Origin: Cloacibacterium normanense
GTDB taxonomy: Bacteria > Bacteroidota > Bacteroidia > Flavobacteriales > Weeksellaceae
Direction of reading: 5' to 3'
NCBI RefSeq assembly: GCF_002943105.1
Contig: NZ_PTPZ01000001.1
Location: 1-64,000, forward strand
Length of the DNA stretch: 64,000 nt
The notes below the pieces were generated by a model, which saw nothing but the letters and a program-made list of their open reading frames with translations, had not been told where the DNA came from and ran no database searches. Within the stretch, counting starts at the first letter, position 1; every line of letters starts with the position of its first letter. The translations under genes were made by a program, and so were the position numbers. Below, one piece after another: positions 1 to 64,000 of the stretch.

Positions 1-15
1 AACCTATAAAAACAA

Positions 16-47
16 AAACCAAAGCAAAAACGTTTTTGCTTTGGTTT
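16..47. terminator. Perfect 32-bp palindrome, likely terminator
   Basis: Two 16-bp arms (AAACCAAAGCAAAAAC and its complement) meet without a loop and are followed by an AT-rich tail. It probably ends a gene lying left of the window. The following stretch up to 506 holds no gene that I can see. Confidence 0.5.
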
Positions 48-318
48 AATTATTTATTTTTGCCCTATAATCTGTATCGGTTTTTTAGGACTAGTCAAAT
101 AATTATTTAAAACTTAAAAAATCACTCATTCTAGTGATAAAAACATATTTTCGTTAAAATCCTATTCTATTATAGAATCTATGCCATTATATAAACAAAT
201 TCTTTTAGGAAACTTAAACGGGATTCTGATTCCTTCCCATAAACACAATGTTTTTTGAAGAAATAAAGGATGTTTATAACCAAAGTAGGATTTATTAAAT
301 AACCTGTATAGTTATTTT

Positions 319-409
319 AGGACGACACATAGGACGACACATGGTGCATAGATACTCCATAGATAAAGCATAGATAGTGCATAAAAAGTGCATGAAATAG
401 ATAGGCATA
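319..409. repeat. Short degenerate tandem repeats upstream of rimO
   Basis: AGGACGACACAT occurs twice in tandem (319-330 and 331-342). It is followed by several degenerate copies of GCATAGATA-like text up to about 409. No ORF covers it and the function is unknown. Confidence 0.4.
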
Positions 410-454
410 TTTTACCTCAATAAAACTCTTACCTAAAGTTCCTTTTTAATTTCA

Positions 455-462
455 TAAATTTG
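455..462 (+). promoter_or_regulatory. Candidate -7 box for rimO
   Basis: TAAATTTG matches the Bacteroidota -7 consensus TAnnTTTG and lies 44 bp before the rimO ATG. No clear TTTG -33 box stands at the usual spacing, so support is moderate. Confidence 0.4.
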
Positions 463-506
463 CAACCTTAAATAATTCAATACTTACCATCCATCAATTA
501 TCATAC

Positions 507-1811
507 ATGAGAACAAAATCTGTAGGCAAAAAGAAAATTAACATCGTAACCCTAGGCTGTTCAAAAAACATCTACGACTCAGAAGTCTTAATGGGACAGC
601 TCAAAGCAAACGGCAAAGAAGTAGTCCACGAACAACGTGGAGACATCGTAGTGATTAACACCTGCGGTTTTATCGATAATGCCAAAGAAGAATCCATCAA
701 TACCATCCTAGATTTTGTAGAAGCTAAAAATAGAGGAGAAGTAGAAAAAGTCTTCGTTACAGGTTGTCTTTCAGAAAGATATAAGCCAGATTTAATCAGA
801 GAAATTCCAGATGTAGACCAATATTTTGGGACTAGAGATTTACCAATTTTGCTAAAACATCTTGGTGCAGATTATAAACATGAATTAGTAGGAGAACGTT
901 TAACCACTACTCCAAAACACTATGCCTACCTTAAAATCGCTGAAGGTTGTGATAGACCTTGTGCATTTTGTGCCATTCCTTTGATGAGAGGTGGTAATGT
1001 TTCTACTCCAATTGAAAACCTAGTCATAGAAGCACAAAAACTTGCAAAATCTGGCGTTAAAGAATTGATTTTAATTGCTCAAGATTTAACGTATTACGGT
1101 TTAGATTTATACAAGAAAAGAGCATTAGGAGATTTATTAAAGGAATTGGTAAAAGTAGAAGGAATAGAATGGATTCGTTTGCATTATGCATTTCCTTCAG
1201 GTTTTCCAGAAGATGTATTAGAATTGATTAAATCAGAGCCTAAAATTTGTAATTATATCGATATTCCACTTCAGCACATCAATACAGAAATTCTGAAAGC
1301 CATGAAGCGTGGAACCACTTATGAAAAAACCAATGCTTTATTGGATAAATTCCGTGAGAAAGTTCCAGATATGGCTATCAGAACTACGCTAATTGTTGGT
1401 TTCCCTGGTGAAACTGAAGAAAAGTTCCAAGAATTAAAAGATTGGGTTCGTACGCAACGTTTTGATAGATTGGGTTGTTTTACCTATTCTCATGAAGAAA
1501 ATACAAGTGCTTATGTGTTAGAAGATGATGTTCCAGAAGAGGTAAAACAAGCTAGGGTAGAAGAAATTATGGAATTACAGTCTCAGATTTCTTGGGAAAA
1601 GAACCAAGAGAGAATTGGGAAAACTTACAGATGTATTTTTGATAGAAAAGAAGGAAATTATTTCGTGGGAAGAACGGAATATGATTCTCCAGATGTGGAT
1701 AACACGGTTTTAGTGGAAGCAAAAGATACTTATATTTCCATTGGTGAATTTGTAAATATTAAAATTACTTCCGCAGAAGAGTTCGATTTGTATGGTGAAA
1801 TTGCAGAATAA
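507..1811 (+). CDS. rimO: Ribosomal protein S12 methylthiotransferase RimO
   Basis: RimO is a radical-SAM enzyme that adds a methylthio group to a conserved aspartate of ribosomal protein S12 in the cytoplasm. The 434-residue product has the family layout. The N-terminal MTTase domain carries three cluster cysteines (C18, C53, C87). The radical-SAM triad C148-x3-C152-x2-C155 lies in the segment AEGCDRPCAFC. The TRAM-like C-terminus covers roughly residues 365-434. The length is normal and the ATG start is followed directly by the conserved N-terminus. It is monocistronic and is followed by a hairpin at 1886. RimO and the related MiaB share domains, but the short N-terminus and motif spacing fit RimO better. 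Confidence 0.95.
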   Translation: MRTKSVGKKKINIVTLGCSKNIYDSEVLMGQLKANGKEVVHEQRGDIVVINTCGFIDNAKEESINTILDFVEAKNRGEVEKVFVTGCLSERYKPDLIREIPDVDQYFGTRDLPILLKHLGADYKHELVGERLTTTPKHYAYLKIAEGCDRPCAFCAIPLMRGGNVSTPIENLVIEAQKLAKSGVKELILIAQDLTYYGLDLYKKRALGDLLKELVKVEGIEWIRLHYAFPSGFPEDVLELIKSEPKICNYIDIPLQHINTEILKAMKRGTTYEKTNALLDKFREKVPDMAIRTTLIVGFPGETEEKFQELKDWVRTQRFDRLGCFTYSHEENTSAYVLEDDVPEEVKQARVEEIMELQSQISWEKNQERIGKTYRCIFDRKEGNYFVGRTEYDSPDVDNTVLVEAKDTYISIGEFVNIKITSAEEFDLYGEIAE

Positions 1812-1885
1812 TATTTATTATTTCTTTACGGAAAACCATAAAATTTACATTAAGTTAAATTTAAATTAATGTATTTTAAAATAGA

Positions 1886-1913
1886 AAATCATCAATTAAT
1901 TGGTGATTTTTTT
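1886..1913 (+). terminator. rimO terminator
   Basis: An imperfect AAATCATCAATT/AATTGGTGATTT hairpin is followed by a run of T. It lies 75 bp after the rimO stop. Confidence 0.6.
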
Positions 1914-1986
1914 GATTTTATTCAATTGTTTTTGTTGATAATAGTTTTGAATTGATAAAAAACAATGCGTTAAATAGTTAATAATG

Positions 1987-2102
1987 TTAACAATTTTAAC
2001 ATATTTTTTAACATTTTTTAACATTTCCTCTCGTTTCCCATGAATAGGTAGTTGAGAGAGTTGTTTAACAAAATATTAACATAAAATTAAGAAAATTTAA
2101 CA
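1987..2102 (+). promoter_or_regulatory. Cluster of seven TTAACA hexamers before the rlpA-like gene
   Basis: TTAACA starts at 1987, 1996, 2008, 2018, 2065, 2076 and 2097, all on one strand. Most spacings are 9-12 bp, close to one helical turn. The cluster ends just upstream of the -33/-7 promoter of the next gene, so it may bind a regulator. No regulator can be named. Confidence 0.45.
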
Positions 2103-2108
2103 ACTTGG

Positions 2109-2140
2109 TTGTGTGCTAAAAGAGGTTCATGATAACTTTG
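2109..2140 (+). promoter_or_regulatory. Promoter of the rlpA-like gene
   Basis: TTG at 2109-2111 and TAACTTTG at 2133-2140 are spaced by 21 bp, matching the Bacteroidota TTTG/TAnnTTTG promoter. The ATG follows 30 bp later. Confidence 0.6.
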
Positions 2141-2170
2141 CGCCTGTAAAACCCACAAAAAATATTCAAA

Positions 2171-2545
2171 ATGATGAAAAGAGCAATTCTCGTAATCATA
2201 ATGATGATTTCAACTCTTGGTTTATATTCATTCAAATATAATACCAATGATGCTAAAACAAGTTTTGCATCGTTCTACCACGATAAATTTAACGGTAGAA
2301 AAACCGCAAGCGGTGAAGTTTTTGATAACTCAAAACTAACTGCTGCGAATATGAGATTACCATTTGGAACGCAAGTAAAAATTACTAACTTAAGAACAGG
2401 AAAATCTGTTGTAGTTAGAATTAATGACAGAGGTCCATTTCACAGAAGTAGAGCTTTTGATATGACTAAAGCCGCTTTTAATGAAATTGGTGATCATGGT
2501 TCTGGAACTATTCCTATAGAATATGAAATTGTCGATAACGATTAA
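2171..2545 (+). CDS. RlpA-like double-psi beta-barrel protein
   Basis: This 124-residue exported protein has an N-terminal signal segment (about residues 1-22) and one double-psi beta-barrel domain of the RlpA type. Visible motifs are FASFYHDKFNGRKTASGE, the LPFGTQVKITN strand and the VVRINDRGPF segment with its conserved aspartate. RlpA proteins are lytic transglycosylases that cut peptidoglycan, often at the septum. This one lacks a SPOR domain, so septal targeting by SPOR is not expected. It is monocistronic, with its own promoter and terminator. Catalytic activity is inferred from the family and not shown. Confidence 0.85.
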   Translation: MMKRAILVIIMMISTLGLYSFKYNTNDAKTSFASFYHDKFNGRKTASGEVFDNSKLTAANMRLPFGTQVKITNLRTGKSVVVRINDRGPFHRSRAFDMTKAAFNEIGDHGSGTIPIEYEIVDND

Positions 2546-2546
2546 A

Positions 2547-2570
2547 ACCACCTGAAAAGGTGGTTTTTTT
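2547..2570. terminator. Terminator after the rlpA-like gene
   Basis: The hairpin AACCACC/GGTGGTT with loop TGAAAA is followed by seven T. It starts 2 bp after the stop codon. Confidence 0.85.
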
Positions 2571-2590
2571 GTTTATAAAAAGATCTATTT

Positions 2591-3355
2591 TTAATCTTTT
2601 AGTTCAATATATACTGGACAATGGTCACTGTGGACAGCTTCTTTTAAAATTAAGGCTCTTTCTAATTGGTTTTCAAGAGATTTTGTAATGAAATGGTAGT
2701 CTAATCTCCAACCTAAGTTTTTCGCTCTAGAGTTTTGTCTATAACTCCACCATGAGAATTCTTGTTTTTCGGGATGAAGATATCGAAAACTGTCAATCAA
2801 TCCACATTCTTTGATAAATCTGGTCATCCATTCTCTTTCAACAGGCAAAAATCCTGAAGTATTTTTTAAACCTTTCGGATTGTGAATGTCTATTTCTTCA
2901 TGACAAATGTTGAAATCTCCACAAATCACCAAATTCGGGATTTGTTTCTGTAAGTTTTTAATGTATTCTAAAAAATCTTCGGCAAACTGAAGTTTAAAAT
3001 CTAATCGCTCAATATTAGAAGCACTCGGAACATACACAGAAAGTACCGAAAAATCTTCGAAATCTGCTCTTATAATTCTGCCTTCGTTATCATAATGTTC
3101 AATTCCGCAACCGTATTCTACGTGTTTTGGCTCTATTTTACTGGCAATTCCAACTCCAGAATAACCTTTTCTCACAGCAGAATGCCAATAACTTTTGTAA
3201 CCTACCTTTTCTAGACTTTCGATGTCTATTTGGTCATTTCCAGCTTTAGATTCTTGAATGCAAATAATATCAGGATTGGTAACTTGCAACCAACCGATAA
3301 AATCTTTCGTAAAAGCTGCGCGAATTCCGTTGACGTTGTATGAGATGATTTTCAT
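2591..3355 (-). CDS. xth: Exodeoxyribonuclease III / AP endonuclease
   Basis: This 254-residue enzyme of the exonuclease III-endonuclease-phosphatase fold repairs abasic sites in base excision repair. Family motifs are in order: the N-terminal ISYNVNGIRA, the metal-binding E35 in CIQESK, CGDFNICH, the WWSYR...RLDYHF segment and the C-terminal SDHCPV. Its length matches bacterial ExoIII, and the start is fixed by the conserved MKIISYNVNG opening. The gene lies on the minus strand, converging on the rlpA-like gene and downstream of dus. Confidence 0.95.
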   Translation of the reverse strand: MKIISYNVNGIRAAFTKDFIGWLQVTNPDIICIQESKAGNDQIDIESLEKVGYKSYWHSAVRKGYSGVGIASKIEPKHVEYGCGIEHYDNEGRIIRADFEDFSVLSVYVPSASNIERLDFKLQFAEDFLEYIKNLQKQIPNLVICGDFNICHEEIDIHNPKGLKNTSGFLPVEREWMTRFIKECGLIDSFRYLHPEKQEFSWWSYRQNSRAKNLGWRLDYHFITKSLENQLERALILKEAVHSDHCPVYIELKD

Positions 3356-3367
3356 AGTTATATAAAT

Positions 3368-3400
3368 AATCCTTCGAGGATTTTAATTCCTTGAAGGATT
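3368..3400 (-). terminator. Hairpin between dus and xth
   Basis: AATCCTTC and GAAGGATT form an inverted repeat in the 54-bp gap after the dus stop. It may be a weak terminator or attenuator between the two minus-strand genes. Confidence 0.35.
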
Positions 3401-3409
3401 GAATTAAAT

Positions 3410-4405
3410 TTATAAAATTTCGATTTTATTTTTATAATATTCTTCCGTTTCTTCCAGTAATTGATAAAATTCTTCCAAACTTAAAACCTGTAAAAATTTG
3501 GTTTTGAATTCTTTAAAATGTGAAATTCCACGGAAATAATTGCTGTAATGTTGTCTCATTTCTATCAGGCCTAATCTTTCGCCTTTCCATTCTGCGCTCC
3601 ATTCTGCGTGTTGTTTTACAGCAAGAAGTCGGTCAGAAATCTTTGGTTCTGGTAATTTTTCTCCCGTTTCAAAGAAATGTTTAATTTCATTAAAAATCCA
3701 AGGATAACCAATCGCAGCTCTACCAATCATCATTCCATCACAAGCATATTTTTGCTTGTATTCTAAAGCTTTTTCAGGAGAATCAATGTCACCATTTCCA
3801 AAAATCGGAATTTCAATATTAGGATTTTGCTTAATTTTAGAAATATATTCCCAATCTGCTTCACCTTTGTACATTTGGCTTCTGGTTCTTGCGTGAATCG
3901 TCAATGCTTTAATTCCTGCATCTTGCAATCTCAACGCTACTTCTTCAATGTTAATAGTTTCTACATCCCAACCTAATCTCGTTTTCACGGTAACAGGAAG
4001 ATGTGTAGAATTTACCACTGCTTTTGTCAATCGAACCATTAAATCTACATCTTTCAAAACGCCAGCTCCAGCTCCTTTAGAAACCACTTTTTTTACTGGA
4101 CATCCGAAGTTAATGTCCACAATATCAGGATTTACGGTTTCTACAATTTTGGCAGAAAGCGACATTGCTTCTTCGTCTCCACCAAAAATCTGAATTCCAA
4201 CAGGTCTTTCGTAATCAAAAATATCGAGTTTTTTCTTAGATTTCATCGCATCACGAATCAAGCCTTCAGAAGAAATAAATTCTGAATACATTAAGTCTGC
4301 ACCGTGTAATTTGCACAATCTACGGAAAGGAGGATCACTCACGTCTTCCATTGGTGCCAATAAAAACGGAAAATCAGGAAGTTCTATGTTGCCTATTTTT
4401 ACCAT
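3410..4405 (-). CDS. dusB: tRNA-dihydrouridine synthase (DusB-like)
   Basis: This FMN enzyme reduces uridine in tRNA D-loops to dihydrouridine. The sequence opens with MVKIGNIELP followed by LAPMEDVSDPPFRR, and contains DINFGCPVKKV with the catalytic cysteine, VKTRLGWD, TIHARTR, and GNGDI...GRAAIGYPWIF for FMN binding. The protein has 331 residues from the ATG at 4405. A longer frame starts at 4441, but its extra 12 residues overlap the promoter, so I prefer 4405. A TATCTTTG -7 box lies only 4 bp upstream, which suggests a leaderless message. Confidence 0.92.
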   Translation of the reverse strand: MVKIGNIELPDFPFLLAPMEDVSDPPFRRLCKLHGADLMYSEFISSEGLIRDAMKSKKKLDIFDYERPVGIQIFGGDEEAMSLSAKIVETVNPDIVDINFGCPVKKVVSKGAGAGVLKDVDLMVRLTKAVVNSTHLPVTVKTRLGWDVETINIEEVALRLQDAGIKALTIHARTRSQMYKGEADWEYISKIKQNPNIEIPIFGNGDIDSPEKALEYKQKYACDGMMIGRAAIGYPWIFNEIKHFFETGEKLPEPKISDRLLAVKQHAEWSAEWKGERLGLIEMRQHYSNYFRGISHFKEFKTKFLQVLSLEEFYQLLEETEEYYKNKIEIL

Positions 4406-4409
4406 TTTG

Positions 4410-4417
4410 CAAAGATA
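4410..4417 (-). promoter_or_regulatory. -7 box of dusB
   Basis: On the minus strand this reads TATCTTTG, matching TAnnTTTG. It is 4 bp from the dusB ATG, so transcription may begin at or inside the start codon. Confidence 0.5.
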
Positions 4418-4494
4418 TAAAAAGCTTTCGGCTTTCTGCAATTTGCTTTCTGCTCTTTGCTGATAGCTGAAAGCAGAGAGCTGATTGCGTAATG

Positions 4495-7400
4495 TTAAAA
4501 CGAAGCACGAACTTGCACACTTCCAATATGAATCGTTCTATCACCTGAATTTCTGCCTTCATAATTCACATTGAGTTGCAGGAATGAGTTTAATGCTTGT
4601 TGCAAAATCACACTCCAAACTTGGTTTTTGCCAGGTTTTAAACCATCAAGCATTTGATTTCCTACAATGCTGAAAGCATTTCCTGTGAAATCATTATTGA
4701 TGAAACTGAAATTTCCACGGATAGAAGTTTTCTGTTTTTCCCATTGTAAAGTTCCGGTTAAATCGAAAGTTTTTAAGAATTCTTCGCCGTCTTTTCTGTC
4801 CTTGATTTTGTAAGCGGTAGAAACTTCGGTTTGTATGCTTTCCGAAAGTTTGTAAACCAATTTGGGCTTGGTTTCGTATAGGTTTAAAGTGTAATCTCGT
4901 GTTTTGAATAATTGTGATGAAGATTGGTAATTCTGCAACTGATTTTCCCAATCTGCACGCAAGTTTTTATTAAACCAATATCCAAAATTAACCAAATGAG
5001 TTTGCGTATTTTTCTTTTCGATGCTAAAATTGGCATTGACTAAATTTTGATTGTCGATAAAACGATAATTTCCATTCCAGCCAGATTTTTCGGTGGGATT
5101 GAAAAGTACAGAAAATAACAAATTCTGATTTTTTAAAATCTGATTATTTTCGGTTTTAAATGGATTAAATTCTAAAACTTGGTCTTCTTTGAAGAAGGAA
5201 TTTTGAGCATTCAGTGAAATGTTAAAATTCCAACGTCTTAAAAACTGATTGTCTGAATTAAAAACAATATAAGGATTCACCGAAAGCGATAGTTGCAATT
5301 TATTTTTGTTGGAAGGCGTGTATTTTACCGTATTTGTATAAACCCTTATGTATTGCGCCAAATCTGAATATTCTGCAATTTCAAACTCATCTAACTGCTG
5401 AATTCCATCACCATTATAATCCGTCCATTTGTAAATTCCTTGTCCGTCTGTAACTTTCAAATATTGAAATTCTCGCTGCGCTTCTTGTCCGTTTCCGAGT
5501 TCATAAAACGCTTGCAAACGCATTCCGTTTTTGAAAAACTGTTGATTATACTGTATGTTTCCAATTACAAAATCAGAATTAAATTGCGTTTTTAATTCAT
5601 TTTCGTAGAAAAATTTTCGATAATGAACGAGTGTGGAAAGTTGCGTTTTTTCGGTTCTAATCAATTGACTTTCGAGCATTAACCCGAGAATATTATTCAT
5701 TTTTTTCAAAGAATTATCACGAACAGAATCATTGGTTCTGAAATAAGATTTTGCCAAAAATTTCGTGCGTAAACTGTCACCAATTCTTTTTTGAACAAAG
5801 ACTTCTTTCCAAGAAAAACTCGTCACATCAAGCGTTTTGGTTTGGTTGAAATTCTTAAGATTATGCTCAAAACTTCCACCAAAACTCCAACTTCCTTTTT
5901 TGCCTAAAAATTCAGTAGAAACATTTCCTCTTGCAAATTGTGTGTCTTGAAAATCTGATGTGGTATTTAAGTAAGATAAATTCCCTCTGGTTTCTGTATT
6001 TTTCTTTATGAATTTAAAATCCAAATCGTTTTTAAAGCCGTTGTAACTTTGTTTTTCGTTGAGGTAATTCAGTTTGTAATTGATAAAATTGCTGTTTTTC
6101 CAACTGTTTAAAAAGCTGAAAATCAATCTATTTTGTGTAATTTGGTTAAATTCTTGAGTTAAATTGAAATCTCTGGAAAATTCTACATCATTAATTCTAT
6201 CTAAAATATGAAACTGTGAAGAAATTCTCTGAAACTCTGCGCCAACTGTTCCGTTCCAATTATTTTTGGTAAAGATTTTATTCCCGAAAATTCTTCCTGC
6301 AAAACCAGTATTTTGATTGTTGTTTTTAGATGAAAATAAATTGACATCATAATGGCTTAATGAGAAATCTCCGCCAATTTTTCCTTTATCAAAAGTATAT
6401 TCTGCCGAAGTAGAAAATACTTGAGATTTCTGTGGAGAAGGCAACTTTCGGAGCGCTGAATAATCGCCGTTTCCAGTGCCTACAAATTCGAAAATTCTTC
6501 CGTTATTGGTAGATTGTTTCAGTTGGTAATCTCCTTTTCCAATTCCGAAATAGGTGAAAGAAACGTTGTACAAAGTTTCCGCTTTGTCAGTAGAAAATTC
6601 GTAATAATTTCCTTGTGGATTTTGGACTAATTTGTACAAAATTTTGTTGACATCATATTCTGTAATCACAGCAGAAGGCGCGAACATCAAATCTCGATTG
6701 TTTCCTGCATTGGCGAGAATTTGCTCGTCTTCTTTCGATAAATTGAGCGAAAGCGGTGCATTTTTATTGTCGTTTTCCAAGAAAGCATCGAAGGAAAGTT
6801 TCAATTTTTCGGTTTGATGTTTCACCGATGAAGTGACGATGAAACGGTTGTAATTTCGGTTGGTGTAATTGTAAGAAATGGTGATGAAATTCTGTTTAAA
6901 AATCGGACGGAAACTCGTAAAAGTAATTTCTCCAGTGTTGTAATTGATGGTGTAATCTTGGTTTTCGCCACGCTTCATGAGAATTCCATCAATGAAAACT
7001 TGTTCAGAACCTGAAAGAATGGTAATGAAATTTTCTCCGTTTTTTCCATTTAAACGATACGGACCTTGATTTCCTTCCACCCCTTGAAAGCGGATTCTGT
7101 GAAATTCACTTCTGGCAACTCCCGCCGAAAAATCCAGAAAAGTTTTGTTGTCTTTCCCAAAATTGGTCTGAAAACCAATTCCCATGCTTCTGCGTTGAAA
7201 CTTTCCAAAGTACGTTAGGTCGTCTTGCAAATCGAGATGTCCCGCTTTTAGAATGCTTTTGTCTTTAATATTAAGTTGAAGGTAAATTTTATCAAATTCT
7301 TGCAAAGTTTGGGTATAACCATCAGCTTGAATCGGTAAATTATGATCTGAAATACTGGCGAGTATAGAAACATCTTTGCTGAGTTTTCCTGCAATTTGCA

Positions 7401-7728
7401 TATCCATAGAAGATTGCACCGATTGTCCTTGGTTATTTCCAAAAGTAATTCCTCTGATGATAGAACCTTTAGAATTTAAATCGCCTAGAATTTGTGAACG
7501 AGAATTTTTCTTAACCAAAACCGATTCATCATAGAGAATTTTCTTTTCTTTCCAAACAAAATTGGCGGTATCTTTTTTAAAAAACTCTTTATTTAATCTT
7601 TTTGATACAATAGAGTCGGTTTTTAGGGAATCTTGAGTAGGAAAATTAGGGTTTTTCCATGTGAAAATCTGTGCTTTTGTTAGAAAAACACTCAAAAAAA
7701 GGAATGCTAAGAATAATTTTTTTGTCAC
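4495..7728 (-). CDS. Large putative outer-membrane beta-barrel protein
   Basis: This is a 1077-residue exported protein with a signal peptide of about 19 residues ending TKAQ. After about 80 residues comes a segment rich in alternating short strands (ILGDLNSKGSIIRGITFG, then GPYRLNG and QVFIDGILM). The remaining 750 residues are dense in Asn, Phe, Tyr and Lys with beta-strand periodicity. It ends in VQVRASF, and the terminal aromatic residue is typical of outer-membrane barrels. I do not recognise a named family. No TonB box or plug is evident, so a TonB-dependent receptor is unlikely. It is monocistronic on the minus strand. Location is inferred; function is unknown. Confidence 0.7.
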   Translation of the reverse strand: MTKKLFLAFLFLSVFLTKAQIFTWKNPNFPTQDSLKTDSIVSKRLNKEFFKKDTANFVWKEKKILYDESVLVKKNSRSQILGDLNSKGSIIRGITFGNNQGQSVQSSMDMQIAGKLSKDVSILASISDHNLPIQADGYTQTLQEFDKIYLQLNIKDKSILKAGHLDLQDDLTYFGKFQRRSMGIGFQTNFGKDNKTFLDFSAGVARSEFHRIRFQGVEGNQGPYRLNGKNGENFITILSGSEQVFIDGILMKRGENQDYTINYNTGEITFTSFRPIFKQNFITISYNYTNRNYNRFIVTSSVKHQTEKLKLSFDAFLENDNKNAPLSLNLSKEDEQILANAGNNRDLMFAPSAVITEYDVNKILYKLVQNPQGNYYEFSTDKAETLYNVSFTYFGIGKGDYQLKQSTNNGRIFEFVGTGNGDYSALRKLPSPQKSQVFSTSAEYTFDKGKIGGDFSLSHYDVNLFSSKNNNQNTGFAGRIFGNKIFTKNNWNGTVGAEFQRISSQFHILDRINDVEFSRDFNLTQEFNQITQNRLIFSFLNSWKNSNFINYKLNYLNEKQSYNGFKNDLDFKFIKKNTETRGNLSYLNTTSDFQDTQFARGNVSTEFLGKKGSWSFGGSFEHNLKNFNQTKTLDVTSFSWKEVFVQKRIGDSLRTKFLAKSYFRTNDSVRDNSLKKMNNILGLMLESQLIRTEKTQLSTLVHYRKFFYENELKTQFNSDFVIGNIQYNQQFFKNGMRLQAFYELGNGQEAQREFQYLKVTDGQGIYKWTDYNGDGIQQLDEFEIAEYSDLAQYIRVYTNTVKYTPSNKNKLQLSLSVNPYIVFNSDNQFLRRWNFNISLNAQNSFFKEDQVLEFNPFKTENNQILKNQNLLFSVLFNPTEKSGWNGNYRFIDNQNLVNANFSIEKKNTQTHLVNFGYWFNKNLRADWENQLQNYQSSSQLFKTRDYTLNLYETKPKLVYKLSESIQTEVSTAYKIKDRKDGEEFLKTFDLTGTLQWEKQKTSIRGNFSFINNDFTGNAFSIVGNQMLDGLKPGKNQVWSVILQQALNSFLQLNVNYEGRNSGDRTIHIGSVQVRASF

Positions 7729-7840
7729 TGAAATCTTTCTAAAACCGCTGTGTAAAAGTAACTAAAAAAAATAAGGATTATTGTGGAGAAGTTTTAATAA
7801 TAAATTAACAGAAAAAGAGGTCTATTCTAAGAAATCTTTG

Positions 7841-7848
7841 TAAATTTG
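7841..7848 (+). promoter_or_regulatory. Candidate -7 box of the T9SS cargo gene
   Basis: TAAATTTG lies 27 bp before the ATG at 7876. No clear -33 box was found. Confidence 0.4.
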
Positions 7849-7875
7849 GGAATATTAATTTAAAAATAAAATCTC

Positions 7876-8739
7876 ATGAAAAAAATCTTTACACTTTTAA
7901 GTTTTGTAGCTTTAGGTATTTCTGCTAATGCGCAAACTGCAGCATTTAATGGATCTGACTTTGAAACGTGGAGTGATTTTACAAACAGTATTACTTCTTT
8001 TGGTATTAAATCTTATGCAACACAAGGTTTGACAAAAGGTTATAACGGAACAAGCTCTCTTAATATTACTGGTACTCCTACAGCAAATGATTATGTATTT
8101 ACTGTAAAACCAACAGCTGCTAGTTATCCATCTTCTATTGGTTCAATCACTTTTTGGGTAAAAGGAACTTCAGGTAAATCTTTGTCTTTTAATGTATACA
8201 TGGCTAATGGTACAAATTATAATGTTTTTAACTTGAAAGACTTTACTACTTCTGCTACAGTTACACCAACGGCAGTTCAAGCAACTGGCTCAAACGCAGG
8301 TAACGGATCTAATGACTATATTGGAGTAATAAATACTGGTGGCGCTTGGCAAAAAGTAACATTAGATATGAGTACAATTACAAGTGTAAACGTTGCAGAT
8401 AATACTAAAAACTTCTTTGCTTTAAAAGTGGGTAAAGATGTAAGTTATTCGTTAGACATTGATGATGTTCAAATAGTTTCATCTAACATGGGAACAATAG
8501 ATGTAAAAGAATTCGACAAAAAAGTGAAAATGAATACTTTAGTATCTGATAACTTAACTCTTATTGAATTGCCTTCTAAATCTACTGTAAACATTTATTC
8601 TGTAGATGGTAAATTGGTTTCTTCTAACAGAGTAAACAGTGGAGAATCTATTAATGTTTCTAAACTGCAAAAAGGAAATTATATCGTAACCGTAGAAGAC
8701 GGAAAAAATAAAGTTTCTAGAAAAATTGTTAAAAAATAA
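7876..8739 (+). CDS. Secreted protein with type IX secretion sorting domain
   Basis: This 287-residue protein has a signal peptide (residues 1-20, ending SANAQ). A beta-rich body follows (about 25-200), with repeated Thr/Ser/Asn and a carbohydrate-binding-like pattern near SLDIDDVQIVS. The last 75 residues form a type A T9SS C-terminal domain: VNIYSVDGKLV, INVSKLQKGNYIVTVED and a final KVSRKIVKK. It should be exported by Sec, carried over the outer membrane by the Por system and kept at the surface or released. No enzyme motif is visible. It has its own promoter and terminator. Confidence 0.85.
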   Translation: MKKIFTLLSFVALGISANAQTAAFNGSDFETWSDFTNSITSFGIKSYATQGLTKGYNGTSSLNITGTPTANDYVFTVKPTAASYPSSIGSITFWVKGTSGKSLSFNVYMANGTNYNVFNLKDFTTSATVTPTAVQATGSNAGNGSNDYIGVINTGGAWQKVTLDMSTITSVNVADNTKNFFALKVGKDVSYSLDIDDVQIVSSNMGTIDVKEFDKKVKMNTLVSDNLTLIELPSKSTVNIYSVDGKLVSSNRVNSGESINVSKLQKGNYIVTVEDGKNKVSRKIVKK

Positions 8740-8760
8740 TTCTTAGAATTAATAATGATA

Positions 8761-8790
8761 AAGGTTGCTTCACAAGAGCAACCTTTTTTT
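8761..8790. terminator. Bidirectional terminator
   Basis: AAGGTTGCT and AGCAACCTT form a 9-bp stem followed by T8. It lies between convergent genes and can serve both. Confidence 0.85.
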
Positions 8791-8792
8791 AT

Positions 8793-11591
8793 TTAGTACC
8801 AGCCTCGTCTGAAATAGCCAATCAGAGCGCCTACATTTAGATTAAAAGTAAAACGTATTCTATTTCCGTAATCTTTAAATTTTGGCTCAAAACCAAGGCT
8901 AGATTGTACAGGAAAATAAACTTCTATAAAATCTGGAATGACCTTAAATTTTATCCCACTATCCCAAATGAATTTTGGAGAATGCGCACGGTTTTTATAT
9001 ACTCCAAAATCTGCGTAAACGTCTATCATCTTCCAAACGTTGGCTTCTACATTATGAGTGAGCATCCATTGGTCTACCGTTCCGTTAATATAAGATTTAA
9101 AACCACCTTCTGCCATAATAAACTGCTGAGAAAGTATTCCGCTAATTGCACTCTGAGCCAAGAGATTATAAGAGAAAGCATAGTTGGAAACTTTAGAAAT
9201 CCCGATGTCAAAATTATTATTTCTGGTATGGTTTTTTAAGAAATATCCACCATAAAATCGTAAACTCAGTTTTTTGTTTTTGGCATATTCTAATCGGTAA
9301 TAACTTTCGGCGGTAAGTTTTGCATAATCTTCCATGTATTGGAAATTTCCGAAAATATACTTTTCTTTAATCACATTATTGTCTGAATACACGAAACCAA
9401 GATTCCAAATGTTATATTTAGCATAATCATTTTCTGCAATCATTTCGGGGCTTAAATCTCTTTCGAAAAAGTTGTAAGATGCAGATAAACTTCTAGAAAT
9501 CTGACTTCTTGGGTTTTTGTTAAAAGACATTTGGCTGGCAAAACTCATTTTTTTATAAGACAAACCAAAATCATAATTGAACTTAGCCGTAGAAAATTCT
9601 AAAGTAAGCGTTCGGAAGAAACTTTCCGCAGGCTGAATTTTATAGACTGCATTAAGAGAACCATTAATATCTTTACTTCCTGTACTGAAAAACGGCGAAA
9701 CCAGATATTGAAACCTCTTGTCAATCAGTGATTTATTTTTAAATCTTATTCCCAGTAATAATTTGTCATAATTATTCCACGCAATTCCTGGCGTAAGATA
9801 AACTTCGTTAATTTCTGCATTTGGATTGTCTGGAATAAGTTTAAATCTTAATTTTTTGGCATTGTCTTTAATTCCTTTGGTATAAAGATAATTGTCTCTA
9901 AAATTATTTTCTGGGAAAGCATATAAATCATTAATGACGATTTTTACCGCTTCATTATCTGGAATTACGTAACCGCAAGAACTATCCTGATAATTCGTAT
10001 CATACCAAAAAGTTTTTTTGCTGCCATCTTCATGAAAAGTTTCTAATTTAAAAGGAATATTCTGCGCTGTATTTTTAGAAACATTAATGTTGATGACGTT
10101 ATCTTTTCTCTCGAAATCATCGAGTTTAAAATTAATTCTTTGTTTTCTTTTGACGTATTTTTCTAAAAATTCTGAAGAGTAACCAGAAGCTACCGTGAGT
10201 TGGTCTAGAAAATCTCTTTTGTCTAATTCAGAAGTTTGATTTTTGGCAATATAACCTTTTAAGAAATTTTCAAAATAAGAAGTTCCCATTTTTTCGGCAA
10301 TCAAGGTAAAAAGGCTTCCCGTCTCGAATTGGCTAATCGCCATTTCATTAAAATTACTTAAATCCGAAAACTTTTCGTCTATTTTTTGGTCAAGGTTTTG
10401 TGCTGTAATGTATTGATAAGCCAAACCGTATCTTTCAATCAACTTCAATCGAGAAGCAAATGAAAGTTTTAAAGGTTTCATTCCCAGTATTTTATAATCT
10501 GAAAGCGCGCCGAGAATTTTATGGTCGGGGTAATTCTTTTTCAAATACTGAATTTCTAAATACGTTTTAAGTCCGTTCGTAATCCAGTGATTTTTTTCTT
10601 TATCAGAAACAAATAATTGCTCTGCAACTTGCTGAGAAACAATGCTAAAATAATCCATATCTATTTTTTCGGCATCGGTAAACATTTGGAACTTAAATTT
10701 CCAAAATTTAATATCATCATTCCCGAAAAAATCATTTTTGGACTTAAATTTTTCGCTGATGAAGATTTTTTCTGGCAAAAATCCCGTTTTTTCTTTGATA
10801 AAATGAAGATGAAGCGGTAGATAAAACGCTATCAGTTCCTTTTCTTTTTCGGTGACAGGATAACCCAATTCTACCAAATGTTTTTGTCCGTCAACAATGG
10901 TTTCTAGCTGATAATTTTCTTGGTCAGAAATCAGAAATTCTACATCTTTATTGAGTTTTCCTTCAAAAATATTGGGAGCAACTTCAGTTAAATTACTGCT
11001 GATATTTTGAGCGGAATTTTCAAATTTTACTCGGTAAAAAGTATTTACATTTACGTTTTCTTCTAAATCTTTGTAATATTTTTCAAGGAAATTATCTCGG
11101 TCAAAACTGTCTGGAACCAAGAAAAAATATTTGAGCAAAGTATTATTTTTCCCGATTCCATAACCGGTAAACTGAGCACTCGGTAAAATCACAGAATATT
11201 CTAGCGAAAGTACAGTAAAAGCATTTGGGGCTAAAGGTTTTGGGAGTTTTATAAAAAGATTTTCATCATCTAAAACACCTTCATATGGTTTTTTGTCTAT
11301 CATCAGATAAACCAATCTGCCTCTTTCATTAGATTTTGCGTAATATAAATCCTTTTTTCGGTCTTCAATTTTTCTTCTAACTAAAGGCGTATTTCTGCTT
11401 TTGTAAGCTGCCGTGAAATTCTGAAGTTTTATATGTGTGAGTTCACTCTCAGATTTGTTTTGATAATAGATTTTTTCTCTTACAGAAAGTGTTCCTGCTG
11501 AAATTTTTGCATCAACAATGATGGAGTCTTTTTGCGAAAAAGCAAAAAGATTAAGCAGTAAACACAGTAAAATGATAGTTTTCTTCTTCAT
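8793..11591 (-). CDS. M1-like aminopeptidase homologue with degenerate zinc site plus beta-barrel-like tail
   Basis: The 932-residue protein starts with a signal peptide (about 1-19). Residues 20-240 resemble the N-terminal beta domain of M1 aminopeptidases. Residues 245-470 align with the gluzincin domain, but the zinc motif HExxH reads QQVAE (320-324), and the downstream WLxEG reads WITNG (336-340). All three zinc ligands and the general base are therefore replaced. After about residue 560 the chain is rich in aromatic beta-strands and ends YFRRGWY, suggesting an outer-membrane barrel. A peptidase role is unlikely; a binding or structural role is inferred. It is monocistronic with a -7 box upstream. 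Confidence 0.7.
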   Translation of the reverse strand: MKKKTIILLCLLLNLFAFSQKDSIIVDAKISAGTLSVREKIYYQNKSESELTHIKLQNFTAAYKSRNTPLVRRKIEDRKKDLYYAKSNERGRLVYLMIDKKPYEGVLDDENLFIKLPKPLAPNAFTVLSLEYSVILPSAQFTGYGIGKNNTLLKYFFLVPDSFDRDNFLEKYYKDLEENVNVNTFYRVKFENSAQNISSNLTEVAPNIFEGKLNKDVEFLISDQENYQLETIVDGQKHLVELGYPVTEKEKELIAFYLPLHLHFIKEKTGFLPEKIFISEKFKSKNDFFGNDDIKFWKFKFQMFTDAEKIDMDYFSIVSQQVAEQLFVSDKEKNHWITNGLKTYLEIQYLKKNYPDHKILGALSDYKILGMKPLKLSFASRLKLIERYGLAYQYITAQNLDQKIDEKFSDLSNFNEMAISQFETGSLFTLIAEKMGTSYFENFLKGYIAKNQTSELDKRDFLDQLTVASGYSSEFLEKYVKRKQRINFKLDDFERKDNVININVSKNTAQNIPFKLETFHEDGSKKTFWYDTNYQDSSCGYVIPDNEAVKIVINDLYAFPENNFRDNYLYTKGIKDNAKKLRFKLIPDNPNAEINEVYLTPGIAWNNYDKLLLGIRFKNKSLIDKRFQYLVSPFFSTGSKDINGSLNAVYKIQPAESFFRTLTLEFSTAKFNYDFGLSYKKMSFASQMSFNKNPRSQISRSLSASYNFFERDLSPEMIAENDYAKYNIWNLGFVYSDNNVIKEKYIFGNFQYMEDYAKLTAESYYRLEYAKNKKLSLRFYGGYFLKNHTRNNNFDIGISKVSNYAFSYNLLAQSAISGILSQQFIMAEGGFKSYINGTVDQWMLTHNVEANVWKMIDVYADFGVYKNRAHSPKFIWDSGIKFKVIPDFIEVYFPVQSSLGFEPKFKDYGNRIRFTFNLNVGALIGYFRRGWY

Positions 11592-11605
11592 TGATTTTAG
11601 AAACT

Positions 11606-11613
11606 CAAATATA
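11606..11613 (-). promoter_or_regulatory. -7 box of the M1-like gene
   Basis: The minus strand reads TATATTTG, 14 bp before the ATG, matching TAnnTTTG. Confidence 0.5.
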
Positions 11614-11769
11614 GAGAGAAACTATTGAAATTGCTTACATAAATCCGAAAAAATATTACATTTTATCAACAATTTTTGAATTTTATTGACAATGGATTTT
11701 GAGAATGATAATTCCTTTCTCGGATGAATATTTTCTTCGAAATAAATCGGAAGTTTTTATCTTTTTAAA

Positions 11770-12681
11770 TTATAAAAAAGGCAGTAGTAAATGCCAAATT
11801 CCCACGGTAAGGATAGATAGAGGAATTCCCACCGCAACCATCAAGTTACAAAATTTTGGTTCTAAATCATGAGCCGAAGCAATAATCGCTGCTGTAATCA
11901 TTGGTGCCATCGCTGCTTCTAAAATACAAATGTCTATTACGTCTCCATTTTGATGGAAAATATATTTGTAAATCACTAAAATCAATAAAGGCAAAAGAAC
12001 GAGCTTGAAAAGTAAACCGATGAAAAGATGAAACCCTTCTTTTTTCTCAATTTTTTCCCATTGCATTTGACTTCCCACAGAAACCAAAGCGAGTGGAACA
12101 GTAGTTGCGCCCAATTTCATTAAGACTTCGTCAAAATCTTTTGGAATTTCTATGGAGAAAACATTCAGCAACAAAGCAATTACAAATGCTATAAATGGAG
12201 GAAATTTTAAAATTTTAGAAAGATGTTTGAGTAGAGAATCTTTGCTTCCAGAATAAAAATTGGCGACTAAAATTCCTACTGTCGAAAGAGCGACAAATCC
12301 GGGTTGGTCTACCAACATCACGGTTTTTAAACCTTCTTCTCCATACATAGCTTGGATTAAAGGAATGCCTACAAAAGAGGTATTTCCGAAACCTGCGCAC
12401 ATAATTAAAGCGCCAATTAAAGAAGATTTCCAACCGAAAATTTTTCCTAATCCCGCAAAAAATAAAATCGCCATAAAAATTCCTATCCAAACTACTAAAA
12501 CTGGATAAATCACCGAGCTGTTGAGCTCTATTTTTGAAATATAATACAGCGAAAATGCAGAAAGTGAAATATTAATCACAAATGCATTCAATGAGGTGTG
12601 AAAATTCTCGGGAATTATTTTAGATTTTTTTAAAACAATTCCTATGATCAGACAGACAAAAAGTAAAATTAAGTTGCTCAA
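11770..12681 (-). CDS. AEC family transporter
   Basis: This 303-residue inner-membrane protein has about ten hydrophobic helices arranged as two five-helix halves. It includes the family segments CAGFGNTSFVGIPL and AAMAPMITAAIIA in the crossing helices. The auxin efflux carrier family moves organic anions such as malate. The substrate here cannot be told. It is the last of three minus-strand genes (pyrEF, hemolysin III, this) with gaps of 0 and 9 bp, so co-transcription is likely. Confidence 0.85.
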   Translation of the reverse strand: MSNLILLFVCLIIGIVLKKSKIIPENFHTSLNAFVINISLSAFSLYYISKIELNSSVIYPVLVVWIGIFMAILFFAGLGKIFGWKSSLIGALIMCAGFGNTSFVGIPLIQAMYGEEGLKTVMLVDQPGFVALSTVGILVANFYSGSKDSLLKHLSKILKFPPFIAFVIALLLNVFSIEIPKDFDEVLMKLGATTVPLALVSVGSQMQWEKIEKKEGFHLFIGLLFKLVLLPLLILVIYKYIFHQNGDVIDICILEAAMAPMITAAIIASAHDLEPKFCNLMVAVGIPLSILTVGIWHLLLPFL

Positions 12682-12690
12682 TTTCTTTTG

Positions 12691-13335
12691 CTAAACGTAT
12701 AAATAAATCGATAAAAAGTGACAGAAACTCCCTGCTAAAACAAAAAAATGGAAAATAGCATGATTGAATTTTATTTTCTTAATGCTGTATAAAATTGCAC
12801 CAATGGTATATAAAACTCCGCCAAGAATTAGGTAAAATACTCCTTTTTTGTGTAAACTAGCGGTTAAGTCTTGGAAATAAAAAACGATCAACCAACCCAT
12901 CAAAACGTACATCGCTGTAGAGACAATTTTAAATCTTCCCGTGAAAAATAATTTGAGCATAATTCCTGTAAAAGCCATCACCCAAACCATCGAAAAAATA
13001 AGCCAACCCGTTTCTCCATTTAGACTTACCAACGTAAAAGGCGTGTAACTTCCTGCGATAAGAACATAAATAGCAGCATGGTCAAAAACTTTGAGCTTAA
13101 ATCTCTTTTGAGGTTCCTTTGAAGCATGATAAAGTGTAGAAGCGAGATATAATAAAATTAGACTCACCCCAAAAATTGGGAAACTTATCATCATCCAGAT
13201 ATTGTCTTGTTGCACTGCTTTAATGATTAATAAAACCAAAGCGATGATGCTCAAGAAAATCCCGAAAGCATGAGACCAAATGTTTAATTTTTCTTCGGTA
13301 GGCGAATAGAATTGTATGTTCGTTTTTTTATCCAT
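12691..13335 (-). CDS. Hemolysin III family (PAQR) membrane protein
   Basis: This 214-residue protein has seven hydrophobic segments. It shows the PAQR residues of the possible metal site: the TLYHAS segment, the DHAAIY segment with its aspartate, and two histidines in the C-terminal FNHAIFHFF/CHFLS region. PAQR proteins include bacterial TrhA, linked to membrane-lipid homeostasis. The hemolysin name is historical. The gene directly abuts the pyrEF stop with no gap, so the two are probably translated from one message. Confidence 0.9.
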   Translation of the reverse strand: MDKKTNIQFYSPTEEKLNIWSHAFGIFLSIIALVLLIIKAVQQDNIWMMISFPIFGVSLILLYLASTLYHASKEPQKRFKLKVFDHAAIYVLIAGSYTPFTLVSLNGETGWLIFSMVWVMAFTGIMLKLFFTGRFKIVSTAMYVLMGWLIVFYFQDLTASLHKKGVFYLILGGVLYTIGAILYSIKKIKFNHAIFHFFVLAGSFCHFLSIYLYV

Positions 13336-14694
13336 TTAGAGCGATTTTAGGTAGGCGTTCCAAGATTCTAACTTATAGAGTTTTGCAGATTTTTCTACAT
13401 TTTCGGCTTTATAAATTCCTCGACCTACAATCACGAAATCTGTATGTAAATTTTTGAAAACATGTTCTGGCGTATTGTACTGTTGACCTTTGTCATCGCC
13501 TTTGGAACTAATATTTACTCCTGGCGTAAAAAGTAAAACATTGGCAGGAACTTTATTTTGAGCCACACAACCAATAATATTTGGATGCGTTTCTACTATT
13601 TTTAAAGCTTCTTTTCTATAATTTTGGTCAGTCAATGCACCTTTCGAAGACATAGAAAGAATAGCAATTACCCCAGAATTCATGAAACAATCAATGCTTT
13701 GATAGCCTGCAATCACGTGAGAAGTAACCAAATCTGCCCAATGCGAAATTTTATACATTCCGCCTCTGTATTGTAGTTCCTGAGTATTCCCGATGTCGCC
13801 AAATTTTCGGTCTTCCATCAAAAGGAAATTATGTTTGGTTGCCAAATCTTTTAGCGGAAGGATGGTTTTATCACTATCAAAATCAGAAATAATGTCAATG
13901 TGCGTTTTTAGAGCGACAATATGTGGCCCAACTTGTTCTGCAAATTCTAGCAATTCTTTGGTAGTGGTTACATCTGCAGAAGCGATTAGGTTAGATTGTT
14001 TAGCAATCGCAATTTCTAAGATTTTTTTGCCAACAGAATGTTCGCAATTTTCTAATTTTTGTTCGTAAGAAAGTCTTTTTTCTTCTTTGAATTCAATTTT
14101 ATTTCCTGCGATAAATTCATTAATTCTTAAAACTTCTTCTTCCGTAAGATGATCTACTTCTTTTAAAATTTCTACCACTTCAGAAATGCTGAAAAGCGTA
14201 TGAACGTGATAACCTTTCTCTTGTAAAAGTTGCTTTCCGCCTTGTTCACGGTCTAGAACCACTACAATATCAGAAACTTTTAACCCTTCATTTTCTACTT
14301 CGGCGATGGTTTCTACCAAAGATTTCCCAGAAGTGATTACATCTTCTACCAGTAGACAGTTTTGTCCAGATTTATAAATTCCTTCAATCAATTTTTTGGT
14401 TCCATATTCTTTAGCTTCTTTTCTCTTGATAATCAATGGAATATAGCTTTCTAAAGACATAGCAGTTGCCATAGGTAATGCAGCGTAAGGAACACCACAA
14501 ATCACATCAAAATTATCCAAAGGAAGCATTTCTAAAAGATAATTGGCCAAATGTTTTAAGATTTTTGGCTCAGAAGCGAGAGGTCTTAAATCTACATAGA
14601 ATGGGCTTTCGATGCCGGATTTCAATGTAAATCTGCCGAATTTTATAATACCCAGTTTATAACATTCTAAGAAGAATTCTTTTTTACTTTCCAT
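13336..14694 (-). CDS. pyrEF: Fused orotate phosphoribosyltransferase / orotidine-5'-phosphate decarboxylase (UMP synthase)
   Basis: This 452-residue enzyme makes UMP from orotate in two steps. Residues 1-205 are the phosphoribosyltransferase, with the PRPP loop LLVEDVITSGKSL and KRKEAKEYG. Residues 210-452 are the decarboxylase, with the lysine in ALKTHIDI and the catalytic D-K-D group in MEDRKFGDIGNT. The order PyrE-PyrF and the motif spelling are those of eukaryotic UMP synthase rather than the short bacterial PyrF. It is first in a three-gene minus-strand unit, with a TACCTTTG -7 box 20 bp upstream. Confidence 0.93.
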   Translation of the reverse strand: MESKKEFFLECYKLGIIKFGRFTLKSGIESPFYVDLRPLASEPKILKHLANYLLEMLPLDNFDVICGVPYAALPMATAMSLESYIPLIIKRKEAKEYGTKKLIEGIYKSGQNCLLVEDVITSGKSLVETIAEVENEGLKVSDIVVVLDREQGGKQLLQEKGYHVHTLFSISEVVEILKEVDHLTEEEVLRINEFIAGNKIEFKEEKRLSYEQKLENCEHSVGKKILEIAIAKQSNLIASADVTTTKELLEFAEQVGPHIVALKTHIDIISDFDSDKTILPLKDLATKHNFLLMEDRKFGDIGNTQELQYRGGMYKISHWADLVTSHVIAGYQSIDCFMNSGVIAILSMSSKGALTDQNYRKEALKIVETHPNIIGCVAQNKVPANVLLFTPGVNISSKGDDKGQQYNTPEHVFKNLHTDFVIVGRGIYKAENVEKSAKLYKLESWNAYLKSL

Positions 14695-14713
14695 TTTACT
14701 TTTTTACTTTTTA

Positions 14714-14721
14714 CAAAGGTA
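14714..14721 (-). promoter_or_regulatory. -7 box of the pyrEF operon
   Basis: The minus strand reads TACCTTTG, 19 bp before the pyrEF ATG. Confidence 0.5.
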
Positions 14722-14882
14722 AGATTTTTATAAGTACGAAGCGTAAAGTTAAAAGTACAAAGTGTGAGTGATAGAGTAGTAGAATTATAGAATTAGAGAG
14801 TGCTCAACTTTAAAATAAATAAATCAAACCAAATTATAGATTTTGTTAATGAAAAATTGACCTATTTTCGGTACTTTTTTGC

Positions 14883-14890
14883 TATTTTTG
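14883..14890 (+). promoter_or_regulatory. Candidate -7 box of the superoxide dismutase gene
   Basis: TATTTTTG fits TAnnTTTG and lies 35 bp before the ATG. A TTG at 14857-14859 is 23 bp upstream, slightly beyond the usual 19-21. Confidence 0.4.
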
Positions 14891-14925
14891 GGAAATTCAA
14901 TTTTTAAAAATTTAATCTTTTAGAT

Positions 14926-15684
14926 ATGAAAAAATTAGTTCAATGGGCTTTTGTAGCCATCGCTTTTTCTGCGGTTACTTCTTGTGTAGCGGTAGTGGGA
15001 AATACAGCGCAACCTGTAGTGAATGTAGAATCTACAGATTATGGTAAACCTTCTGATGTTACTGCAAATGAAGGTGCTTTCAAAATAAAAACACTGAAAC
15101 ATAATTATGATGCTTTTTCAAAATATGTAGATGCTAAAACCATGTACATTCACTTTTCTAAGCATTATGTAGGATATTTAAACAACTTAAATAAAGCGGT
15201 GGAAGGAAAACCTCAAGCGAATATGACCATAGAAGAAGTGTTGAAAACTCTTGATACCAGCAATGCTGCGTTAAGAAATAATGCAGGAGGTTATTACAAT
15301 CACAATTTGTATTTTGATTTGATGACTCCGAATTCAACAGGAAAACCAACTGGGAAATTAGCCGATGCCATCAATAGAGATTTCGGGAGTTTTGAAAATT
15401 TCAAAAAGCAGTTTTCTGATGCAGGAGCGAAACAATTTGGTTCTGGTTGGGCTTGGTTAGTAACTGATGCTTCAGGAAAATTGAAAGTAGGAAGTACCGC
15501 AAATCAAGACAATCCATTAATGCCTGGAATGTCTATTTCTGGAACTCCAGTTTTGGCAATGGACGTTTGGGAACACGCTTATTATCTAAAATATCAAAAC
15601 AAAAGAGCAGATTATATAGAAGCTTTCTTTAACGTAATCGATTGGAACGTAGCTTCTGATTACTACGAAAAAGCAATGAAATAA
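14926..15684 (+). CDS. Superoxide dismutase (Fe/Mn family), predicted lipoprotein
   Basis: This 252-residue enzyme converts superoxide to oxygen and hydrogen peroxide. The metal ligands are all present: histidine in MYIHFSKHY, histidine in GGYYNHNLYF, and Asp and His in MDVWEHAYY. Glutamine in STANQDNPLM sits where manganese-type enzymes carry it. A lipoprotein signal with lipobox AVTSC (cysteine 20) precedes an extra linker of about 25 residues, so the enzyme is probably anchored to a membrane facing the periplasm instead of being cytoplasmic. Length beyond the signal is normal. It is monocistronic. Confidence 0.9.
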   Translation: MKKLVQWAFVAIAFSAVTSCVAVVGNTAQPVVNVESTDYGKPSDVTANEGAFKIKTLKHNYDAFSKYVDAKTMYIHFSKHYVGYLNNLNKAVEGKPQANMTIEEVLKTLDTSNAALRNNAGGYYNHNLYFDLMTPNSTGKPTGKLADAINRDFGSFENFKKQFSDAGAKQFGSGWAWLVTDASGKLKVGSTANQDNPLMPGMSISGTPVLAMDVWEHAYYLKYQNKRADYIEAFFNVIDWNVASDYYEKAMK

Positions 15685-15706
15685 AATTAAAAAAAAAGTT
15701 TATTTT

Positions 15707-15774
15707 TCTCGCTGATTTAACTGGTTTGGCTGATTTTTATCTGCTTAATTTGCTAAATCAGCGAGATTTTTTTT
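15707..15774. terminator. Terminator-like hairpin made of the intergenic CTCGCTGATT repeat
   Basis: TCTCGCTGATTTA (15707-15719) and its exact complement (15754-15766) form a 13-bp stem followed by T8. The same words recur in other intergenic gaps near 52.85, 53.02, 53.15 and 62.85 kb. Confidence 0.6.
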
Positions 15775-15778
15775 GGAA

Positions 15779-16321
15779 TTACTCTTTGGTTTCTTCTATG
15801 ATTTCGGTTTTTAAAGATTTATCTTTGAAATAAAAATTATGATGAAAATCAAAAGCCCAATCTGTTTCTGGTTTTGCAATCGTTCCGAAAAATTGAATTT
15901 TTTCATTATCAATTTCATTTAACCAATAACCATGGAAAACTGCAATTTTTTGAAAATTATTGTCAATGTAATTGTTGAAATTTTCTTTTCTAAATAAAGT
16001 GTCTAGAAGAGTTTTGTTGTCTTGTTTTATTTTCAGTGAAATTCCTGCATCTCTGTATTTATCTACCTGTTTTTTGCCTTCATTTTCAAATTCATTGGTG
16101 ACAAAACTATCTAAATAAGATTTGGTGATGCTAATTTTTATGTTTTTATCAACGATTAAAGTATCAAATTTTTCCACTGTTTTTTCTTTCGGAAAGAATC
16201 TATCCGTAGAATTTTCACTTGTAATTATTGGTTTGTTGAATACTTCTATTTTTTCTTCTTGTTTTTTGGAGCAAGATAAAATGGCTAGAAGTAGAATTGG
16301 TAGACAAAAAGTGGTTTTCAT
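15779..16321 (-). CDS. Hypothetical lipoprotein
   Basis: The 180-residue product has a lipoprotein signal with lipobox AILSC (cysteine 17) followed by SKKQEEK. The mature part is charged, with no recognisable catalytic motif. The C-terminal half has the beta-strand-like segments KIAVFHGYWLN and WAFDFHHNFYFKD. A TAAATTTG -7 box lies just upstream on the minus strand. I do not recognise a family. It converges on the superoxide dismutase gene. Confidence 0.75.
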   Translation of the reverse strand: MKTTFCLPILLLAILSCSKKQEEKIEVFNKPIITSENSTDRFFPKEKTVEKFDTLIVDKNIKISITKSYLDSFVTNEFENEGKKQVDKYRDAGISLKIKQDNKTLLDTLFRKENFNNYIDNNFQKIAVFHGYWLNEIDNEKIQFFGTIAKPETDWAFDFHHNFYFKDKSLKTEIIEETKE

Positions 16322-16337
16322 TGGTTGATAATTTACC

Positions 16338-16345
16338 CAAATTTA
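16338..16345 (-). promoter_or_regulatory. -7 box of the hypothetical lipoprotein gene
   Basis: The minus strand reads TAAATTTG, 16 bp before the ATG at 16321. Confidence 0.45.
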
Positions 16346-16382
16346 CAAAAAATCTTACCTTTACAAAAATTAAAAAGTTATT

Positions 16383-17927
16383 ATGAAAAAATCATTTTCT
16401 TTGTTCTTTATTCTTTACTCATTATTCTTTTTTAGTCAAATTTCAGAGCAGAAACTAGACGAACTTATCCAAAATACCATAAAAACTTTTGATGTTCCAG
16501 GGATGTCTGTTGGTGTTATAAAAGACGGAAAAGTCATCTATTCAAAAGGTTTCGGAGTACGCTCTCTTAACAATAATTTACCGATGACGCCAGAAACTTT
16601 GGTGGGAATTGCTTCTAATTCTAAAGGTTTCACTTGTACCGCTTTAGCGATTTTAGCAGACGAAGGAAAACTGAATTGGGACGATAAAGTGACCAAATTT
16701 TCACCAGATTTCAAAATGTATGACGATTATGTGACGCAAGAACTTACCATCAAAGATTTGGTGACGCACAGAGCTGGATTAGGTCTTGGACAAGGAGATT
16801 TAATGTTTTTTCCAGAAGGTGGAACTATGACTACAGAGCAATTATTGCACAATGTTCGTTATTTGAAACCTGCGCATTCTTTCAGAAATACAATGGATTA
16901 TAACAATGTGATGTTTATTGTAGCAGGAGAAGTTATTCGTAAAATTTCTGGCAAAACTTGGGCAGAGTTTATCGAAGAAAGAATTATGAAACCTGTTGGG
17001 ATGACAGCAAGTTTTGGTTCTTATAACCGTGCAAAATCTATTGAAAATAAAATTGATGCACATGCTCCAGTCAATGGAAAAGCAGTTGCGGTTCCTCACG
17101 ATTGGAACGAAACGGCCAATGCAGCAGGTGGAATTTTGAGTAACATTACTGACATGACGATTTGGGCAAATTTCTTAATGAACGGTTTTGTAACCAAAGA
17201 TGGTGTACGTTTGGTTTCTGAGAAAAATGCAAATCTTCTTTGGCAAATTCAGCAACCCATTCCTATGGCTGCTAAAAATCCTTATGATACTAAATTTTAT
17301 GGTTATGGTTTAGGTTGGTTTATTTCTGATGTAAAAGGTCATCGTCAGATTCAGCATACAGGTGGTTTAATCGGTACAGTTACACAATTTACGTTAATTC
17401 CTGATTTGAATTTAGGAATTGTAGTGCTCACGAATCAACAACAAGGGGTGGCTTTTAACACGATTACCAATACTGTGAAAGATGCTTATTTAGGAATTGA
17501 AGACAGAAATTGGTTGAAAACCTATGCAGAAAGATACGCAAAAGGCAATGCGCAATATGACAAAGAAAAAGCTGAAACGTATGCTAAAGTAGCTGCTTAC
17601 CAAAAAGACAGAAGTGCAAAACTATCTCCTGAACAATTTGTAGGAACGTATAGAGATGCTTGGTTTGGTGATGTGGTAATTTCTAAAGAAAAGAAAGGTT
17701 TCAGAGTGATTTGTAAATCTTCAGAAAGATTAAAAGGTGAAGTTTTGCCTTATTCTAAAGATACTTTCGTTATCAAATGGGATGATAGAAGTTATGATGC
17801 AGATGCATTTTTTACCCTTACCTTTGATGAAAACGGAAAAGCAGTTTCTGCCAAAATGAAACCGATTTCAGATGTTACCGATTTCTCTTTTGATTTTGGA
17901 GATTTGGATTTGAAAAAAGTAGATTAG
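16383..17927 (+). CDS. Serine hydrolase of the beta-lactamase class C / D-aminopeptidase family
   Basis: This 514-residue exported protein has a signal peptide of about 19 residues. The transpeptidase-like domain (about 20-370) has the S-x-x-K motif in SNSKGF, Y-x-N in MDYNNV and HTGG near residue 322. A C-terminal beta domain (about 400-514, DUF3471-like) follows, with the segment FVGTYRDAWFGDVVI. Family members are penicillin-binding-like peptidases or esterases, rarely true beta-lactamases, so the substrate is unknown. The start is fixed by the signal peptide. It is followed by a bidirectional terminator. Confidence 0.88.
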   Translation: MKKSFSLFFILYSLFFFSQISEQKLDELIQNTIKTFDVPGMSVGVIKDGKVIYSKGFGVRSLNNNLPMTPETLVGIASNSKGFTCTALAILADEGKLNWDDKVTKFSPDFKMYDDYVTQELTIKDLVTHRAGLGLGQGDLMFFPEGGTMTTEQLLHNVRYLKPAHSFRNTMDYNNVMFIVAGEVIRKISGKTWAEFIEERIMKPVGMTASFGSYNRAKSIENKIDAHAPVNGKAVAVPHDWNETANAAGGILSNITDMTIWANFLMNGFVTKDGVRLVSEKNANLLWQIQQPIPMAAKNPYDTKFYGYGLGWFISDVKGHRQIQHTGGLIGTVTQFTLIPDLNLGIVVLTNQQQGVAFNTITNTVKDAYLGIEDRNWLKTYAERYAKGNAQYDKEKAETYAKVAAYQKDRSAKLSPEQFVGTYRDAWFGDVVISKEKKGFRVICKSSERLKGEVLPYSKDTFVIKWDDRSYDADAFFTLTFDENGKAVSAKMKPISDVTDFSFDFGDLDLKKVD

Positions 17928-17977
17928 TTTTAAACCACAAAAGGCACAAAAGATTTTCTTTGTGTTTAAGAAATACA

Positions 17978-18010
17978 AAAGAGCAAAAAGTAAAAATCTT
18001 TTTGCTCTTT
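17978..18010. terminator. Terminator after the serine hydrolase gene
   Basis: AAAGAGCAAAAAG and CTTTTTGCTCTTT form a 13-bp stem with a 7-nt loop, followed by more T. Confidence 0.75.
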
Positions 18011-18044
18011 TTTTTTGCATTTGAATTGCTTATTTTTAAACTTT

Positions 18045-18214
18045 TCTTTTGTTTCTTTTGACTTTGTCGAATCTTCGATTTGCGTAAGAATCTTTACATA
18101 GATTTTCTGAATATTGAAATGTAGATTCCTTCGGAATGACAAAAAAACCGTTGAATTTTTTATTTTAAAGTAAATCTTTTGTTTCTTTTGACTTTGTCGA
18201 ATCTTCAATTTGCG
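18045..18214. repeat. 40-bp direct repeat, two copies
   Basis: A 40-bp word beginning TCTTTTGTTTCTTTTGAC occurs at 18045-18084 and 18175-18214 with one mismatch. It lies in the gene-free gap before the DPP-IV-like stop. A related word (cttttgtctcttttgcggtt) appears near 52.97 and 53.10 kb. Confidence 0.65.
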
Positions 18215-18221
18215 GTTAAAA

Positions 18222-20360
18222 CTATTTCAAATACAAGTCAAAATAATCCGTAACCTTTTGCATTAAATGTACTCTGTCTTTGCCTGAAACATTGTGAGGA
18301 TGCCCAGGATAAACGAAATAATCTAACTGAACGCCTTTGTCAACTGCAGATTTCAGGAATTTTACAGAATGTTGCCAAACCACTACATCATCTTGCGCAC
18401 CATGAATCATGAGTAATTTTCCTTTCAAGTTTTGAACTTTGTCTAAAAGATTAGCTTTTGCGTAACCTTCAGGATTTTCTTTTGGCGTGTCCATGTAACG
18501 TTCTGTGTACATAATTTCATACATGTTCCAGTCGATTACAGGTCCACCTGCAACTCCCGCCTTGAAAACTTCAGGATATTTTAGCATAAAACTTGTGGTC
18601 ATAAATCCACCAAAACTCCAGCCGTGAATTCCCATTTTTTCAGTATTTACAAAAGGCAAAGATTTTAAATATTCTACACCTTTTAATTGGTCTTTCATTT
18701 CAGTTTCACCTAAATTTCTGAAAACCGCTTGTTCAAACTGTGTTCCTCTGTTAGAAGAACCTCTTCCGTCCATCGTGAAGACAATGTAACCACGTTGCGC
18801 CATGTATTCATACCAAAGATTTCCAGAAGCTGGGAAGTTATTGGTAACCAACTGTAAATGAGGTCCATTGTATAAATAGACAATTACAGGATATTTTTTA
18901 GTTTTATCAAAATCAGTCGGCAAAATCAGTTTTCCATACAATGGAGTTCCGTCGTCTGCTTTCAGTGTGATATTCTGAATTTCAGGTCTTTGGAAGTTTT
19001 TCAGTGGGTTTTCTGCGGTTAAAATATTTTTGGTTTGAAGCGTTTGCGTATTGATAATATTTGCCATTCTTGGCGTAGAAGCATTGGCAAAAACATCATG
19101 TAAGTGTGTTCCGTCTTTGCTCAAAATTCCATTGTGAACACCAGCGTCTTTGTCTAATCTGGTGATTTTACTTGTTTGCCAATTTACTTTGTACAAATGT
19201 TTTTCAAGTGGCGTTTCTTTAGTTGAAGAAAAATAAATTTCTTTTTTCTTTTCGTTAAAACCTAGAATTTCGTTCACCAACCAATCTCCTTTGGTAATTT
19301 GTTTTACCAAACCTTTGTCTGTGTTGTACCAAAACAAATGATTGTAACCCGTTCTTTGACTTTGCCAAATAAAATCTTTATTAGAACCAGGTAAAAAGGT
19401 CAATTCATGTTGAGGTTCTACATATTTTTCATCTTTTTCTTCGAAGAGCGTTTTAACTAAATTTCCTGTTTCGGCATCATATTGATTCAGTTTCATGTGG
19501 TTTTGAGCTCTATTAAGAACCGCCACGAAAATAGATTTAGAATCAGGGCTCCAAGTTACGCTGGTTAAATATTGCTCTTTGTCGCCTTCGATGTTTAAGA
19601 ATTTTTTGGTTTGAGTTTTTACATCAAAAACACCGATGGAAACTTCGTGAGATTTATTTCCAGCCATCGGATATTTGATATTATGGTTTTCTGCAGGAGT
19701 TACGCTCCAATCGATGATAGGGTAGTCAGTAACCATGCTTTGATCCATTCTGTAAAATGCAATTTTTTGAAAATTTGGTGCGGCAAAAATACCTCCATCG
19801 ATTCCAAATTCATTTCGGTGAACCGATTGTCCGTTGATGATATTTTCGTTTTGGTCATCTGTAATTTTCAATGTTTTTCCATTGATGTTTGCAAAAAGAT
19901 TATTTTTGATGGTGTAAATAATCGTTTGATTATCAGGAAGAAGCTGAGCGTTTTCTGCATCTTCAGGAATAGAAGCAAATTCTGTTTTTTGCCAAGAATT
20001 CCCCGTTTTTTGAAGCCAAAAATATTTTCCCTTTTGAGAAAAATAGGCTTTAGAATTGTTCAAAAATTTCAGTGGAGAAAGTGCTTTTAGTTTTTGGTCA
20101 GCACTAAAATTTTGATTTACTTGATACAAAGAAACCAAAGTATCCGTCTTGTTGGTCGCAATATCTGTGATGAGATAAGCGTTTTTAACCATTTGAAGAT
20201 AAGATTTGCCATCATTGCTGAAAGAAAAATCTCTGATGTTTTTCACGGCAAGATTGGTTCTAAGTCCTAAAACGGCGTCGTTCATGGTAAATTGCTGCGT
20301 TTGCGAAAAACCACAAACCGAAGCCAAAACCAATGTTCCTAATATTTTTTTAAAGTTCAT
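18222..20360 (-). CDS. S9 family peptidase (dipeptidyl-peptidase IV-like)
   Basis: This 712-residue exported serine peptidase has a signal peptide of about 20 residues. An eight-bladed propeller region of the DPP-IV N-terminal family (about 80-440) comes next. The alpha/beta hydrolase domain follows (about 480-712). The catalytic serine is in GWSFGGF, the aspartate in HGAQDDVV and the histidine in GHPHNVSG. Such enzymes cut dipeptides, commonly X-Pro, from peptides in the periplasm and feed amino-acid use. The double-Glu motif expected in the propeller appears as MYEIMYTERYM in the hydrolase part instead, so exact specificity is unsure. Confidence 0.9.
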   Translation of the reverse strand: MNFKKILGTLVLASVCGFSQTQQFTMNDAVLGLRTNLAVKNIRDFSFSNDGKSYLQMVKNAYLITDIATNKTDTLVSLYQVNQNFSADQKLKALSPLKFLNNSKAYFSQKGKYFWLQKTGNSWQKTEFASIPEDAENAQLLPDNQTIIYTIKNNLFANINGKTLKITDDQNENIINGQSVHRNEFGIDGGIFAAPNFQKIAFYRMDQSMVTDYPIIDWSVTPAENHNIKYPMAGNKSHEVSIGVFDVKTQTKKFLNIEGDKEQYLTSVTWSPDSKSIFVAVLNRAQNHMKLNQYDAETGNLVKTLFEEKDEKYVEPQHELTFLPGSNKDFIWQSQRTGYNHLFWYNTDKGLVKQITKGDWLVNEILGFNEKKKEIYFSSTKETPLEKHLYKVNWQTSKITRLDKDAGVHNGILSKDGTHLHDVFANASTPRMANIINTQTLQTKNILTAENPLKNFQRPEIQNITLKADDGTPLYGKLILPTDFDKTKKYPVIVYLYNGPHLQLVTNNFPASGNLWYEYMAQRGYIVFTMDGRGSSNRGTQFEQAVFRNLGETEMKDQLKGVEYLKSLPFVNTEKMGIHGWSFGGFMTTSFMLKYPEVFKAGVAGGPVIDWNMYEIMYTERYMDTPKENPEGYAKANLLDKVQNLKGKLLMIHGAQDDVVVWQHSVKFLKSAVDKGVQLDYFVYPGHPHNVSGKDRVHLMQKVTDYFDLYLK

Positions 20361-20417
20361 AAATGTTGAAAAATTTTGAAGGTAAATGTATGTTAATTCA
20401 TTAATTTCTGAAGAATT

Positions 20418-21101
20418 TTATAAATGTTCTTTGTATAAAATCGTGAGATTATCTTTTTCTGATTTTTTGTTCCATTGATATTGATGCGTCCAATACGCAA
20501 TTTTAGTGGATAAAATTCCTAATCCGGCTCCAAAAATCACGTCGCTCCAATAATGTTTGTCGTGAGCAATTCTCAAAACGCCCACTCCAGTTGCTACAGA
20601 ATAAGCAACATACGGAACCCAACGATAATTTTCGCCATATTCCATAGAAAGCATTGTAGCTCCAGCAAAAACATTCGCAGTATGACCACTCGGAAAACCA
20701 AATTCATTGCTTCCGTCTGGACGAGGTTTTTTAATGGCTTTTTTAAAAAGATAAGTGCTTCCAAAAACAATAATTTCAGATTTTGCCAAAATAGCAGTTC
20801 TGTTCCAGAAGTCGGTTTTAGGTTTCATTCCTGCCCATTCAAAAGCGTAAAGTGAAACGTGAGGTGCAAATTGAAGGTAATCTTCGGGATAACCTCCGAA
20901 AGCCAAGAAATTTTTGTTTTCTGTAACGCTGAAATCTCTATTTTCTGTAGATAAAACGATGCTTCCTGCCGTCATTAAAGTAGCTGGAATAATGAGTTTT
21001 TTGGTTTCAAATTTTTGTTGTTCTGAGAAAATTAAACTGTCTTTCTTTTGCGAAAAAAGAAGATTTGTGGCTAATATGAAAAGGAAAATAACTTGTTTCA
21101 T
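20418..21101 (-). CDS. PAP2 family phosphatase
   Basis: The 227-residue membrane-associated phosphatase has the three PAP2 signatures: KKAIKKPRPDG, FPSGHT and RIAHDKHYWSDVIFGAGLG. They hold the conserved Lys/Arg, His and Asp residues for phosphate transfer. An N-terminal signal segment and several hydrophobic stretches place it in the envelope. Substrates in this family are lipid phosphates such as undecaprenyl pyrophosphate or phosphatidate, and cannot be told here. It lies between the S9 peptidase and ppk on the same strand with gaps of about 57 and 94 bp. Confidence 0.88.
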   Translation of the reverse strand: MKQVIFLFILATNLLFSQKKDSLIFSEQQKFETKKLIIPATLMTAGSIVLSTENRDFSVTENKNFLAFGGYPEDYLQFAPHVSLYAFEWAGMKPKTDFWNRTAILAKSEIIVFGSTYLFKKAIKKPRPDGSNEFGFPSGHTANVFAGATMLSMEYGENYRWVPYVAYSVATGVGVLRIAHDKHYWSDVIFGAGLGILSTKIAYWTHQYQWNKKSEKDNLTILYKEHL

Positions 21102-21195
21102 TTTTCTGTCGTTCCTACGGAACTTTTTTAAAATACTTTATAAATTTTTCTACAAACGTATCGTTCTTACGGAACTCATCTTCTGACTTCATACA

Positions 21196-23265
21196 TTATA
21201 CTTCTACCTTTTTCTTTTCCAAAAATTTATACGTTTCTATTTGACTGCGGAAAGGTTTTTTGTTGTTTTTGACATATTTATTGGTCAAATCTTCATCTAG
21301 AAATCTGGCTTTTACATTGCCTTTCAATTGAAGTTCCAATAAATCTTTCAGTTCTTTTTTGAGATTTTTTTGATTCACTTTTACAGCAGCTTCTATTCTG
21401 TAATCTAGGTTTCGCGTCATCCAATCCGCTGAAGAAAGATAAACATCTTCAATGCCTTTATTGTAAAAATACATCACCCTAGAATGTTCCAAATACTCAT
21501 CTACAATACTGATAGCATGAATTTTTTTCTTGAACGTTTTCTGTTCTACAGCACAGAAAATTCCGCGAACAATCATTTTAATTTCCACGCCAGCTTCCGC
21601 TGCTTCATAAAGTTTTTTAATTAAACCTTTATCAGAAAGTGAGTTTACTTTTATTATCATTTCGGCTTTTCTGCCTGCTTTTGCTTCTTCTATTTCTTTG
21701 TCGATATGCCAAACAATTTTTTCTCTCATAAAATGTGGACAAACCAATAAATGATTACAAGATTTCAATGCTAAAACGGGATCTATTTTGGGTTTTCTGA
21801 ACACATTGAAAACTTTATTAATGTCTGCCATAATTGCTCTGTTAGAAGTCATGAGCAAATGGTCTACATAGATTTTAGCTGTTTTTTCGTTGAGGTTTCC
21901 AGTGCTTACAAATCCATATTGAATGGTCTTATTGTTCACTCTTTTTTTGATGACACAGAGTTTTGCATGCACTTTTTTATTCGGTAATCCCACTAGAACT
22001 TTTACACCTTCTTCTTCTAACCTTTCTTTCCATTCTAGGTTATTTTCTTCATCAAATCTTGCGCGTAATTCTAGCATTACGGTGACTTCTTTTCCGTTTC
22101 TCACGGCATTAATCAATGCGTTTACAATTTTAGAATTGCTGGCTAATCTGTAAGCCGTGATTTGAATAGACTTTACATCAGGATCCATTGCAGCTTCTCT
22201 CAGCAAGTCAATAACTGGTGTAAAAGTGTGATAAGGAAAGGTAAGAAGCACATCTTTTTTTACGATAACATCTGTAATTCTGCCTTCATGGTCAAATTCT
22301 GGATGCGTAAAAGAACTTCTCTCTATTGGTTTTTCATAATTTTTAAAAACATCAGGAAAATCCATAAAATGTCTGAAATTATGAATTTTTTGCCCTGGAA
22401 TAATGCTGTCTCTTTTGGTAAGATTGAGTTTTTTGATGAGAAATTCCACCAAAGATTTATCCATGTCTTTGTCAAAAACAAAACGGGTAGGTTTTCCTTT
22501 TCTTCTAGATTTAATTCCTTTTTCAATTTTTTCTACAAAGCTGGTTCTGATGTCATTATCGAGGTCAAATTCTGCATCTTTGGTCACCTTAAAAGAATTT
22601 GCTTTGAAATCATCATATCCGAAATAGGAGAAAATGTGTGGTAAATTGAAAGCGATGACGTCTTCTAGAAGCATTATGTCAGTTTCCTCAGGATTTTCGG
22701 TTGGTAAAATGACAAATCTTCCATTGGCTTTTGCTGGCACTTCTATAATCGCGAATTTTGTACCAAATTTCCAATCTTTTCTGCGCATTGCAATGCCTAG
22801 ATAAAGGCTTTTTTCTCGCAAATAGGGCAGTTGAACATGGTCATGAAGCAGAATAGGAATGACGTTGCTTTCTACTTCTTCGTCAAAATATTTTTTTACA
22901 AATTCCTTTTGTTTTTCGGTGAGTTTTTTAGGAGTTTTAATGAAAACTTTTTGCTCTGCCATTTCTTCTTGGATTTTGTCCCAAGTTTTTTCAAAATCTT
23001 CCTGTTGTTTGATGACAATTTTATTGATTTTGTCCAGAATTCTTTGAGGTTTGTCAAAAAACGTCTCTACTGCAAGTTTATCTTTCAGTTCTAGTGCTCG
23101 TTTTAGTCCTGCAACTCGCACTCGGAAAAATTCATCTAAATTATTAGAAAAAATCCCTAAAAATCTAATTCTCAGGTGTAATGGAACGGTTTCGTCCATC
23201 GCTTCTTGCAAAACTCTTGCATTAAAACCTAACCAGGTAATGTCTCTAGGATTGAATTGTGGCAT
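21196..23265 (-). CDS. ppk1: Polyphosphate kinase 1
   Basis: This 689-residue enzyme reversibly transfers the gamma phosphate of ATP to long-chain polyphosphate. The N-terminal helical domain (ITWLGFNARVLQEAMDE), the head domain and two PLD-like C-terminal domains are all present. The phosphohistidine candidate is in NKKVHAKLCVI, the second histidine in YLEHSRVMYF, and the arginines are in ITAYRLASNSK and LSSADWMTRNLDYR. The length is usual. A TATATTTG -7 box lies 20 bp before the ATG. It is divergent from dnaK. Confidence 0.95.
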   Translation of the reverse strand: MPQFNPRDITWLGFNARVLQEAMDETVPLHLRIRFLGIFSNNLDEFFRVRVAGLKRALELKDKLAVETFFDKPQRILDKINKIVIKQQEDFEKTWDKIQEEMAEQKVFIKTPKKLTEKQKEFVKKYFDEEVESNVIPILLHDHVQLPYLREKSLYLGIAMRRKDWKFGTKFAIIEVPAKANGRFVILPTENPEETDIMLLEDVIAFNLPHIFSYFGYDDFKANSFKVTKDAEFDLDNDIRTSFVEKIEKGIKSRRKGKPTRFVFDKDMDKSLVEFLIKKLNLTKRDSIIPGQKIHNFRHFMDFPDVFKNYEKPIERSSFTHPEFDHEGRITDVIVKKDVLLTFPYHTFTPVIDLLREAAMDPDVKSIQITAYRLASNSKIVNALINAVRNGKEVTVMLELRARFDEENNLEWKERLEEEGVKVLVGLPNKKVHAKLCVIKKRVNNKTIQYGFVSTGNLNEKTAKIYVDHLLMTSNRAIMADINKVFNVFRKPKIDPVLALKSCNHLLVCPHFMREKIVWHIDKEIEEAKAGRKAEMIIKVNSLSDKGLIKKLYEAAEAGVEIKMIVRGIFCAVEQKTFKKKIHAISIVDEYLEHSRVMYFYNKGIEDVYLSSADWMTRNLDYRIEAAVKVNQKNLKKELKDLLELQLKGNVKARFLDEDLTNKYVKNNKKPFRSQIETYKFLEKKKVEV

Positions 23266-23284
23266 ATCTGTAAAAAGTTTTAGC

Positions 23285-23292
23285 CAAATATA
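23285..23292 (-). promoter_or_regulatory. -7 box of ppk1
   Basis: The minus strand reads TATATTTG, 19 bp before the ppk1 start. Confidence 0.45.
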
Positions 23293-23440
23293 ATGATAAA
23301 CATGTGAATAGAGAAGTGAAATGGAGAATTTAAAAGATGACAGTTTTTAAGAAAATGTCAATTTGTCACAATTTTCTCAATGGTATAAAATTGGAGAAAT
23401 CCAAGTCAAATTAGTTAAGTAAAAATAAAATATAAATATT

Positions 23441-25339
23441 ATGAGCAAAATTATCGGAATTGATTTAGGTACGACCAACTCTTGCGTTGCGGTAATGGAA
23501 GGTAAAGATCCTGTAGTTATCCCAAATGCAGAAGGTAAAAGAACCACACCATCTATTGTAGCATTTACAGAAGATGGCGAAAGAAAAGTAGGTGATCCTG
23601 CAAAAAGACAAGCAGTAACGAATCCTACTAAAACTGTTTATTCTATCAAGAGATTCATCGGAACACAGTTTACTAAAGATAAAGAAGAAATTTCTAGAGT
23701 TCCTTATGCTGTAGTAGCTGGACCAAATGATACTGTAAAAGTAAAAATAGACGATAGAGAATATACAGCACAAGAAATTTCTGCAATGATTCTTCAAAAA
23801 ATGAAGAAAACGGCTGAAGATTTCCTTGGTCAAGAAGTAACCAGAGCAGTAATTACGGTTCCTGCTTACTTTAACGATGCACAGAGACAAGCTACCAAAG
23901 AAGCTGGTGAAATCGCTGGTCTTAAAGTAGAAAGAATTATCAACGAACCTACTGCTGCAGCTTTAGCTTACGGTTTAGATAAAGTAGGTAAAAAAGACCT
24001 AAATGTAGTTGTTTTCGACTGTGGAGGTGGTACTCATGACGTTTCTGTACTAGAAATGTACGAAGTAGATGGAAACGCATCTTTCGAAGTAAAAGCTACT
24101 GATGGTGATACTCACCTTGGTGGTGACGACTTTGATAACGTAATCATCGACTGGATGGCAGATGAATTCAAATCTGAAGAAGGAGTAGATCTTAAATCTG
24201 ATGCAATTGCACTTCAACGTTTAAAAGAAGCTGCTGAAAAAGCAAAAATTGAATTGTCTTCTTCTACTCAAACTGAAATCAACTTACCATATATCACCGC
24301 TACTGCAACTGGTCCTAAACACTTAGTGAAAACATTGACCAGAGCTAAATTTGAGCAATTGGCACATGATTTAATTCAAAGAACCATCGAACCATGTAAA
24401 ACTGCTCTTAGAAATGCTGGAATGAGCACTTCTGATATTGACGAAATCATCTTAGTAGGTGGTTCTACCAGAATTCCTGCAATACAAGAAGCGGTAGAAA
24501 AATTCTTTGGAAAAGCACCTTCTAAAGGGGTGAATCCAGATGAAGTAGTAGCAATTGGTGCTGCAATTCAAGGGGGAGTTTTAACAGGTGATGTAAAAGA
24601 CGTTCTTTTATTAGACGTAACTCCGCTTTCTTTAGGTATCGAAACTATGGGTTCAGTTTTCACTAAATTAATTGAAGCGAACACTACCATTCCTACTAAA
24701 AAATCTGAAGTTTTCTCTACAGCAAGTGATAATCAGCCTGCGGTAACCATCAGAGTAGGACAAGGAGAAAGACCAATGTTTAATGACAACAAAGAAATCG
24801 GTAGATTTGATTTAGTAGATATTCCACCTGCACCAAGAGGAGTTCCACAAATTGAGGTAACTTTTGACATTGATGCAAACGGTATTCTACATGTTTCTGC
24901 TAAAGATAAAGGAACTGGTAAAGAGCAATCTATCAAAATCCAAGCATCTTCTGGACTTTCTGATGCAGAAATCGAAAGAATGAAAAAAGAAGCAGAAGAA
25001 AATGCAGCAGCAGATGCGAAGAGAAAAGAAGATGTAGAAACCATCAATAAAGCTGATGGAATGATTTTCCAAACAGAAAAACAATTGAAAGAATTTGGAG
25101 AAAAATTATCTGCAGATAAGAAATCAGCAATTGAAGCAGCTCACACAGAATTGAAAGCTGCTTACGAAACCAAAGATGCAGATGCGATTAAACCTAAGTT
25201 AGAAGCATTAGACGCAGCTTGGATGGCAGCTTCAGAAGAATTGTACAAAGCAACTCAAGAAGCACAACCGCAACCTGAACAAGCACAAGGTAACGCTGGC
25301 GAAAATGTACAAGATGCAGATTTCGAAGAAGTCAAGTAA
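23441..25339 (+). CDS. dnaK: Chaperone DnaK (Hsp70)
   Basis: This 632-residue chaperone has an N-terminal ATPase domain (about 1-380) with the phosphate loop [12 protein letters not shown], the switch [15 protein letters not shown] and [11 protein letters not shown]. The substrate-binding domain carries [13 protein letters not shown]. The helical lid ends in a Gln/Glu/Pro-rich tail and DADFEEVK. It folds proteins together with DnaJ and GrpE, which are not in the window. The second phosphate loop reads DCGGGTH instead of the enterobacterial DLGGGTF, which I believe is a lineage trait. It is monocistronic and ends in a strong hairpin at the edge of the mobile element. Confidence 0.98.
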
Positions 25340-25372
25340 GGACTGATAAAAATCAATTAAAATAAATGAGTA

Positions 25373-25408
25373 AATCGCTGTAAATGTAATATTTACGGCG
25401 ATTTTTTA
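25373..25408 (+). terminator. dnaK terminator
   Basis: AATCGCTGTAAAT and ATTTACGGCGATT form a 13-bp stem (one G-T pair) with loop GTAAT, followed by a T run. Confidence 0.85.
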
Positions 25409-25460
25409 TTTTTAACAATTTTTGAAAAATGCTTGTTTTTAATCGTTTTTTGTCATATTT

Positions 25461-25478
25461 TCGTACCATATTTGTACC
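25461..25478. other. Candidate left attachment site
   Basis: TCGTACCATATTTGTACC resembles CTGTACCTTATTTGTACC at 51484-51501 (15 of 18 positions, with 14 of the last 15 bp). It lies 91 bp before the excisionase-like gene. The gap from the dnaK stop to 25568 has no other gene. Confidence 0.4.
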
Positions 25479-25568
25479 GCGCGTTATTTGGATGTAATGT
25501 GCGCCTTATGCGCTAAAATAATTAAAAAATACATAAAAAAGTGACAATGTACCCGATGTTATTTCAGA

Positions 25569-26135
25569 ATGGGATTTAGTAAATTAAAAATACCAAGAGT
25601 ATGTGAGCAGTGCTCTAAACCCTTTGAAGCAAAGACAGTTACGACACGTTTTTGCGGTGTTTCTTGTGCAAATAAATCAGGAAAGGAACGCAAGAAATTA
25701 GAAAAGCAACAAAAAGAAAAAGAAAATCTGTTACAAAAATATTCTAATAAAATTGCGGAAGTTCAAACTCGGGAATTTATCTCTGTTTCTGAAGCAACTG
25801 TAATGTTTGGAATTTCAAAAGATACCATTCATAGAATGATAAAAAAAGGATTGATTGGTGGTGCTAATCTTGGGATAAGATTAACTCGAGTAAAACGAGC
25901 AGATTTAGAGAACTTATTTTCTACAATAGAAATGCCTATTGAAAAGAAAAAAGAAGAAAAACCAAACTTTGAAATAGGAAATTGCTACACGATTTCAGAG
26001 ATAAGTACAAAATTCCGTGCAGATCCAAGTACTATTTATCTTGTAATTAAGAAAAACAAAATACCAACTAAAAAAGTAGGTAGTTTTGTGTATGCACCAA
26101 AAAATCTTATTGACAAAATCTTCGCAGGACAATGA
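25569..26135 (+). CDS. Excisionase-like protein with cysteine motif and two HTH_17 domains
   Basis: The 188-residue protein opens with a possible zinc ribbon (CEQC, then FCGVSC, residues about 13-37) and a basic helix. Two MerR/excisionase-type winged helix domains follow, FISVSEATVMFGISKDTIHR (about 75-120) and CYTISEISTKFRADPSTIY (about 140-188). Its stop overlaps the recombinase start by 4 bp (ATGA), so the two are translationally coupled. It probably steers or regulates the recombinase. Two such domains plus a cysteine motif in one chain is unusual for an excisionase. Confidence 0.75.
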   Translation: MGFSKLKIPRVCEQCSKPFEAKTVTTRFCGVSCANKSGKERKKLEKQQKEKENLLQKYSNKIAEVQTREFISVSEATVMFGISKDTIHRMIKKGLIGGANLGIRLTRVKRADLENLFSTIEMPIEKKKEEKPNFEIGNCYTISEISTKFRADPSTIYLVIKKNKIPTKKVGSFVYAPKNLIDKIFAGQ

Positions 26136-27388
26136 AAGAACTTTTAAAAACTAAAGTCACCGTAAGGTTAAGAAAAGCAGAAAACCGAAAAGAATGGTAC
26201 ATCTATTTGGAAAGTTATCCTGTGATGATTTCGGGAAAGAAAACTCCTCAAAGAATCCGTGAGTATCTCAACCGAAGTGTAACAACTGTAGAATTTGATA
26301 AAAAAAGACCAGCGAAAACGACTCAAAAGTCAATTTCTTATAAACCTAAAAGAGACGATAATGGAATTATTATTTGCAAAAGTGAAAACGATAGAGAAAC
26401 AATGTTTTATGCAGATTCAGTAAGGAAATTAAGACAAAGAGAATACGACAATATTGAGCTTTATAATGAGCTCGACCAAATTCAGGCAGAACAAAAAGAA
26501 AAATCACAGGTAAATTTTGTTAAATATTTCGAAGCATTAATTAAAATACGACATAAAAATAATTCAGAATCAATTAAGATAAATTGGGAAAGAGCAATTG
26601 ACTTTTTAATCTCTTATGAAGGTTCTGAAATCCCTTTTTCTAAAATTGATATTAAATTTTGTGAGAATTTTAAAACCTTTCTTTTGAATGCACCTCGCGG
26701 AGGAAATAAAAATGGGAAATTATCTCAAAATAGTGCATCAACTTATTTTTCTGTTTTTAAAGCTGCGTTGAAACAAGCTTTCATTGATGGTTATTTTACG
26801 ACAGATATTGCTGCAAAAATAAAAGGAATTCCAAGTGAAGAATCAAGAAGAGAATATTTAACAATTGATGAACTGAATACTTTAGTTGCTACTCCTTGTG
26901 AAAATGATATTCTGAAGCGTGCCGCACTTTTTTCTGCATTAACAGGTTTGCGACATTCTGATATTCAAAAACTGAAGTGGAATGAAATAAGTTTAGATAA
27001 CAATCAACCGAGAATTAATTTCACTCAAAAAAAGACAAAAAGTGTAGAATATATGCCGATTTCTCAACAGGCTTTAGAAATTTGTGGAGAACCAAAATCT
27101 CCAAATGATTTGGTTTTTGAAAATTTAACCAATCCAGCATGGATTAATCGACCATTAAAGACTTGGGTTGCAAAAGCAGGAATCAATAAAAACATCACTT
27201 TTCACTGCTTTCGTCACACTTTTGCTACTTTGCAACTTTCAAGCGGTACTGATATTTATACAGTGAGCAAAATGCTTGGTCATACGAATGTGAAGACTAC
27301 ACAAGTCTATGCAAAAGTGATTGATGAAAAGAAAAATAAAGCGGCGGAAGCGATACAATTAAAATCTTTAAAAAATCAATCTGAATGA
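26132..27388 (+). CDS. Tyrosine recombinase / integrase
   Basis: The 418-residue integrase cuts and rejoins DNA at attachment sites. It has an Arm-like N-terminus, a SAM-like core-binding domain (about 125-220) and a catalytic domain with R274 in TGLRHSD, H358-x-x-R361 in HCFRHTF, LGHTNVKTTQ and the nucleophile Y393. The layout is that of Bacteroidota phage/ICE integrases. It is coupled by 4-bp overlaps to genes on both sides. Its place at the left end of the island agrees with the repeat at 25461. Confidence 0.93.
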   Translation: MKELLKTKVTVRLRKAENRKEWYIYLESYPVMISGKKTPQRIREYLNRSVTTVEFDKKRPAKTTQKSISYKPKRDDNGIIICKSENDRETMFYADSVRKLRQREYDNIELYNELDQIQAEQKEKSQVNFVKYFEALIKIRHKNNSESIKINWERAIDFLISYEGSEIPFSKIDIKFCENFKTFLLNAPRGGNKNGKLSQNSASTYFSVFKAALKQAFIDGYFTTDIAAKIKGIPSEESRREYLTIDELNTLVATPCENDILKRAALFSALTGLRHSDIQKLKWNEISLDNNQPRINFTQKKTKSVEYMPISQQALEICGEPKSPNDLVFENLTNPAWINRPLKTWVAKAGINKNITFHCFRHTFATLQLSSGTDIYTVSKMLGHTNVKTTQVYAKVIDEKKNKAAEAIQLKSLKNQSE

Positions 27389-28209
27389 AAATAAAGTACT
27401 TTGAATATATCGCTATTTGTTTGTCAGTTTTTCTAGCTTGCATATTCATAGGTAATGCTGCTAGAGAATATTCTATTAGAAATGGAGCAGATGAATTTAC
27501 AATTAATTTGTTTTTCTGGGGTGGTATTGGTTTGGGTGTATTAATATTCGTATTTGTAATTTTATTTCTTGATCCAATAGTAAATTGGATAGTAAAACGT
27601 TTTTTAAACAATTCAAAATCCAAATTAGTTGAAGAACAAGAAGACGATTCAAAGAATATCCAAATAGTTAATTCTACGGAGAATTTTGAATTGAATGAAA
27701 AACACATGCAAAGTTTCCCAAATATTATCGAAGAAGAACCAGCTTTTGAAGTTGAAAAAAAAATATCCGAAACAATATTGGAAAATGAAGAACCTATTGA
27801 AATATCTGATATTGAAAAAATAAGAATTAAGGCAAAATCTGAAAGTGAAAAAATCGTACAGGAAAAGCTGGGTTTTATTGTTCAATACACTAAAGAAAAA
27901 TTTGCACCATACTCTTCGGATGAAGAAATCAATAGATTTAACATTTATTTAATAGAATTTTTGAAAGATAGTAAGATTGATACTATTACTCCAATAAGAG
28001 TGAATACTCTTAAAACGATTGATCTAATGCATTTCGGATGGAATGTGTGGCATCATTATAGAGGAAACAATCAGAGAAAAGATGTCGCTAAATTTTTGAA
28101 AATTGTTTTTTCTGAAAGTTTTAAAGAAATGGAAGAATCAACAATAGAAAAATTACTTTCTTCGAGAAAAGAGGAAGGATTAATAAAAATTGAAGATAAC
28201 CTCCTTTAG
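27385..28209 (+). CDS. Membrane protein of unknown function coupled to the integrase
   Basis: The 274-residue protein has two N-terminal membrane helices (about 7-25 and 43-66), then a long acidic, Glu/Lys-rich linker and a soluble domain (about 150-274) with the aromatic segment HFGWNVWHHYRG. The ATG overlaps the integrase stop by 4 bp, so it is part of the integration operon. I do not recognise the family. An anchor for element proteins at the membrane is possible, but this is a guess. Confidence 0.7.
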   Translation: MKIKYFEYIAICLSVFLACIFIGNAAREYSIRNGADEFTINLFFWGGIGLGVLIFVFVILFLDPIVNWIVKRFLNNSKSKLVEEQEDDSKNIQIVNSTENFELNEKHMQSFPNIIEEEPAFEVEKKISETILENEEPIEISDIEKIRIKAKSESEKIVQEKLGFIVQYTKEKFAPYSSDEEINRFNIYLIEFLKDSKIDTITPIRVNTLKTIDLMHFGWNVWHHYRGNNQRKDVAKFLKIVFSESFKEMEESTIEKLLSSRKEEGLIKIEDNLL

Positions 28210-28245
28210 TAAAGGAAAATACAATTAATATTGAGCAGAAAACCA

Positions 28246-28316
28246 TTTATGTTATTAGTATGATTTAAACATTCTTTATCATACAAAAAACATACGTATA
28301 ACATAAATTATCATTG
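28246..28316 (+). promoter_or_regulatory. Candidate operator and promoter before the second excisionase-like gene
   Basis: TTTATGTTATTAGTAT (28246-28261) and ATACGTATAACATAAA (28292-28307) form an imperfect inverted repeat (13 of 16). TATCATTG at 28309-28316 is one base from TAnnTTTG. The ATG follows at 28343. Confidence 0.35.
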
Positions 28317-28342
28317 CACCATAACAATCATAAACGATAATT

Positions 28343-28681
28343 ATGGACGTAAATGAAATTTCTTTTGAAAACCTGCCAAAAGCAGTTGCTCACTTAACGA
28401 ACGAAATTGCCGAAATTAAATCTATGGTTCAGAATGCGAAAATTTCTGAACCGAAAGAAAAACGTATTCCTATTGGAATTGAAGATGTATGTAAGATAAT
28501 AGGGAAAGCCAAACCTACGATTTATACTCTTGTAAGGCAAAGAAAAATTCCGTGTTATAAAAACGGTAAAAAACTCTATTTTTTTGAAGATGAACTTTTG
28601 GAATGGATTTCTAAAGGTAAAAAGAAAACCTTACTAGAAATAGAATCCGAAGCTCTGAAATATCATAACCGAAATAGATAA
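28343..28681 (+). CDS. Helix-turn-helix (excisionase/MerR-like) protein
   Basis: The 112-residue protein has a short N-terminal coiled segment (NLPKAVAHLTNEIAEIKSMV) followed by an HTH_17 domain (about 48-98) with IGKAKPTIYTLVRQRKIPCYKNGKKLYF. Such proteins sit before replication or mobilization genes in Bacteroidota elements and often act as excisionase or as a regulator. The next gene starts 4 bp after its stop, so they are co-transcribed. Confidence 0.8.
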   Translation: MDVNEISFENLPKAVAHLTNEIAEIKSMVQNAKISEPKEKRIPIGIEDVCKIIGKAKPTIYTLVRQRKIPCYKNGKKLYFFEDELLEWISKGKKKTLLEIESEALKYHNRNR

Positions 28682-28685
28682 GGTT

Positions 28686-29843
28686 ATGAACGAACAAAAA
28701 TTCTTGTATCAATCTGATACTCCTTCCAAAACGATTTACGATAGAGCGATGAATTATTTAGACGAAAAATACAACATTCGTTTTAATACCATTGCTTTGG
28801 AGTTGGAAATTCAGTTGAAAGAGCAGGTTGGAACTTGGACTGTTCTCAACATCAATTCTTTATTGATTGAGTTAGCGCAGTCTGGAATTGAAATTAATAT
28901 GAATAAATTGGAAATTCTAGTTAGAAGCCATTTGATTCAGCAATACAATCCAATTCGTGAGTATTTTGAAAATTTAGAAACTTGGGATGGTATAGATTAC
29001 ATCAAGAAACTCTCTCAATATCTTAAAACCAATGATGATGAAGCATTTTGTTATCATTTTGAAAAATGGCTAACAAGAGCGGTATTATGTTCATTAAATA
29101 GAGGTTATGTCAATAAACAGTCATTGGTTTTAGCGTCACATCAAAATTCAGGGAAATCCTCATTTTTACGATTTTTAATTCCTCCAAAATTAGAGAATTA
29201 TTACACCGAAAATATCTCCATCGACAAAGATGGCATTATTTCCATTTGTAAAAATTTGATTTGTAACCTTGATGAATTGGCGGTTTTATCGAAATCCGAT
29301 GTTAATACTTTGAAATCTTTCATCTCAAAAAGTAGTGCAAATATTCGTTTGCCTTATGCGCGAAAAGCTGAATTTTTAGAACGGATTTGCTCATTTGTAG
29401 GTTCTACCAATCGGACTGATTTTCTTACCGATGAAACAGGAAGCATTAGATGGTTGATTTTTGAGGTGTATTCTTTTGATTTTGAATATTCTAAAGAAAT
29501 TGATATGGACAAAGTCTGGGCTCAAGCTTATTACAATGCTTTTGAAAGAAAAAATTACAATCCCGAATTAACCGCAACAGATATCGCCGAAAACGAAAAG
29601 CGAAACGAGAAATATGCACAAGTTTCAATGGAGCAAGAACTGATTTCAGCTCATTTTGAAAAATCGAAAAAAATGGAAGAATTTCTCACAGCAACCGATA
29701 TTATGTTGGCGATGAACAATGCTTTAGGATTGCGATTGAATAATGTGAAAATCGGAAAAGCACTCACCAGTTTAAAATATCAAAGGATAAAACATCCTCA
29801 ACTTCAAGTGTACGGTTATCTCATCAAAAGAAAATCTGAATAA
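28686..29843 (+). CDS. VapE-like P-loop ATPase
   Basis: The 385-residue protein belongs to the virulence-associated E family, common in mobile elements and related to superfamily-3-type helicases. The WDGIDYIKKL segment starts the core. The P-loop is HQNSGKSS (152-159), followed by CNLDELAVL as Walker B, the GSTNRTDFL sensor and TGSIRWLIFEV. It probably unwinds DNA for element replication. It is followed by an origin-like repeat cluster and a primase-like gene, which supports a replication role. It lacks the N-terminal primase-polymerase region of longer VapE proteins. Confidence 0.85.
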   Translation: MNEQKFLYQSDTPSKTIYDRAMNYLDEKYNIRFNTIALELEIQLKEQVGTWTVLNINSLLIELAQSGIEINMNKLEILVRSHLIQQYNPIREYFENLETWDGIDYIKKLSQYLKTNDDEAFCYHFEKWLTRAVLCSLNRGYVNKQSLVLASHQNSGKSSFLRFLIPPKLENYYTENISIDKDGIISICKNLICNLDELAVLSKSDVNTLKSFISKSSANIRLPYARKAEFLERICSFVGSTNRTDFLTDETGSIRWLIFEVYSFDFEYSKEIDMDKVWAQAYYNAFERKNYNPELTATDIAENEKRNEKYAQVSMEQELISAHFEKSKKMEEFLTATDIMLAMNNALGLRLNNVKIGKALTSLKYQRIKHPQLQVYGYLIKRKSE

Positions 29844-29849
29844 ACAAAC

Positions 29850-30040
29850 TTACCAAAGTTACCAAGTTACCTTAAATCTTTAAATGATTTAATAATCAAT
29901 GATTTATAAAGGTAATTCAATTTGAAAAATAAGTTACCTAAAGTTACCTTAATTAAAAATTTATGGTAAGAAGGTAAAAACAGGTAATTGTAAAAATTTG
30001 CTTTAAAGTATTGTTAATCAATAAAAAGGTAATTAGGTAA
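29850..30040. other. Cluster of TTACC/GGTAA motifs, candidate replication origin
   Basis: Five TTACC (29850, 29859, 29867, 29934, 29944) and six GGTAA (29911, 29965, 29973, 29983, 30028, 30036) lie in 191 bp of very AT-rich DNA with no gene. Neighbours in a group are spaced 8-10 bp. The cluster sits between the VapE-like ATPase and the primase-like gene, as iterons of an origin would. The function is inferred. Confidence 0.5.
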
Positions 30041-30078
30041 GAGGAATTAAAAAAAACAAAGAAAACAAAAACATTAAA

Positions 30079-31038
30079 ATGAACTGCAGACACTTTAACA
30101 CAATTCCGTTGGAAGAAGTCCTCGTTTCACTCGGACACCATCCAACAAAACAAAATGAAAAAGAAGCTTGGTATCTCAATCCTTTTTCCACAGAAACCCA
30201 AGCCTCTTTTAAACTCAATAAAAGAAACAACGTTTGGTATCTCCATTCCGAAGGAATAGGCGGAAACAATATTGATTTTATGATGAAATACCTGAAAGCT
30301 TCCGTAAAAGAAGTTTTAGAATGGGCGGAAAAACAGAATTTTTCTTCTTTTCAATCGCAAAAAGATTATCATTCAAAAAGTTCTAGCCTAAATTACCACA
30401 TCACAGAAATTAAAGAACTTCAAAACGAAAATTTGAAGATTTATCTTCAACAAAGAGGACTTTCGCCAACAGTTTATTCTTTAGTAAAAGAAGTACATTT
30501 TGCCATTGGAGAGAAAAAACTTTATGCTATTGGTTTTGAAAACCTTTCAGGAGGTTGGGAACTCAGAAATTCATTATACAAAGGTTCATTACTAAAGAAA
30601 GATATTTCAATCCTAAATTTCAATATTGAAAGCCAAAATCAAAATGAAACAGGAAAAAGAATCGCTGTTTTTGAGGGATTTTTGGATGCTTTGTCTTTTG
30701 TTGAGATGAAACCATTTTTTAAAGGCGATGTATTGGTGATGAATTCTATTTCATTGTTGAATAGAACCAAAGAATATTTACAAAACTATTCCGAAATCCA
30801 TTTGTTTTTAGACAATGACAAAGCAGGAGAGATTTGCAAAAATGAAATTCTGAAATCATTTCCCGAAGCCAAAAATCATTCTGAAATTTATGCTCTTCAT
30901 AAAGATTTAAATGAATACTTCGTTTTCAGAAACAATACAAAAATCGAAAAACAACAGCAGGTAGAACTAAACCCAAAACAAGAACAGGAGGAAAGCGAAA
31001 TCAATCAAGCTCATCAAACTTACAGAAGAAAACGCTGA
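30079..31038 (+). CDS. Primase-like protein with CHC2-type N-terminus and TOPRIM domain
   Basis: The 319-residue protein resembles the short DNA primases of Bacteroidota mobilizable elements. Its N-terminus (about 1-85) has the primase-like order NPFSTETQASFKLNKRNNVWY...SEGIGGNNIDF, but the CHC2 zinc cysteines are not complete. A TOPRIM domain follows (about 190-275), with glutamate in AVFEGFLDALS and the D-x-D-x-A-G motif in FLDNDKAGE. It would make primers or act on DNA during element replication. The C-terminal tail is Gln/Glu-rich. Confidence 0.8.
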   Translation: MNCRHFNTIPLEEVLVSLGHHPTKQNEKEAWYLNPFSTETQASFKLNKRNNVWYLHSEGIGGNNIDFMMKYLKASVKEVLEWAEKQNFSSFQSQKDYHSKSSSLNYHITEIKELQNENLKIYLQQRGLSPTVYSLVKEVHFAIGEKKLYAIGFENLSGGWELRNSLYKGSLLKKDISILNFNIESQNQNETGKRIAVFEGFLDALSFVEMKPFFKGDVLVMNSISLLNRTKEYLQNYSEIHLFLDNDKAGEICKNEILKSFPEAKNHSEIYALHKDLNEYFVFRNNTKIEKQQQVELNPKQEQEESEINQAHQTYRRKR

Positions 31039-31148
31039 TTATGCGTGTGTATATTTTTATCAACTATATGCAAAAGTTAGGAGCTCATTCGCAACTTTGA
31101 AGGTCGATACTCTCCCAACAAAGTTTCTTCTTCGCTCTGCGAGGCTTT

Positions 31149-31274
31149 AACTTGTATAAAATAGTACAAGGTTCAACTTTCTTAACCTATAAAAAATAAT
31201 GCAAGGTCTTTGTACAACCTGTATAAAATAGATACAGGTTGTTAGGTAACCTGAGTAAAAAAGATACAGGTTAC
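31149..31274. other. Row of four related hairpins before the relaxase gene, candidate oriT
   Basis: Four units built on AACCTGTAT...ATACAGGTT lie in the 258-bp gene-free gap: 31149-31173, 31184-31207 (weak), 31214-31242 (11-bp perfect stem) and 31246-31274 (8-bp stem). They end 22 bp before the relaxase ATG. A second inverted pair, AACTTTG/CAAAGTT, lies near 31093. Relaxase genes are often next to oriT. An operator is the alternative. Confidence 0.45.
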
Positions 31275-31296
31275 ATCATCATCATATTTAAGAAAA

Positions 31297-32439
31297 ATGA
31301 AGACATCAATCAATTTCAAAGTGGCAAAATCTGATTCCGAAATTCATAATTTTAGAAAGAAATCCTTTGACTATATCCGCAAAGATTTAACTCATAAAAA
31401 TCAATATTGGATGGAGCAAAAAATTGCAGACCGACTGTTAAAAATAGAATCCTACTGCAAAGAAAAATCAGGCAGAAAATTACAGAAAAATGCAATGCCA
31501 ATTCGAGAAGCTGTGGTTGTGATTAAAGAGAATACAACAATGCAAGATTTGCATAACCTATCAAAAAGATTGGAAGAAGAACTTAAAATCCGAATTTTTC
31601 AGATTGCCATTCATAAAGATGAAGGTCATTATGATAAAGACACCAACGAATGGAAAGCTAATTACCACGCTCATTTAGTTGCAGATTGGCAGGATTTGGA
31701 AACTGGAAAAACGCTGAAACATCAATCTTTTCATTACTCAAAAATGCAAGATTTAGCAGCAGAATGTTTAGAAATGGAAAGAGGCGTTTCAGGTTCGTTA
31801 ACAAGATTAGAGGCGGTAGAATTTAAAATCAAGAAAAAAGAAGAAGATTTGAAAATTTTGGAAGAACGATACAGCCAAATGCAACAAGAAATGGAATCTA
31901 AAAAAGCAGAGGATTTAATTGTAAAAGAATCCGATTTTTTGGGTTTTCAGAAAATAAAAACGGACAAAACCATTGAAAACTACAAAAAGGCAATCAAAAC
32001 GAATAATATTCAACTTCTTAAAAACAAAACAGAACTGGAATCCAAAGAGAAACAAATTGCAGAACTCAATACCAAAATTGAAAGTCTAAAAAAAGAAGTT
32101 TTCCTTTTCAAAAGCAAAAACTCTGCGCTCTTAACCAATGAAACTTTTTTTGCTGTTGAAAAGAAAAAATATTTGGAATCAGTTGAAAAGACACTTAAAA
32201 AAGCCATTTTGCAAGAAAGTATAAAAATCCCGAATCTGCAAAATCTAAACGATACTGAAAGAAAAGATAAAATGATAGAAATACTTGAAAAAATTTCAAA
32301 GGACAATAATATTCCCATTTCTGCTTTTGAGGAGGTTTTTGGGGATAAAGAGAAGAAAAATAATTTTTTTAGAATTTTGGAAGGAAGTAATGTATTGGCA
32401 GATGATAATCTGAAGTTTATTAAGAAACTTGGAAGATAA
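31297..32439 (+). CDS. Mobilization relaxase, MobV/Pre-like
   Basis: The 380-residue protein has an N-terminal relaxase domain (about 1-170). H106 lies in IHKDEGH, and the H-x-H metal motif lies in NYHAHLV (H124, H126). These histidines match MobV/Pre proteins that nick oriT. Residues about 175-290 form a long Lys/Glu coiled coil. It should start transfer of one strand, aided by another element's secretion channel. It is preceded by a row of hairpins. The match to MobV is by motif only. Confidence 0.75.
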   Translation: MKTSINFKVAKSDSEIHNFRKKSFDYIRKDLTHKNQYWMEQKIADRLLKIESYCKEKSGRKLQKNAMPIREAVVVIKENTTMQDLHNLSKRLEEELKIRIFQIAIHKDEGHYDKDTNEWKANYHAHLVADWQDLETGKTLKHQSFHYSKMQDLAAECLEMERGVSGSLTRLEAVEFKIKKKEEDLKILEERYSQMQQEMESKKAEDLIVKESDFLGFQKIKTDKTIENYKKAIKTNNIQLLKNKTELESKEKQIAELNTKIESLKKEVFLFKSKNSALLTNETFFAVEKKKYLESVEKTLKKAILQESIKIPNLQNLNDTERKDKMIEILEKISKDNNIPISAFEEVFGDKEKKNNFFRILEGSNVLADDNLKFIKKLGR

Positions 32440-32565
32440 AATAAAATCATAAAAACAAAAAATAAAACAAAATGAAATTATTTGAAAATATCTAAAATTT
32501 GATTTTGAAATTAATTAAAGAAAATGTTGTATATTTATCAATTAATGTTAATTAAATAACAAGTA

Positions 32566-32763
32566 GTGAAAATCAATAGATTAAAAGTTATTCTTGCTGA
32601 AAAAGAAAAAACTAATAAATGGTTAGCTGAGAAACTTGGCAAAAGCGAAGTAACTGTTTCCAGATGGGTAAGGAACGAAAATCAGCCTTCTATGGAGACT
32701 TTATTAGTTATTTCCAAATTATTAGATATAGATATTAAAGAACTTTTGAATTCCAGTAAATAG
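32566..32763 (+). CDS. Cro/CI-type HTH regulator (GTG start)
   Basis: The 65-residue protein is a single HTH_3 domain with the segment WLAEKLGKSEVTVSRWVRN. It starts at GTG (32566), and its stop directly touches the ATG of the PLD-helicase gene, so it leads the restriction-like operon. Small Cro/CI proteins in this position act as controllers that delay nuclease expression until methylation is established, which is the likely role here. Confidence 0.85.
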   Translation: MKINRLKVILAEKEKTNKWLAEKLGKSEVTVSRWVRNENQPSMETLLVISKLLDIDIKELLNSSK

Positions 32764-35700
32764 ATGAGTACAAAATTTTTTACAAATAAGGACGGCAATA
32801 GTCTTTTTAATAAGTTCAAAGGAGTTTTTGAATATCAAAACGTGCATTTTTTTGATGCATTAGTAGGGTATTTCAGAGCTTCAGGATATTTTAAATTAAG
32901 GCCATTTTTGGATAAAGTTCCAGAAATAAGAATATTGGTAGGTATTAATGCAGATGAGCTTATTGCAGATGCAAAAAGAAAAGGACAACTTTATTTAGAA
33001 AATTCTGAAAAGACGAAGGAAGAATATTTAAATTTTGTTGCACAAGACATCAATAAAGCTACTTATGATGCAGAAACTGAAAAGAGTATATTACAGTTTA
33101 TTGATGACATAATCACTGAAAAAGTTAAAATAAGAGCATACGGACAAAAAAATCTACATGCTAAAATTTACATTTTCAGACCAAATCCTTTTAATCAGCA
33201 TACTTTAGGAAGTGTAATTACAGGTTCGTCTAATTTAACAGATTCAGGATTAGGAACTTACGACCAAGCTAATTATGAATTTAATGTTCAATTGAATGAT
33301 TATGATGATGTAAAATTTGCAACCGAAGAGTTCGAAGAATTGTGGAAAGATGCCAATGAATTAATTCCTGCTGACTTACAAAAACTAAAAGCTAAAACAT
33401 ACCTAAGTGAAGAAAAAATAACGCCTTATGATTTATTCATTAAAATGCTCGTAGAGTATTTTGGAGATTCTGTAATAAGAGATAAGGTAGGTAATTTAAC
33501 TTTACCAGAAGGATATACCAATTTACAATATCAAGCAGATGCCGTGACAGAAGGTTTTCACAAACTTATGAAACATAATGGTTTTATATTGGCTGATGTG
33601 GTTGGTTTGGGAAAAACAGTTATTGCAACCAGAATAATTAAAAAGTATATTGAGAAAAATGGTTATAATACTAAGGTTTTAATTGTTTACCCTAATGCTT
33701 TGGAGGTAAACTGGAAATCAACTGTAAAAGATTTTGGAATTGCTAATTATGTACATTTCATATCAAATGGAAGCCTTCATAAAATTATTGAAGGTAATAA
33801 TATTGATTATCAAAAGCCTGAAGATTATGATTTAGTTATTGTAGATGAAGCTCATAAATTCAGGACTTCTAGTACCAATATGTATGGATTATTAGAGCTT
33901 ATTTGTAAAACTCCAAGAGCAACGGTAGGTAATGATGTAGATAGAAAGAAGAAAATAATGTTAATAACTGCAACTCCTCTTAATAATAAGCCAGAAGACA
34001 TTGCCAATCAAGTTTATTTATTTCAAGATTCTAGAAAATCTACATTAGAAGGCGTTCCTAATTTGCAGAGTTTTTTTGCGGATAAAATTGAAAAATATAA
34101 AAAACTTTATCTTATAAAAGACCATCAACAATTAGTGGCGAAGGTAAAAGAAATCTATGAACCCATAAGAGAAAAAATATTCTCTGAATTGGTTATTAGG
34201 AGAACTAGAGCAGATATCAAAAAAATAAATCGTTATTATGACGATGTTGTTGCTCAAGGAATGACTTTCCCTGATGTAATAGGACCTAATAAAATAGAAT
34301 ATGAGTTTTCTGATTTGCAAGAAAAAATTTTTTATGAAACGGTAGATGCCATAATTGATAGCCTTGGATATTATAGATATAGAGCTATTGAGCATTTGAA
34401 TCCAAAATATGAAGATTTGTATGATAATGCCAAATTAATTTCTGAAAGACTTTCTATCATTATGAAAACCCAATTGGTAAAACGTTTAGAAAGCAGTTTT
34501 GAAGCTTTTAGAAAATCATTATACCGATTTTACATTTCTAATCAAAGAATGATTGAAATGTTTGAGAATAATAAAGTCTATATTGCTCCTGATATAGATG
34601 TCAATAAGTTTTTAGATGAGGGTAGAGAAGAAGAGTTAGAGGCAAAAATTGAAGCTATTAATGCAGAATCTCCAAACAATCAAATTTTCAAAGCTGAAGA
34701 CTTTTCTGAAGATTTTATTGAAGGATTAAAAAGAGACCAAGAAGTTTTGAACTCATTATTTGAGAAATGGCAGAATATTGGGGATGACCCTAAAACAAAA
34801 AAATTCTTAGAGGCTGTAAATTCAGTATTTTTAGATGATAGAAATCCTGAGAAAAAATTAGTCATCTTTTCGGAAAGTAAGGAAACGGTAGAATATCTTG
34901 CTGAAGAATTATCAAAGGTAGGTAGAAGTGATGTTTTGGCAATCAGCGCATCTAATAACAAGCAGAGATTTTCCACTATTAGAAAAAATTTCGATGCAAA
35001 TTATCCTGATAAACAAGAAAATAATTTTAATATCATTATTACTACAGAGGTTTTAGCAGAAGGAATTAACCTTCACAGAAGTAATGTAATTCTGAATTAT
35101 GACATCCCTTGGAATGCTACTAAATTGATGCAAAGAATAGGGCGTGTGAATCGTATTGGAACAAAAGCAGATAAAATATATGTGTATAATTTCTTTCCAA
35201 CTGCACAATCTAATAGTTTAATAAAACTAAATGAAAAAGCATTAAAAAAACTACAAGGTTTTCACTCTGCATTTAGTGAAGATAGCAAAGTATATTCTGA
35301 AGAAGAGCAATTGATAGAAAATACTCTTGGTGATTTACAACCTCAAGAAGAAGTTGATGAGAGATTGCAATATCTGGAAATGGTAAGAGAGCTTTATGAA
35401 AATAATTTCAAAGAGTATAAAAGAATAAAATCTATGCCATTAAAAAGCAGAGTAGGAAGAGCAGTAAAGATAAAAGAAAAAGAAGCACAAGATATTGTAG
35501 GACAAAAGTTAGATAATGCAATTTTATGTTATCTGAGAAACAAAATGAAAGAAGGTTTTTATGTTGCCAATGAAAAAAACTCTGTAGAAATAACCTTTTA
35601 TCAGGCAGTTAAATTATTTGAAGCCAGTAAAAAGGAAAAACCGACTAAGATTTTTGAAAATCATTTTGAGGCGGTAAATTTGGCCGTTGAGCAATTTAAA

Positions 35701-36096
35701 AAAGTCTATAATACTGTTTATTCTGTAGAGGAATATGACACTTCTAATCTTTCTGTTCAGGAAAGAAATTCTGTTAACTTTTTGAAAGGATTAAAAGACT
35801 TGCAGCGCAATTTTCCTCAGGAATTATCAGAAGAGTTTATAGAAATGGTAGATGCTTCTTTGCGAATCATATATATGGGAGTTTTCAGAAAATTTAGAAA
35901 TGAAATTGCTACCCTAGCTGCGAAACAAAAAAAGAAAAAAATGCCTTTGGCAAAAGTTATTGTAGAACTTAATCTAATAATGAATAAGTATCCTATTGCA
36001 AATATTGCCAGATTAGATGCTCTGCGTACAGAAGAAGAACAGCAACCAAAGATATTTGAAGAACCAAAAATTGTAATAACCGAGACCTTTTCATAA
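32764..36096 (+). CDS. PLD-nuclease / SNF2-type helicase fusion of a restriction-like system
   Basis: The 1110-residue protein has an N-terminal phospholipase-D nuclease-like domain (about 25-210) with H132-x-K134 and the S155-N157 pair in TGSSNLTDSG. An SF2/SNF2-like helicase follows, with the Walker A GLGKT (281-285), DEAH (361-364), TATP (402-405) and QRIGRVNRIG (from 790). It should move on DNA and cleave. Its stop and the methyltransferase start share one base (TAATG), so they are a translationally coupled restriction and modification pair. It is unlike HsdR or the BREX and DISARM helicases I know. Restriction activity is inferred. Confidence 0.8.
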   Translation: MSTKFFTNKDGNSLFNKFKGVFEYQNVHFFDALVGYFRASGYFKLRPFLDKVPEIRILVGINADELIADAKRKGQLYLENSEKTKEEYLNFVAQDINKATYDAETEKSILQFIDDIITEKVKIRAYGQKNLHAKIYIFRPNPFNQHTLGSVITGSSNLTDSGLGTYDQANYEFNVQLNDYDDVKFATEEFEELWKDANELIPADLQKLKAKTYLSEEKITPYDLFIKMLVEYFGDSVIRDKVGNLTLPEGYTNLQYQADAVTEGFHKLMKHNGFILADVVGLGKTVIATRIIKKYIEKNGYNTKVLIVYPNALEVNWKSTVKDFGIANYVHFISNGSLHKIIEGNNIDYQKPEDYDLVIVDEAHKFRTSSTNMYGLLELICKTPRATVGNDVDRKKKIMLITATPLNNKPEDIANQVYLFQDSRKSTLEGVPNLQSFFADKIEKYKKLYLIKDHQQLVAKVKEIYEPIREKIFSELVIRRTRADIKKINRYYDDVVAQGMTFPDVIGPNKIEYEFSDLQEKIFYETVDAIIDSLGYYRYRAIEHLNPKYEDLYDNAKLISERLSIIMKTQLVKRLESSFEAFRKSLYRFYISNQRMIEMFENNKVYIAPDIDVNKFLDEGREEELEAKIEAINAESPNNQIFKAEDFSEDFIEGLKRDQEVLNSLFEKWQNIGDDPKTKKFLEAVNSVFLDDRNPEKKLVIFSESKETVEYLAEELSKVGRSDVLAISASNNKQRFSTIRKNFDANYPDKQENNFNIIITTEVLAEGINLHRSNVILNYDIPWNATKLMQRIGRVNRIGTKADKIYVYNFFPTAQSNSLIKLNEKALKKLQGFHSAFSEDSKVYSEEEQLIENTLGDLQPQEEVDERLQYLEMVRELYENNFKEYKRIKSMPLKSRVGRAVKIKEKEAQDIVGQKLDNAILCYLRNKMKEGFYVANEKNSVEITFYQAVKLFEASKKEKPTKIFENHFEAVNLAVEQFKKVYNTVYSVEEYDTSNLSVQERNSVNFLKGLKDLQRNFPQELSEEFIEMVDASLRIIYMGVFRKFRNEIATLAAKQKKKKMPLAKVIVELNLIMNKYPIANIARLDALRTEEEQQPKIFEEPKIVITETFS

Positions 36097-39000
36097 TGAA
36101 TAGACAGGCTTTAAAACATATATTGCAAAGTAACTATGATAGAGATCAATGGATTTCTACTTTGCAATTTCTCACAGGAAAAAGAGAATACCTTACCGTA
36201 CATCTTACTCCTAAAACCATTGAAATTAATACTCAAGAGGCAGACCGCATTGTAAAAACTTTTTATCAAATCGGAAGCCTCAAAACTTCTGATGGCATTA
36301 GCTTACCCATTTTTGAGATAATTCTAGAAGATAATATCCGTATAGAATACAACAAAGTTAGTGTAAATGATTTCATTAAGAAATACATTATCAAAGATGC
36401 AATAAAAGGCGCATTAACTACTTTTTCTTATGATAAAGGCCATGAGAAAAAAGAATGGCGTTTTTCTTTTATTTCTAAAAATTCGGCCAATGACTTCTTT
36501 GCAGAAGCAGAAGCAGAAGAAACGAATCCTAAAAAATACACTTACATATTTGGTACAGAAGAAGAGCACAGAACAGCCATTGAAAGACTATATAATCTGG
36601 AACAATCTCGTTTTAGATTAGAAGACTTCTTTGAAGCCTTCAATGTAGAGCCCGTTTCTAAAAAATTCTTTGAAGAATACAAAAGTTTGTATAAGCAGTT
36701 CTCTGGTTTTCTTGCAGATGAAAAAAATGAGTATAGAAGCATTTTTGAAGCAGAAATTAATGATTTTAATAGCAAAACTAAAGAGGATATAGCGAAGGAG
36801 ATAGACAAAGACATCCGCAATTTTGCAAGCCGATTAATGGGGAGAATGGTTTTCCTATATTTTTTACAAAAAAAACATTGGTTGGGAGCGTCTAATCAGC
36901 AGTATAAAGATGGAAGCTCTACTTTTTTAAGTGATTTGTTTTATAATGATAAGGAGAGCCAAACAAATTTTTATCAAAAATATTTAAGCAGAATATTTTT
37001 TGAAGCACTTAACACTCCTGATAGAAAAAATGAAGAGTTTACATTGCATAACGGAAAAACTGTTTGTATCCCTTTCTTAAATGGTGGTTTATTTGAAGAA
37101 GAACAAGAACCCAAAAGACATAGAGAAATACAATTTCCCGCATTTTATTTTGAAGATTTGTTCACATTCTTTAACGGATACAATTTTACGATTTATGAAA
37201 ACAGTCCAGAAGAACATACCGTTGCGGTAGACCCAGAAATGTTAGGACATATTTTTGAAAACCTTATTGATTATAACAAAGATACAGGCACATTCTACAC
37301 TCCAAAAGAAATAGTGCAGTATATGACGCAGGAAAGTCTTATTGAATACCTGAACACCCATCTGCAAAAAGAGAGAAAAGAGATAGAGAATCTACTAAAA
37401 AATCATTATACAAAACCTTTTAATGATGCTGAATTAGAAAAAATAGACCAACTTTTAAATGACGTAAAAATCTGCGACCCAGCTATTGGTTCTGGTGCAT
37501 TTCCTATGGGAATGTTACAAGAAATATTTAATCTAAAAGCAGTGATTGCATATGAACTGAAAAAAGAATGGAATCCTGCACAAGTAAAGCAAGATATTAT
37601 ACAAAATTCTATCTATGGAGTAGATTTAGACGAAGGAGCGGTAGAAATTGCAAGGCTGCGTTTTTGGCTCTCTTTGGTAGTAGATGAAGGCATACCAAAA
37701 GCTTTGCCGAATTTGGATTACAAGATTATGCAGGGGAATAGTTTGTTAGAAAGTTATAATGATATAGATTTATCTAATCTCGCAACTGCTGATGAACAAA
37801 TTATTTCTAATCAACAAACAGTATTAGAATTTGGCGATGAATATGCGAAAGAAATCACCGTCTTTGATGCTGTGAGTATAGAGGAAATTCAATCTTTAAT
37901 AAAAAGTTATTTTACAAAAAGTGGGAATGAAAAAGCAGAAATAAAGCAAAGACTTAATAATATTATAGAAGGTAAAATTCATTCTAAAATATACAAAGAA
38001 AAGAAAAGACTAGAAACATTAATTAATGATTTTTACAAAAAATATAATCTTTCTAAAGACAATGATTTAAGTGGTTTTAATTTAAAATCAAAAGAAATAA
38101 AAGAATTATTTTCTAATAAAGAACAATTTCACAATTTAGAAAAAATAGAAAATGAACTTATTTCTTTTCAGCATAAAAGTGAAAGGCCATATTTTCTTTG
38201 GCATCTCTACTTTAAAGAAATTTTTGATAATGGCGGTTTTGATATTGTCATCGGAAATCCACCGTATATAAAAGAATACACAAACAAATCTGCTTTTGAT
38301 GGATTTAGAAGTTCGCCGTACTACATTGGTAAAATGGATATTTGGTATGGTTTTGCCTCTAAAGGATTTGATATTTTAAAAGAAAAAGGAGTAGAATGCT
38401 TTATTGCACAGAATAATTGGGTGACTAGCTCTGGTGCAAGTATTTTAAGAAAAGATGTTCTTACAAGAACAGAAATTAAACAATTTATAGATTTTGGAGA
38501 TTACAAAGTATTTCAATCTGCAGGAATACAAACCATGATTTATCTTTTACAGAAAAATGCAAAACCTTCTGATGAATACCAAGTGTATTACGCAGGATTA
38601 ACTGATAGCAATATCAATAAAAACCAACTAGAAGATTTTTTGAATATCGATAAATTAATATCAAAACAAAGATTTTTTATAAAATTTGAAATAGCATTTA
38701 ATAATAAGAATTATTTTGATACCACAATTAATTTTGATAACCCACAATTAGTTTCTCTTTTAGATAGAGTATCTTTAAAAAAGAACTTTGAATTAAATGA
38801 AAAAGAAGTTATTCAAGGAATTGTTGGTGCTCCTGATAAAGCTTTTATAGTGAGAGATGAAGAATTACATAATTTTAATAGTGAAGAATTACAATTTATA
38901 AAACCATTCTATACCAATTCTACAGGTATTGCATCTGAAAATATTATTTATTTATGTGAAAAAAATTTTAATAATAAAAACATTAAAGATTTTATTAATT

Positions 39001-39725
39001 TATTTAAACATTTTGAGCCATATAAAGAAGAATTAATAGAAGCTAAAAATAGATATAAAACTCCAAATAAAAAATATTTTTATTTACACAGAGAAAGAGA
39101 TGAAAATTTTTTTAAAAAGGGTTCTAAAATTATTTGTCAAGCTAGGTGTTTATCAAACTGTTTTTTCTATACAGAAAATGAATATTATGCATCAAGAGCA
39201 CTTAATATAATTAAAACTGATAGAATCAATTTAAAATATTTAGTGACTTTTCTAAATTCAAAATTAATTTACTTTTATTACAAAAATAGAGGTTCAATAC
39301 AAGGAATTATGTTAAAATTTGATAAAGGTCCTTTACTGAAAATCCCAATTTACAAACCAGAAAATTATTCGCCATTTTTAGAATTTTTTGAATTAATTAC
39401 TACTACATTACAATCTAAAGAAAATATTATTGAAGGAATTGATAATAAACATATTGCAAACTTTTTTCAGGAGATCGTGGACGCTTGCTTTTTTGAGATT
39501 TATTTTCCAGAAGAGATGCAGGAAAAAAATATTACCGTAATTACACAGATAGAAGAGATTTTAAAGAAACACCAAGCAGAGAATTTTGAACATCTAAACG
39601 ATGAGGATAAAAGAAAAATGATTGCCACTTTGTATTATGCTCTAAAAGAAAGTGAGGTGCAACAAAAAATGAGGCAGTTTGTTACGGCAAGTCCAGATGT
39701 TCTTAAAGTAATTCTTCAAAGTTAA
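36096..39725 (+). CDS. Large DNA N6-adenine methyltransferase (Eco57I/PglX-like)
   Basis: The 1209-residue protein has an alpha-helical N-terminus (1-390), the segment YTPKEIVQYM, the SAM-binding motif DPAIGSGAF (461-469) and the catalytic NPPY (721-724). It ends in a C-terminal region (about 900-1200) that resembles a target-recognition domain. This layout fits single-chain adenine methyltransferases that carry their own specificity, so no HsdS is needed. The N-terminus could hold another activity, but I see no PD-(D/E)xK motif there. It lies between the helicase and the ATPase in one operon. Confidence 0.85.
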   Translation: MNRQALKHILQSNYDRDQWISTLQFLTGKREYLTVHLTPKTIEINTQEADRIVKTFYQIGSLKTSDGISLPIFEIILEDNIRIEYNKVSVNDFIKKYIIKDAIKGALTTFSYDKGHEKKEWRFSFISKNSANDFFAEAEAEETNPKKYTYIFGTEEEHRTAIERLYNLEQSRFRLEDFFEAFNVEPVSKKFFEEYKSLYKQFSGFLADEKNEYRSIFEAEINDFNSKTKEDIAKEIDKDIRNFASRLMGRMVFLYFLQKKHWLGASNQQYKDGSSTFLSDLFYNDKESQTNFYQKYLSRIFFEALNTPDRKNEEFTLHNGKTVCIPFLNGGLFEEEQEPKRHREIQFPAFYFEDLFTFFNGYNFTIYENSPEEHTVAVDPEMLGHIFENLIDYNKDTGTFYTPKEIVQYMTQESLIEYLNTHLQKERKEIENLLKNHYTKPFNDAELEKIDQLLNDVKICDPAIGSGAFPMGMLQEIFNLKAVIAYELKKEWNPAQVKQDIIQNSIYGVDLDEGAVEIARLRFWLSLVVDEGIPKALPNLDYKIMQGNSLLESYNDIDLSNLATADEQIISNQQTVLEFGDEYAKEITVFDAVSIEEIQSLIKSYFTKSGNEKAEIKQRLNNIIEGKIHSKIYKEKKRLETLINDFYKKYNLSKDNDLSGFNLKSKEIKELFSNKEQFHNLEKIENELISFQHKSERPYFLWHLYFKEIFDNGGFDIVIGNPPYIKEYTNKSAFDGFRSSPYYIGKMDIWYGFASKGFDILKEKGVECFIAQNNWVTSSGASILRKDVLTRTEIKQFIDFGDYKVFQSAGIQTMIYLLQKNAKPSDEYQVYYAGLTDSNINKNQLEDFLNIDKLISKQRFFIKFEIAFNNKNYFDTTINFDNPQLVSLLDRVSLKKNFELNEKEVIQGIVGAPDKAFIVRDEELHNFNSEELQFIKPFYTNSTGIASENIIYLCEKNFNNKNIKDFINLFKHFEPYKEELIEAKNRYKTPNKKYFYLHRERDENFFKKGSKIICQARCLSNCFFYTENEYYASRALNIIKTDRINLKYLVTFLNSKLIYFYYKNRGSIQGIMLKFDKGPLLKIPIYKPENYSPFLEFFELITTTLQSKENIIEGIDNKHIANFFQEIVDACFFEIYFPEEMQEKNITVITQIEEILKKHQAENFEHLNDEDKRKMIATLYYALKESEVQQKMRQFVTASPDVLKVILQS

Positions 39726-39756
39726 ACCATAATCCAAATTCTAAAAACTAATAAGA

Positions 39757-41700
39757 ATGTCAAACATAAAAGAAATTACACTTTATAATTTCAAAGCATC
39801 TTACGGTGAAACAAAAATAGAGTTAGACGGTAAAAACCTTTTGATGTATGGTGAAAACGGAAGTGGTAAAAGTTCTGTGTATTGGGCATTATATACTTTG
39901 TTGCAGTCTTCTACAAAAGAAATAGAGGAAACGGATAAATATTTTGACTTTAATCACGAAGAAAATCTTATAAATAGAGATTTTTTGATAGAACTAGACA
40001 AGAGTAGAGGATTTGGAAATTACTCAATTGATGTGGGTAAGAATGTTCAAATTGAAATTAAAGATGAAGATGACAATATTTATAACCTTAGTCTTGGAGG
40101 ATTAAGTTCTACAACAAATAAAACAGCTTTAGCAAACTTAAACAGATATTGCGACTTTATTACGCATAGGCTTTTAATCAATTTTTATAATTTTAGAAAT
40201 TCTCAAGAAATTGACTTATGGAAAATATTTAACAGAGAAATATTTCCATTTGTTTATGATAAAAAAGATAAAGGAAATAAAACAATAGAATCTCTAATAA
40301 AACAATTATACGAGAATCAACCATTTGAAATTAATTCAGAAAATGAATATAGTTTATTAGATCAGGACGAATCAATTTATGAATATTATGAAAAGATTAA
40401 AACTGTTAACACTGAAATATCTGAATTAGTCTTTAAAATAGAAAATGAAGCTAACGAGTTTTTTTCTAAATATTTTGATAATTCAGATAATGAATACAAA
40501 CTTTCACTTATTTATACTAATAAATTCTTTTTTGGAAATAATATAATTGATGATAGAGAGAATGATAAAATAAATGGTGTTATAAATCCACTCAAATTAT
40601 TAAGAACTCCTAAAATTATTCTGAAAATATATAAAAAAGCGCATAATTCTTTTGAGTTAATTACAAGGCCTCAAACCTACTTAAACGAAGCATTAATAAC
40701 ACAGTTGTCTTTGTCTATACGATTAGCTTTAACAAAATCTAGAGCTGTAAACTATCCAGGGCAATTTCTGGTATTAGATGATATGCTAATTAGCCTTGAC
40801 ATGAGCAATCGAGATAAAGTTTTGGATATTATTCTTAATGAATTTGCACCTAAGTACAAAATCTATCTTTTTACGCACGAAAGAAGTTTTTTCAATATTG
40901 TGAAGAGGAGGCTTGTAAATAGAAACCTTTTGGAAGATTGGAATATTAAAGAAGTTTTTATGAATAATTTTGTAACTCCTTCAAAACCAATCATTGTTGA
41001 TAATAAAGATTATCTGTCATTAGCTTTATATCATTTGAAAAATTTTGATTTACCTGCTGCTGCAAATTATTTGCGCAAAGAGTGTGAATTCCGAATGAAA
41101 TATCTGTTGCCAGAAAATTTAGCTAAAAAAGAAACAGATGAGAATACAAAATACAATCAACTAGAAAATCTAATAACTAATTTTTTAAAATATTATTCAG
41201 AAACTTTAAATCAGAATATAACGAATTTATTAATATTAAAAGAAAAAAAAGATTTAATACTTAATCCTCTTTCTCATGATAATTTAGATTCAGAAATTTA
41301 TAAAGACGAATTATTGTCATTCCATAATTTGCTTTTAGAGATGAGAAAAATTAAAAAATACATTATACTAAAGTCCGATGAGAAATTTTATTTTAATCAA
41401 ATTGATCATGATGGTGATTTATGCAGATATAATGTTAAGACGATTGAAAATATTATATTCTATAAGGTTTTAGATGGTTCTTTAGTTTGTAAAAATAGCT
41501 TATGCGAGTTTACCATTCAAGAAAAACAGGGACAAAAAATTCAGTTAAATCACCCTACAAAATTTATGGATTTACAAAAAGTAGCCTATAATCATGCATT
41601 GAAAACAACAGGATTACATACATATCCAGATAAATTACTAGAATTTACAAATATTGAATCAAAAACATTTCAAGAACTAATAAATGAGTTTGATGTATAA
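39757..41700 (+). CDS. RecF/SMC-like ATPase
   Basis: The 647-residue protein has an ABC-type ATP site: Walker A GENGSGKSS (32-40), and Walker B FLVLDDMLISLD followed by the LFTHERSF switch (about 336-375). The middle lacks the long coiled coil of Rad50, so it is a short RecF-like ATPase. The C-terminal 250 residues are helical (for example LALYHLKNFDLPAAANYLRKE) and unknown to me. It starts 31 bp after the methyltransferase stop and overlaps the next gene by 17 bp. This pairing is like ATPase-effector defence pairs. Confidence 0.8.
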   Translation: MSNIKEITLYNFKASYGETKIELDGKNLLMYGENGSGKSSVYWALYTLLQSSTKEIEETDKYFDFNHEENLINRDFLIELDKSRGFGNYSIDVGKNVQIEIKDEDDNIYNLSLGGLSSTTNKTALANLNRYCDFITHRLLINFYNFRNSQEIDLWKIFNREIFPFVYDKKDKGNKTIESLIKQLYENQPFEINSENEYSLLDQDESIYEYYEKIKTVNTEISELVFKIENEANEFFSKYFDNSDNEYKLSLIYTNKFFFGNNIIDDRENDKINGVINPLKLLRTPKIILKIYKKAHNSFELITRPQTYLNEALITQLSLSIRLALTKSRAVNYPGQFLVLDDMLISLDMSNRDKVLDIILNEFAPKYKIYLFTHERSFFNIVKRRLVNRNLLEDWNIKEVFMNNFVTPSKPIIVDNKDYLSLALYHLKNFDLPAAANYLRKECEFRMKYLLPENLAKKETDENTKYNQLENLITNFLKYYSETLNQNITNLLILKEKKDLILNPLSHDNLDSEIYKDELLSFHNLLLEMRKIKKYIILKSDEKFYFNQIDHDGDLCRYNVKTIENIIFYKVLDGSLVCKNSLCEFTIQEKQGQKIQLNHPTKFMDLQKVAYNHALKTTGLHTYPDKLLEFTNIESKTFQELINEFDV

Positions 41701-42343
41701 TGAATGTTTAAAAAAAGAAGCAATAGGCGCTTATGAAATTTTGAAAATTTCCCAATATGCAAAAGAAAAAGCATTTATCAGCAGATGTTTTCAGATAGAA
41801 GTAGAGAGTCAGTTTGATAATGTTAAACTTCGTTTACATTTAATAGACTCTCTATATTCCACACAGATGAGTAAACGCTATTATGGTATAGAAGAGTTGG
41901 CAGAAGCATTGTCTAAATATACGGACAAGGAACTAATAACAGAAGCAAATAAATTAGTAAATAGAGAAGATTCTGAAATTCTGCAAAAAATATTTGGAGA
42001 AAAATATGGCTATAATTCAAATGGCAAAAAAGAAAAAAAAGCAGTTTCACTCATTTCAAAATATTTGTATTTTCTTACAGGTTATCAATTTCCTATTTAT
42101 GATAGTTTAGTAAAAATAGCCTATCCAAAGGTTATTAAAGAATATAATGTTAAGACTGGCTACACCAAAATTACAGATATTAATTTTGTACAAGCATTAT
42201 CTGCACTAAATCAAGTTTCAAGCATTAATGATTTTGAAAAACTAGATAACTTTCTATGGTATTCACAAAAAGTAGAAAACAATAGTTTTTCTTTGATTTG
42301 CAGTAAAGAAGAGCATTTAAAAAGGATCAAAATAAAAGTTTAA
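41684..42343 (+). CDS. Unknown partner protein of the RecF/SMC-like ATPase
   Basis: The 219-residue protein overlaps the ATPase gene by 17 bp, so the two are coupled. The centre has a helical segment KAVSLISKYLYFLTGYQFPIYDSL (split here as AVSLISKYL and FPIYDSLV), which recalls helix-hairpin-helix DNA-binding proteins, but no family can be named. It has no HNH, GIY-YIG or PD-(D/E)xK motif that I can see. It may be a DNA-binding or toxin subunit. A second ATG at 41693 is possible. Confidence 0.65.
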   Translation: MSLMYNECLKKEAIGAYEILKISQYAKEKAFISRCFQIEVESQFDNVKLRLHLIDSLYSTQMSKRYYGIEELAEALSKYTDKELITEANKLVNREDSEILQKIFGEKYGYNSNGKKEKKAVSLISKYLYFLTGYQFPIYDSLVKIAYPKVIKEYNVKTGYTKITDINFVQALSALNQVSSINDFEKLDNFLWYSQKVENNSFSLICSKEEHLKRIKIKV

Positions 42344-42415
42344 ATAACAATTTAGAAATTATGATGAATGATATTAAAGTGAGCTATATTCTGAAATAAT
42401 AAATTTAGATTTTAA

Positions 42416-45400
42416 ATGAATACCATAACACAAATAGAAAATGCTTTAGTAGCAATTAATCAAGCAAGTTTCCAGACTCTAATAAATCATTTATTACATT
42501 TTGAAGGAAACAAATTTATAGGTTCACCAGGTGCCGTTGTTGGTAAAGAAAAAACAAGCAAAGGATCTCCTGATTCTTTTTTTGTCAATGGAGATAATTA
42601 CATTTTTGTTGAATGTACAACAAAAGAAAGAATTGGAGAGTCAAAATCATTTTTTGATAAACTTTCAAAAGACATAGACCATTGTTTTAATGAAAGCCAA
42701 ACTAAAATTATTAAAGAAAAAATTGAGAAAGTCTTTTTAGCTTGTACTGAAAAAATAAGTACAGAGGAATACAATTCGTTAAATGGGAAAGTAAAATCTT
42801 ACAATCCCGATACTGTACTTGAAGTTTTGACAATTCAGAATTTGCCAATGCGTATTTTCGATATTCCAAAATTAGCTGAAGAGTATCTCAATATTCAGAT
42901 GATAAAGGGAGATATTTATCCACTTGAACAATTTTTATTAAAAACCGAAAAGGGATTACAGCCATCACTTACTAATGAATTTGTAGGTAGAGAAGCTGAA
43001 TTAAAAGATTGCATTGCTATTTTAGAAAACTATGACATTTTATTTTTGTCAGGTGGTGCGGGGGTTGGAAAATCAAAATTAGGAGTTAAAATATTAGAAG
43101 AACTTTCAAAAGAAGATTATGTTCCAATTGTAATTCAGAGTTCTGGTGTTTCTTTATGGGATGATTATCAGCATCTTTTTTTGACAGGTAAAAAACATAT
43201 TATTTTATTTGATGATGCTAATAAATCAGTAAATAATTTAGTTTACCTATTAAGTAAGTTGGGAGAATCAAAATCATATTCTTTCAAAGTAGTAATAACT
43301 TCAAGAGACTATGTAAAAAAACAGGTTTCACTTACTCTCGAAAATTATACTTTTAGAGAATTAGGTATAAAGGAGTTTAAAGATGAAGAAATTGGAAAAA
43401 TAATAATTGCTACTCTTCCCAATTTGAAACACTATCCTGACATAAAAAGAAAAATTATTGAATTGGCAAAAGGTAATGCGAGAGTTGCATTAATGGCAAC
43501 TAATTCGGTAGTTCCAGAAGCAGAAACTAATTATTTGAGTAGTCCGGTCTTGCTTTATGAAAAATATTTTAAGAAAATATCAGAAGATATAGGAATCTTT
43601 GAAAATCCAATTATTCTCAAATCTTTGGCAATTGTGTCGTTTTTTGGTGTTTTAGACAGAAATAATGAAGAACTTAAAGAAATACTATCATCTAAATTTC
43701 ATATAGATTGGAATGAGTTATGGTCTGCAATTATGGAGCTTCATAATAATGAAATTTTGGATGTTTATTCTGAAGAAATTGTAAAAGTTTCCGACCAAGT
43801 TTTGGCAACCTATGCTTTTTATAAATGTTTCATTGATGAGAAATCCTCTGTTATTAATTATGCAGATTGGATAACAGCATTCATTGAAAAATTTCCAAGT
43901 AGAATTACAGCAACGCTTATAGATGCAAATAATACATTTACCTATTACAATGTAAAAGATTTTGTGTTGCCTCATTTACAAAAGATAATTCAAAACAATA
44001 AATCAGAAGAACAATTATATGCATTCTACAAACTATTTTGGTTTTATAAAGGGCGTGAATGTTTATTGTATTTAAAAAAATGGATTGACAATCTTTCCAA
44101 GGAAGAACGTTCTGGAAAATTAGAGTTTAGCTACGTTCACAATGACCATACTTCAGCAACAAAATATTTTGAGTTATTACGAAAGTTTTGGAATCATCCC
44201 AATGAGCTACTAAAGCCATCGCTTGAATTGACACTGAAAATGTTAATAAAAAGTCCAAATCGTTTATCCGAAGTTTTAAAATTTATTAATGACGATTTCA
44301 GTTACAAGTTAGAAGATTTGGAACACGGTTATTTGCGTCAAAATATTTTATTTGATGTATTACTAAATCAAAAATTATCTGATGAAGAAAGATATTTTGC
44401 GAATGGAATCTTTTTAAACATATCGGAAAAGTTATTGGGGTGGGATTATACAGAGTTTGGTTCAGCAAAAGGTTCTGCATTTACAATCTACAATTTTAGC
44501 TTGTTCAAATCTGACGCCTTATTGGAGTTAAGAAGTCGTATACTTAACAAAACGTTTGAACTTTATGATACTGATGACAAGAATTCTCAACAATTACTAC
44601 ATAAAATAGTATACCCTGGCGGAAATATTGACAAGAGTATCTATGTTCAAGAATTACCTATTTATGAAAAATTAATCTATGAAAAATTAGATAATAAGCA
44701 GTATGCTCACTGTAAGTTTGTTAGTGTTCTTGCCAAAAATTTGTCAGGAGAGGGAATAAATTTCCCAGAGAATTGGAATAATTTTATTGAGTCTGATATT
44801 AGAAAATTATCAAAGTTCATAAAACCTGATTGGGAATATAGAGAAGGAAAATCTATTGATGAATCTGAAAGGGAAAAAAAGCAAGAATTTGAAACTTTTG
44901 TAAACAAAAACAATTGGCAGGAGTTAGAAAAATTTCTATTAAATATAGATGAATTATACCGACAGCAAAAGGATATTAATGTTTGGCATATAGAAAATGC
45001 GGTTACAGATATTTATTCTGCAATTGCGAGAAAAAGTAAATCTGAATTTGAAGATGCTTTAAGATTGTTCTTTGGTGGTAAAGTTAGTTACCCTTTACGT
45101 GCTTATGTTTTGAATGTTGTAATGAGTGAAAACATTTTGACGGCAAATGAGCTTTTAAATATAATGAATGAATACGATTTTAAAGGGAAACCTTATTGGG
45201 AATCTGTATTAGTTACATTTATACGAGAAGAACAAATTAGTCAAGATTTTTTGAACCTTTTATTAGATGTTTTTGGAAACGAAAACGAATACCTGTATAT
45301 ACATAGAATGCTCGATTATGCGAAATATGAATCAGTATTCAATGAATTTAAACAAGGAAAACCAGAATTGGAAGAACACAATATTATAACTTATTTAACA

Positions 45401-46192
45401 AGCATAATTTTTAATAAACCACACAATACAAGACGAGATTTTGGATTTCATTTTTGTGTAGAATGTGCATCATACTTTACTAATCACTTTCAACTTTTAA
45501 AAGATGCTTTTTGGTCTCAATATGAAATAAACCCTCATTTCGACCACGATGGTAAAGAATTAAAAGCAATTTTAGATATTGACAATAAATTTCTTAATGA
45601 TAGTTTAAGAAACGGAAAGTTAGGACTGGGGTATTCTTCAAAAATAAGGTTAGAAAAAATAAACACGAATCCATTGTGGGAATATGATTGCTATGAAGAA
45701 TTGATTGAAGATTTAGTGTTATTGGCATTAGCAAGTGAACAATATAGTTTTTTAATAGAAGAAGATATATATTCCATATTTAGGTATAAAAGTACAACAG
45801 AAGATGCCACAGAAAAAATGAAAGCCTTAATTGTTAAGCTGACACAAAAATATGCAAACAATGAAAAAGTGGTTTTGATACTTATTGAAATGGTTTATCA
45901 TAATTTTAATTTTTGGTTTGTTGACTATTTTAAAGAGTTTCTTCTAGTTAATAAAAACATTGAAGTAACAAAACATATTAATTTTGGAAAATCAGAGAGT
46001 TGGTCAGGTAGTAGAGTACCATTAATTCAGAAGAAAATAGAATTTTATCAGGAAATAATTAAAATGATTAATGCCCTACCTAATATTTTAGACTATTCTG
46101 AGCATATTGACCATTTTGAACAAAAAATCATTAGGAAGAAACAGGATATTGAACGAGAGCAAAGAAGAGATTTTATGGAAGAGTTTTATTAA
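42416..46192 (+). CDS. Nuclease-STAND NTPase, Avs-like
   Basis: The 1258-residue protein has an N-terminal restriction-endonuclease-like domain (about 1-170) with GSPDSFF (D53) and FVECTTK (E66, K70). Next comes a STAND ATPase with P-loop GGAGVGKS (213-220), Walker B LFDD (about 266) and VVITSRD (near 295). The C-terminal 750 residues are helical, like repeat sensors. Such an effector-switch-sensor order is that of Avs and related anti-phage STAND proteins. It stands 72 bp after the partner gene. The trigger and nuclease activity are unproven, and the E-x3-K spacing is a variant. Confidence 0.75.
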   Translation: MNTITQIENALVAINQASFQTLINHLLHFEGNKFIGSPGAVVGKEKTSKGSPDSFFVNGDNYIFVECTTKERIGESKSFFDKLSKDIDHCFNESQTKIIKEKIEKVFLACTEKISTEEYNSLNGKVKSYNPDTVLEVLTIQNLPMRIFDIPKLAEEYLNIQMIKGDIYPLEQFLLKTEKGLQPSLTNEFVGREAELKDCIAILENYDILFLSGGAGVGKSKLGVKILEELSKEDYVPIVIQSSGVSLWDDYQHLFLTGKKHIILFDDANKSVNNLVYLLSKLGESKSYSFKVVITSRDYVKKQVSLTLENYTFRELGIKEFKDEEIGKIIIATLPNLKHYPDIKRKIIELAKGNARVALMATNSVVPEAETNYLSSPVLLYEKYFKKISEDIGIFENPIILKSLAIVSFFGVLDRNNEELKEILSSKFHIDWNELWSAIMELHNNEILDVYSEEIVKVSDQVLATYAFYKCFIDEKSSVINYADWITAFIEKFPSRITATLIDANNTFTYYNVKDFVLPHLQKIIQNNKSEEQLYAFYKLFWFYKGRECLLYLKKWIDNLSKEERSGKLEFSYVHNDHTSATKYFELLRKFWNHPNELLKPSLELTLKMLIKSPNRLSEVLKFINDDFSYKLEDLEHGYLRQNILFDVLLNQKLSDEERYFANGIFLNISEKLLGWDYTEFGSAKGSAFTIYNFSLFKSDALLELRSRILNKTFELYDTDDKNSQQLLHKIVYPGGNIDKSIYVQELPIYEKLIYEKLDNKQYAHCKFVSVLAKNLSGEGINFPENWNNFIESDIRKLSKFIKPDWEYREGKSIDESEREKKQEFETFVNKNNWQELEKFLLNIDELYRQQKDINVWHIENAVTDIYSAIARKSKSEFEDALRLFFGGKVSYPLRAYVLNVVMSENILTANELLNIMNEYDFKGKPYWESVLVTFIREEQISQDFLNLLLDVFGNENEYLYIHRMLDYAKYESVFNEFKQGKPELEEHNIITYLTSIIFNKPHNTRRDFGFHFCVECASYFTNHFQLLKDAFWSQYEINPHFDHDGKELKAILDIDNKFLNDSLRNGKLGLGYSSKIRLEKINTNPLWEYDCYEELIEDLVLLALASEQYSFLIEEDIYSIFRYKSTTEDATEKMKALIVKLTQKYANNEKVVLILIEMVYHNFNFWFVDYFKEFLLVNKNIEVTKHINFGKSESWSGSRVPLIQKKIEFYQEIIKMINALPNILDYSEHIDHFEQKIIRKKQDIEREQRRDFMEEFY

Positions 46193-46256
46193 TTTTTTTT
46201 AGCAAGTTCCAACAATATTTGTAAATCGTAAGCAAAGAATAGAAAACTCTTTATTC

Positions 46257-46364
46257 ATGGTAGTTTCAAGAAACGAAAGTCTTGGTGGAATCTTAAAAAA
46301 AAGATGTTGTAACGAGTTGGAAATGTACTACTTTTGTACACCTCGAAATACTTGAAACTACCAT
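46257..46364. repeat. 108-bp segment with perfect 14-bp inverted ends
   Basis: ATGGTAGTTTCAAG at 46257-46270 and its exact complement at 46351-46364 flank 80 bp that contain a promoter-like pair. No target duplication is evident. It could be an invertible promoter, a MITE, or a transcript hairpin. Confidence 0.6.
46307..46336 (+). promoter_or_regulatory. Promoter-like pair inside the inverted repeat
   Basis: TTG at 46307-46309 and TACTTTTG at 46329-46336, spaced by 19 bp, fit the Bacteroidota consensus. It points right toward the gene fragments at 46356-47187. Confidence 0.5.
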
Positions 46365-46772
46365 CAATATTATGTATCACTAAACATTCTCAATGCGTTA
46401 GGGTTATTTTCAAAACTTCAAGAGAAAGAATTGTTAGAATCTGGCTTAAGAGCAAATAAATCTGCTTTAGAAAGGCATCATTTATTTCCAAAAGCTTGGT
46501 TAATGCGAAACGGAGTTACAGAACAAAGAGATTACAATCAGATTGCCAATTTTGCATTGGTAGAATGGAGTGACAATATTGCAATAAGTGATAAAGAGCC
46601 TAAAGTTTATTTGCCAATTTACGAACAAAGATTTTCAGAAGAGGAATTAAGAAAAATGAGGTTTTGGCATGCTTTACCTGAAAATTGGCAAGAAATGAAA
46701 TACAAAGATTTTCTATTGGAAAGAAGAAGACTAATTGCTGAAGTAGTAAAAAGTGCCTATCAAAAATTGTAA
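46356..46772 (+). pseudogene. C-terminal fragment of a DUF262/DUF1524 (GmrSD-like) protein
   Basis: The open frame starts right after a stop codon inside the inverted repeat. Only TTG at 46431 could start it. It encodes about 138 residues matching the HNH part of DUF1524 proteins: ALERHHLFPKAWL, NQIANFALVEWSDNIAISD and a basic C-terminus. Whole DUF262-DUF1524 nucleases run to several hundred residues, so the DUF262 half is missing. The family includes GmrSD-like enzymes against modified phage DNA. The HNH histidines are kept, but a working protein is unlikely. Confidence 0.6.
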
Positions 46773-46894
46773 TGATGAATAATATCGAACTCGATATTTT
46801 AGTAAAAACTTTTGATAGATTTTTCACCTATCATGATTTTACTTTTAAAAATAATAACCTACGAATATCCTTAACAGAAGTGCAATTACCATAA
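46772..46894 (+). pseudogene. Small 40-codon reading frame, probably a gene remnant
   Basis: The ATG overlaps the stop of the previous frame (TAATG). It encodes about 40 residues (MMNNIELDILVKTFDRFF...) with no recognised family, then a stop. The next fragment starts in another frame before this one ends. This fits a remnant of an operon gene joined to other sequence. Confidence 0.35.
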
Positions 46895-47187
46895 CCGCAA
46901 AACAGCCTTTTATTGATTGGGCAAATGCTTTGGCTCCTGATTTGCCATTGAGTTTGGGAGTTTTAGGTGAATCTAAAACCTATCTCACCAATCCCGATTT
47001 TGATGATGCAGAAAAACATCTGAAAAAATATTATAAAGAAATCTTTGAAAACGAATTGGAAGGAATTTGGCTGGACGAAAATGATTGGCCACAAAAAAGA
47101 GATTATAAAACATTTTGTGAATGGTTTCAAGTGGAAATCAGTGATTGTGTAGTTGATTTGAGTAAAAAAAGTATCTTTTCAATTTAA
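46858..47187 (+). pseudogene. Fragment of a small conserved protein (WPQKR...FCEWF motif)
   Basis: The open frame encodes about 109 residues with WLDENDWPQKRDYKTFCEWF and EISDCVVDL. This pattern recurs in small proteins of unknown function of Bacteroidota. No ATG opens it; a TTG at 46930 is the only alternative start offered. Its beginning is probably lost, because the frame opens only after the stop at 46855. The function is unknown. Confidence 0.5.
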
Positions 47188-47280
47188 TAACACACTTATT
47201 ATACAAAATACAACTCATCAAACATAACCACTATTTCCATATAATGGTGATTTTAAAAACAAATTTTTGTAAAATATTAC

Positions 47281-47316
47281 ATAGATAGTCGGAATGTTTC
47301 CGATTATCTATTATTT
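47281..47316 (+). terminator. Hairpin in the gene-poor gap 47188-47707
   Basis: ATAGATAGTCGGAA and TTCCGATTATCTAT (one mismatch) form a stem followed by TTATTTTTTC. It may end the fragments on its left. The rest of this 520-bp gap holds no convincing gene; a minus-strand frame at 47231-47527 is not supported. Confidence 0.5.
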
Positions 47317-47631
47317 TTTCACATTTGAAGAGAGAATATAGAAAATCAAATTCTACCTTATAAATCACATCCAATAATTCATCAAATTTTAGTTTCGCTA
47401 TTGAAAGACTATAAAAACCGAATGACAAAATAAATGAACTGATAAAGCAAGAAAAGCTGCTATCTTTAAAGAAGGAATTATATCTTTGAAATTCAACTCT
47501 ATTACCAGAATCTTTTTCCATTACCAATGTAATGTATGGTTTTGGTCATGTTTCGCCAGAATTTTAAACGTTCACAGATTGACTGTAAGTAGTTTTGTAA
47601 AAAGACAGAAATTAAGTTATTAGAAAAATTG

Positions 47632-47697
47632 CCTTTGTTTTGTTACAAAATAAAATAAAAATCACCTTTGTTTTGATACAAAAATTTAGTAAATTTG
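47632..47697 (+). promoter_or_regulatory. Promoter and twin operator of the DUF4143 ATPase gene
   Basis: TTTG at 47667-47670 and TAAATTTG at 47690-47697, spaced by 19 bp, fit the Bacteroidota consensus exactly. CCTTTGTTTTG(T/A)TACAAAA occurs twice (47632-47650 and 47665-47683). Each contains a TTTTGTNACAAAA-like palindrome, and the second covers the -33 box, so a repressor may bind there. Confidence 0.65.
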
Positions 47698-47707
47698 GGT
47701 TTGTTTT

Positions 47708-49078
47708 ATGATGAAAATGAATTTTAAACGACATATTTTTGATGAGTTGGTTCAGTGGAAAATGAGTTCTAATGCCAAACCGTTGATACTAAGAGGAGCT
47801 CGACAAGTAGGAAAAACGACCTTAGTTCGTAGTTTCGGGGAAAGTTATACCCATTTTATAGAACTTAATTTAGAAAAAAGCGAAGATGCTAGTCTCGTAG
47901 AACGGAGTAATAGTGTGCAGGAATTGGTCAATTTTTTGGCATTAAAAAATGAAATCTCTCCAAAAGATTTCCCCCATACACTGCTTTTTATTGATGAAAT
48001 CCAAGAATCCGAAAAAGCTATTTCTTTTTTGCGTTATTTTCATGAGGACTTGCCAGAATTGAATGTCATTGCTGCGGGTTCTTTGCTGGAGCATACTTTA
48101 AAGAAAACTAAAAATTATCCAGTAGGTCGGATTAATTATTTGTATCTGTTTCCTTTAAATTTTCAGGAATATCTTGAAGCACAAGGAAAAAAGAATTTGT
48201 TAGAAAGATTTCGGAATGTTCCCGTTGACGACATTGCCCACGAACTTTTGATGAAAGAGTTCCACACTTATTGTATTATTGGAGGAATGCCCGAAATTGT
48301 TGCCAACTATGTTGCTCATAAAGATTTATTAGCACTTCCACAGATTTATGAAAGTATTTGGAATACCTACAAAGATGATGTGATAAAATATGCAGATAGT
48401 AAATCGGAAGAAAATGTGATGAAACACATCGTAAATACCGCTGCATCATTTGTTGACCAAAGGATTAAATTTCAAAATTTCGGACACTCTAATTATAAGT
48501 CGAGGGAAGTGAGCAAGGCATTCAATAATTTAGATGCCGCAAAGGTCATACAGGTAATTTATCCTTGTACCAATGTAGAGCCGCAAATTCTTCCAGATTA
48601 TAAAAAATCGCCACGATTACAATTTTTGGATACAGGAATTTTAAATTTTGATCTGAATATTCAAGCCGATTTGTTGCTAATGAAAGACCTTAGCGAAGCA
48701 TACAAAGGAGCGATTATCCCTCATATTATTAATCAGGAAGTTTTGTCTTTGAATACTACGGATTACAAAAAGACTTACTTTTGGGTTCGGGACAAAACGC
48801 AATCATCAGCAGAGGTGGATTTGCTTATTGCTCACGGAAAATTCTTGATTCCTATTGAAATTAAATCGGGGAAAACGGGAAGTTTGAAATCTTTGCATCA
48901 ATTTGTGAATCAAGCCCCTCATCAATTCGCAGTCAGAATGTATGGGGGAAAATTCAAAATTGAAGAAACTGTTACACCAGAAGGGAAACCTTACTTGTTA
49001 ATGAATTTGCCTTACTATTTAGGGACGTATTTAAAACAATATATCAATTACTTTATCACTAAATACAATGTCGAATAA
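47708..49078 (+). CDS. AAA ATPase with DUF4143 domain
   Basis: The 456-residue protein has an AAA_14 ATPase (about 1-190) with P-loop RGARQVGKTTL, Walker B LLFIDEIQESEKA and AAGSLLEHTL. A DUF4143 domain follows (about 220-410), with a PD-(D/E)xK-like end in AEVDLLIAHGKFLIPIEIKSGK. Such proteins are very common in mobile and defence-related regions, but their job is unknown. It has its own strong promoter and overlaps the decayed helicase start by 11 bp. Two ATGs (47708, 47711) are possible. Confidence 0.85.
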   Translation: MMKMNFKRHIFDELVQWKMSSNAKPLILRGARQVGKTTLVRSFGESYTHFIELNLEKSEDASLVERSNSVQELVNFLALKNEISPKDFPHTLLFIDEIQESEKAISFLRYFHEDLPELNVIAAGSLLEHTLKKTKNYPVGRINYLYLFPLNFQEYLEAQGKKNLLERFRNVPVDDIAHELLMKEFHTYCIIGGMPEIVANYVAHKDLLALPQIYESIWNTYKDDVIKYADSKSEENVMKHIVNTAASFVDQRIKFQNFGHSNYKSREVSKAFNNLDAAKVIQVIYPCTNVEPQILPDYKKSPRLQFLDTGILNFDLNIQADLLLMKDLSEAYKGAIIPHIINQEVLSLNTTDYKKTYFWVRDKTQSSAEVDLLIAHGKFLIPIEIKSGKTGSLKSLHQFVNQAPHQFAVRMYGGKFKIEETVTPEGKPYLLMNLPYYLGTYLKQYINYFITKYNVE

Positions 49079-49729
49079 TTTTATTACCAATAATAAACAA
49101 CAAAAAACACTAAAAGGAAGATTGAATACTTTGATTTTTATTCGTGATGAGCTGAAATTTCTAGTAGGTTATTTTTATTTTTCAGGATGGTCAGATATCT
49201 ACTTGAGTCTTCAAAAAAATCCTCAACAAAAAATAAAATTGTTAGTGGGATTACAAGTTTGTAATTATTTAGGCACTCAAACGAAAAACTCCTAAAAACA
49301 ATGAAGTTTATAATGTTGATATTTTTCATAGGCGACAAGAGATTTTAGATGATATAGATTCGGATATTCAATTATTTAAAGATATTCAAAAGCGACTGAA
49401 AGACTTAAAATTAGTAGAGAATTATCCTAAGCAGGAAGAAATTATAAAAAAAATACAACGCCTTCTAGCTAATGAGCCGAACAGAAAAATTATTCTGTTT
49501 TCAGAATATGTAGATACAATTCATCATCTCAGAAACGATTCAAATCAGAATTTAAGAATGAAGTATTGGTTTGTGATGGTAAAGTTTCAAAAGATTTAGC
49601 AAGACATTTAAACAGTGATTTTAATGCACAATATAATAGGGGTTAAAAACAACTCATTTTAAAATATTATTAACTTCAGACAAGTTATCCGAAGGGTTTA
49701 ATAGTATAAAGTCTTTATTTGTTAATTGA
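49068..49729 (+). pseudogene. Decayed second PLD-helicase
   Basis: The first 75 codons (49068-49295) encode a PLD-like N-terminus with LKFLVGYFYFSGW and IKLLVGLQV. The frame then shifts. The following frames (to about 49600, then to 49646, then to 49729) encode helicase C-terminal parts: RKIILFSEYVDTIHHL, KVSKDLARHLNSDFN and HFKILLTSDKLSEGFN. The whole motor domain in between is deleted. At least three frame changes are visible. It resembles, but is not a copy of, the intact helicase at 32764. Confidence 0.7.
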
Positions 49730-49761
49730 TAATGAATTTAATACTAAATTTATATATCTAA

Positions 49762-49845
49762 TTGCATATAATTATTGCAAATTTAATTATTTTATACGCT
49801 TTTACATATAATTTAATATATTTGCATAAAATATTTGCAAAAGCA
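49762..49845 (+). promoter_or_regulatory. Operator-like repeats and promoter of the hip operon
   Basis: TTGCATATAATTATTGCAAA (49762-49781) and TTTGCATAAAATATTTGCAAA (49821-49841) are related near-palindromes, and a partial GCATATAA copy follows at 49843. A TATATTTG -7 box lies at 49817-49824. HipB-like proteins commonly repress their own promoter through such sites. Confidence 0.55.
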
Positions 49846-49852
49846 TATAATT

Positions 49853-50065
49853 ATGTACGTTAACTTAGCCAATTTTATAAAGACAAAAAGGAAAGAAGCC
49901 AATCTTACCCAACAAGAATTTGCTGAAAGAGCAGGTGTTGCCCTTACAGTGGTTCGGAAAATAGAACAGGGAAAAGAAAATCTCAGTTTGTCAAAAGTAA
50001 ATCAGGTACTTCTGATGTTTGGGAGTAAACTTGTTCCTGCCAATTTAAAAGAAATTGAAAAATGA
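49853..50065 (+). CDS. hipB: HipB-like HTH antitoxin
   Basis: The 70-residue DNA-binding protein has an HTH_3 domain with KEANLTQQEFAERAGVALTVVRKIEQG. I start at the ATG at 49853; a TTG at 49835 lies within the operator. Its stop overlaps the next start by 4 bp (ATGA). It leads a three-gene kinase toxin operon and probably represses it through the repeats upstream. Confidence 0.85.
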   Translation: MYVNLANFIKTKRKEANLTQQEFAERAGVALTVVRKIEQGKENLSLSKVNQVLLMFGSKLVPANLKEIEK

Positions 50066-50397
50066 GACAGGGAAAAGTTTTTTATCAAAATCATTTTGCA
50101 GGAGTCGTTACGGAAACCAACGATGGAGATTACACCTTTGAATATGATAATGATTATATTCAAAAATTTCCGTATCAGTTCATTACCTTTTCAATGCCTG
50201 TTTCCGAGAAATTATATAGAGAAAATAGGTTGTTCCCTTTTTTTGAAGGATTAATTCCGGAAGGTTGGCTGTTGGAAATAGCTTCCGAAAGTTGGAAAAT
50301 CAACAAAAACGACAGGATGGGATTGCTTTTGGCGTGTTGCAAAAATTGCATTGGTGCAGTAAGTGTAGAACCTATAATTGTGAAGAGTGATGGGTAA
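50062..50397 (+). CDS. hipS: HipS-like (HipA N-terminal subdomain)
   Basis: The 111-residue protein matches only the N-terminal Couple_hipA subdomain of HipA: FAGVVTETNDGDYTFEYD, FPYQFITFSMPVSE and FFEGLIPEGWLLEIASE. It is a separate gene from the kinase, as in the HipBST type, where the small HipS, not HipB, neutralises the kinase. The split could also be an accidental break of hipA, but overlapping starts and stops and a complete kinase argue for a natural split. Confidence 0.8.
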   Translation: MRQGKVFYQNHFAGVVTETNDGDYTFEYDNDYIQKFPYQFITFSMPVSEKLYRENRLFPFFEGLIPEGWLLEIASESWKINKNDRMGLLLACCKNCIGAVSVEPIIVKSDG

Positions 50398-51331
50398 AAA
50401 ATGTCTATATTGTTATAAAGAAGTAATGGGCGAAGAAGATTTTCATCCGCATTGCAGTCAGAAATTCTTTGGAACAACTAATCCTCCAATTTTAGATTAT
50501 ACGTTGCAGGAAATGGAAATGTTGGCTAAACAAGTCATTGAAACTTCCGTTGCAGTTCCAGGAGTTCAGCCAAAATTATCGATGGGCTTCATTAAAGATG
50601 TTTTAAAGGATGCAAACAGAGGTAGATTAACGGTTGTTGGTGCTTTAGGAGGAAACTATATTTTAAAACCGCAAAATTCCACTTTTTCGGAGATGCCCGA
50701 AAATGAACATCTGACGATGAAAATGGCTGAAATATGCGGTATTACTACCGTGATGTCCTCACTCATTCGTTTAAAATCTGGCGAATTATCCTACATTACA
50801 AAACGAATTGACAGAGACGATAATGGAAACAAAATTCATATGCTGGATATGTTTCAAATCTTAGAAGCATTTGATAAATATCGTGGTTCAGTAGAGAAGG
50901 TTGGAAAAGCTATTAAAGAGCATTCTGCAAACACGTTATTAGATTTGATGAGGTTTTATGAAATAGTAATTTTCTGTTACATTACAGGAAATAATGATAT
51001 GCATCTCAAAAATTTTTCGCTCATATTAAATGGTGAAAATTGGGAAATATCTCCTGCTTACGATTTGCTCAACGTTCAACTTCATTTACCTGAAGATAAA
51101 GAAGAATCTGCATTAACTATTGGTGGAAAAAAGAAAAAACTTTCCAAAAGCGATTTTATTAATTTAGGATTAAAATTAGGATTAAACCAAAAACAAGTGG
51201 AGAATACTTTTAAACGTTTTCTAAAATCAGAGAAGAAAATGTTATCACTTATTCATCAATCCTATTTAAGTAAAGAACATCAAGAAAAATACATCAAACT
51301 GCTCCTAAATAGATTGCTAATCTTTCAATAA
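50390..51331 (+). CDS. hipT: HipT-like serine/threonine kinase toxin
   Basis: The 313-residue protein is the HipA C-terminal kinase. An extra N-terminal cysteine knuckle (CLYC...HPHC, about 5-20) comes first. Then VPGVQPKLS, the ATP-site lysine in YITKRIDR, the catalytic GNNDMHLKNFS and the metal-binding SPAYDLL. HipA-family kinases phosphorylate aminoacyl-tRNA synthetases (HipA GltX, HipT TrpS) and stop growth. The ATG at 50390 overlaps the HipS stop by 8 bp; a GTG at 50387 is also possible. It is the last gene of the element. Confidence 0.85.
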   Translation: MGKKCLYCYKEVMGEEDFHPHCSQKFFGTTNPPILDYTLQEMEMLAKQVIETSVAVPGVQPKLSMGFIKDVLKDANRGRLTVVGALGGNYILKPQNSTFSEMPENEHLTMKMAEICGITTVMSSLIRLKSGELSYITKRIDRDDNGNKIHMLDMFQILEAFDKYRGSVEKVGKAIKEHSANTLLDLMRFYEIVIFCYITGNNDMHLKNFSLILNGENWEISPAYDLLNVQLHLPEDKEESALTIGGKKKKLSKSDFINLGLKLGLNQKQVENTFKRFLKSEKKMLSLIHQSYLSKEHQEKYIKLLLNRLLIFQ

Positions 51332-51483
51332 AAAATTATATTTTTTTTCACCGACAAATTTAATGTATGAAATAATACGCGTTAATCTTTAATTTTGATA
51401 TTTATGAATTATTTTTCATACATTAATAAATTAAAGAAAACGGCAAAAGAATAAAAAAGAAGACAATGTTCACGGTCTTTTAT

Positions 51484-51501
51484 CTGTACCTTATTTGTAC
51501 C
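51484..51501. other. Candidate right attachment site
   Basis: CTGTACCTTATTTGTACC pairs with the repeat at 25461-25478. It lies after hipT and before the chromosomal nucleoid gene. The gap 51332-51574 has no gene. Confidence 0.4.
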
Positions 51502-51579
51502 ATAAAATCATAACTGTTTGATTTTCATATATTGTTATTTTCGAAGAAGTGAAGTAAACTTCGTTTAAATATAAATGTC

Positions 51580-51608
51580 AAATCCCAACCATTTTGGTCG
51601 GGATTTTT
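51580..51608 (+). terminator. Terminator after the mobile region
   Basis: AAATCCCAACC and GGTCGGGATTT form an 11-bp stem (one mismatch) with loop ATTTT, followed by T. A short frame opens at 51575 across it, but that is not a real gene start. Confidence 0.7.
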
Positions 51609-51617
51609 TTGTTTATT

Positions 51618-51762
51618 TGGGCGGCATTTCCGTCTACAGCTCCCGCTTTTTTTCTGTCATAACGAGCAGAATAAACCTAAAGAGCAGTAATTCTTTCAAA
51701 ATTTCTAGAAATTTGAAACCACCATCATACAGAAAAAAGAGCTCCGCTTTCGCCGGGCCGCG
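51618..51762. repeat. GC-rich palindromic repeat, copy A
   Basis: The left arm TGGGCGGCATTTCCG ... CTCCCGCTTTTTTTCTGT and the right arm ACAGAAAAAAGAGCTCCG ... GCCGGGCCGC are near complements. The same arms occur at 54166-54277 with a different middle. It sits in the leader of the nucleoid-associated gene. It may be a mobile palindromic element. Confidence 0.65.
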
Positions 51763-51796
51763 AAAAAATCTCCGTAAATTTCCCTATTTTCGCAGC

Positions 51797-52831
51797 ATGA
51801 TTTTCACAGAAGAAACCACACTAGAACATCTTTGCATCAATTACGTAGGAAACCAAACGCATCAAGAAGCTTTGGTAACCTCAGATTCAGAAGTTTTCAT
51901 CACAGATGAGATGAAAGAATTGCTCAAAGATTATTTCCTTAAAAACTTTAAACCCGAAATCTTTTTCGAGTTCTTCCATAGTTCTAATATTGAAAATAAC
52001 GAAGTGTTTACTTACGTTTCAGAGATTTTTGAACAGCCAGAATTGTTAGAAAACCAGTCCAAAAAATTGGCAAAACTGCTTTACGAACATTCTACCAATC
52101 CTAGAACCAAAGGTGGAGAATTCTATGTTTGTTATTTCAAAGATTGCATCGTAAAAGGAGAAAGATATGACGCAGTCGGACTTTTTAAATCCGAAAACAA
52201 AGATACTTTCCTAAAAGTTTCTACCAAAAACGAAAACTTTGAACTCGAAACTTTACAAGGCATCAATTTGAATAAAGTAGATAAAGGTTGCTTGATTTAC
52301 AATACCAATAAAGAACAAGGTTACCTCATGTCTATTATTGATGGAACGAGTAGAGCAGAAACCAGTTATTGGATGGATGATTTCTTGCAAGTTCGTCAGC
52401 GACAAGACGAATATTTCGAGACGCAAGAAACGCTTACACTTTACAAAGAATACATCACGAAACAACTTCCGCAGGAATTTGAAATTACCAAAGCAGACCA
52501 AGCAGATTTCTTGAACAAATCGCTTACATTTTTCAAAGAAAAAGAAGAATTTAAGATGGAAGAATTCACGGGGGAAGTTTTGGGAGACCAAGAAGTCATC
52601 CAAAGTTTCAATGCCTTCAAAACCCAATACGAAGACGAAAGAGATTATGCTTTGTCAGACGAATTTGCCATAAATGATGCAGCAGTCAAGAAAAACGCCA
52701 GAATTTTTAAAAGCGTCATAAAACTAGACAAAAACTTCCATATTTACATTCACGGTGACCGAAAACTCATCCAGCAAGGACAAGACGAAAACGGAAAATA
52801 TTATATGCTCTATTTCGAAGAAGAGAACTAA
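51797..52831 (+). CDS. Nucleoid-associated protein (NdpA/YejK-like)
   Basis: The 344-residue protein belongs to the 37-kD nucleoid-associated family. It has the family segments EHSTNPRTKGGEFYVCYFKD and DAVGLFKSENKD, and a C-terminal IYIHGDRKLI. It binds the folded chromosome; its exact role is not known. A longer frame opens at 51575, but residues before 51797 come from a terminator and repeat copy A. It marks the chromosomal side of the element's right end. Confidence 0.85.
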   Translation: MIFTEETTLEHLCINYVGNQTHQEALVTSDSEVFITDEMKELLKDYFLKNFKPEIFFEFFHSSNIENNEVFTYVSEIFEQPELLENQSKKLAKLLYEHSTNPRTKGGEFYVCYFKDCIVKGERYDAVGLFKSENKDTFLKVSTKNENFELETLQGINLNKVDKGCLIYNTNKEQGYLMSIIDGTSRAETSYWMDDFLQVRQRQDEYFETQETLTLYKEYITKQLPQEFEITKADQADFLNKSLTFFKEKEEFKMEEFTGEVLGDQEVIQSFNAFKTQYEDERDYALSDEFAINDAAVKKNARIFKSVIKLDKNFHIYIHGDRKLIQQGQDENGKYYMLYFEEEN

Positions 52832-52906
52832 AAAAAATATCTTGCTGATTTAGCAAATTTAGCAGATTTTAAAAAAAATATTCATCAGTATAATAAGCTA
52901 GAGTTT

Positions 52907-53168
52907 AAAAAATCAAGGACAAAAATTTACTTTTTTGTCCTTTTGAACTTCTTATTTTCAATCTTTTCTTTTGTCTCTTTTGCGGTTAATTAATTTTAAA
53001 AAACATCGGCTTAATCTTCAAAATCAGCGATAGACAAAAAAAATCAAGGACAAAAATTTACTTTTTTGTCCTTTTGAATTTCTTATTTTCAATCTTTTCT
53101 TATTTCTCTTTTGCGGTTAATTAATTTTAAAAAACATCGGCTTAATCTGCAAAATCAGCGAGAGACAA
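52907..53168. repeat. Tandem duplication of a 131-bp unit
   Basis: Two copies (52907-53037, 53038-53168) differ at only a few positions. Each holds a terminator-like hairpin (AGGACAAAAA...TTTTTTGTCCT), the phrase TCTTTTGCGGTTAAT and an AAATCAGCGA word. The gap 52832-53201 has no gene. Confidence 0.75.
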
Positions 53169-53170
53169 AA

Positions 53171-53197
53171 AAACGCTCCAAATTTTTGGAGCGTTTT
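53171..53197 (-). terminator. cysK terminator
   Basis: AAAACGCTCCAAA and its complement form a strong stem just after the cysK stop (minus strand), with T on that strand. Confidence 0.85.
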
Positions 53198-53201
53198 CAA
53201 T

Positions 53202-54137
53202 TTATTTCAATTCAGATTCGTTTTCTTGAAACAAATCTGGAACAGACCAATATCTTTCGCCAGTGTCATAATTAAAGGTCAAAACTTTAGCGCCTTTTGG
53301 TAAATCGCCCAATTTTTTCGCAATTGCAGCAAGAGAAGCACCGGTAGAAATTCCTGCTAAAATTCCTTCTTGAGCAGCTAATTTTCTAGCAAAATCAAAA
53401 GCTTCTGCTTTTTCTACTTGAATCACACCGTCTAGGATTTCAGAATTCAGCACTTTTGGTACAAAACCAGCTCCAATTCCTTGCAAAGGATGTGGACCAG
53501 GATTTCCACCGCTTAAAACGGGAGAATCTGTAGGTTCTACGGCATAACTTTTCAGATTCGGGAATTTTTCTTTCAGAACTTCGGTTACGCCCGTAATATG
53601 ACCGCCAGTTCCTACACCTGTAATCACATAGTCAAATCCTTCTGGGAAATCTGCCAAAATTTCTTGAGCAGTGGTATTTTTATGAATTTCTGGATTCGCG
53701 TCATTTTCAAATTGCTGTGGAATCCATGAATTTTCAATCGTAGAAGCCAATTCATAGGCTTTCTTTACCGCACCATTCGTTCCTAATTCTCTAGGAGTTA
53801 AAACAAATTCAGCGCCATAAGCAGACATGAGTTTTCTGCGTTCCACAGACATAGATTCAGGCATTACCAAAACTAATTTGTAACCTTTAACCGCGCAAAC
53901 CATTGCTAAACCAACACCTGTGTTTCCCGAAGTAGGTTCTATAATCAGTGTGTCTTTATTAATTTTTCCTTCTTTTTCAGCCGTTTCTATCATCGCAAGA
54001 GCAATTCTGTCTTTGATGCTTCCACCAGGATTTTGGCGTTCTAATTTCATCCACACTTCTACATCACTCCCGAAAATCTTATTTAATTTTACCAATGGAG
54101 TGTTGCCAATCACTTCTAGTACATTGTTAACTTTCAT
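53202..54137 (-). CDS. cysK: Cysteine synthase A (O-acetylserine sulfhydrylase)
   Basis: This 311-residue PLP enzyme makes cysteine from O-acetylserine and sulfide. PLP lysine lies in [11 protein letters not shown], the substrate loop in [13 protein letters not shown], and the phosphate-binding glycines in [13 protein letters not shown]. The length is usual. The cysE gene lies upstream on the same strand across a 252-bp gap with repeats, so the two make the last two steps of cysteine synthesis, possibly from one message. Confidence 0.94.
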
Positions 54138-54165
54138 ATTTTTAAAATTTTAAATATTATTAATT

Positions 54166-54277
54166 TGGGCAGCTTTTCCGCCTTCCACTCCCGCTTTTTT
54201 AAAATTTTTCCTTCGCTAACTCTCCTAAAGGAGAGAACCAAAAAATTTTAAAAAGAGCTCCGTTCAAGTCGGGCTGC
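54166..54277. repeat. GC-rich palindromic repeat, copy B
   Basis: This copy shares arms with copy A (51618-51762): GGGCAGCTTTTCCG ... CTCCCGCTTTTTT and AAAAAGAGCTCCG ... GTCGGGCTGC. Its middle differs and has its own hairpin CTCTCCT/AGGAGAG. It lies between cysE and cysK. Confidence 0.65.
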
Positions 54278-54311
54278 AAGTTTCGTTATCTTAATTAAAT
54301 TCAGTTTTTTA

Positions 54312-54389
54312 TTTACCTCAATCTTTACCTTTACCTTTACCTTTACCTTTACCTCAACCTCAACCTTTACCTCAACCTTAGCCTTTACC
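54312..54389. repeat. Hexanucleotide array after cysE
   Basis: Thirteen six-base units, mostly TTTACC (eight) with TCAACC (three), one TCAATC and one TTAGCC, run without a break and touch the cysE stop codon. Read on the minus strand, the units GGTTGA contain stop codons, so the array cannot extend the protein. Copy number may vary. Confidence 0.8.
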
Positions 54390-55214
54390 TCAAATAAAGT
54401 AGTTAATCGGTTCATCTCCCGGAAATTTATTTCTCACCGTCACTTGACCTTTATGAAAAACCACCGAATTTTTCGGTAGACTGTCTGTAATCCAAACGTT
54501 TCCACCGATGATGCTGTTCTCGCCAATCACGGTTTCTCCTCCTAAAATGGTAGCATTCGCATAAATAACTACACCGTTTTCTATGGTAGGATGTCTTTTG
54601 GTATTGGCAATTTCTTTCGAAACAGAAAGTGCTCCCAAAGTAACTCCTTGATAAATTTTGACACCATTTCCAATTTCTGAGGTTTCACCTATTACAATTC
54701 CCGTACCATGATCGATGAAGAATGGCGAACCAATGGTAGCACCGGGATGAATGTCTATTCCTGTTTTGCTGTGCGCCAACTCTGTCCAGATTCTAGGAAT
54801 CAACGGAATTTTTTCCAGTTGCAATTCGTGAGCCAATCTGTAAATTGCAATCGTATAAAAACCAGGATAGGAAAAAGTAACTTCTTCTACAGAGGTTGCA
54901 GCAGGGTCATTTTCTAGGGCAAATGCAGCGTCTTGTTCTAAAGTTTTATAGATTTCTGGGAATTTGGTAAAAAAATACTCTCCACATTCTATGGCTTTTT
55001 CTTTGTCATCAAAAACAGAATACAGAATCTTGATAAAATCTATTTTAAATTGTTGTAATCGATGGGCGATTTCATTTTCTGAAGCACATCTTTGAAGTTC
55101 TAGAAAAAATACAAATCTGAAAAAATCATCGATAAAGGTTTCGATTTTCTTTTTGTCTAAATCATATTTTCTGTTAGAATATCCGTCTTGTAAATGCTTC
55201 AAAAAATTTTCCAT
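54390..55214 (-). CDS. cysE: Serine O-acetyltransferase
   Basis: The 274-residue enzyme transfers acetyl from acetyl-CoA to serine. An N-terminal helical region (about 1-140) precedes left-handed beta-helix repeats (about 150-250), with the catalytic Asp-His region DIHPGATIGSPFFIDHGTGIVIGE and VTLGALSV. The C-terminus ends at EPINYFI, beside a hexanucleotide array. With cysK downstream, it feeds cysteine synthesis. Feedback by cysteine is usual in the family. A TACCTTTG -7 box lies 17 bp upstream. Confidence 0.92.
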   Translation of the reverse strand: MENFLKHLQDGYSNRKYDLDKKKIETFIDDFFRFVFFLELQRCASENEIAHRLQQFKIDFIKILYSVFDDKEKAIECGEYFFTKFPEIYKTLEQDAAFALENDPAATSVEEVTFSYPGFYTIAIYRLAHELQLEKIPLIPRIWTELAHSKTGIDIHPGATIGSPFFIDHGTGIVIGETSEIGNGVKIYQGVTLGALSVSKEIANTKRHPTIENGVVIYANATILGGETVIGENSIIGGNVWITDSLPKNSVVFHKGQVTVRNKFPGDEPINYFI

Positions 55215-55230
55215 CCTTCAAAATTTAAAA

Positions 55231-55238
55231 CAAAGGTA
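55231..55238 (-). promoter_or_regulatory. -7 box of cysE
   Basis: The minus strand reads TACCTTTG, 16 bp before the ATG. Confidence 0.5.
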
Positions 55239-55337
55239 AGCAATGTCTCTGTTTTTGCCCTTGATTTATGGTAATTTTTACATCTATTTACACGATTGAA
55301 AAATTTTAAAATTAGGATGTAATTCATATCAAGAAAA

Positions 55338-55368
55338 TTGTCTAATCCTCAAATAATCATTAAATTTG
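55338..55368 (+). promoter_or_regulatory. Promoter of mdh
   Basis: TTG at 55338-55340 and TAAATTTG at 55361-55368, spaced by 20 bp, fit the Bacteroidota consensus. The TTG at 55366 would lie within this -7 box, which supports the ATG at 55405 as the true start. Confidence 0.6.
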
Positions 55369-55404
55369 AGCAACTTAATTTTAAACTTTAAAAAAATAAA
55401 AAAA

Positions 55405-56331
55405 ATGAAAGTAACTGTAGTTGGAGCAGGAGCTGTAGGTGCATCTTGCGCAGAATATATCGCCATGAAAAACTTCTGTTCAGAAGTAGTTTTAGTAGAT
55501 ATTAAAGAAGGTTTTGCTGAAGGTAAAGCAATGGATTTAATGCAAACTGCTTCTTTGAATGGTTTTGATACTAAAATTACGGGAACAACTGGTGATTATA
55601 GTAAAACTGCCGGTTCAGATGTAGCGGTAATCACTTCTGGTATTCCTAGAAAACCGGGAATGACTAGAGAAGAGTTAATCGGTATTAATGCAGGAATTGT
55701 AAAAGATGTAACGGCTAATTTAGTAAAACATTCTCCTAATGTAACCATTATTGTGGTTTCTAACCCAATGGATACTATGGCTTACCTAGTTCACAAAACT
55801 TCTGGTTTACCAAAGCATAAAATCATTGGAATGGGAGGTGCTCTAGATTCTGCAAGATTCAAATACAGATTAGCAGAAGCTTTAGAAGCTCCAATTTCTG
55901 ATGTAGACGGAATGGTAATTGCAGCACACTCAGATACTGGTATGCTTCCTTTATTATCTAAAGCAACTAGAAATGGTGTTCCTGTAACTTCTTTCTTAAC
56001 TGAAGAACAAAAAGCGTATGTAGTAGAAGAAACTAAAGTAGGAGGTGCTACATTAACTAAATTATTAGGAACTTCAGCTTGGTATGCACCAGGTGCAGCA
56101 GTTTCTGTAATGGTTCAGGCAATTGCTTGTGACCAAAAGAAAATGATTCCTTGTTCACTTATGTTAGACGGAGAATACGGACAATCTGACATTTGTTTAG
56201 GTGTTCCTGCGATTATCGGTAAAAATGGAGTAGAAAAAATCGTAGAAATCGAATTAACTGAAGCAGAGAAAGAAAAATTTGCAACTGCAGCAGCAGCGGT
56301 AAGAGAAGTAAACGGAGATTTAAAATTCTAA
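55405..56331 (+). CDS. mdh: Malate dehydrogenase
   Basis: The 308-residue NAD enzyme converts malate and oxaloacetate in the TCA cycle. It has the dinucleotide loop GAGAVGASCAEYIA, substrate arginines in IPRKPGMTREEL, VSNPMDTMAYL and the catalytic histidine in AAHSDTGMLPL. The start at ATG 55405 fits the conserved MKVTVVGAGAVG opening; an upstream frame from TTG 55366 covers the promoter. The length is standard. It is monocistronic, with a terminator. Confidence 0.95.
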   Translation: MKVTVVGAGAVGASCAEYIAMKNFCSEVVLVDIKEGFAEGKAMDLMQTASLNGFDTKITGTTGDYSKTAGSDVAVITSGIPRKPGMTREELIGINAGIVKDVTANLVKHSPNVTIIVVSNPMDTMAYLVHKTSGLPKHKIIGMGGALDSARFKYRLAEALEAPISDVDGMVIAAHSDTGMLPLLSKATRNGVPVTSFLTEEQKAYVVEETKVGGATLTKLLGTSAWYAPGAAVSVMVQAIACDQKKMIPCSLMLDGEYGQSDICLGVPAIIGKNGVEKIVEIELTEAEKEKFATAAAAVREVNGDLKF

Positions 56332-56354
56332 AAAACTCTTCTTTTGAAATAAAT

Positions 56355-56381
56355 AAACGCATCTTTTAGGTGCGTTTTTTT
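56355..56381 (+). terminator. mdh terminator
   Basis: AACGCATC and GGTGCGTT form an 8-bp stem (one G-T pair) with loop TTTTA, followed by T7. Confidence 0.8.
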
Positions 56382-56441
56382 GTGAAGTCAGACGATTTAA
56401 TTTTTAATGTAAAATTAAACTTTAGCTACAATAAAAACCTT

Positions 56442-56449
56442 TAAATTTG
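56442..56449 (+). promoter_or_regulatory. Candidate -7 box of pafA
   Basis: TAAATTTG lies 23 bp before the pafA ATG. Confidence 0.45.
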
Positions 56450-56472
56450 CCTAAATTAAAATTTCTAGAAAA

Positions 56473-58131
56473 ATGCTTAGAAAAATTAGCACTCTTGCAT
56501 TGGTAACATTGGCTTTGTTATCTGTAGATGCACAAAAAAATAAAAATACTCAATATAATGATGGAGTAGAAAGACCAAAATTAGTGGTAGGAATTGTAGT
56601 AGACCAGATGCGTTGGGATTTCTTGTATAAATATCAAGCAAAATATGGAAACGGTGGCTTCAAAAGATTATTAAATGAAGGCTACAGTTTTAATAATGTG
56701 ATGATAGATTACATTCCTACGGTTACTGCATTAGGTCATACTTCTATTTATACAGGTTCTGTTCCATCGATTCATGGAATTGCGGGAAACGACTGGACGG
56801 ATAAAGAAACAGGCAAAAACGTTTACTGTACTACAGATGAAACGGTAAATGCTGTAGGAACAGAAGCTAAAAAAATAGGTCAGCATTCTCCTAGAAATCT
56901 TTGGAGTACTACCATTACAGACCAGTTAGGAATTGCAACCAATTTTCGTTCAAAAGTAGTGGGCGTTTCATTAAAAGACAGAGCTTCTATTTTACCAGCA
57001 GGACATAATCCTACTGCGGCTTTTTGGTTTGATGAAACCACAGGAAATTTCATCACTTCTGATTACTATTTGAAAGAATTACCACAGTGGTTGAATGAAT
57101 TTAACAAAGAAGAAAACGGTAAAAAATTAGTTTCAAAAGGTTGGAAAACATTACTTCCTATTTCAGAATATTTCGAAAGTACAGAGGATAATGTTGCATG
57201 GGAAAGTCTTTTAGGAAGCGCTAAAACACCTACTTTTCCTTATGAAAATTTAGCTAAAGATTATGATGCAAAAAAAGGAGTCATCAGAACCACACCTTTT
57301 GGAAATTCTTTAACCCTAAAAATGGCTGAAGCTACAATTAAAGGTTACAAAATGGGTGAAGATAATATTACAGATTTCTTAGCAATAAATATTGCTTCTA
57401 CAGATTATGTAGGTCATGCTTTTGGCCCAAATTCTATAGAAATAGAAGATACTTATTTAAGATTAGACAGAGATTTAGAAGCGTTTTTTCAGCAGTTAGA
57501 CAAAAAAGTAGGAAAAGGAAACTACTTGGTATTCTTATCTGCAGATCACGGTGGCGCTCATGCTGAAGGATACATGCAAGCCAATAAAATGATGACAGGC
57601 TTCTTTGATGATGGTTTAGAAAAAAATCTTGGCGAAGAGCTAGAAAAAAAATATGCAGGAAGTAAATTAATTCTGGGAATTGATAATTACCAAATTTATC
57701 TCAACCACAATACTATTAAGGAAAAAGGATTGGATGCAGATGAGGTGAAAAAAAATATTCTTTCACAATTAAATAAAGACAAAAGAGTTCTATACGCTGT
57801 AGATTTAGAAGATGTAGCTGAAGCAGCAATTCCAGAACCTATTAAAACCAGAATTATCAATGGTTACAATTGGCAAAGAAGTGGAGATATTCAAATTGTT
57901 TCGCATGATGGTATGTTGCCAACTTACGCTAAAAAAGGAACTACCCACAGTGTTTGGAATTCATACGATGCTCACATTCCATTAATTTTTATGGGTTGGA
58001 AAGTTAAAAATGGACAAAGTGCAAAACCATATCACATGACAGATATTGCACCAACTCTAGCTCAAATGCTGAAAGTGGAAAATCCAAGTGGAAACATAGG
58101 AAATCCTATTACAGAAGTTTTAGAAAAATAA
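56473..58131 (+). CDS. pafA: Alkaline phosphatase PafA family
   Basis: The 552-residue exported enzyme hydrolyses phosphate monoesters in the periplasm. A signal peptide (1-20, ending SVDAQ) precedes the alkaline phosphatase fold. Metal-binding Asp lies in GIVVDQMRWDF, the nucleophilic threonine in PTVTALGHTSIYTG, metal-binding residues in STDYVGHAFGP and SADHGGAHAEGYM, and histidine in KGTTHSVWN. The threonine nucleophile and layout fit PafA of Flavobacteriia. It has its own promoter and terminator. Phosphate control is not evident from the sequence. Confidence 0.93.
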   Translation: MLRKISTLALVTLALLSVDAQKNKNTQYNDGVERPKLVVGIVVDQMRWDFLYKYQAKYGNGGFKRLLNEGYSFNNVMIDYIPTVTALGHTSIYTGSVPSIHGIAGNDWTDKETGKNVYCTTDETVNAVGTEAKKIGQHSPRNLWSTTITDQLGIATNFRSKVVGVSLKDRASILPAGHNPTAAFWFDETTGNFITSDYYLKELPQWLNEFNKEENGKKLVSKGWKTLLPISEYFESTEDNVAWESLLGSAKTPTFPYENLAKDYDAKKGVIRTTPFGNSLTLKMAEATIKGYKMGEDNITDFLAINIASTDYVGHAFGPNSIEIEDTYLRLDRDLEAFFQQLDKKVGKGNYLVFLSADHGGAHAEGYMQANKMMTGFFDDGLEKNLGEELEKKYAGSKLILGIDNYQIYLNHNTIKEKGLDADEVKKNILSQLNKDKRVLYAVDLEDVAEAAIPEPIKTRIINGYNWQRSGDIQIVSHDGMLPTYAKKGTTHSVWNSYDAHIPLIFMGWKVKNGQSAKPYHMTDIAPTLAQMLKVENPSGNIGNPITEVLEK

Positions 58132-58159
58132 TAGATTTTTATCTATTACAATATTATAA

Positions 58160-58185
58160 AATCGGGAATAATTCCCGATTTTTTT
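58160..58185 (+). terminator. pafA terminator
   Basis: AATCGGGAA and TTCCCGATT form a 9-bp stem with a 3-nt loop, followed by T7. Confidence 0.85.
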
Positions 58186-58199
58186 GTTTTAAAGTAAGA

Positions 58200-58240
58200 A
58201 AAAACCTACGGCGCGAGCTTTGCTCGCGCCGTAGGTTTTT
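58200..58240. repeat. Perfect 19-bp GC-rich hairpin
   Basis: AAAAACCTACGGCGCGAGC (58200-58218) and its exact complement (58222-58240) are joined by TTT. It is much richer in G and C than its surroundings. It lies between the pafA terminator and the convergent DUF4136 gene. Confidence 0.8.
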
Positions 58241-58269
58241 AGACAATAATATTCAAGTGAAAAGGATTT

Positions 58270-58797
58270 TTATTTTTTCACAGGAGGATAATTGGCCATA
58301 ATCTCTGCTACAATCGCTGGAATTTGTTTTTGCTTAGATTTAGGAGAATCTACATTGATTCCGCTTCCTACACCTTGCCAAACCAATTTTCCAGTTTTAG
58401 CATCTACGATGTCAATAATCAAACTTCCTCTGTTGTAATCGGTAGTCCAAGCTCTGCTCATTCCAACTCCCCAACCAAAAGGTCTTCCCCAACCATACAT
58501 TCCGAAACTAGGCTCAATTCTGGTATCTTCTACTTTTTTATGAGAAGCTTTCAAGTTTACAACTAAATCGGGAGTTTGAGATGCTGATAAACCTTTCATT
58601 TGTAGGTTTTTAGCTACTTCGTTTAAAACACGGTCTTTGTCTAAATCATTCAGTTTTAAATCATCTACTCTAAACTGATATGTTTTATAAGAACTAAAAT
58701 TGGCAGTTTCAGCATAGTCAGTTCTCACATTAAATGGTGAACAAGACGTAACAAAAAGTGCTGCTGAAGCCAACAAAAGGAAAAAATATTTCTTCAT
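58270..58797 (-). CDS. DUF4136 lipoprotein
   Basis: The 175-residue protein has a lipobox VTSC (cysteine 19). The DUF4136 domain follows: YAETANFSSYKTYQF, then LVVNLKASHKKVED and SLIIDIVDAKTGKLVWQGVGSG, with a C-terminal helix. The family is a small beta-barrel-like lipoprotein of the envelope with unknown function. The neighbour on the same strand starts 3 bp before the end of the DUF5522 gene, so both are likely in one message. Confidence 0.88.
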   Translation of the reverse strand: MKKYFFLLLASAALFVTSCSPFNVRTDYAETANFSSYKTYQFRVDDLKLNDLDKDRVLNEVAKNLQMKGLSASQTPDLVVNLKASHKKVEDTRIEPSFGMYGWGRPFGWGVGMSRAWTTDYNRGSLIIDIVDAKTGKLVWQGVGSGINVDSPKSKQKQIPAIVAEIMANYPPVKK

Positions 58798-58800
58798 TTT

Positions 58801-58992
58801 TTATGATTTATGTGGTTTTTTCTCAATTTTTTTAAAAGAATCAGTCTTTTTATCATAACCATAAGGACAATGTTTACAACCACTTTTACAGCAATAACCC
58901 CGTTTTAAGTGGTATCTTTCGGTGAAAACTTTGTAGCCTAATTCATTATAATAAAAATCTTCGCCTTCTACTAATTCTTTATCAAATTTCAT
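58801..58992 (-). CDS. DUF5522 small cysteine-rich protein
   Basis: The 63-residue protein has the family motif GYCCKSGCKHCPYGY with four conserved cysteines, which probably bind metal. It lies directly upstream of the DUF4136 gene with a gap of about 3 bp. The function is unknown. The size and motif match DUF5522. Confidence 0.85.
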   Translation of the reverse strand: MKFDKELVEGEDFYYNELGYKVFTERYHLKRGYCCKSGCKHCPYGYDKKTDSFKKIEKKPHKS

Positions 58993-59061
58993 TCCATAAA
59001 ATTACAAAAAATTCAATCATATTTTTAAATCATTGTGATAATTGCTCCTTTTAACTTTTCA

Positions 59062-59069
59062 TATCTTTG
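59062..59069 (+). promoter_or_regulatory. -7 box just before the HExxH membrane protein
   Basis: TATCTTTG lies 4 bp before ATG 59074. This suggests a leaderless message or an unseen later start. Confidence 0.5.
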
Positions 59070-59073
59070 TTCT

Positions 59074-59403
59074 ATGATTATTTTGAGTTTACGCCTTCTC
59101 CGAAAGACTAGAATCAACGGAATTACTATTTTTCCGTTCATTTTTCTTCGTGAATCAGCGTTTAAGGAAAATAAAATACTCATTAATCACGAAAAAATAC
59201 ACATTCGTCAGCAATTAGAACTCCTTATTATTTTCTTTTATTTGTGGTATGTAGTAGAATATTACTATTGGTATTTGAAGTTAAAAGACAAACATTTGGC
59301 TTACCGAAATATCAGTTTCGAAAGAGAAGCTTACGCTATGGAAGAAGATTTAAACTACCTCGAAACCAGAAAAATCTGGAGTTTTTGGAAGTACAGAGTG
59401 TGA
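59074..59403 (+). CDS. Small membrane protein with HExxH motif
   Basis: The protein has about 109 residues from ATG 59074; a GTG at 59035 is the alternative. The motif NHEKIHIRQQ (HEKIH) is a zinc-metallopeptidase signature, followed by a hydrophobic helix (ELLIIFFYLWYVVEYY) and FEREAYAMEED, which could give a third ligand. It looks like a short M56-like or BlaR-like membrane zincin of Bacteroidota. Activity is unproven. Its stop is 23 bp before the next gene. Confidence 0.7.
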   Translation: MIILSLRLLRKTRINGITIFPFIFLRESAFKENKILINHEKIHIRQQLELLIIFFYLWYVVEYYYWYLKLKDKHLAYRNISFEREAYAMEEDLNYLETRKIWSFWKYRV

Positions 59404-59426
59404 TTTTTAATGAACAATAATTAAGT

Positions 59427-60338
59427 ATGAATTTACCCAAACATAAAATTCCAATTGTAGAAATTCCTATCGGAAAAAAAGTAAGACTTTTCATCAAAAG
59501 GGAAGACCTTACCCATCCAGAAATTTCAGGAAATAAATATTGGAAAATGTTTTACAATGTCAAAAAATATTTAGAAAAAGAAGTTTCAGAAAGGAAAATC
59601 ATCACTTTTGGAGGTGCTTTTTCTAATCATATTGCGGCAGCGGCAGCTTTGGGAAAAGAATTTGGCATCGAGACTCTAGGAATTATCAGAGGAGATGAAT
59701 TAGAAAACTCTTGGCAAGAAAATCCTACACTTTCTTTAGCGCACCAAAACGGAATGACTTTCAGATTTGTAACTAGAGAAACTTATAGAGATAAGGAAAC
59801 TTTGATGAAAAACCTTCAAGAAGAATTTCCCGAAAGTTTGGTAGTTCCAGAAGGCGGGACTAATGAAAATGCGGTGGAAGGAATTCAGTTTATGCTCAAT
59901 GAAGAAACTCAAGATTTTGACTATCTTTGCAGCGCTATAGGAACGGGAGGAACCCTTTCTGGAATTTCTAAATTTGCTGAAGAACATCAAAAAGTGTTAG
60001 GTTTCAAAGCGGTAAAAGATGAATCTTTGGAAAAAAGGATTTTAAATTTTTCTAAAAGACAAAATTTTACCATTTTTGATGCTTCTGATGGCGGTTTTGG
60101 CAAAATAACAGACGAAAATATTCGTTTTATAAATAAATTTTATCAAGATTTTGGCATTATTTTAGAGCCTGTTTACACTGGGAAAATGTTCAGGAAGATT
60201 TTTGAACTCATAGAAGAAGATTATTTCCCAGAAAATAGCAAGATTTTAGCTTTTCATACAGGAGGTTTGCAAGGAATAAAAGGCGCAAACGAAATGTTGA
60301 AAAAGAAAAATAGACCCACAATCAAAATAGAAAGTTAA
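59427..60338 (+). CDS. PLP-dependent D-cysteine desulfhydrase / ACC deaminase family
   Basis: The 303-residue fold-type II PLP enzyme has the PLP lysine in EISGNKYWK and the cofactor loop FGGAFSNHIAAAA, with SAIGTGGTLSG as phosphate-binding glycines. The family contains D-cysteine desulfhydrase and 1-aminocyclopropane-1-carboxylate deaminase; the substrate cannot be settled here. Its stop overlaps the next ATG by one base (TAATG), so the two genes are coupled. Confidence 0.85.
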   Translation: MNLPKHKIPIVEIPIGKKVRLFIKREDLTHPEISGNKYWKMFYNVKKYLEKEVSERKIITFGGAFSNHIAAAAALGKEFGIETLGIIRGDELENSWQENPTLSLAHQNGMTFRFVTRETYRDKETLMKNLQEEFPESLVVPEGGTNENAVEGIQFMLNEETQDFDYLCSAIGTGGTLSGISKFAEEHQKVLGFKAVKDESLEKRILNFSKRQNFTIFDASDGGFGKITDENIRFINKFYQDFGIILEPVYTGKMFRKIFELIEEDYFPENSKILAFHTGGLQGIKGANEMLKKKNRPTIKIES

Positions 60339-61378
60339 TGAAGAAATTTTTTTCAGTATTCATATTAATTATTGCAAATAGTTACCAAGCCCAAACTTGG
60401 AAAACCGAAGACCAGTACATTCAGCGATTTGCACAATATGCAGTAGAAGAAATGGAATTATACAATATTCCCGCATCTATTACTTTGGCGCAAGGACTTT
60501 TAGAAACAGGTGGTGGTCAGTCTAGATTGGCACAAGAAGGGAAAAATCACTTTGGGATTAAGTGTAAAGAAAACTGGACGGGCAAAACTATGAGTCATAC
60601 TGATGACGCACCAAATGAATGTTTTCGTGTGTATGAAGATCCTAGAGAATCTTACAGAGACCATTCTTTGTTTTTGGTGAATCGTCCTTTTTACAAAAAT
60701 TTATTTCAACTTGACCCTAAAGATTATAACGGTTGGGCTCATGGTTTGAAAAAAGCTGGTTATGCTACCAATCCTAGATATGCTTATATTTTGATTGATA
60801 AAATTCAGAAATATAAACTTTTTGAATTTGATTATATCAAAAAAGAACAAGTCACGGAAAAACTTTTAGCTTTGTATCCTGATTTGGTGAATGATAAAGA
60901 ATTTTTAGCTAAAAATTTACCAACACCTAAAAAAGAAGAGGCTCCAAAAGTGGTAATTGATGCTCCAGAACCTGTAAAATTGACCAAAGAAGAAGTTTTA
61001 TTATCGGTTCTGATGAAAGCACATCCTAATGAAGCTTTGAGATATATTGTAATTCCAATGGAACCAGATTATGACGATGCTTCGGAAGTAAACTTACAAG
61101 ATATTTCTAAAAAATATGGCGTTTCTACTTCTAAATTGATGAAATGGAACGAGCTTTCTTCACAAACTTTAAAAGAAGGACAAATTCTCTTCCTCGAAAA
61201 GAAAAATTCTAGCGGAAGTGTAGAAACCTATCGCGCCGAAAAAGGAGATAATATGTATTCTATCGCTCAGAAATTTGCAATAAGACTCGATAAACTTTAT
61301 GACAAAAACCGCATGGAATATGGAGATAAAGTAAAAGAAGGTCAATTAATTTATCTTAAAAATAGAAAACCTAGATAA
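60338..61378 (+). CDS. Glucosaminidase with LysM domains
   Basis: The 346-residue exported protein has a signal peptide (about 1-19) and a GH73-like glucosaminidase domain (about 25-170), with the glutamate in AQGLLETGGGQS, then NHFGIKCKENW and GYATNPRYAYIL. Two LysM modules follow (about 240-285 and 300-345: LQDISKKYGVSTSKLMKWNE, GDNMYSIAQKFAIRLDKLYD). It should cut peptidoglycan during growth or separation. It is coupled to the PLP enzyme gene. Confidence 0.9.
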   Translation: MKKFFSVFILIIANSYQAQTWKTEDQYIQRFAQYAVEEMELYNIPASITLAQGLLETGGGQSRLAQEGKNHFGIKCKENWTGKTMSHTDDAPNECFRVYEDPRESYRDHSLFLVNRPFYKNLFQLDPKDYNGWAHGLKKAGYATNPRYAYILIDKIQKYKLFEFDYIKKEQVTEKLLALYPDLVNDKEFLAKNLPTPKKEEAPKVVIDAPEPVKLTKEEVLLSVLMKAHPNEALRYIVIPMEPDYDDASEVNLQDISKKYGVSTSKLMKWNELSSQTLKEGQILFLEKKNSSGSVETYRAEKGDNMYSIAQKFAIRLDKLYDKNRMEYGDKVKEGQLIYLKNRKPR

Positions 61379-61420
61379 AATCATTTAACTCATAATTTAT
61401 AACTCATAACTTTCAAAAAA

Positions 61421-62719
61421 ATGTTATATCAAAGAAGTTCGGCTTTATTTGAAGAGGCGTACAAATATATTCCAGGAGGTGTTAATTCGCCAGTTCGTGC
61501 TTTCAAATCTGTAGGAGGAGTTCCTATTTTTATGAAATCTGCGAAAGGTGCTTATTTAACAGATGCAGATGACAGAACGTATGTAGATTACATCAATTCT
61601 TGGGGACCAGCAATTGTAGGTCACGCTCATGATGAGGTAGTAGAAGCGGTGAAATTACAGGCAGAAAAAGGTTTTTCTTTTGGTGCGCCTACGGAATTAG
61701 AAACAGAAATTGCAAAATTTATCATCGAAAATGTCCCGAATATTGACCAAATCAGAATGGTTTCTTCGGGTACGGAAGCTTGTATGAGCGCCATCAGATT
61801 AGCAAGAGGTTATACAGGAAGAGAAAAAATCATCAAATTTGAAGGTTGCTATCACGGTCATTCTGATTCATTTTTGATTAAAGCAGGAAGTGGAGCTGCC
61901 ACTTTTGGGAACCCAAATTCTCCAGGAGTAACTTCTGGAACGGCAAAAGATACACTTTTAGCAAAATACAATGATATAGAACAAGTTCAGGATTTGTTCC
62001 GTCATAATCAAGGTGAAATTGCCGCGATAATTGTAGAACCAGTTGCTGGAAATATGGGTTGCGTTTTGCCGGAAAATAACTTTCTACAAAATTTAAGAAA
62101 AGTTTGTGATGAAAATGGCGCTTTATTGATTTTTGATGAAGTAATGACTGGTTTCAGATTGGCTTTTGGAGGAGCACAAGAACTTTTTAATGTAAAAGCA
62201 GATATCGTGACTTACGGAAAAGTAATTGGCGGTGGAATGCCAGTTGGTGCTTTTGCTGCAAGAAACGAAATCATGAATAAACTTTCGCCACGAGGTGATG
62301 TGTATCAAGCGGGAACTTTAAGCGGAAATCCTCTCGCAATGAGAGCTGGATTGACCACGCTTCAACTCATCAAAAACAATCCTAATTTCTACGAAAAACT
62401 AAATAAAACTACTGAAACGCTAGATTTTGAAATTGGCAAAATTCTCAATGCAAAAGGAATTGCCCATAAAATCAATAGAAAAGGAAGTATGATGAGTATT
62501 TTCTTCCACACGAATAGAGTCTCTAATTTTGAGGAAGCTGCAGATTCTAACCACTCATTGTTCAATAATTTCTTCCATCAATTGTTGGCTCAGGGAATTT
62601 ATCTTCCCCCAAGTGGTTACGAAACTTGGTTTATTTCAGACGCAATAAACGATGTAGAAATTGATAAAACGCTTGAAGCCGTTAGAAATTTTGATTATTC
62701 TGATAAAGTAGAAGACTAA
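61421..62719 (+). CDS. hemL: Glutamate-1-semialdehyde 2,1-aminomutase
   Basis: The 432-residue PLP enzyme makes 5-aminolevulinate for heme by the C5 route. It has [39 protein letters not shown], the PLP lysine in [16 protein letters not shown] and [10 protein letters not shown]. The length is standard. It ends in a strong terminator. Confidence 0.95.
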
Positions 62720-62723
62720 AATA

Positions 62724-62749
62724 AAATCCCTCAAATTTTTGAGGGATTT
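62724..62749 (+). terminator. hemL terminator
   Basis: AAATCCCTCAAA and its complement form a stem with a short loop after the hemL stop, followed by TTTC. Confidence 0.75.
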
Positions 62750-62797
62750 CTCTTAATATTCTTAATACCTTAATTGAAAACTTAATGGTAAAATATT

Positions 62798-62868
62798 TTT
62801 TTCTCGCAGATTAAGCAGATCAAGCAGATTTTTTTAATTATCAACTAAATCAGCGCAATCAGCGAGAG
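62798..62868. repeat. Copy of the CTCGCTGATT-type intergenic repeat
   Basis: TTCTCGCAGATTAAGCAGAT and AAATCAGCGCAATCAGCGAG repeat words seen at 15.7 and 53 kb. They form a loose inverted pair just after the CCA enzyme stop (minus strand). Confidence 0.5.
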
Positions 62869-62870
62869 AT

Positions 62871-64000
62871 TTATAATTCCAAGCCTAAAAGTTTTGCTTC
62901 TTTAATAACGAAATTTCTAGCTTCATCTTTATCATTGGCAATTTCGCCTTCTAGAATCGCTTCTTTTACTTTTTCTTTTAAAATCCCGATTTCTCTGCCA
63001 GGTTTTAAGTTGAAAAGTTCCATTATTTCTTCTCCAGAAATTGGCGGTTGAAAATTTCTAACGTGGTCTTTTTCTTCCACTTCTTTGATTTTCTTCGCCA
63101 CATATTCAAAATTTTTCTTGAATTTTTCTTGTTTTGAAGCGTTTTTTGTAGTGATGTCTGCTTTACAAAGCGTGAACAAATCTTCTAAATCTTCACCAGC
63201 ATCAAAAAGCAATCTTCTCAAGGCAGAATCCGAAGTTCCATCATCAATCAAAGCAATCGGTCTGGATGAAAGTTTTACCATTTTTTGCACATATTTCATA
63301 TCAGTTCCTAAAGGTAATTTCAGTCTTGTAAATAGATTTTTCACCATTTTAGAACCTAGAAATTCGTGTCCGTGGAAAGTCCAACCAATTTTTTCTACAA
63401 ATTTTTTAGTAGGAGCTTTTCCGATGTCGTGTAATAAAGCAGCCCATCTCAACCAAAGATTATCGGTATTTTTAGAAATATTATCCACTACTTCTAGTGT
63501 GTGCCAAAAATTATCTTTGTGCGTTTGTCCTTCTACTTCTTCAATGCCTTTCAGTGCCGTTAATTCTGGAATAATTTTTTCTAAAAGCGTAGTCTCTTCC
63601 ATCAATTTTAAACCAACCGAAGGTTTTTCGCTCAACAAAATTTTGTTGAATTCCACCATAATCCTTTCCATCGAAACAATTTTGATGCGTTCTGCTTCTT
63701 GTTTGATGGCTTCTAGAGAATTTTTCTCAATTTCAAAATGTAAAACCGATGCAAATCTAATCGCTCTCATCATTCTGAGAGGATCATCAGAATACGTTTG
63801 CGCAGGTTCTAGAGGCGTTCGCAGAATTTTGTTCTGCATATCTTCTCTTCCGTTAAAAGGATCAATCAGTTCTCCGAAATTTTCCACATTCAGAGAAATT
63901 GCGAGAGCATTTACGGTGAAATCCCTGCGTTTTTGGTCGTCTTCTAAAGTTCCGGTTTCTACCGCTGGTTTTCTAGAATCTTCGGAATAACTTTCTTTTC
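62871..64000 (-). CDS. cca: CCA tRNA nucleotidyltransferase, partial (start beyond window)
   Basis: The frame runs past the right edge, so only the last 376 codons are present. It holds the end of the nucleotidyltransferase head (RRDFTVNALAISL, DPFNGREDM and the DDPLRMMRAIRFA segment), then an HD domain (DNFWHTLEVVD...AALLHDIGKAPTKK, with GWTFHGHEFLGS). The enzyme adds or repairs the 3' CCA of tRNA. An ATG at 63887 would cut away the head, so it is not the start. The HD domain suggests the repair-type branch. Confidence 0.9.
   Translation of the reverse strand, partial: KESYSEDSRKPAVETGTLEDDQKRRDFTVNALAISLNVENFGELIDPFNGREDMQNKILRTPLEPAQTYSDDPLRMMRAIRFASVLHFEIEKNSLEAIKQEAERIKIVSMERIMVEFNKILLSEKPSVGLKLMEETTLLEKIIPELTALKGIEEVEGQTHKDNFWHTLEVVDNISKNTDNLWLRWAALLHDIGKAPTKKFVEKIGWTFHGHEFLGSKMVKNLFTRLKLPLGTDMKYVQKMVKLSSRPIALIDDGTSDSALRRLLFDAGEDLEDLFTLCKADITTKNASKQEKFKKNFEYVAKKIKEVEEKDHVRNFQPPISGEEIMELFNLKPGREIGILKEKVKEAILEGEIANDKDEARNFVIKEAKLLGLEL

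Follow-up and report, generated by a model that had tools for sequence, protein, structure and literature searches.

We report here a conserved unit of three genes, encoding a PLD-SNF2 helicase, an Eco57I-type methyltransferase (MTase) and an ABC ATPase, that lies on a mobile DNA island in the window, the whole 64,000-nucleotide stretch of Cloacibacterium normanense DNA that was analysed. Our main reading, to which we give a probability of roughly 0.55, is that these genes form a mobile ATP-dependent restriction-modification (RM) operon that would carry its own guard RNase as a built-in second line. The unit annotated in the earlier note comprised five genes and is corrected here to three.

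Organisation of the locus and its genomic setting

The cassette was described as five adjoining open reading frames (ORFs) on the + strand, joined by overlaps or short gaps, and all five were recovered:

32566-32763, + strand: Cro/CI-type HTH regulator of 65 aa that starts with GTG; an optional gene in a position like that of an RM controller
32764-36096, + strand: PLD nuclease-SNF2 helicase fusion (1110 aa; Pfam PLDc_2, SNF2-rel_dom and Helicase_C), core gene, predicted R subunit
36096-39725, + strand: Eco57I-type adenine MTase with a TaqI_C-like recognition region (1209 aa; Pfam Eco57I and TaqI_C), core gene, predicted M and S functions
39757-41700, + strand: Rad50/SMC-like (SMC/RecF-like) ABC ATPase (647 aa; Pfam SMC_N/AAA_23/AAA_15/AAA_29), third core gene
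41684-42343, + strand: p4 of 219 aa, outside any known family; a rare accessory whose gene overlaps that of the ATPase

The regulator ends right at the ATG of the helicase gene (0 bp), the helicase and MTase genes have 1 base in common, a gap of 31 bp separates the MTase gene from the ATPase gene, and the ATPase and p4 genes have 17 bases in common. The regulator has HTH matches in NCBIfam, all of them below the cut-offs, and a scan for promoters and terminators gave no signal above shuffles.

The window belongs to a contig of 659,976 bases in a genome of 2.84 Mb. Its GC content is 26-32% across the operon region (32-46 kb), 33-35% in the flanks closest to it (18-26 kb and 50-58 kb) and 30-35% in the remainder. 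The operon is preceded by genes for HSP70, a tyrosine integrase, and VapE-like and Toprim primase proteins. Moreover, a relative of the helicase was found in one of the six other genomes of the genus (E 1e-60 or better; 67% identity). The integrase, the VapE and Toprim primase genes, the low GC content and the patchy occurrence in the genus place the operon on a mobile DNA island.

Conservation of the three-gene order

In an even pick of 395 Bacteroidota genomes, own genome included, a relative of the helicase is present in 33 genomes (E 1e-60 or better), one of the ATPase in 17 (E 0.001) and one of p4 in 4. At the 32 non-self helicase loci of this phylum sample, an MTase gene lies downstream within 2.5 kb in 29; two of the three others stop at a contig edge and the last one (L090) has a histidine kinase next. 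Tight linkage of the restriction gene to an MTase with catalytic motifs, the general criterion for RM, is thus seen at 29/32 helicase loci, and the earlier description of the cassette as restriction-like agrees with it. The ATPase comes next in 8 of the 29 helicase-MTase loci, including L078, in which it is split into two fragments, and L082, in which it follows after 624 bp. Four loci stop too early to tell, and 17 have enough downstream sequence but no full ATPase, one of which (L080) holds an ATPase fragment of 112 aa. Since the ATPase is absent from 17 of the 25 informative loci, the RM pair does not need it; helicase and MTase form the wider unit, to which the ATPase is an addition.

Relatives of the ATPase were also collected by a scan of a genome collection (84,980 species), from which the best 80 of at least 244 confirmed loci were kept. 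Within these best 80 of at least 244, an MTase gene is found within 300 bp upstream of the ATPase in 73 of the 78 loci that have at least 300 bp of upstream sequence, with a spacing of -4 to +4 bp in 57 of those 73, and both the helicase and the MTase lie upstream in 50 of the 53 loci with more than 8 kb upstream. This three-gene order is far beyond chance, and the near-zero gaps in 57/73 loci suggest that MTase and ATPase may be translationally coupled. Four ATPases of the 78 occur without an MTase (L126, L136, L143 and L144) and form one supported clade. In L139 the MTase is farther off, within 1.5 kb of the ATPase, L107 and L116 have an MTase and no recognised helicase, and in 13 loci of this set one or more extra genes besides the MTase lie between helicase and ATPase.

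Full triads are labelled with seven phyla, MAG binning permitting, as many records are metagenome bins whose phylum labels may err: Bacteroidota, Bacillota (L140), Pseudomonadota (L123, L137, L142 and L147), Verrucomicrobiota (L168 and L174), Thermodesulfobacteriota (L164), Campylobacterota (L170) and Chlorobiota (L127 and L156). L127 and L156 have the very same ATPase sequences as L074 and L093 from the phylum sample. Altogether, the conserved unit consists of three genes: the PLD-SNF2 helicase, the Eco57I-type MTase and the ABC ATPase. Conservation of the gene order elsewhere, on which the earlier note had made its proposal depend, therefore applies to the three-gene core, which recurs widely, and not to the five-gene set.

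The helicase and the MTase as a restriction-modification enzyme

The helicase carries a PLDc_2 domain at aa 101-194 and SF2 motifs at aa 278-285, 361-364 and 790-797. The PLD residues H132, K134, N157 and E172 are present in 100% of the 91 aligned helicase rows (89 different), as are K284 (Walker A), D361 and E362 (DE-x-H), and R791 and R794 (Q-x-x-G-R-x-x-R). The proposal that a PLD nuclease stands in place of PD-(D/E)xK on the helicase is thus borne out by both the Pfam match and the invariant residues. In the MTase, the motifs D461-P-A-x-G-S-G and N721-P-P-Y are found in 97-100% of 92 rows (90 different), and the protein is a sequence relative of BrxX and other adenine MTases in PDB.

The N-terminus of the MTase shows no conserved PD-(D/E)xK triad in the alignment of 92 rows. 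Indeed, no residue before position 122 reaches 80%, and the first 121 positions have a single acidic column at 70% or more (D66, 76%), which is without a conserved (D/E)xK partner. Type IIG, the best PADLOC label of the MTase, was rejected because this N-terminal stretch is without a conserved nuclease triad; for the same reason, the PLD domain is the likely cutter.

Divergence was measured against four relatives (L061, L176, L162 from Kaistella jeonii and L099 from Soonwooa buanensis). The helicase is 72-83% identical to them, evenly along its length, while identity along the MTase varies: 59-80% at aa 1-400, 71-85% at aa 401-560, 22-27% at aa 561-700 in three of the four relatives (57% in L162), 29-36% at aa 701-860, which holds NPPY, again in three of the four (69% in L061), and 24-39% at aa 861-1110, the predicted recognition stretch with the TaqI_C-like domain. 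A constant motor-nuclease beside a varying MTase is the pattern expected if specificity lies in the MTase. As judged from these identities, fast change is wider than the recognition domain alone, since aa 701-860 of the MTase diverge too, as does the ATPase, which is 36-39% identical overall to the same four relatives. Taken together, the sequences give good support to the reading of helicase and MTase as an ATP-dependent RM enzyme whose recognition function lies in the MTase, and it is fair to infer that the MTase marks self DNA.

The ATPase and its C-terminal residue set

The ATPase was previously noted as an added component, and an SMC/RecF-like gene indeed follows the MTase gene. In PDB, its profile finds Rad50 and SMC3, the match being to the N-terminal ABC part, in which the catalytic residues are invariant or nearly so in 90 ATPase rows. 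The label "RecF-like" is thus apt for the ABC part and leaves out the C-terminal half, which holds a conserved RloC/PrrC-like set of residues. Past the switch histidine H374, the only sites conserved at 95% or more are W395, R440, E444, N503 and H507, and the C-terminal pattern R440-x3-E444...N503-x3-H507 is found as R/E/N/H in 88 of the 90 rows (88 different sequences), in relatives that are 25-38% identical to the ATPase of the window. One of the two remaining rows is cut by a contig end and the other has D for E. S or A precedes the motif H in 88 rows.

This arrangement recalls RloC, whose motif Arg-X3-Glu-X36-52-His, often with Ser before His, was itself described as reminiscent of R320-E324-H356 of PrrC; alanine at any of the three RloC motif residues abolished RloC activity (PMC2610378). 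The RNase domains of RloC and PrrC were classified as members of the HEPN superfamily that are linked to ABC ATPases, and RM operons often contain them (PMC3710099). PrrC is kept silent by its linked type Ic RM enzyme and is switched on by a phage anti-restriction peptide (PMC3874168). In the present family, the E-to-H spacing of 54-131 residues is longer than the published 36-52 of RloC.

We compared the ATPase with AAA_13 (PF13166) proteins. Of 18 AAA_13 loci fetched, 11 gave usable proteins and 10 of these fit the pattern, the fit of L213 looking like chance. The ATPase itself has no AAA_13 match in Pfam at E 0.001, and PF13166 has no match anywhere in its own genome. Whole-length comparison by hhalign gave a probability of 73.6%, for the ABC part only and with wrong frames in three of the seven target rows (L192, L193 and L194). 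A first comparison of C-terminal profiles, in which 4 of 11 rows were wrong ORFs (L196, L197, L198 and L205), gave no match; after these four rows were dropped, the comparison beat all 60 column shuffles. Among real-protein controls, however, 5 of 117 segments taken from helicase and MTase family members equalled the score of the C-terminal domain of the ATPase, and with a second AAA_13 set this was so for 12 of 149 controls in local and 133 of 149 in global comparison. Because real proteins score as well, homology of the C-terminal domain to RloC is not established, and we put its prediction as an RloC/PrrC-like RNase, which follows from the motif, at about even odds.

Optional genes and effector slots

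An HTH gene lies upstream of 13 of the 51 helicases that have 600 bp upstream, and strong relatives of p4 were found only in G198 and L176, which with the window makes three places; the five-gene set as such is therefore not conserved. Within the phylum sample, the strong p4 matches are those of the own genome and G198. The three p4-carrying loci all fall in one ATPase clade of nine rows, the other six being without a p4 match in the DNA covered. Weaker matches (G118, G197, G461 and G535) were left uncounted, and the matching protein of G461/L180 resembles, by eye, a metal-pumping ATPase. p4 has no match in PADLOC, Pfam or NCBIfam at 0.001, no significant match in PDB (best E 0.039 and 0.31), and no relatives among the plasmids, phages and viral contigs searched. 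Pfam, PDB and PHROGs likewise lent no support to a suspected likeness of p4 to helix-hairpin-helix DNA glycosylases. With only three places, p4 was rejected as a core gene. A unit of five genes thus does not hold: p4 and the regulator are optional, and even the helicase-MTase pair is often without the ATPase (17/25).

Other genes occupy the place of p4 elsewhere. Among the best 80 of at least 244 ATPase loci, 45 of the 71 ATPase relatives with a downstream ORF have one on the same strand within 100 bp. Scanning 34 of these 45 ORFs gave HNH_5 in three, GmrSD_N, YhcG_C, Piwi, Schlafen AlbA and TIR_2 in one each, plus others; a glycoside hydrolase and HSP70 are among them, so that some downstream ORFs are mere neighbours. 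An HNH_5 gene also follows the ATPase in L060. Between helicase and ATPase, a Schlafen AlbA protein is encoded among the extra genes of L148, and YhcG in L062 from the phylum sample. The slots downstream of and between the core genes seem to be sites at which effectors are gained and lost.

Proposed mechanism and alternative explanations

We can propose the following roles for the three proteins. The MTase, judging from its family and motifs, would recognise a DNA sequence and methylate adenine on host DNA. On unmethylated foreign DNA, it would guide or recruit the PLD-SNF2 protein, which would translocate on ATP and cut via its PLD domain, a role suggested by its domain make-up, by the invariant catalytic residues and by a varying recognition region beside a constant helicase. 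Either the RM complex or the ATPase part of the third protein would hold its predicted C-terminal RNase silent. Block of the RM enzyme by a phage, or a DNA break, might then free the RNase, which would cut tRNA or other RNA and stop translation, as PrrC does for EcoprrI; this guard step is drawn from the conserved residue set and the position in the operon. For p4 we would guess at an optional role within a single clade, as a partner of the ATPase or as its regulator.

The same genes could also be a plain RM pair accompanied by a DNA-acting ABC ATPase that serves as loader, sensor or translocation aid, with C-terminal residues that are structural or bind DNA and cut no RNA. Such an ATPase would agree with the PDB matches of its ABC part to Rad50 and SMC3, with the tight MTase/ATPase junction and with a C-terminal likeness to RloC that is not significant against real-protein controls; however, in proteins 25-38% identical to that of the window, four polar residues outside the ABC motifs are nearly invariant and look catalytic, and an optional presence is more in keeping with a guard than with a DNA motor that is required. 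We regard this explanation as possible, if rather unlikely. It is improbable, in our view, that RM pair and ATPase are independent defence modules under a common promoter, the ATPase being of Septu or OLD type with a separate effector (p4, HNH or other). The weak PtuA matches of the ATPase (28.5 bits at best), the HNH_5 genes that follow it in L060 and in 3 of 34 scanned relatives, and the four ATPases that occur without an MTase (4/78 within the best 80 of at least 244) speak for such modules; yet in the same set of best loci 73 of 78 ATPases stand directly behind an MTase, the gene after the ATPase varies (HNH, pAgo, GmrSD, YhcG, Schlafen and others), and p4 is confined to its three places.

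If the guard-RNase reading is true, guarding of a restriction enzyme by a suicide RNase would not be confined to the type Ic-PrrC pairing, and a guard RNase would recur as the third gene of an ATP-dependent RM class that is itself widespread. One could then also test whether such guards are triggered by phage anti-restriction proteins, and the residue set R440, E444 and H507 would be a defined target. More tentatively, and with somewhat less than even confidence, the triads may represent an unnamed, phylum-spanning class of ATP-dependent RM with a PrrC-like guard RNase as third component and a variable effector slot downstream (occupied, for instance, by p4).

Comparison with known systems

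That the cassette could not be matched to known systems, as first noted, holds for those tested: membership of DISARM, BREX, Hma/BR and type I, and likewise of AAA_13, fails on the features tested. The helicase and MTase score against the DrmD and DrmMI models of DISARM class 1, the helicase with 148.7 bits against a DrmD cut-off of 610 (NCBIfam), but here PLD is fused to the helicase. MZB (PF09369), which together with DUF1998 we take to be linked to the DrmB family, has no match in the genome. As for BREX, no PglZ is encoded at the locus, and the sole match in the genome is a 514-aa frame on contig C13, the window being on C11. No HsdS match, as in type I RM, was found among the proteins of the operon, and the nuclease domain is PLDc_2 and not PD-(D/E)xK. 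Type ISP RM enzymes are single polypeptides with an Mrr-type nuclease, in which helicase, adenine MTase and recognition act together and specificity is borne by the MTase. The present pair shares this joint action and MTase-borne specificity and differs by its two genes and its PLD domain.

The models available do not fit closely. For the helicase, no closely fitting model was found in PADLOC 2023 (best 135 bits) or in NCBIfam 2026, the DrmD score being below its cut-off, and the ATPase gives weak matches to PtuA and to mad3 of MADS (38 bits) in PADLOC, where the matches listed for helicase and MTase cover the first 25 families. The triad is undescribed in the literature searched; the ABC ATPase classification of Krishnan et al. 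2020 (NAR), the likeliest place for a description, lies outside that literature, so that novelty in print is unproven.

Among PLD-dependent systems, CglI/NgoAVII also use PLD for ATP-dependent restriction, together with a helicase and an MTase, and are set apart by how their genes are split and by the type of their MTase (PMC4267653). CxC-ABC/PbeABCD likewise combine an HKD-SF2 helicase and an ABC ATPase, sometimes with methylases, and have as features of their own a DndE partner, a small protein, cytosine methylases and a zinc-hook ABC protein (PMC10853773); in the present operon the MTase is instead of the Eco57I type, and a Pfam scan of the operon gave no match to DndE. Type-2 BR systems, centred on DUF499 and related to BREX, share an HKD(PLD)-Swi2/Snf2 helicase, an N6-MTase and an ATPase (PMC12839542, PMC7641849), and Hma is even named after its helicase, methylase and ATPase (PMC8565338). 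The ATPase of BR and Hma is however DUF499 (PF04465), which has no match in this genome, whereas the one described here is a Rad50-like ABC protein. EcoprrI-PrrC and RloC, for their part, share an ABC ATPase with a C-terminal R-x3-E...H motif, linked to RM in the case of PrrC (PMC2610378, PMC3874168, PMC3710099), and differ from the present operon, which has a PLD-SNF2 protein and a one-piece MTase, no HsdS, a longer motif spacing and no AAA_13 match. In their logic, type-2 BR systems and EcoprrI-PrrC are the nearest to the three-gene unit.

Genes downstream of the operon

In the window, the operon of the triad (PLD-SNF2 helicase, Eco57I-type adenine methyltransferase (MTase) and Rad50/SMC-like ABC ATPase) is followed by these features:
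42416-46192, gene of a 1258-aa protein with an nSTAND3 NTPase
46431-46772, 113-aa ORF
47708-49078, AAA_14/DUF4143 gene
50387-51331, HipA_C kinase-like gene
52907-53168, tandem repeat 3′ of the low-GC region, with two 131-bp copies that are 96% identical

The 1258-aa protein, in which we also noted by eye a PD-(D/E)xK-like stretch near the N-terminus, had no match in a PADLOC scan; it may be another STAND-type defence protein belonging to the island. The 113-aa ORF, which matches nothing but the terminal stretch (516-593) of the 600-position HEC-05 model, looks like a remnant.

Gene neighbourhoods in other genomes

Among the loci fetched from other genomes (L-numbers), genes of about 685 aa and about 150 aa are common to L060 (13883-17248), L121 and L150, where they follow the triad, and an HNH_5 gene is also found downstream of it in the first two. 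These post-triad genes look like a recurrent accessory module. In L065 and L066, genes of KAP-family NTPases (741 and 812 aa) come after the MTase, at the position of the ABC ATPase.

The ATPase relatives of L126, L136, L143 and L144 have no MTase beside them. A gene of 215-269 aa without Pfam family lies directly 5′ of the ATPase in the first three, and a PDDEXK_2 transposase-family protein is encoded upstream of it in L144. These MTase-less ATPases may represent a separate ABC system.
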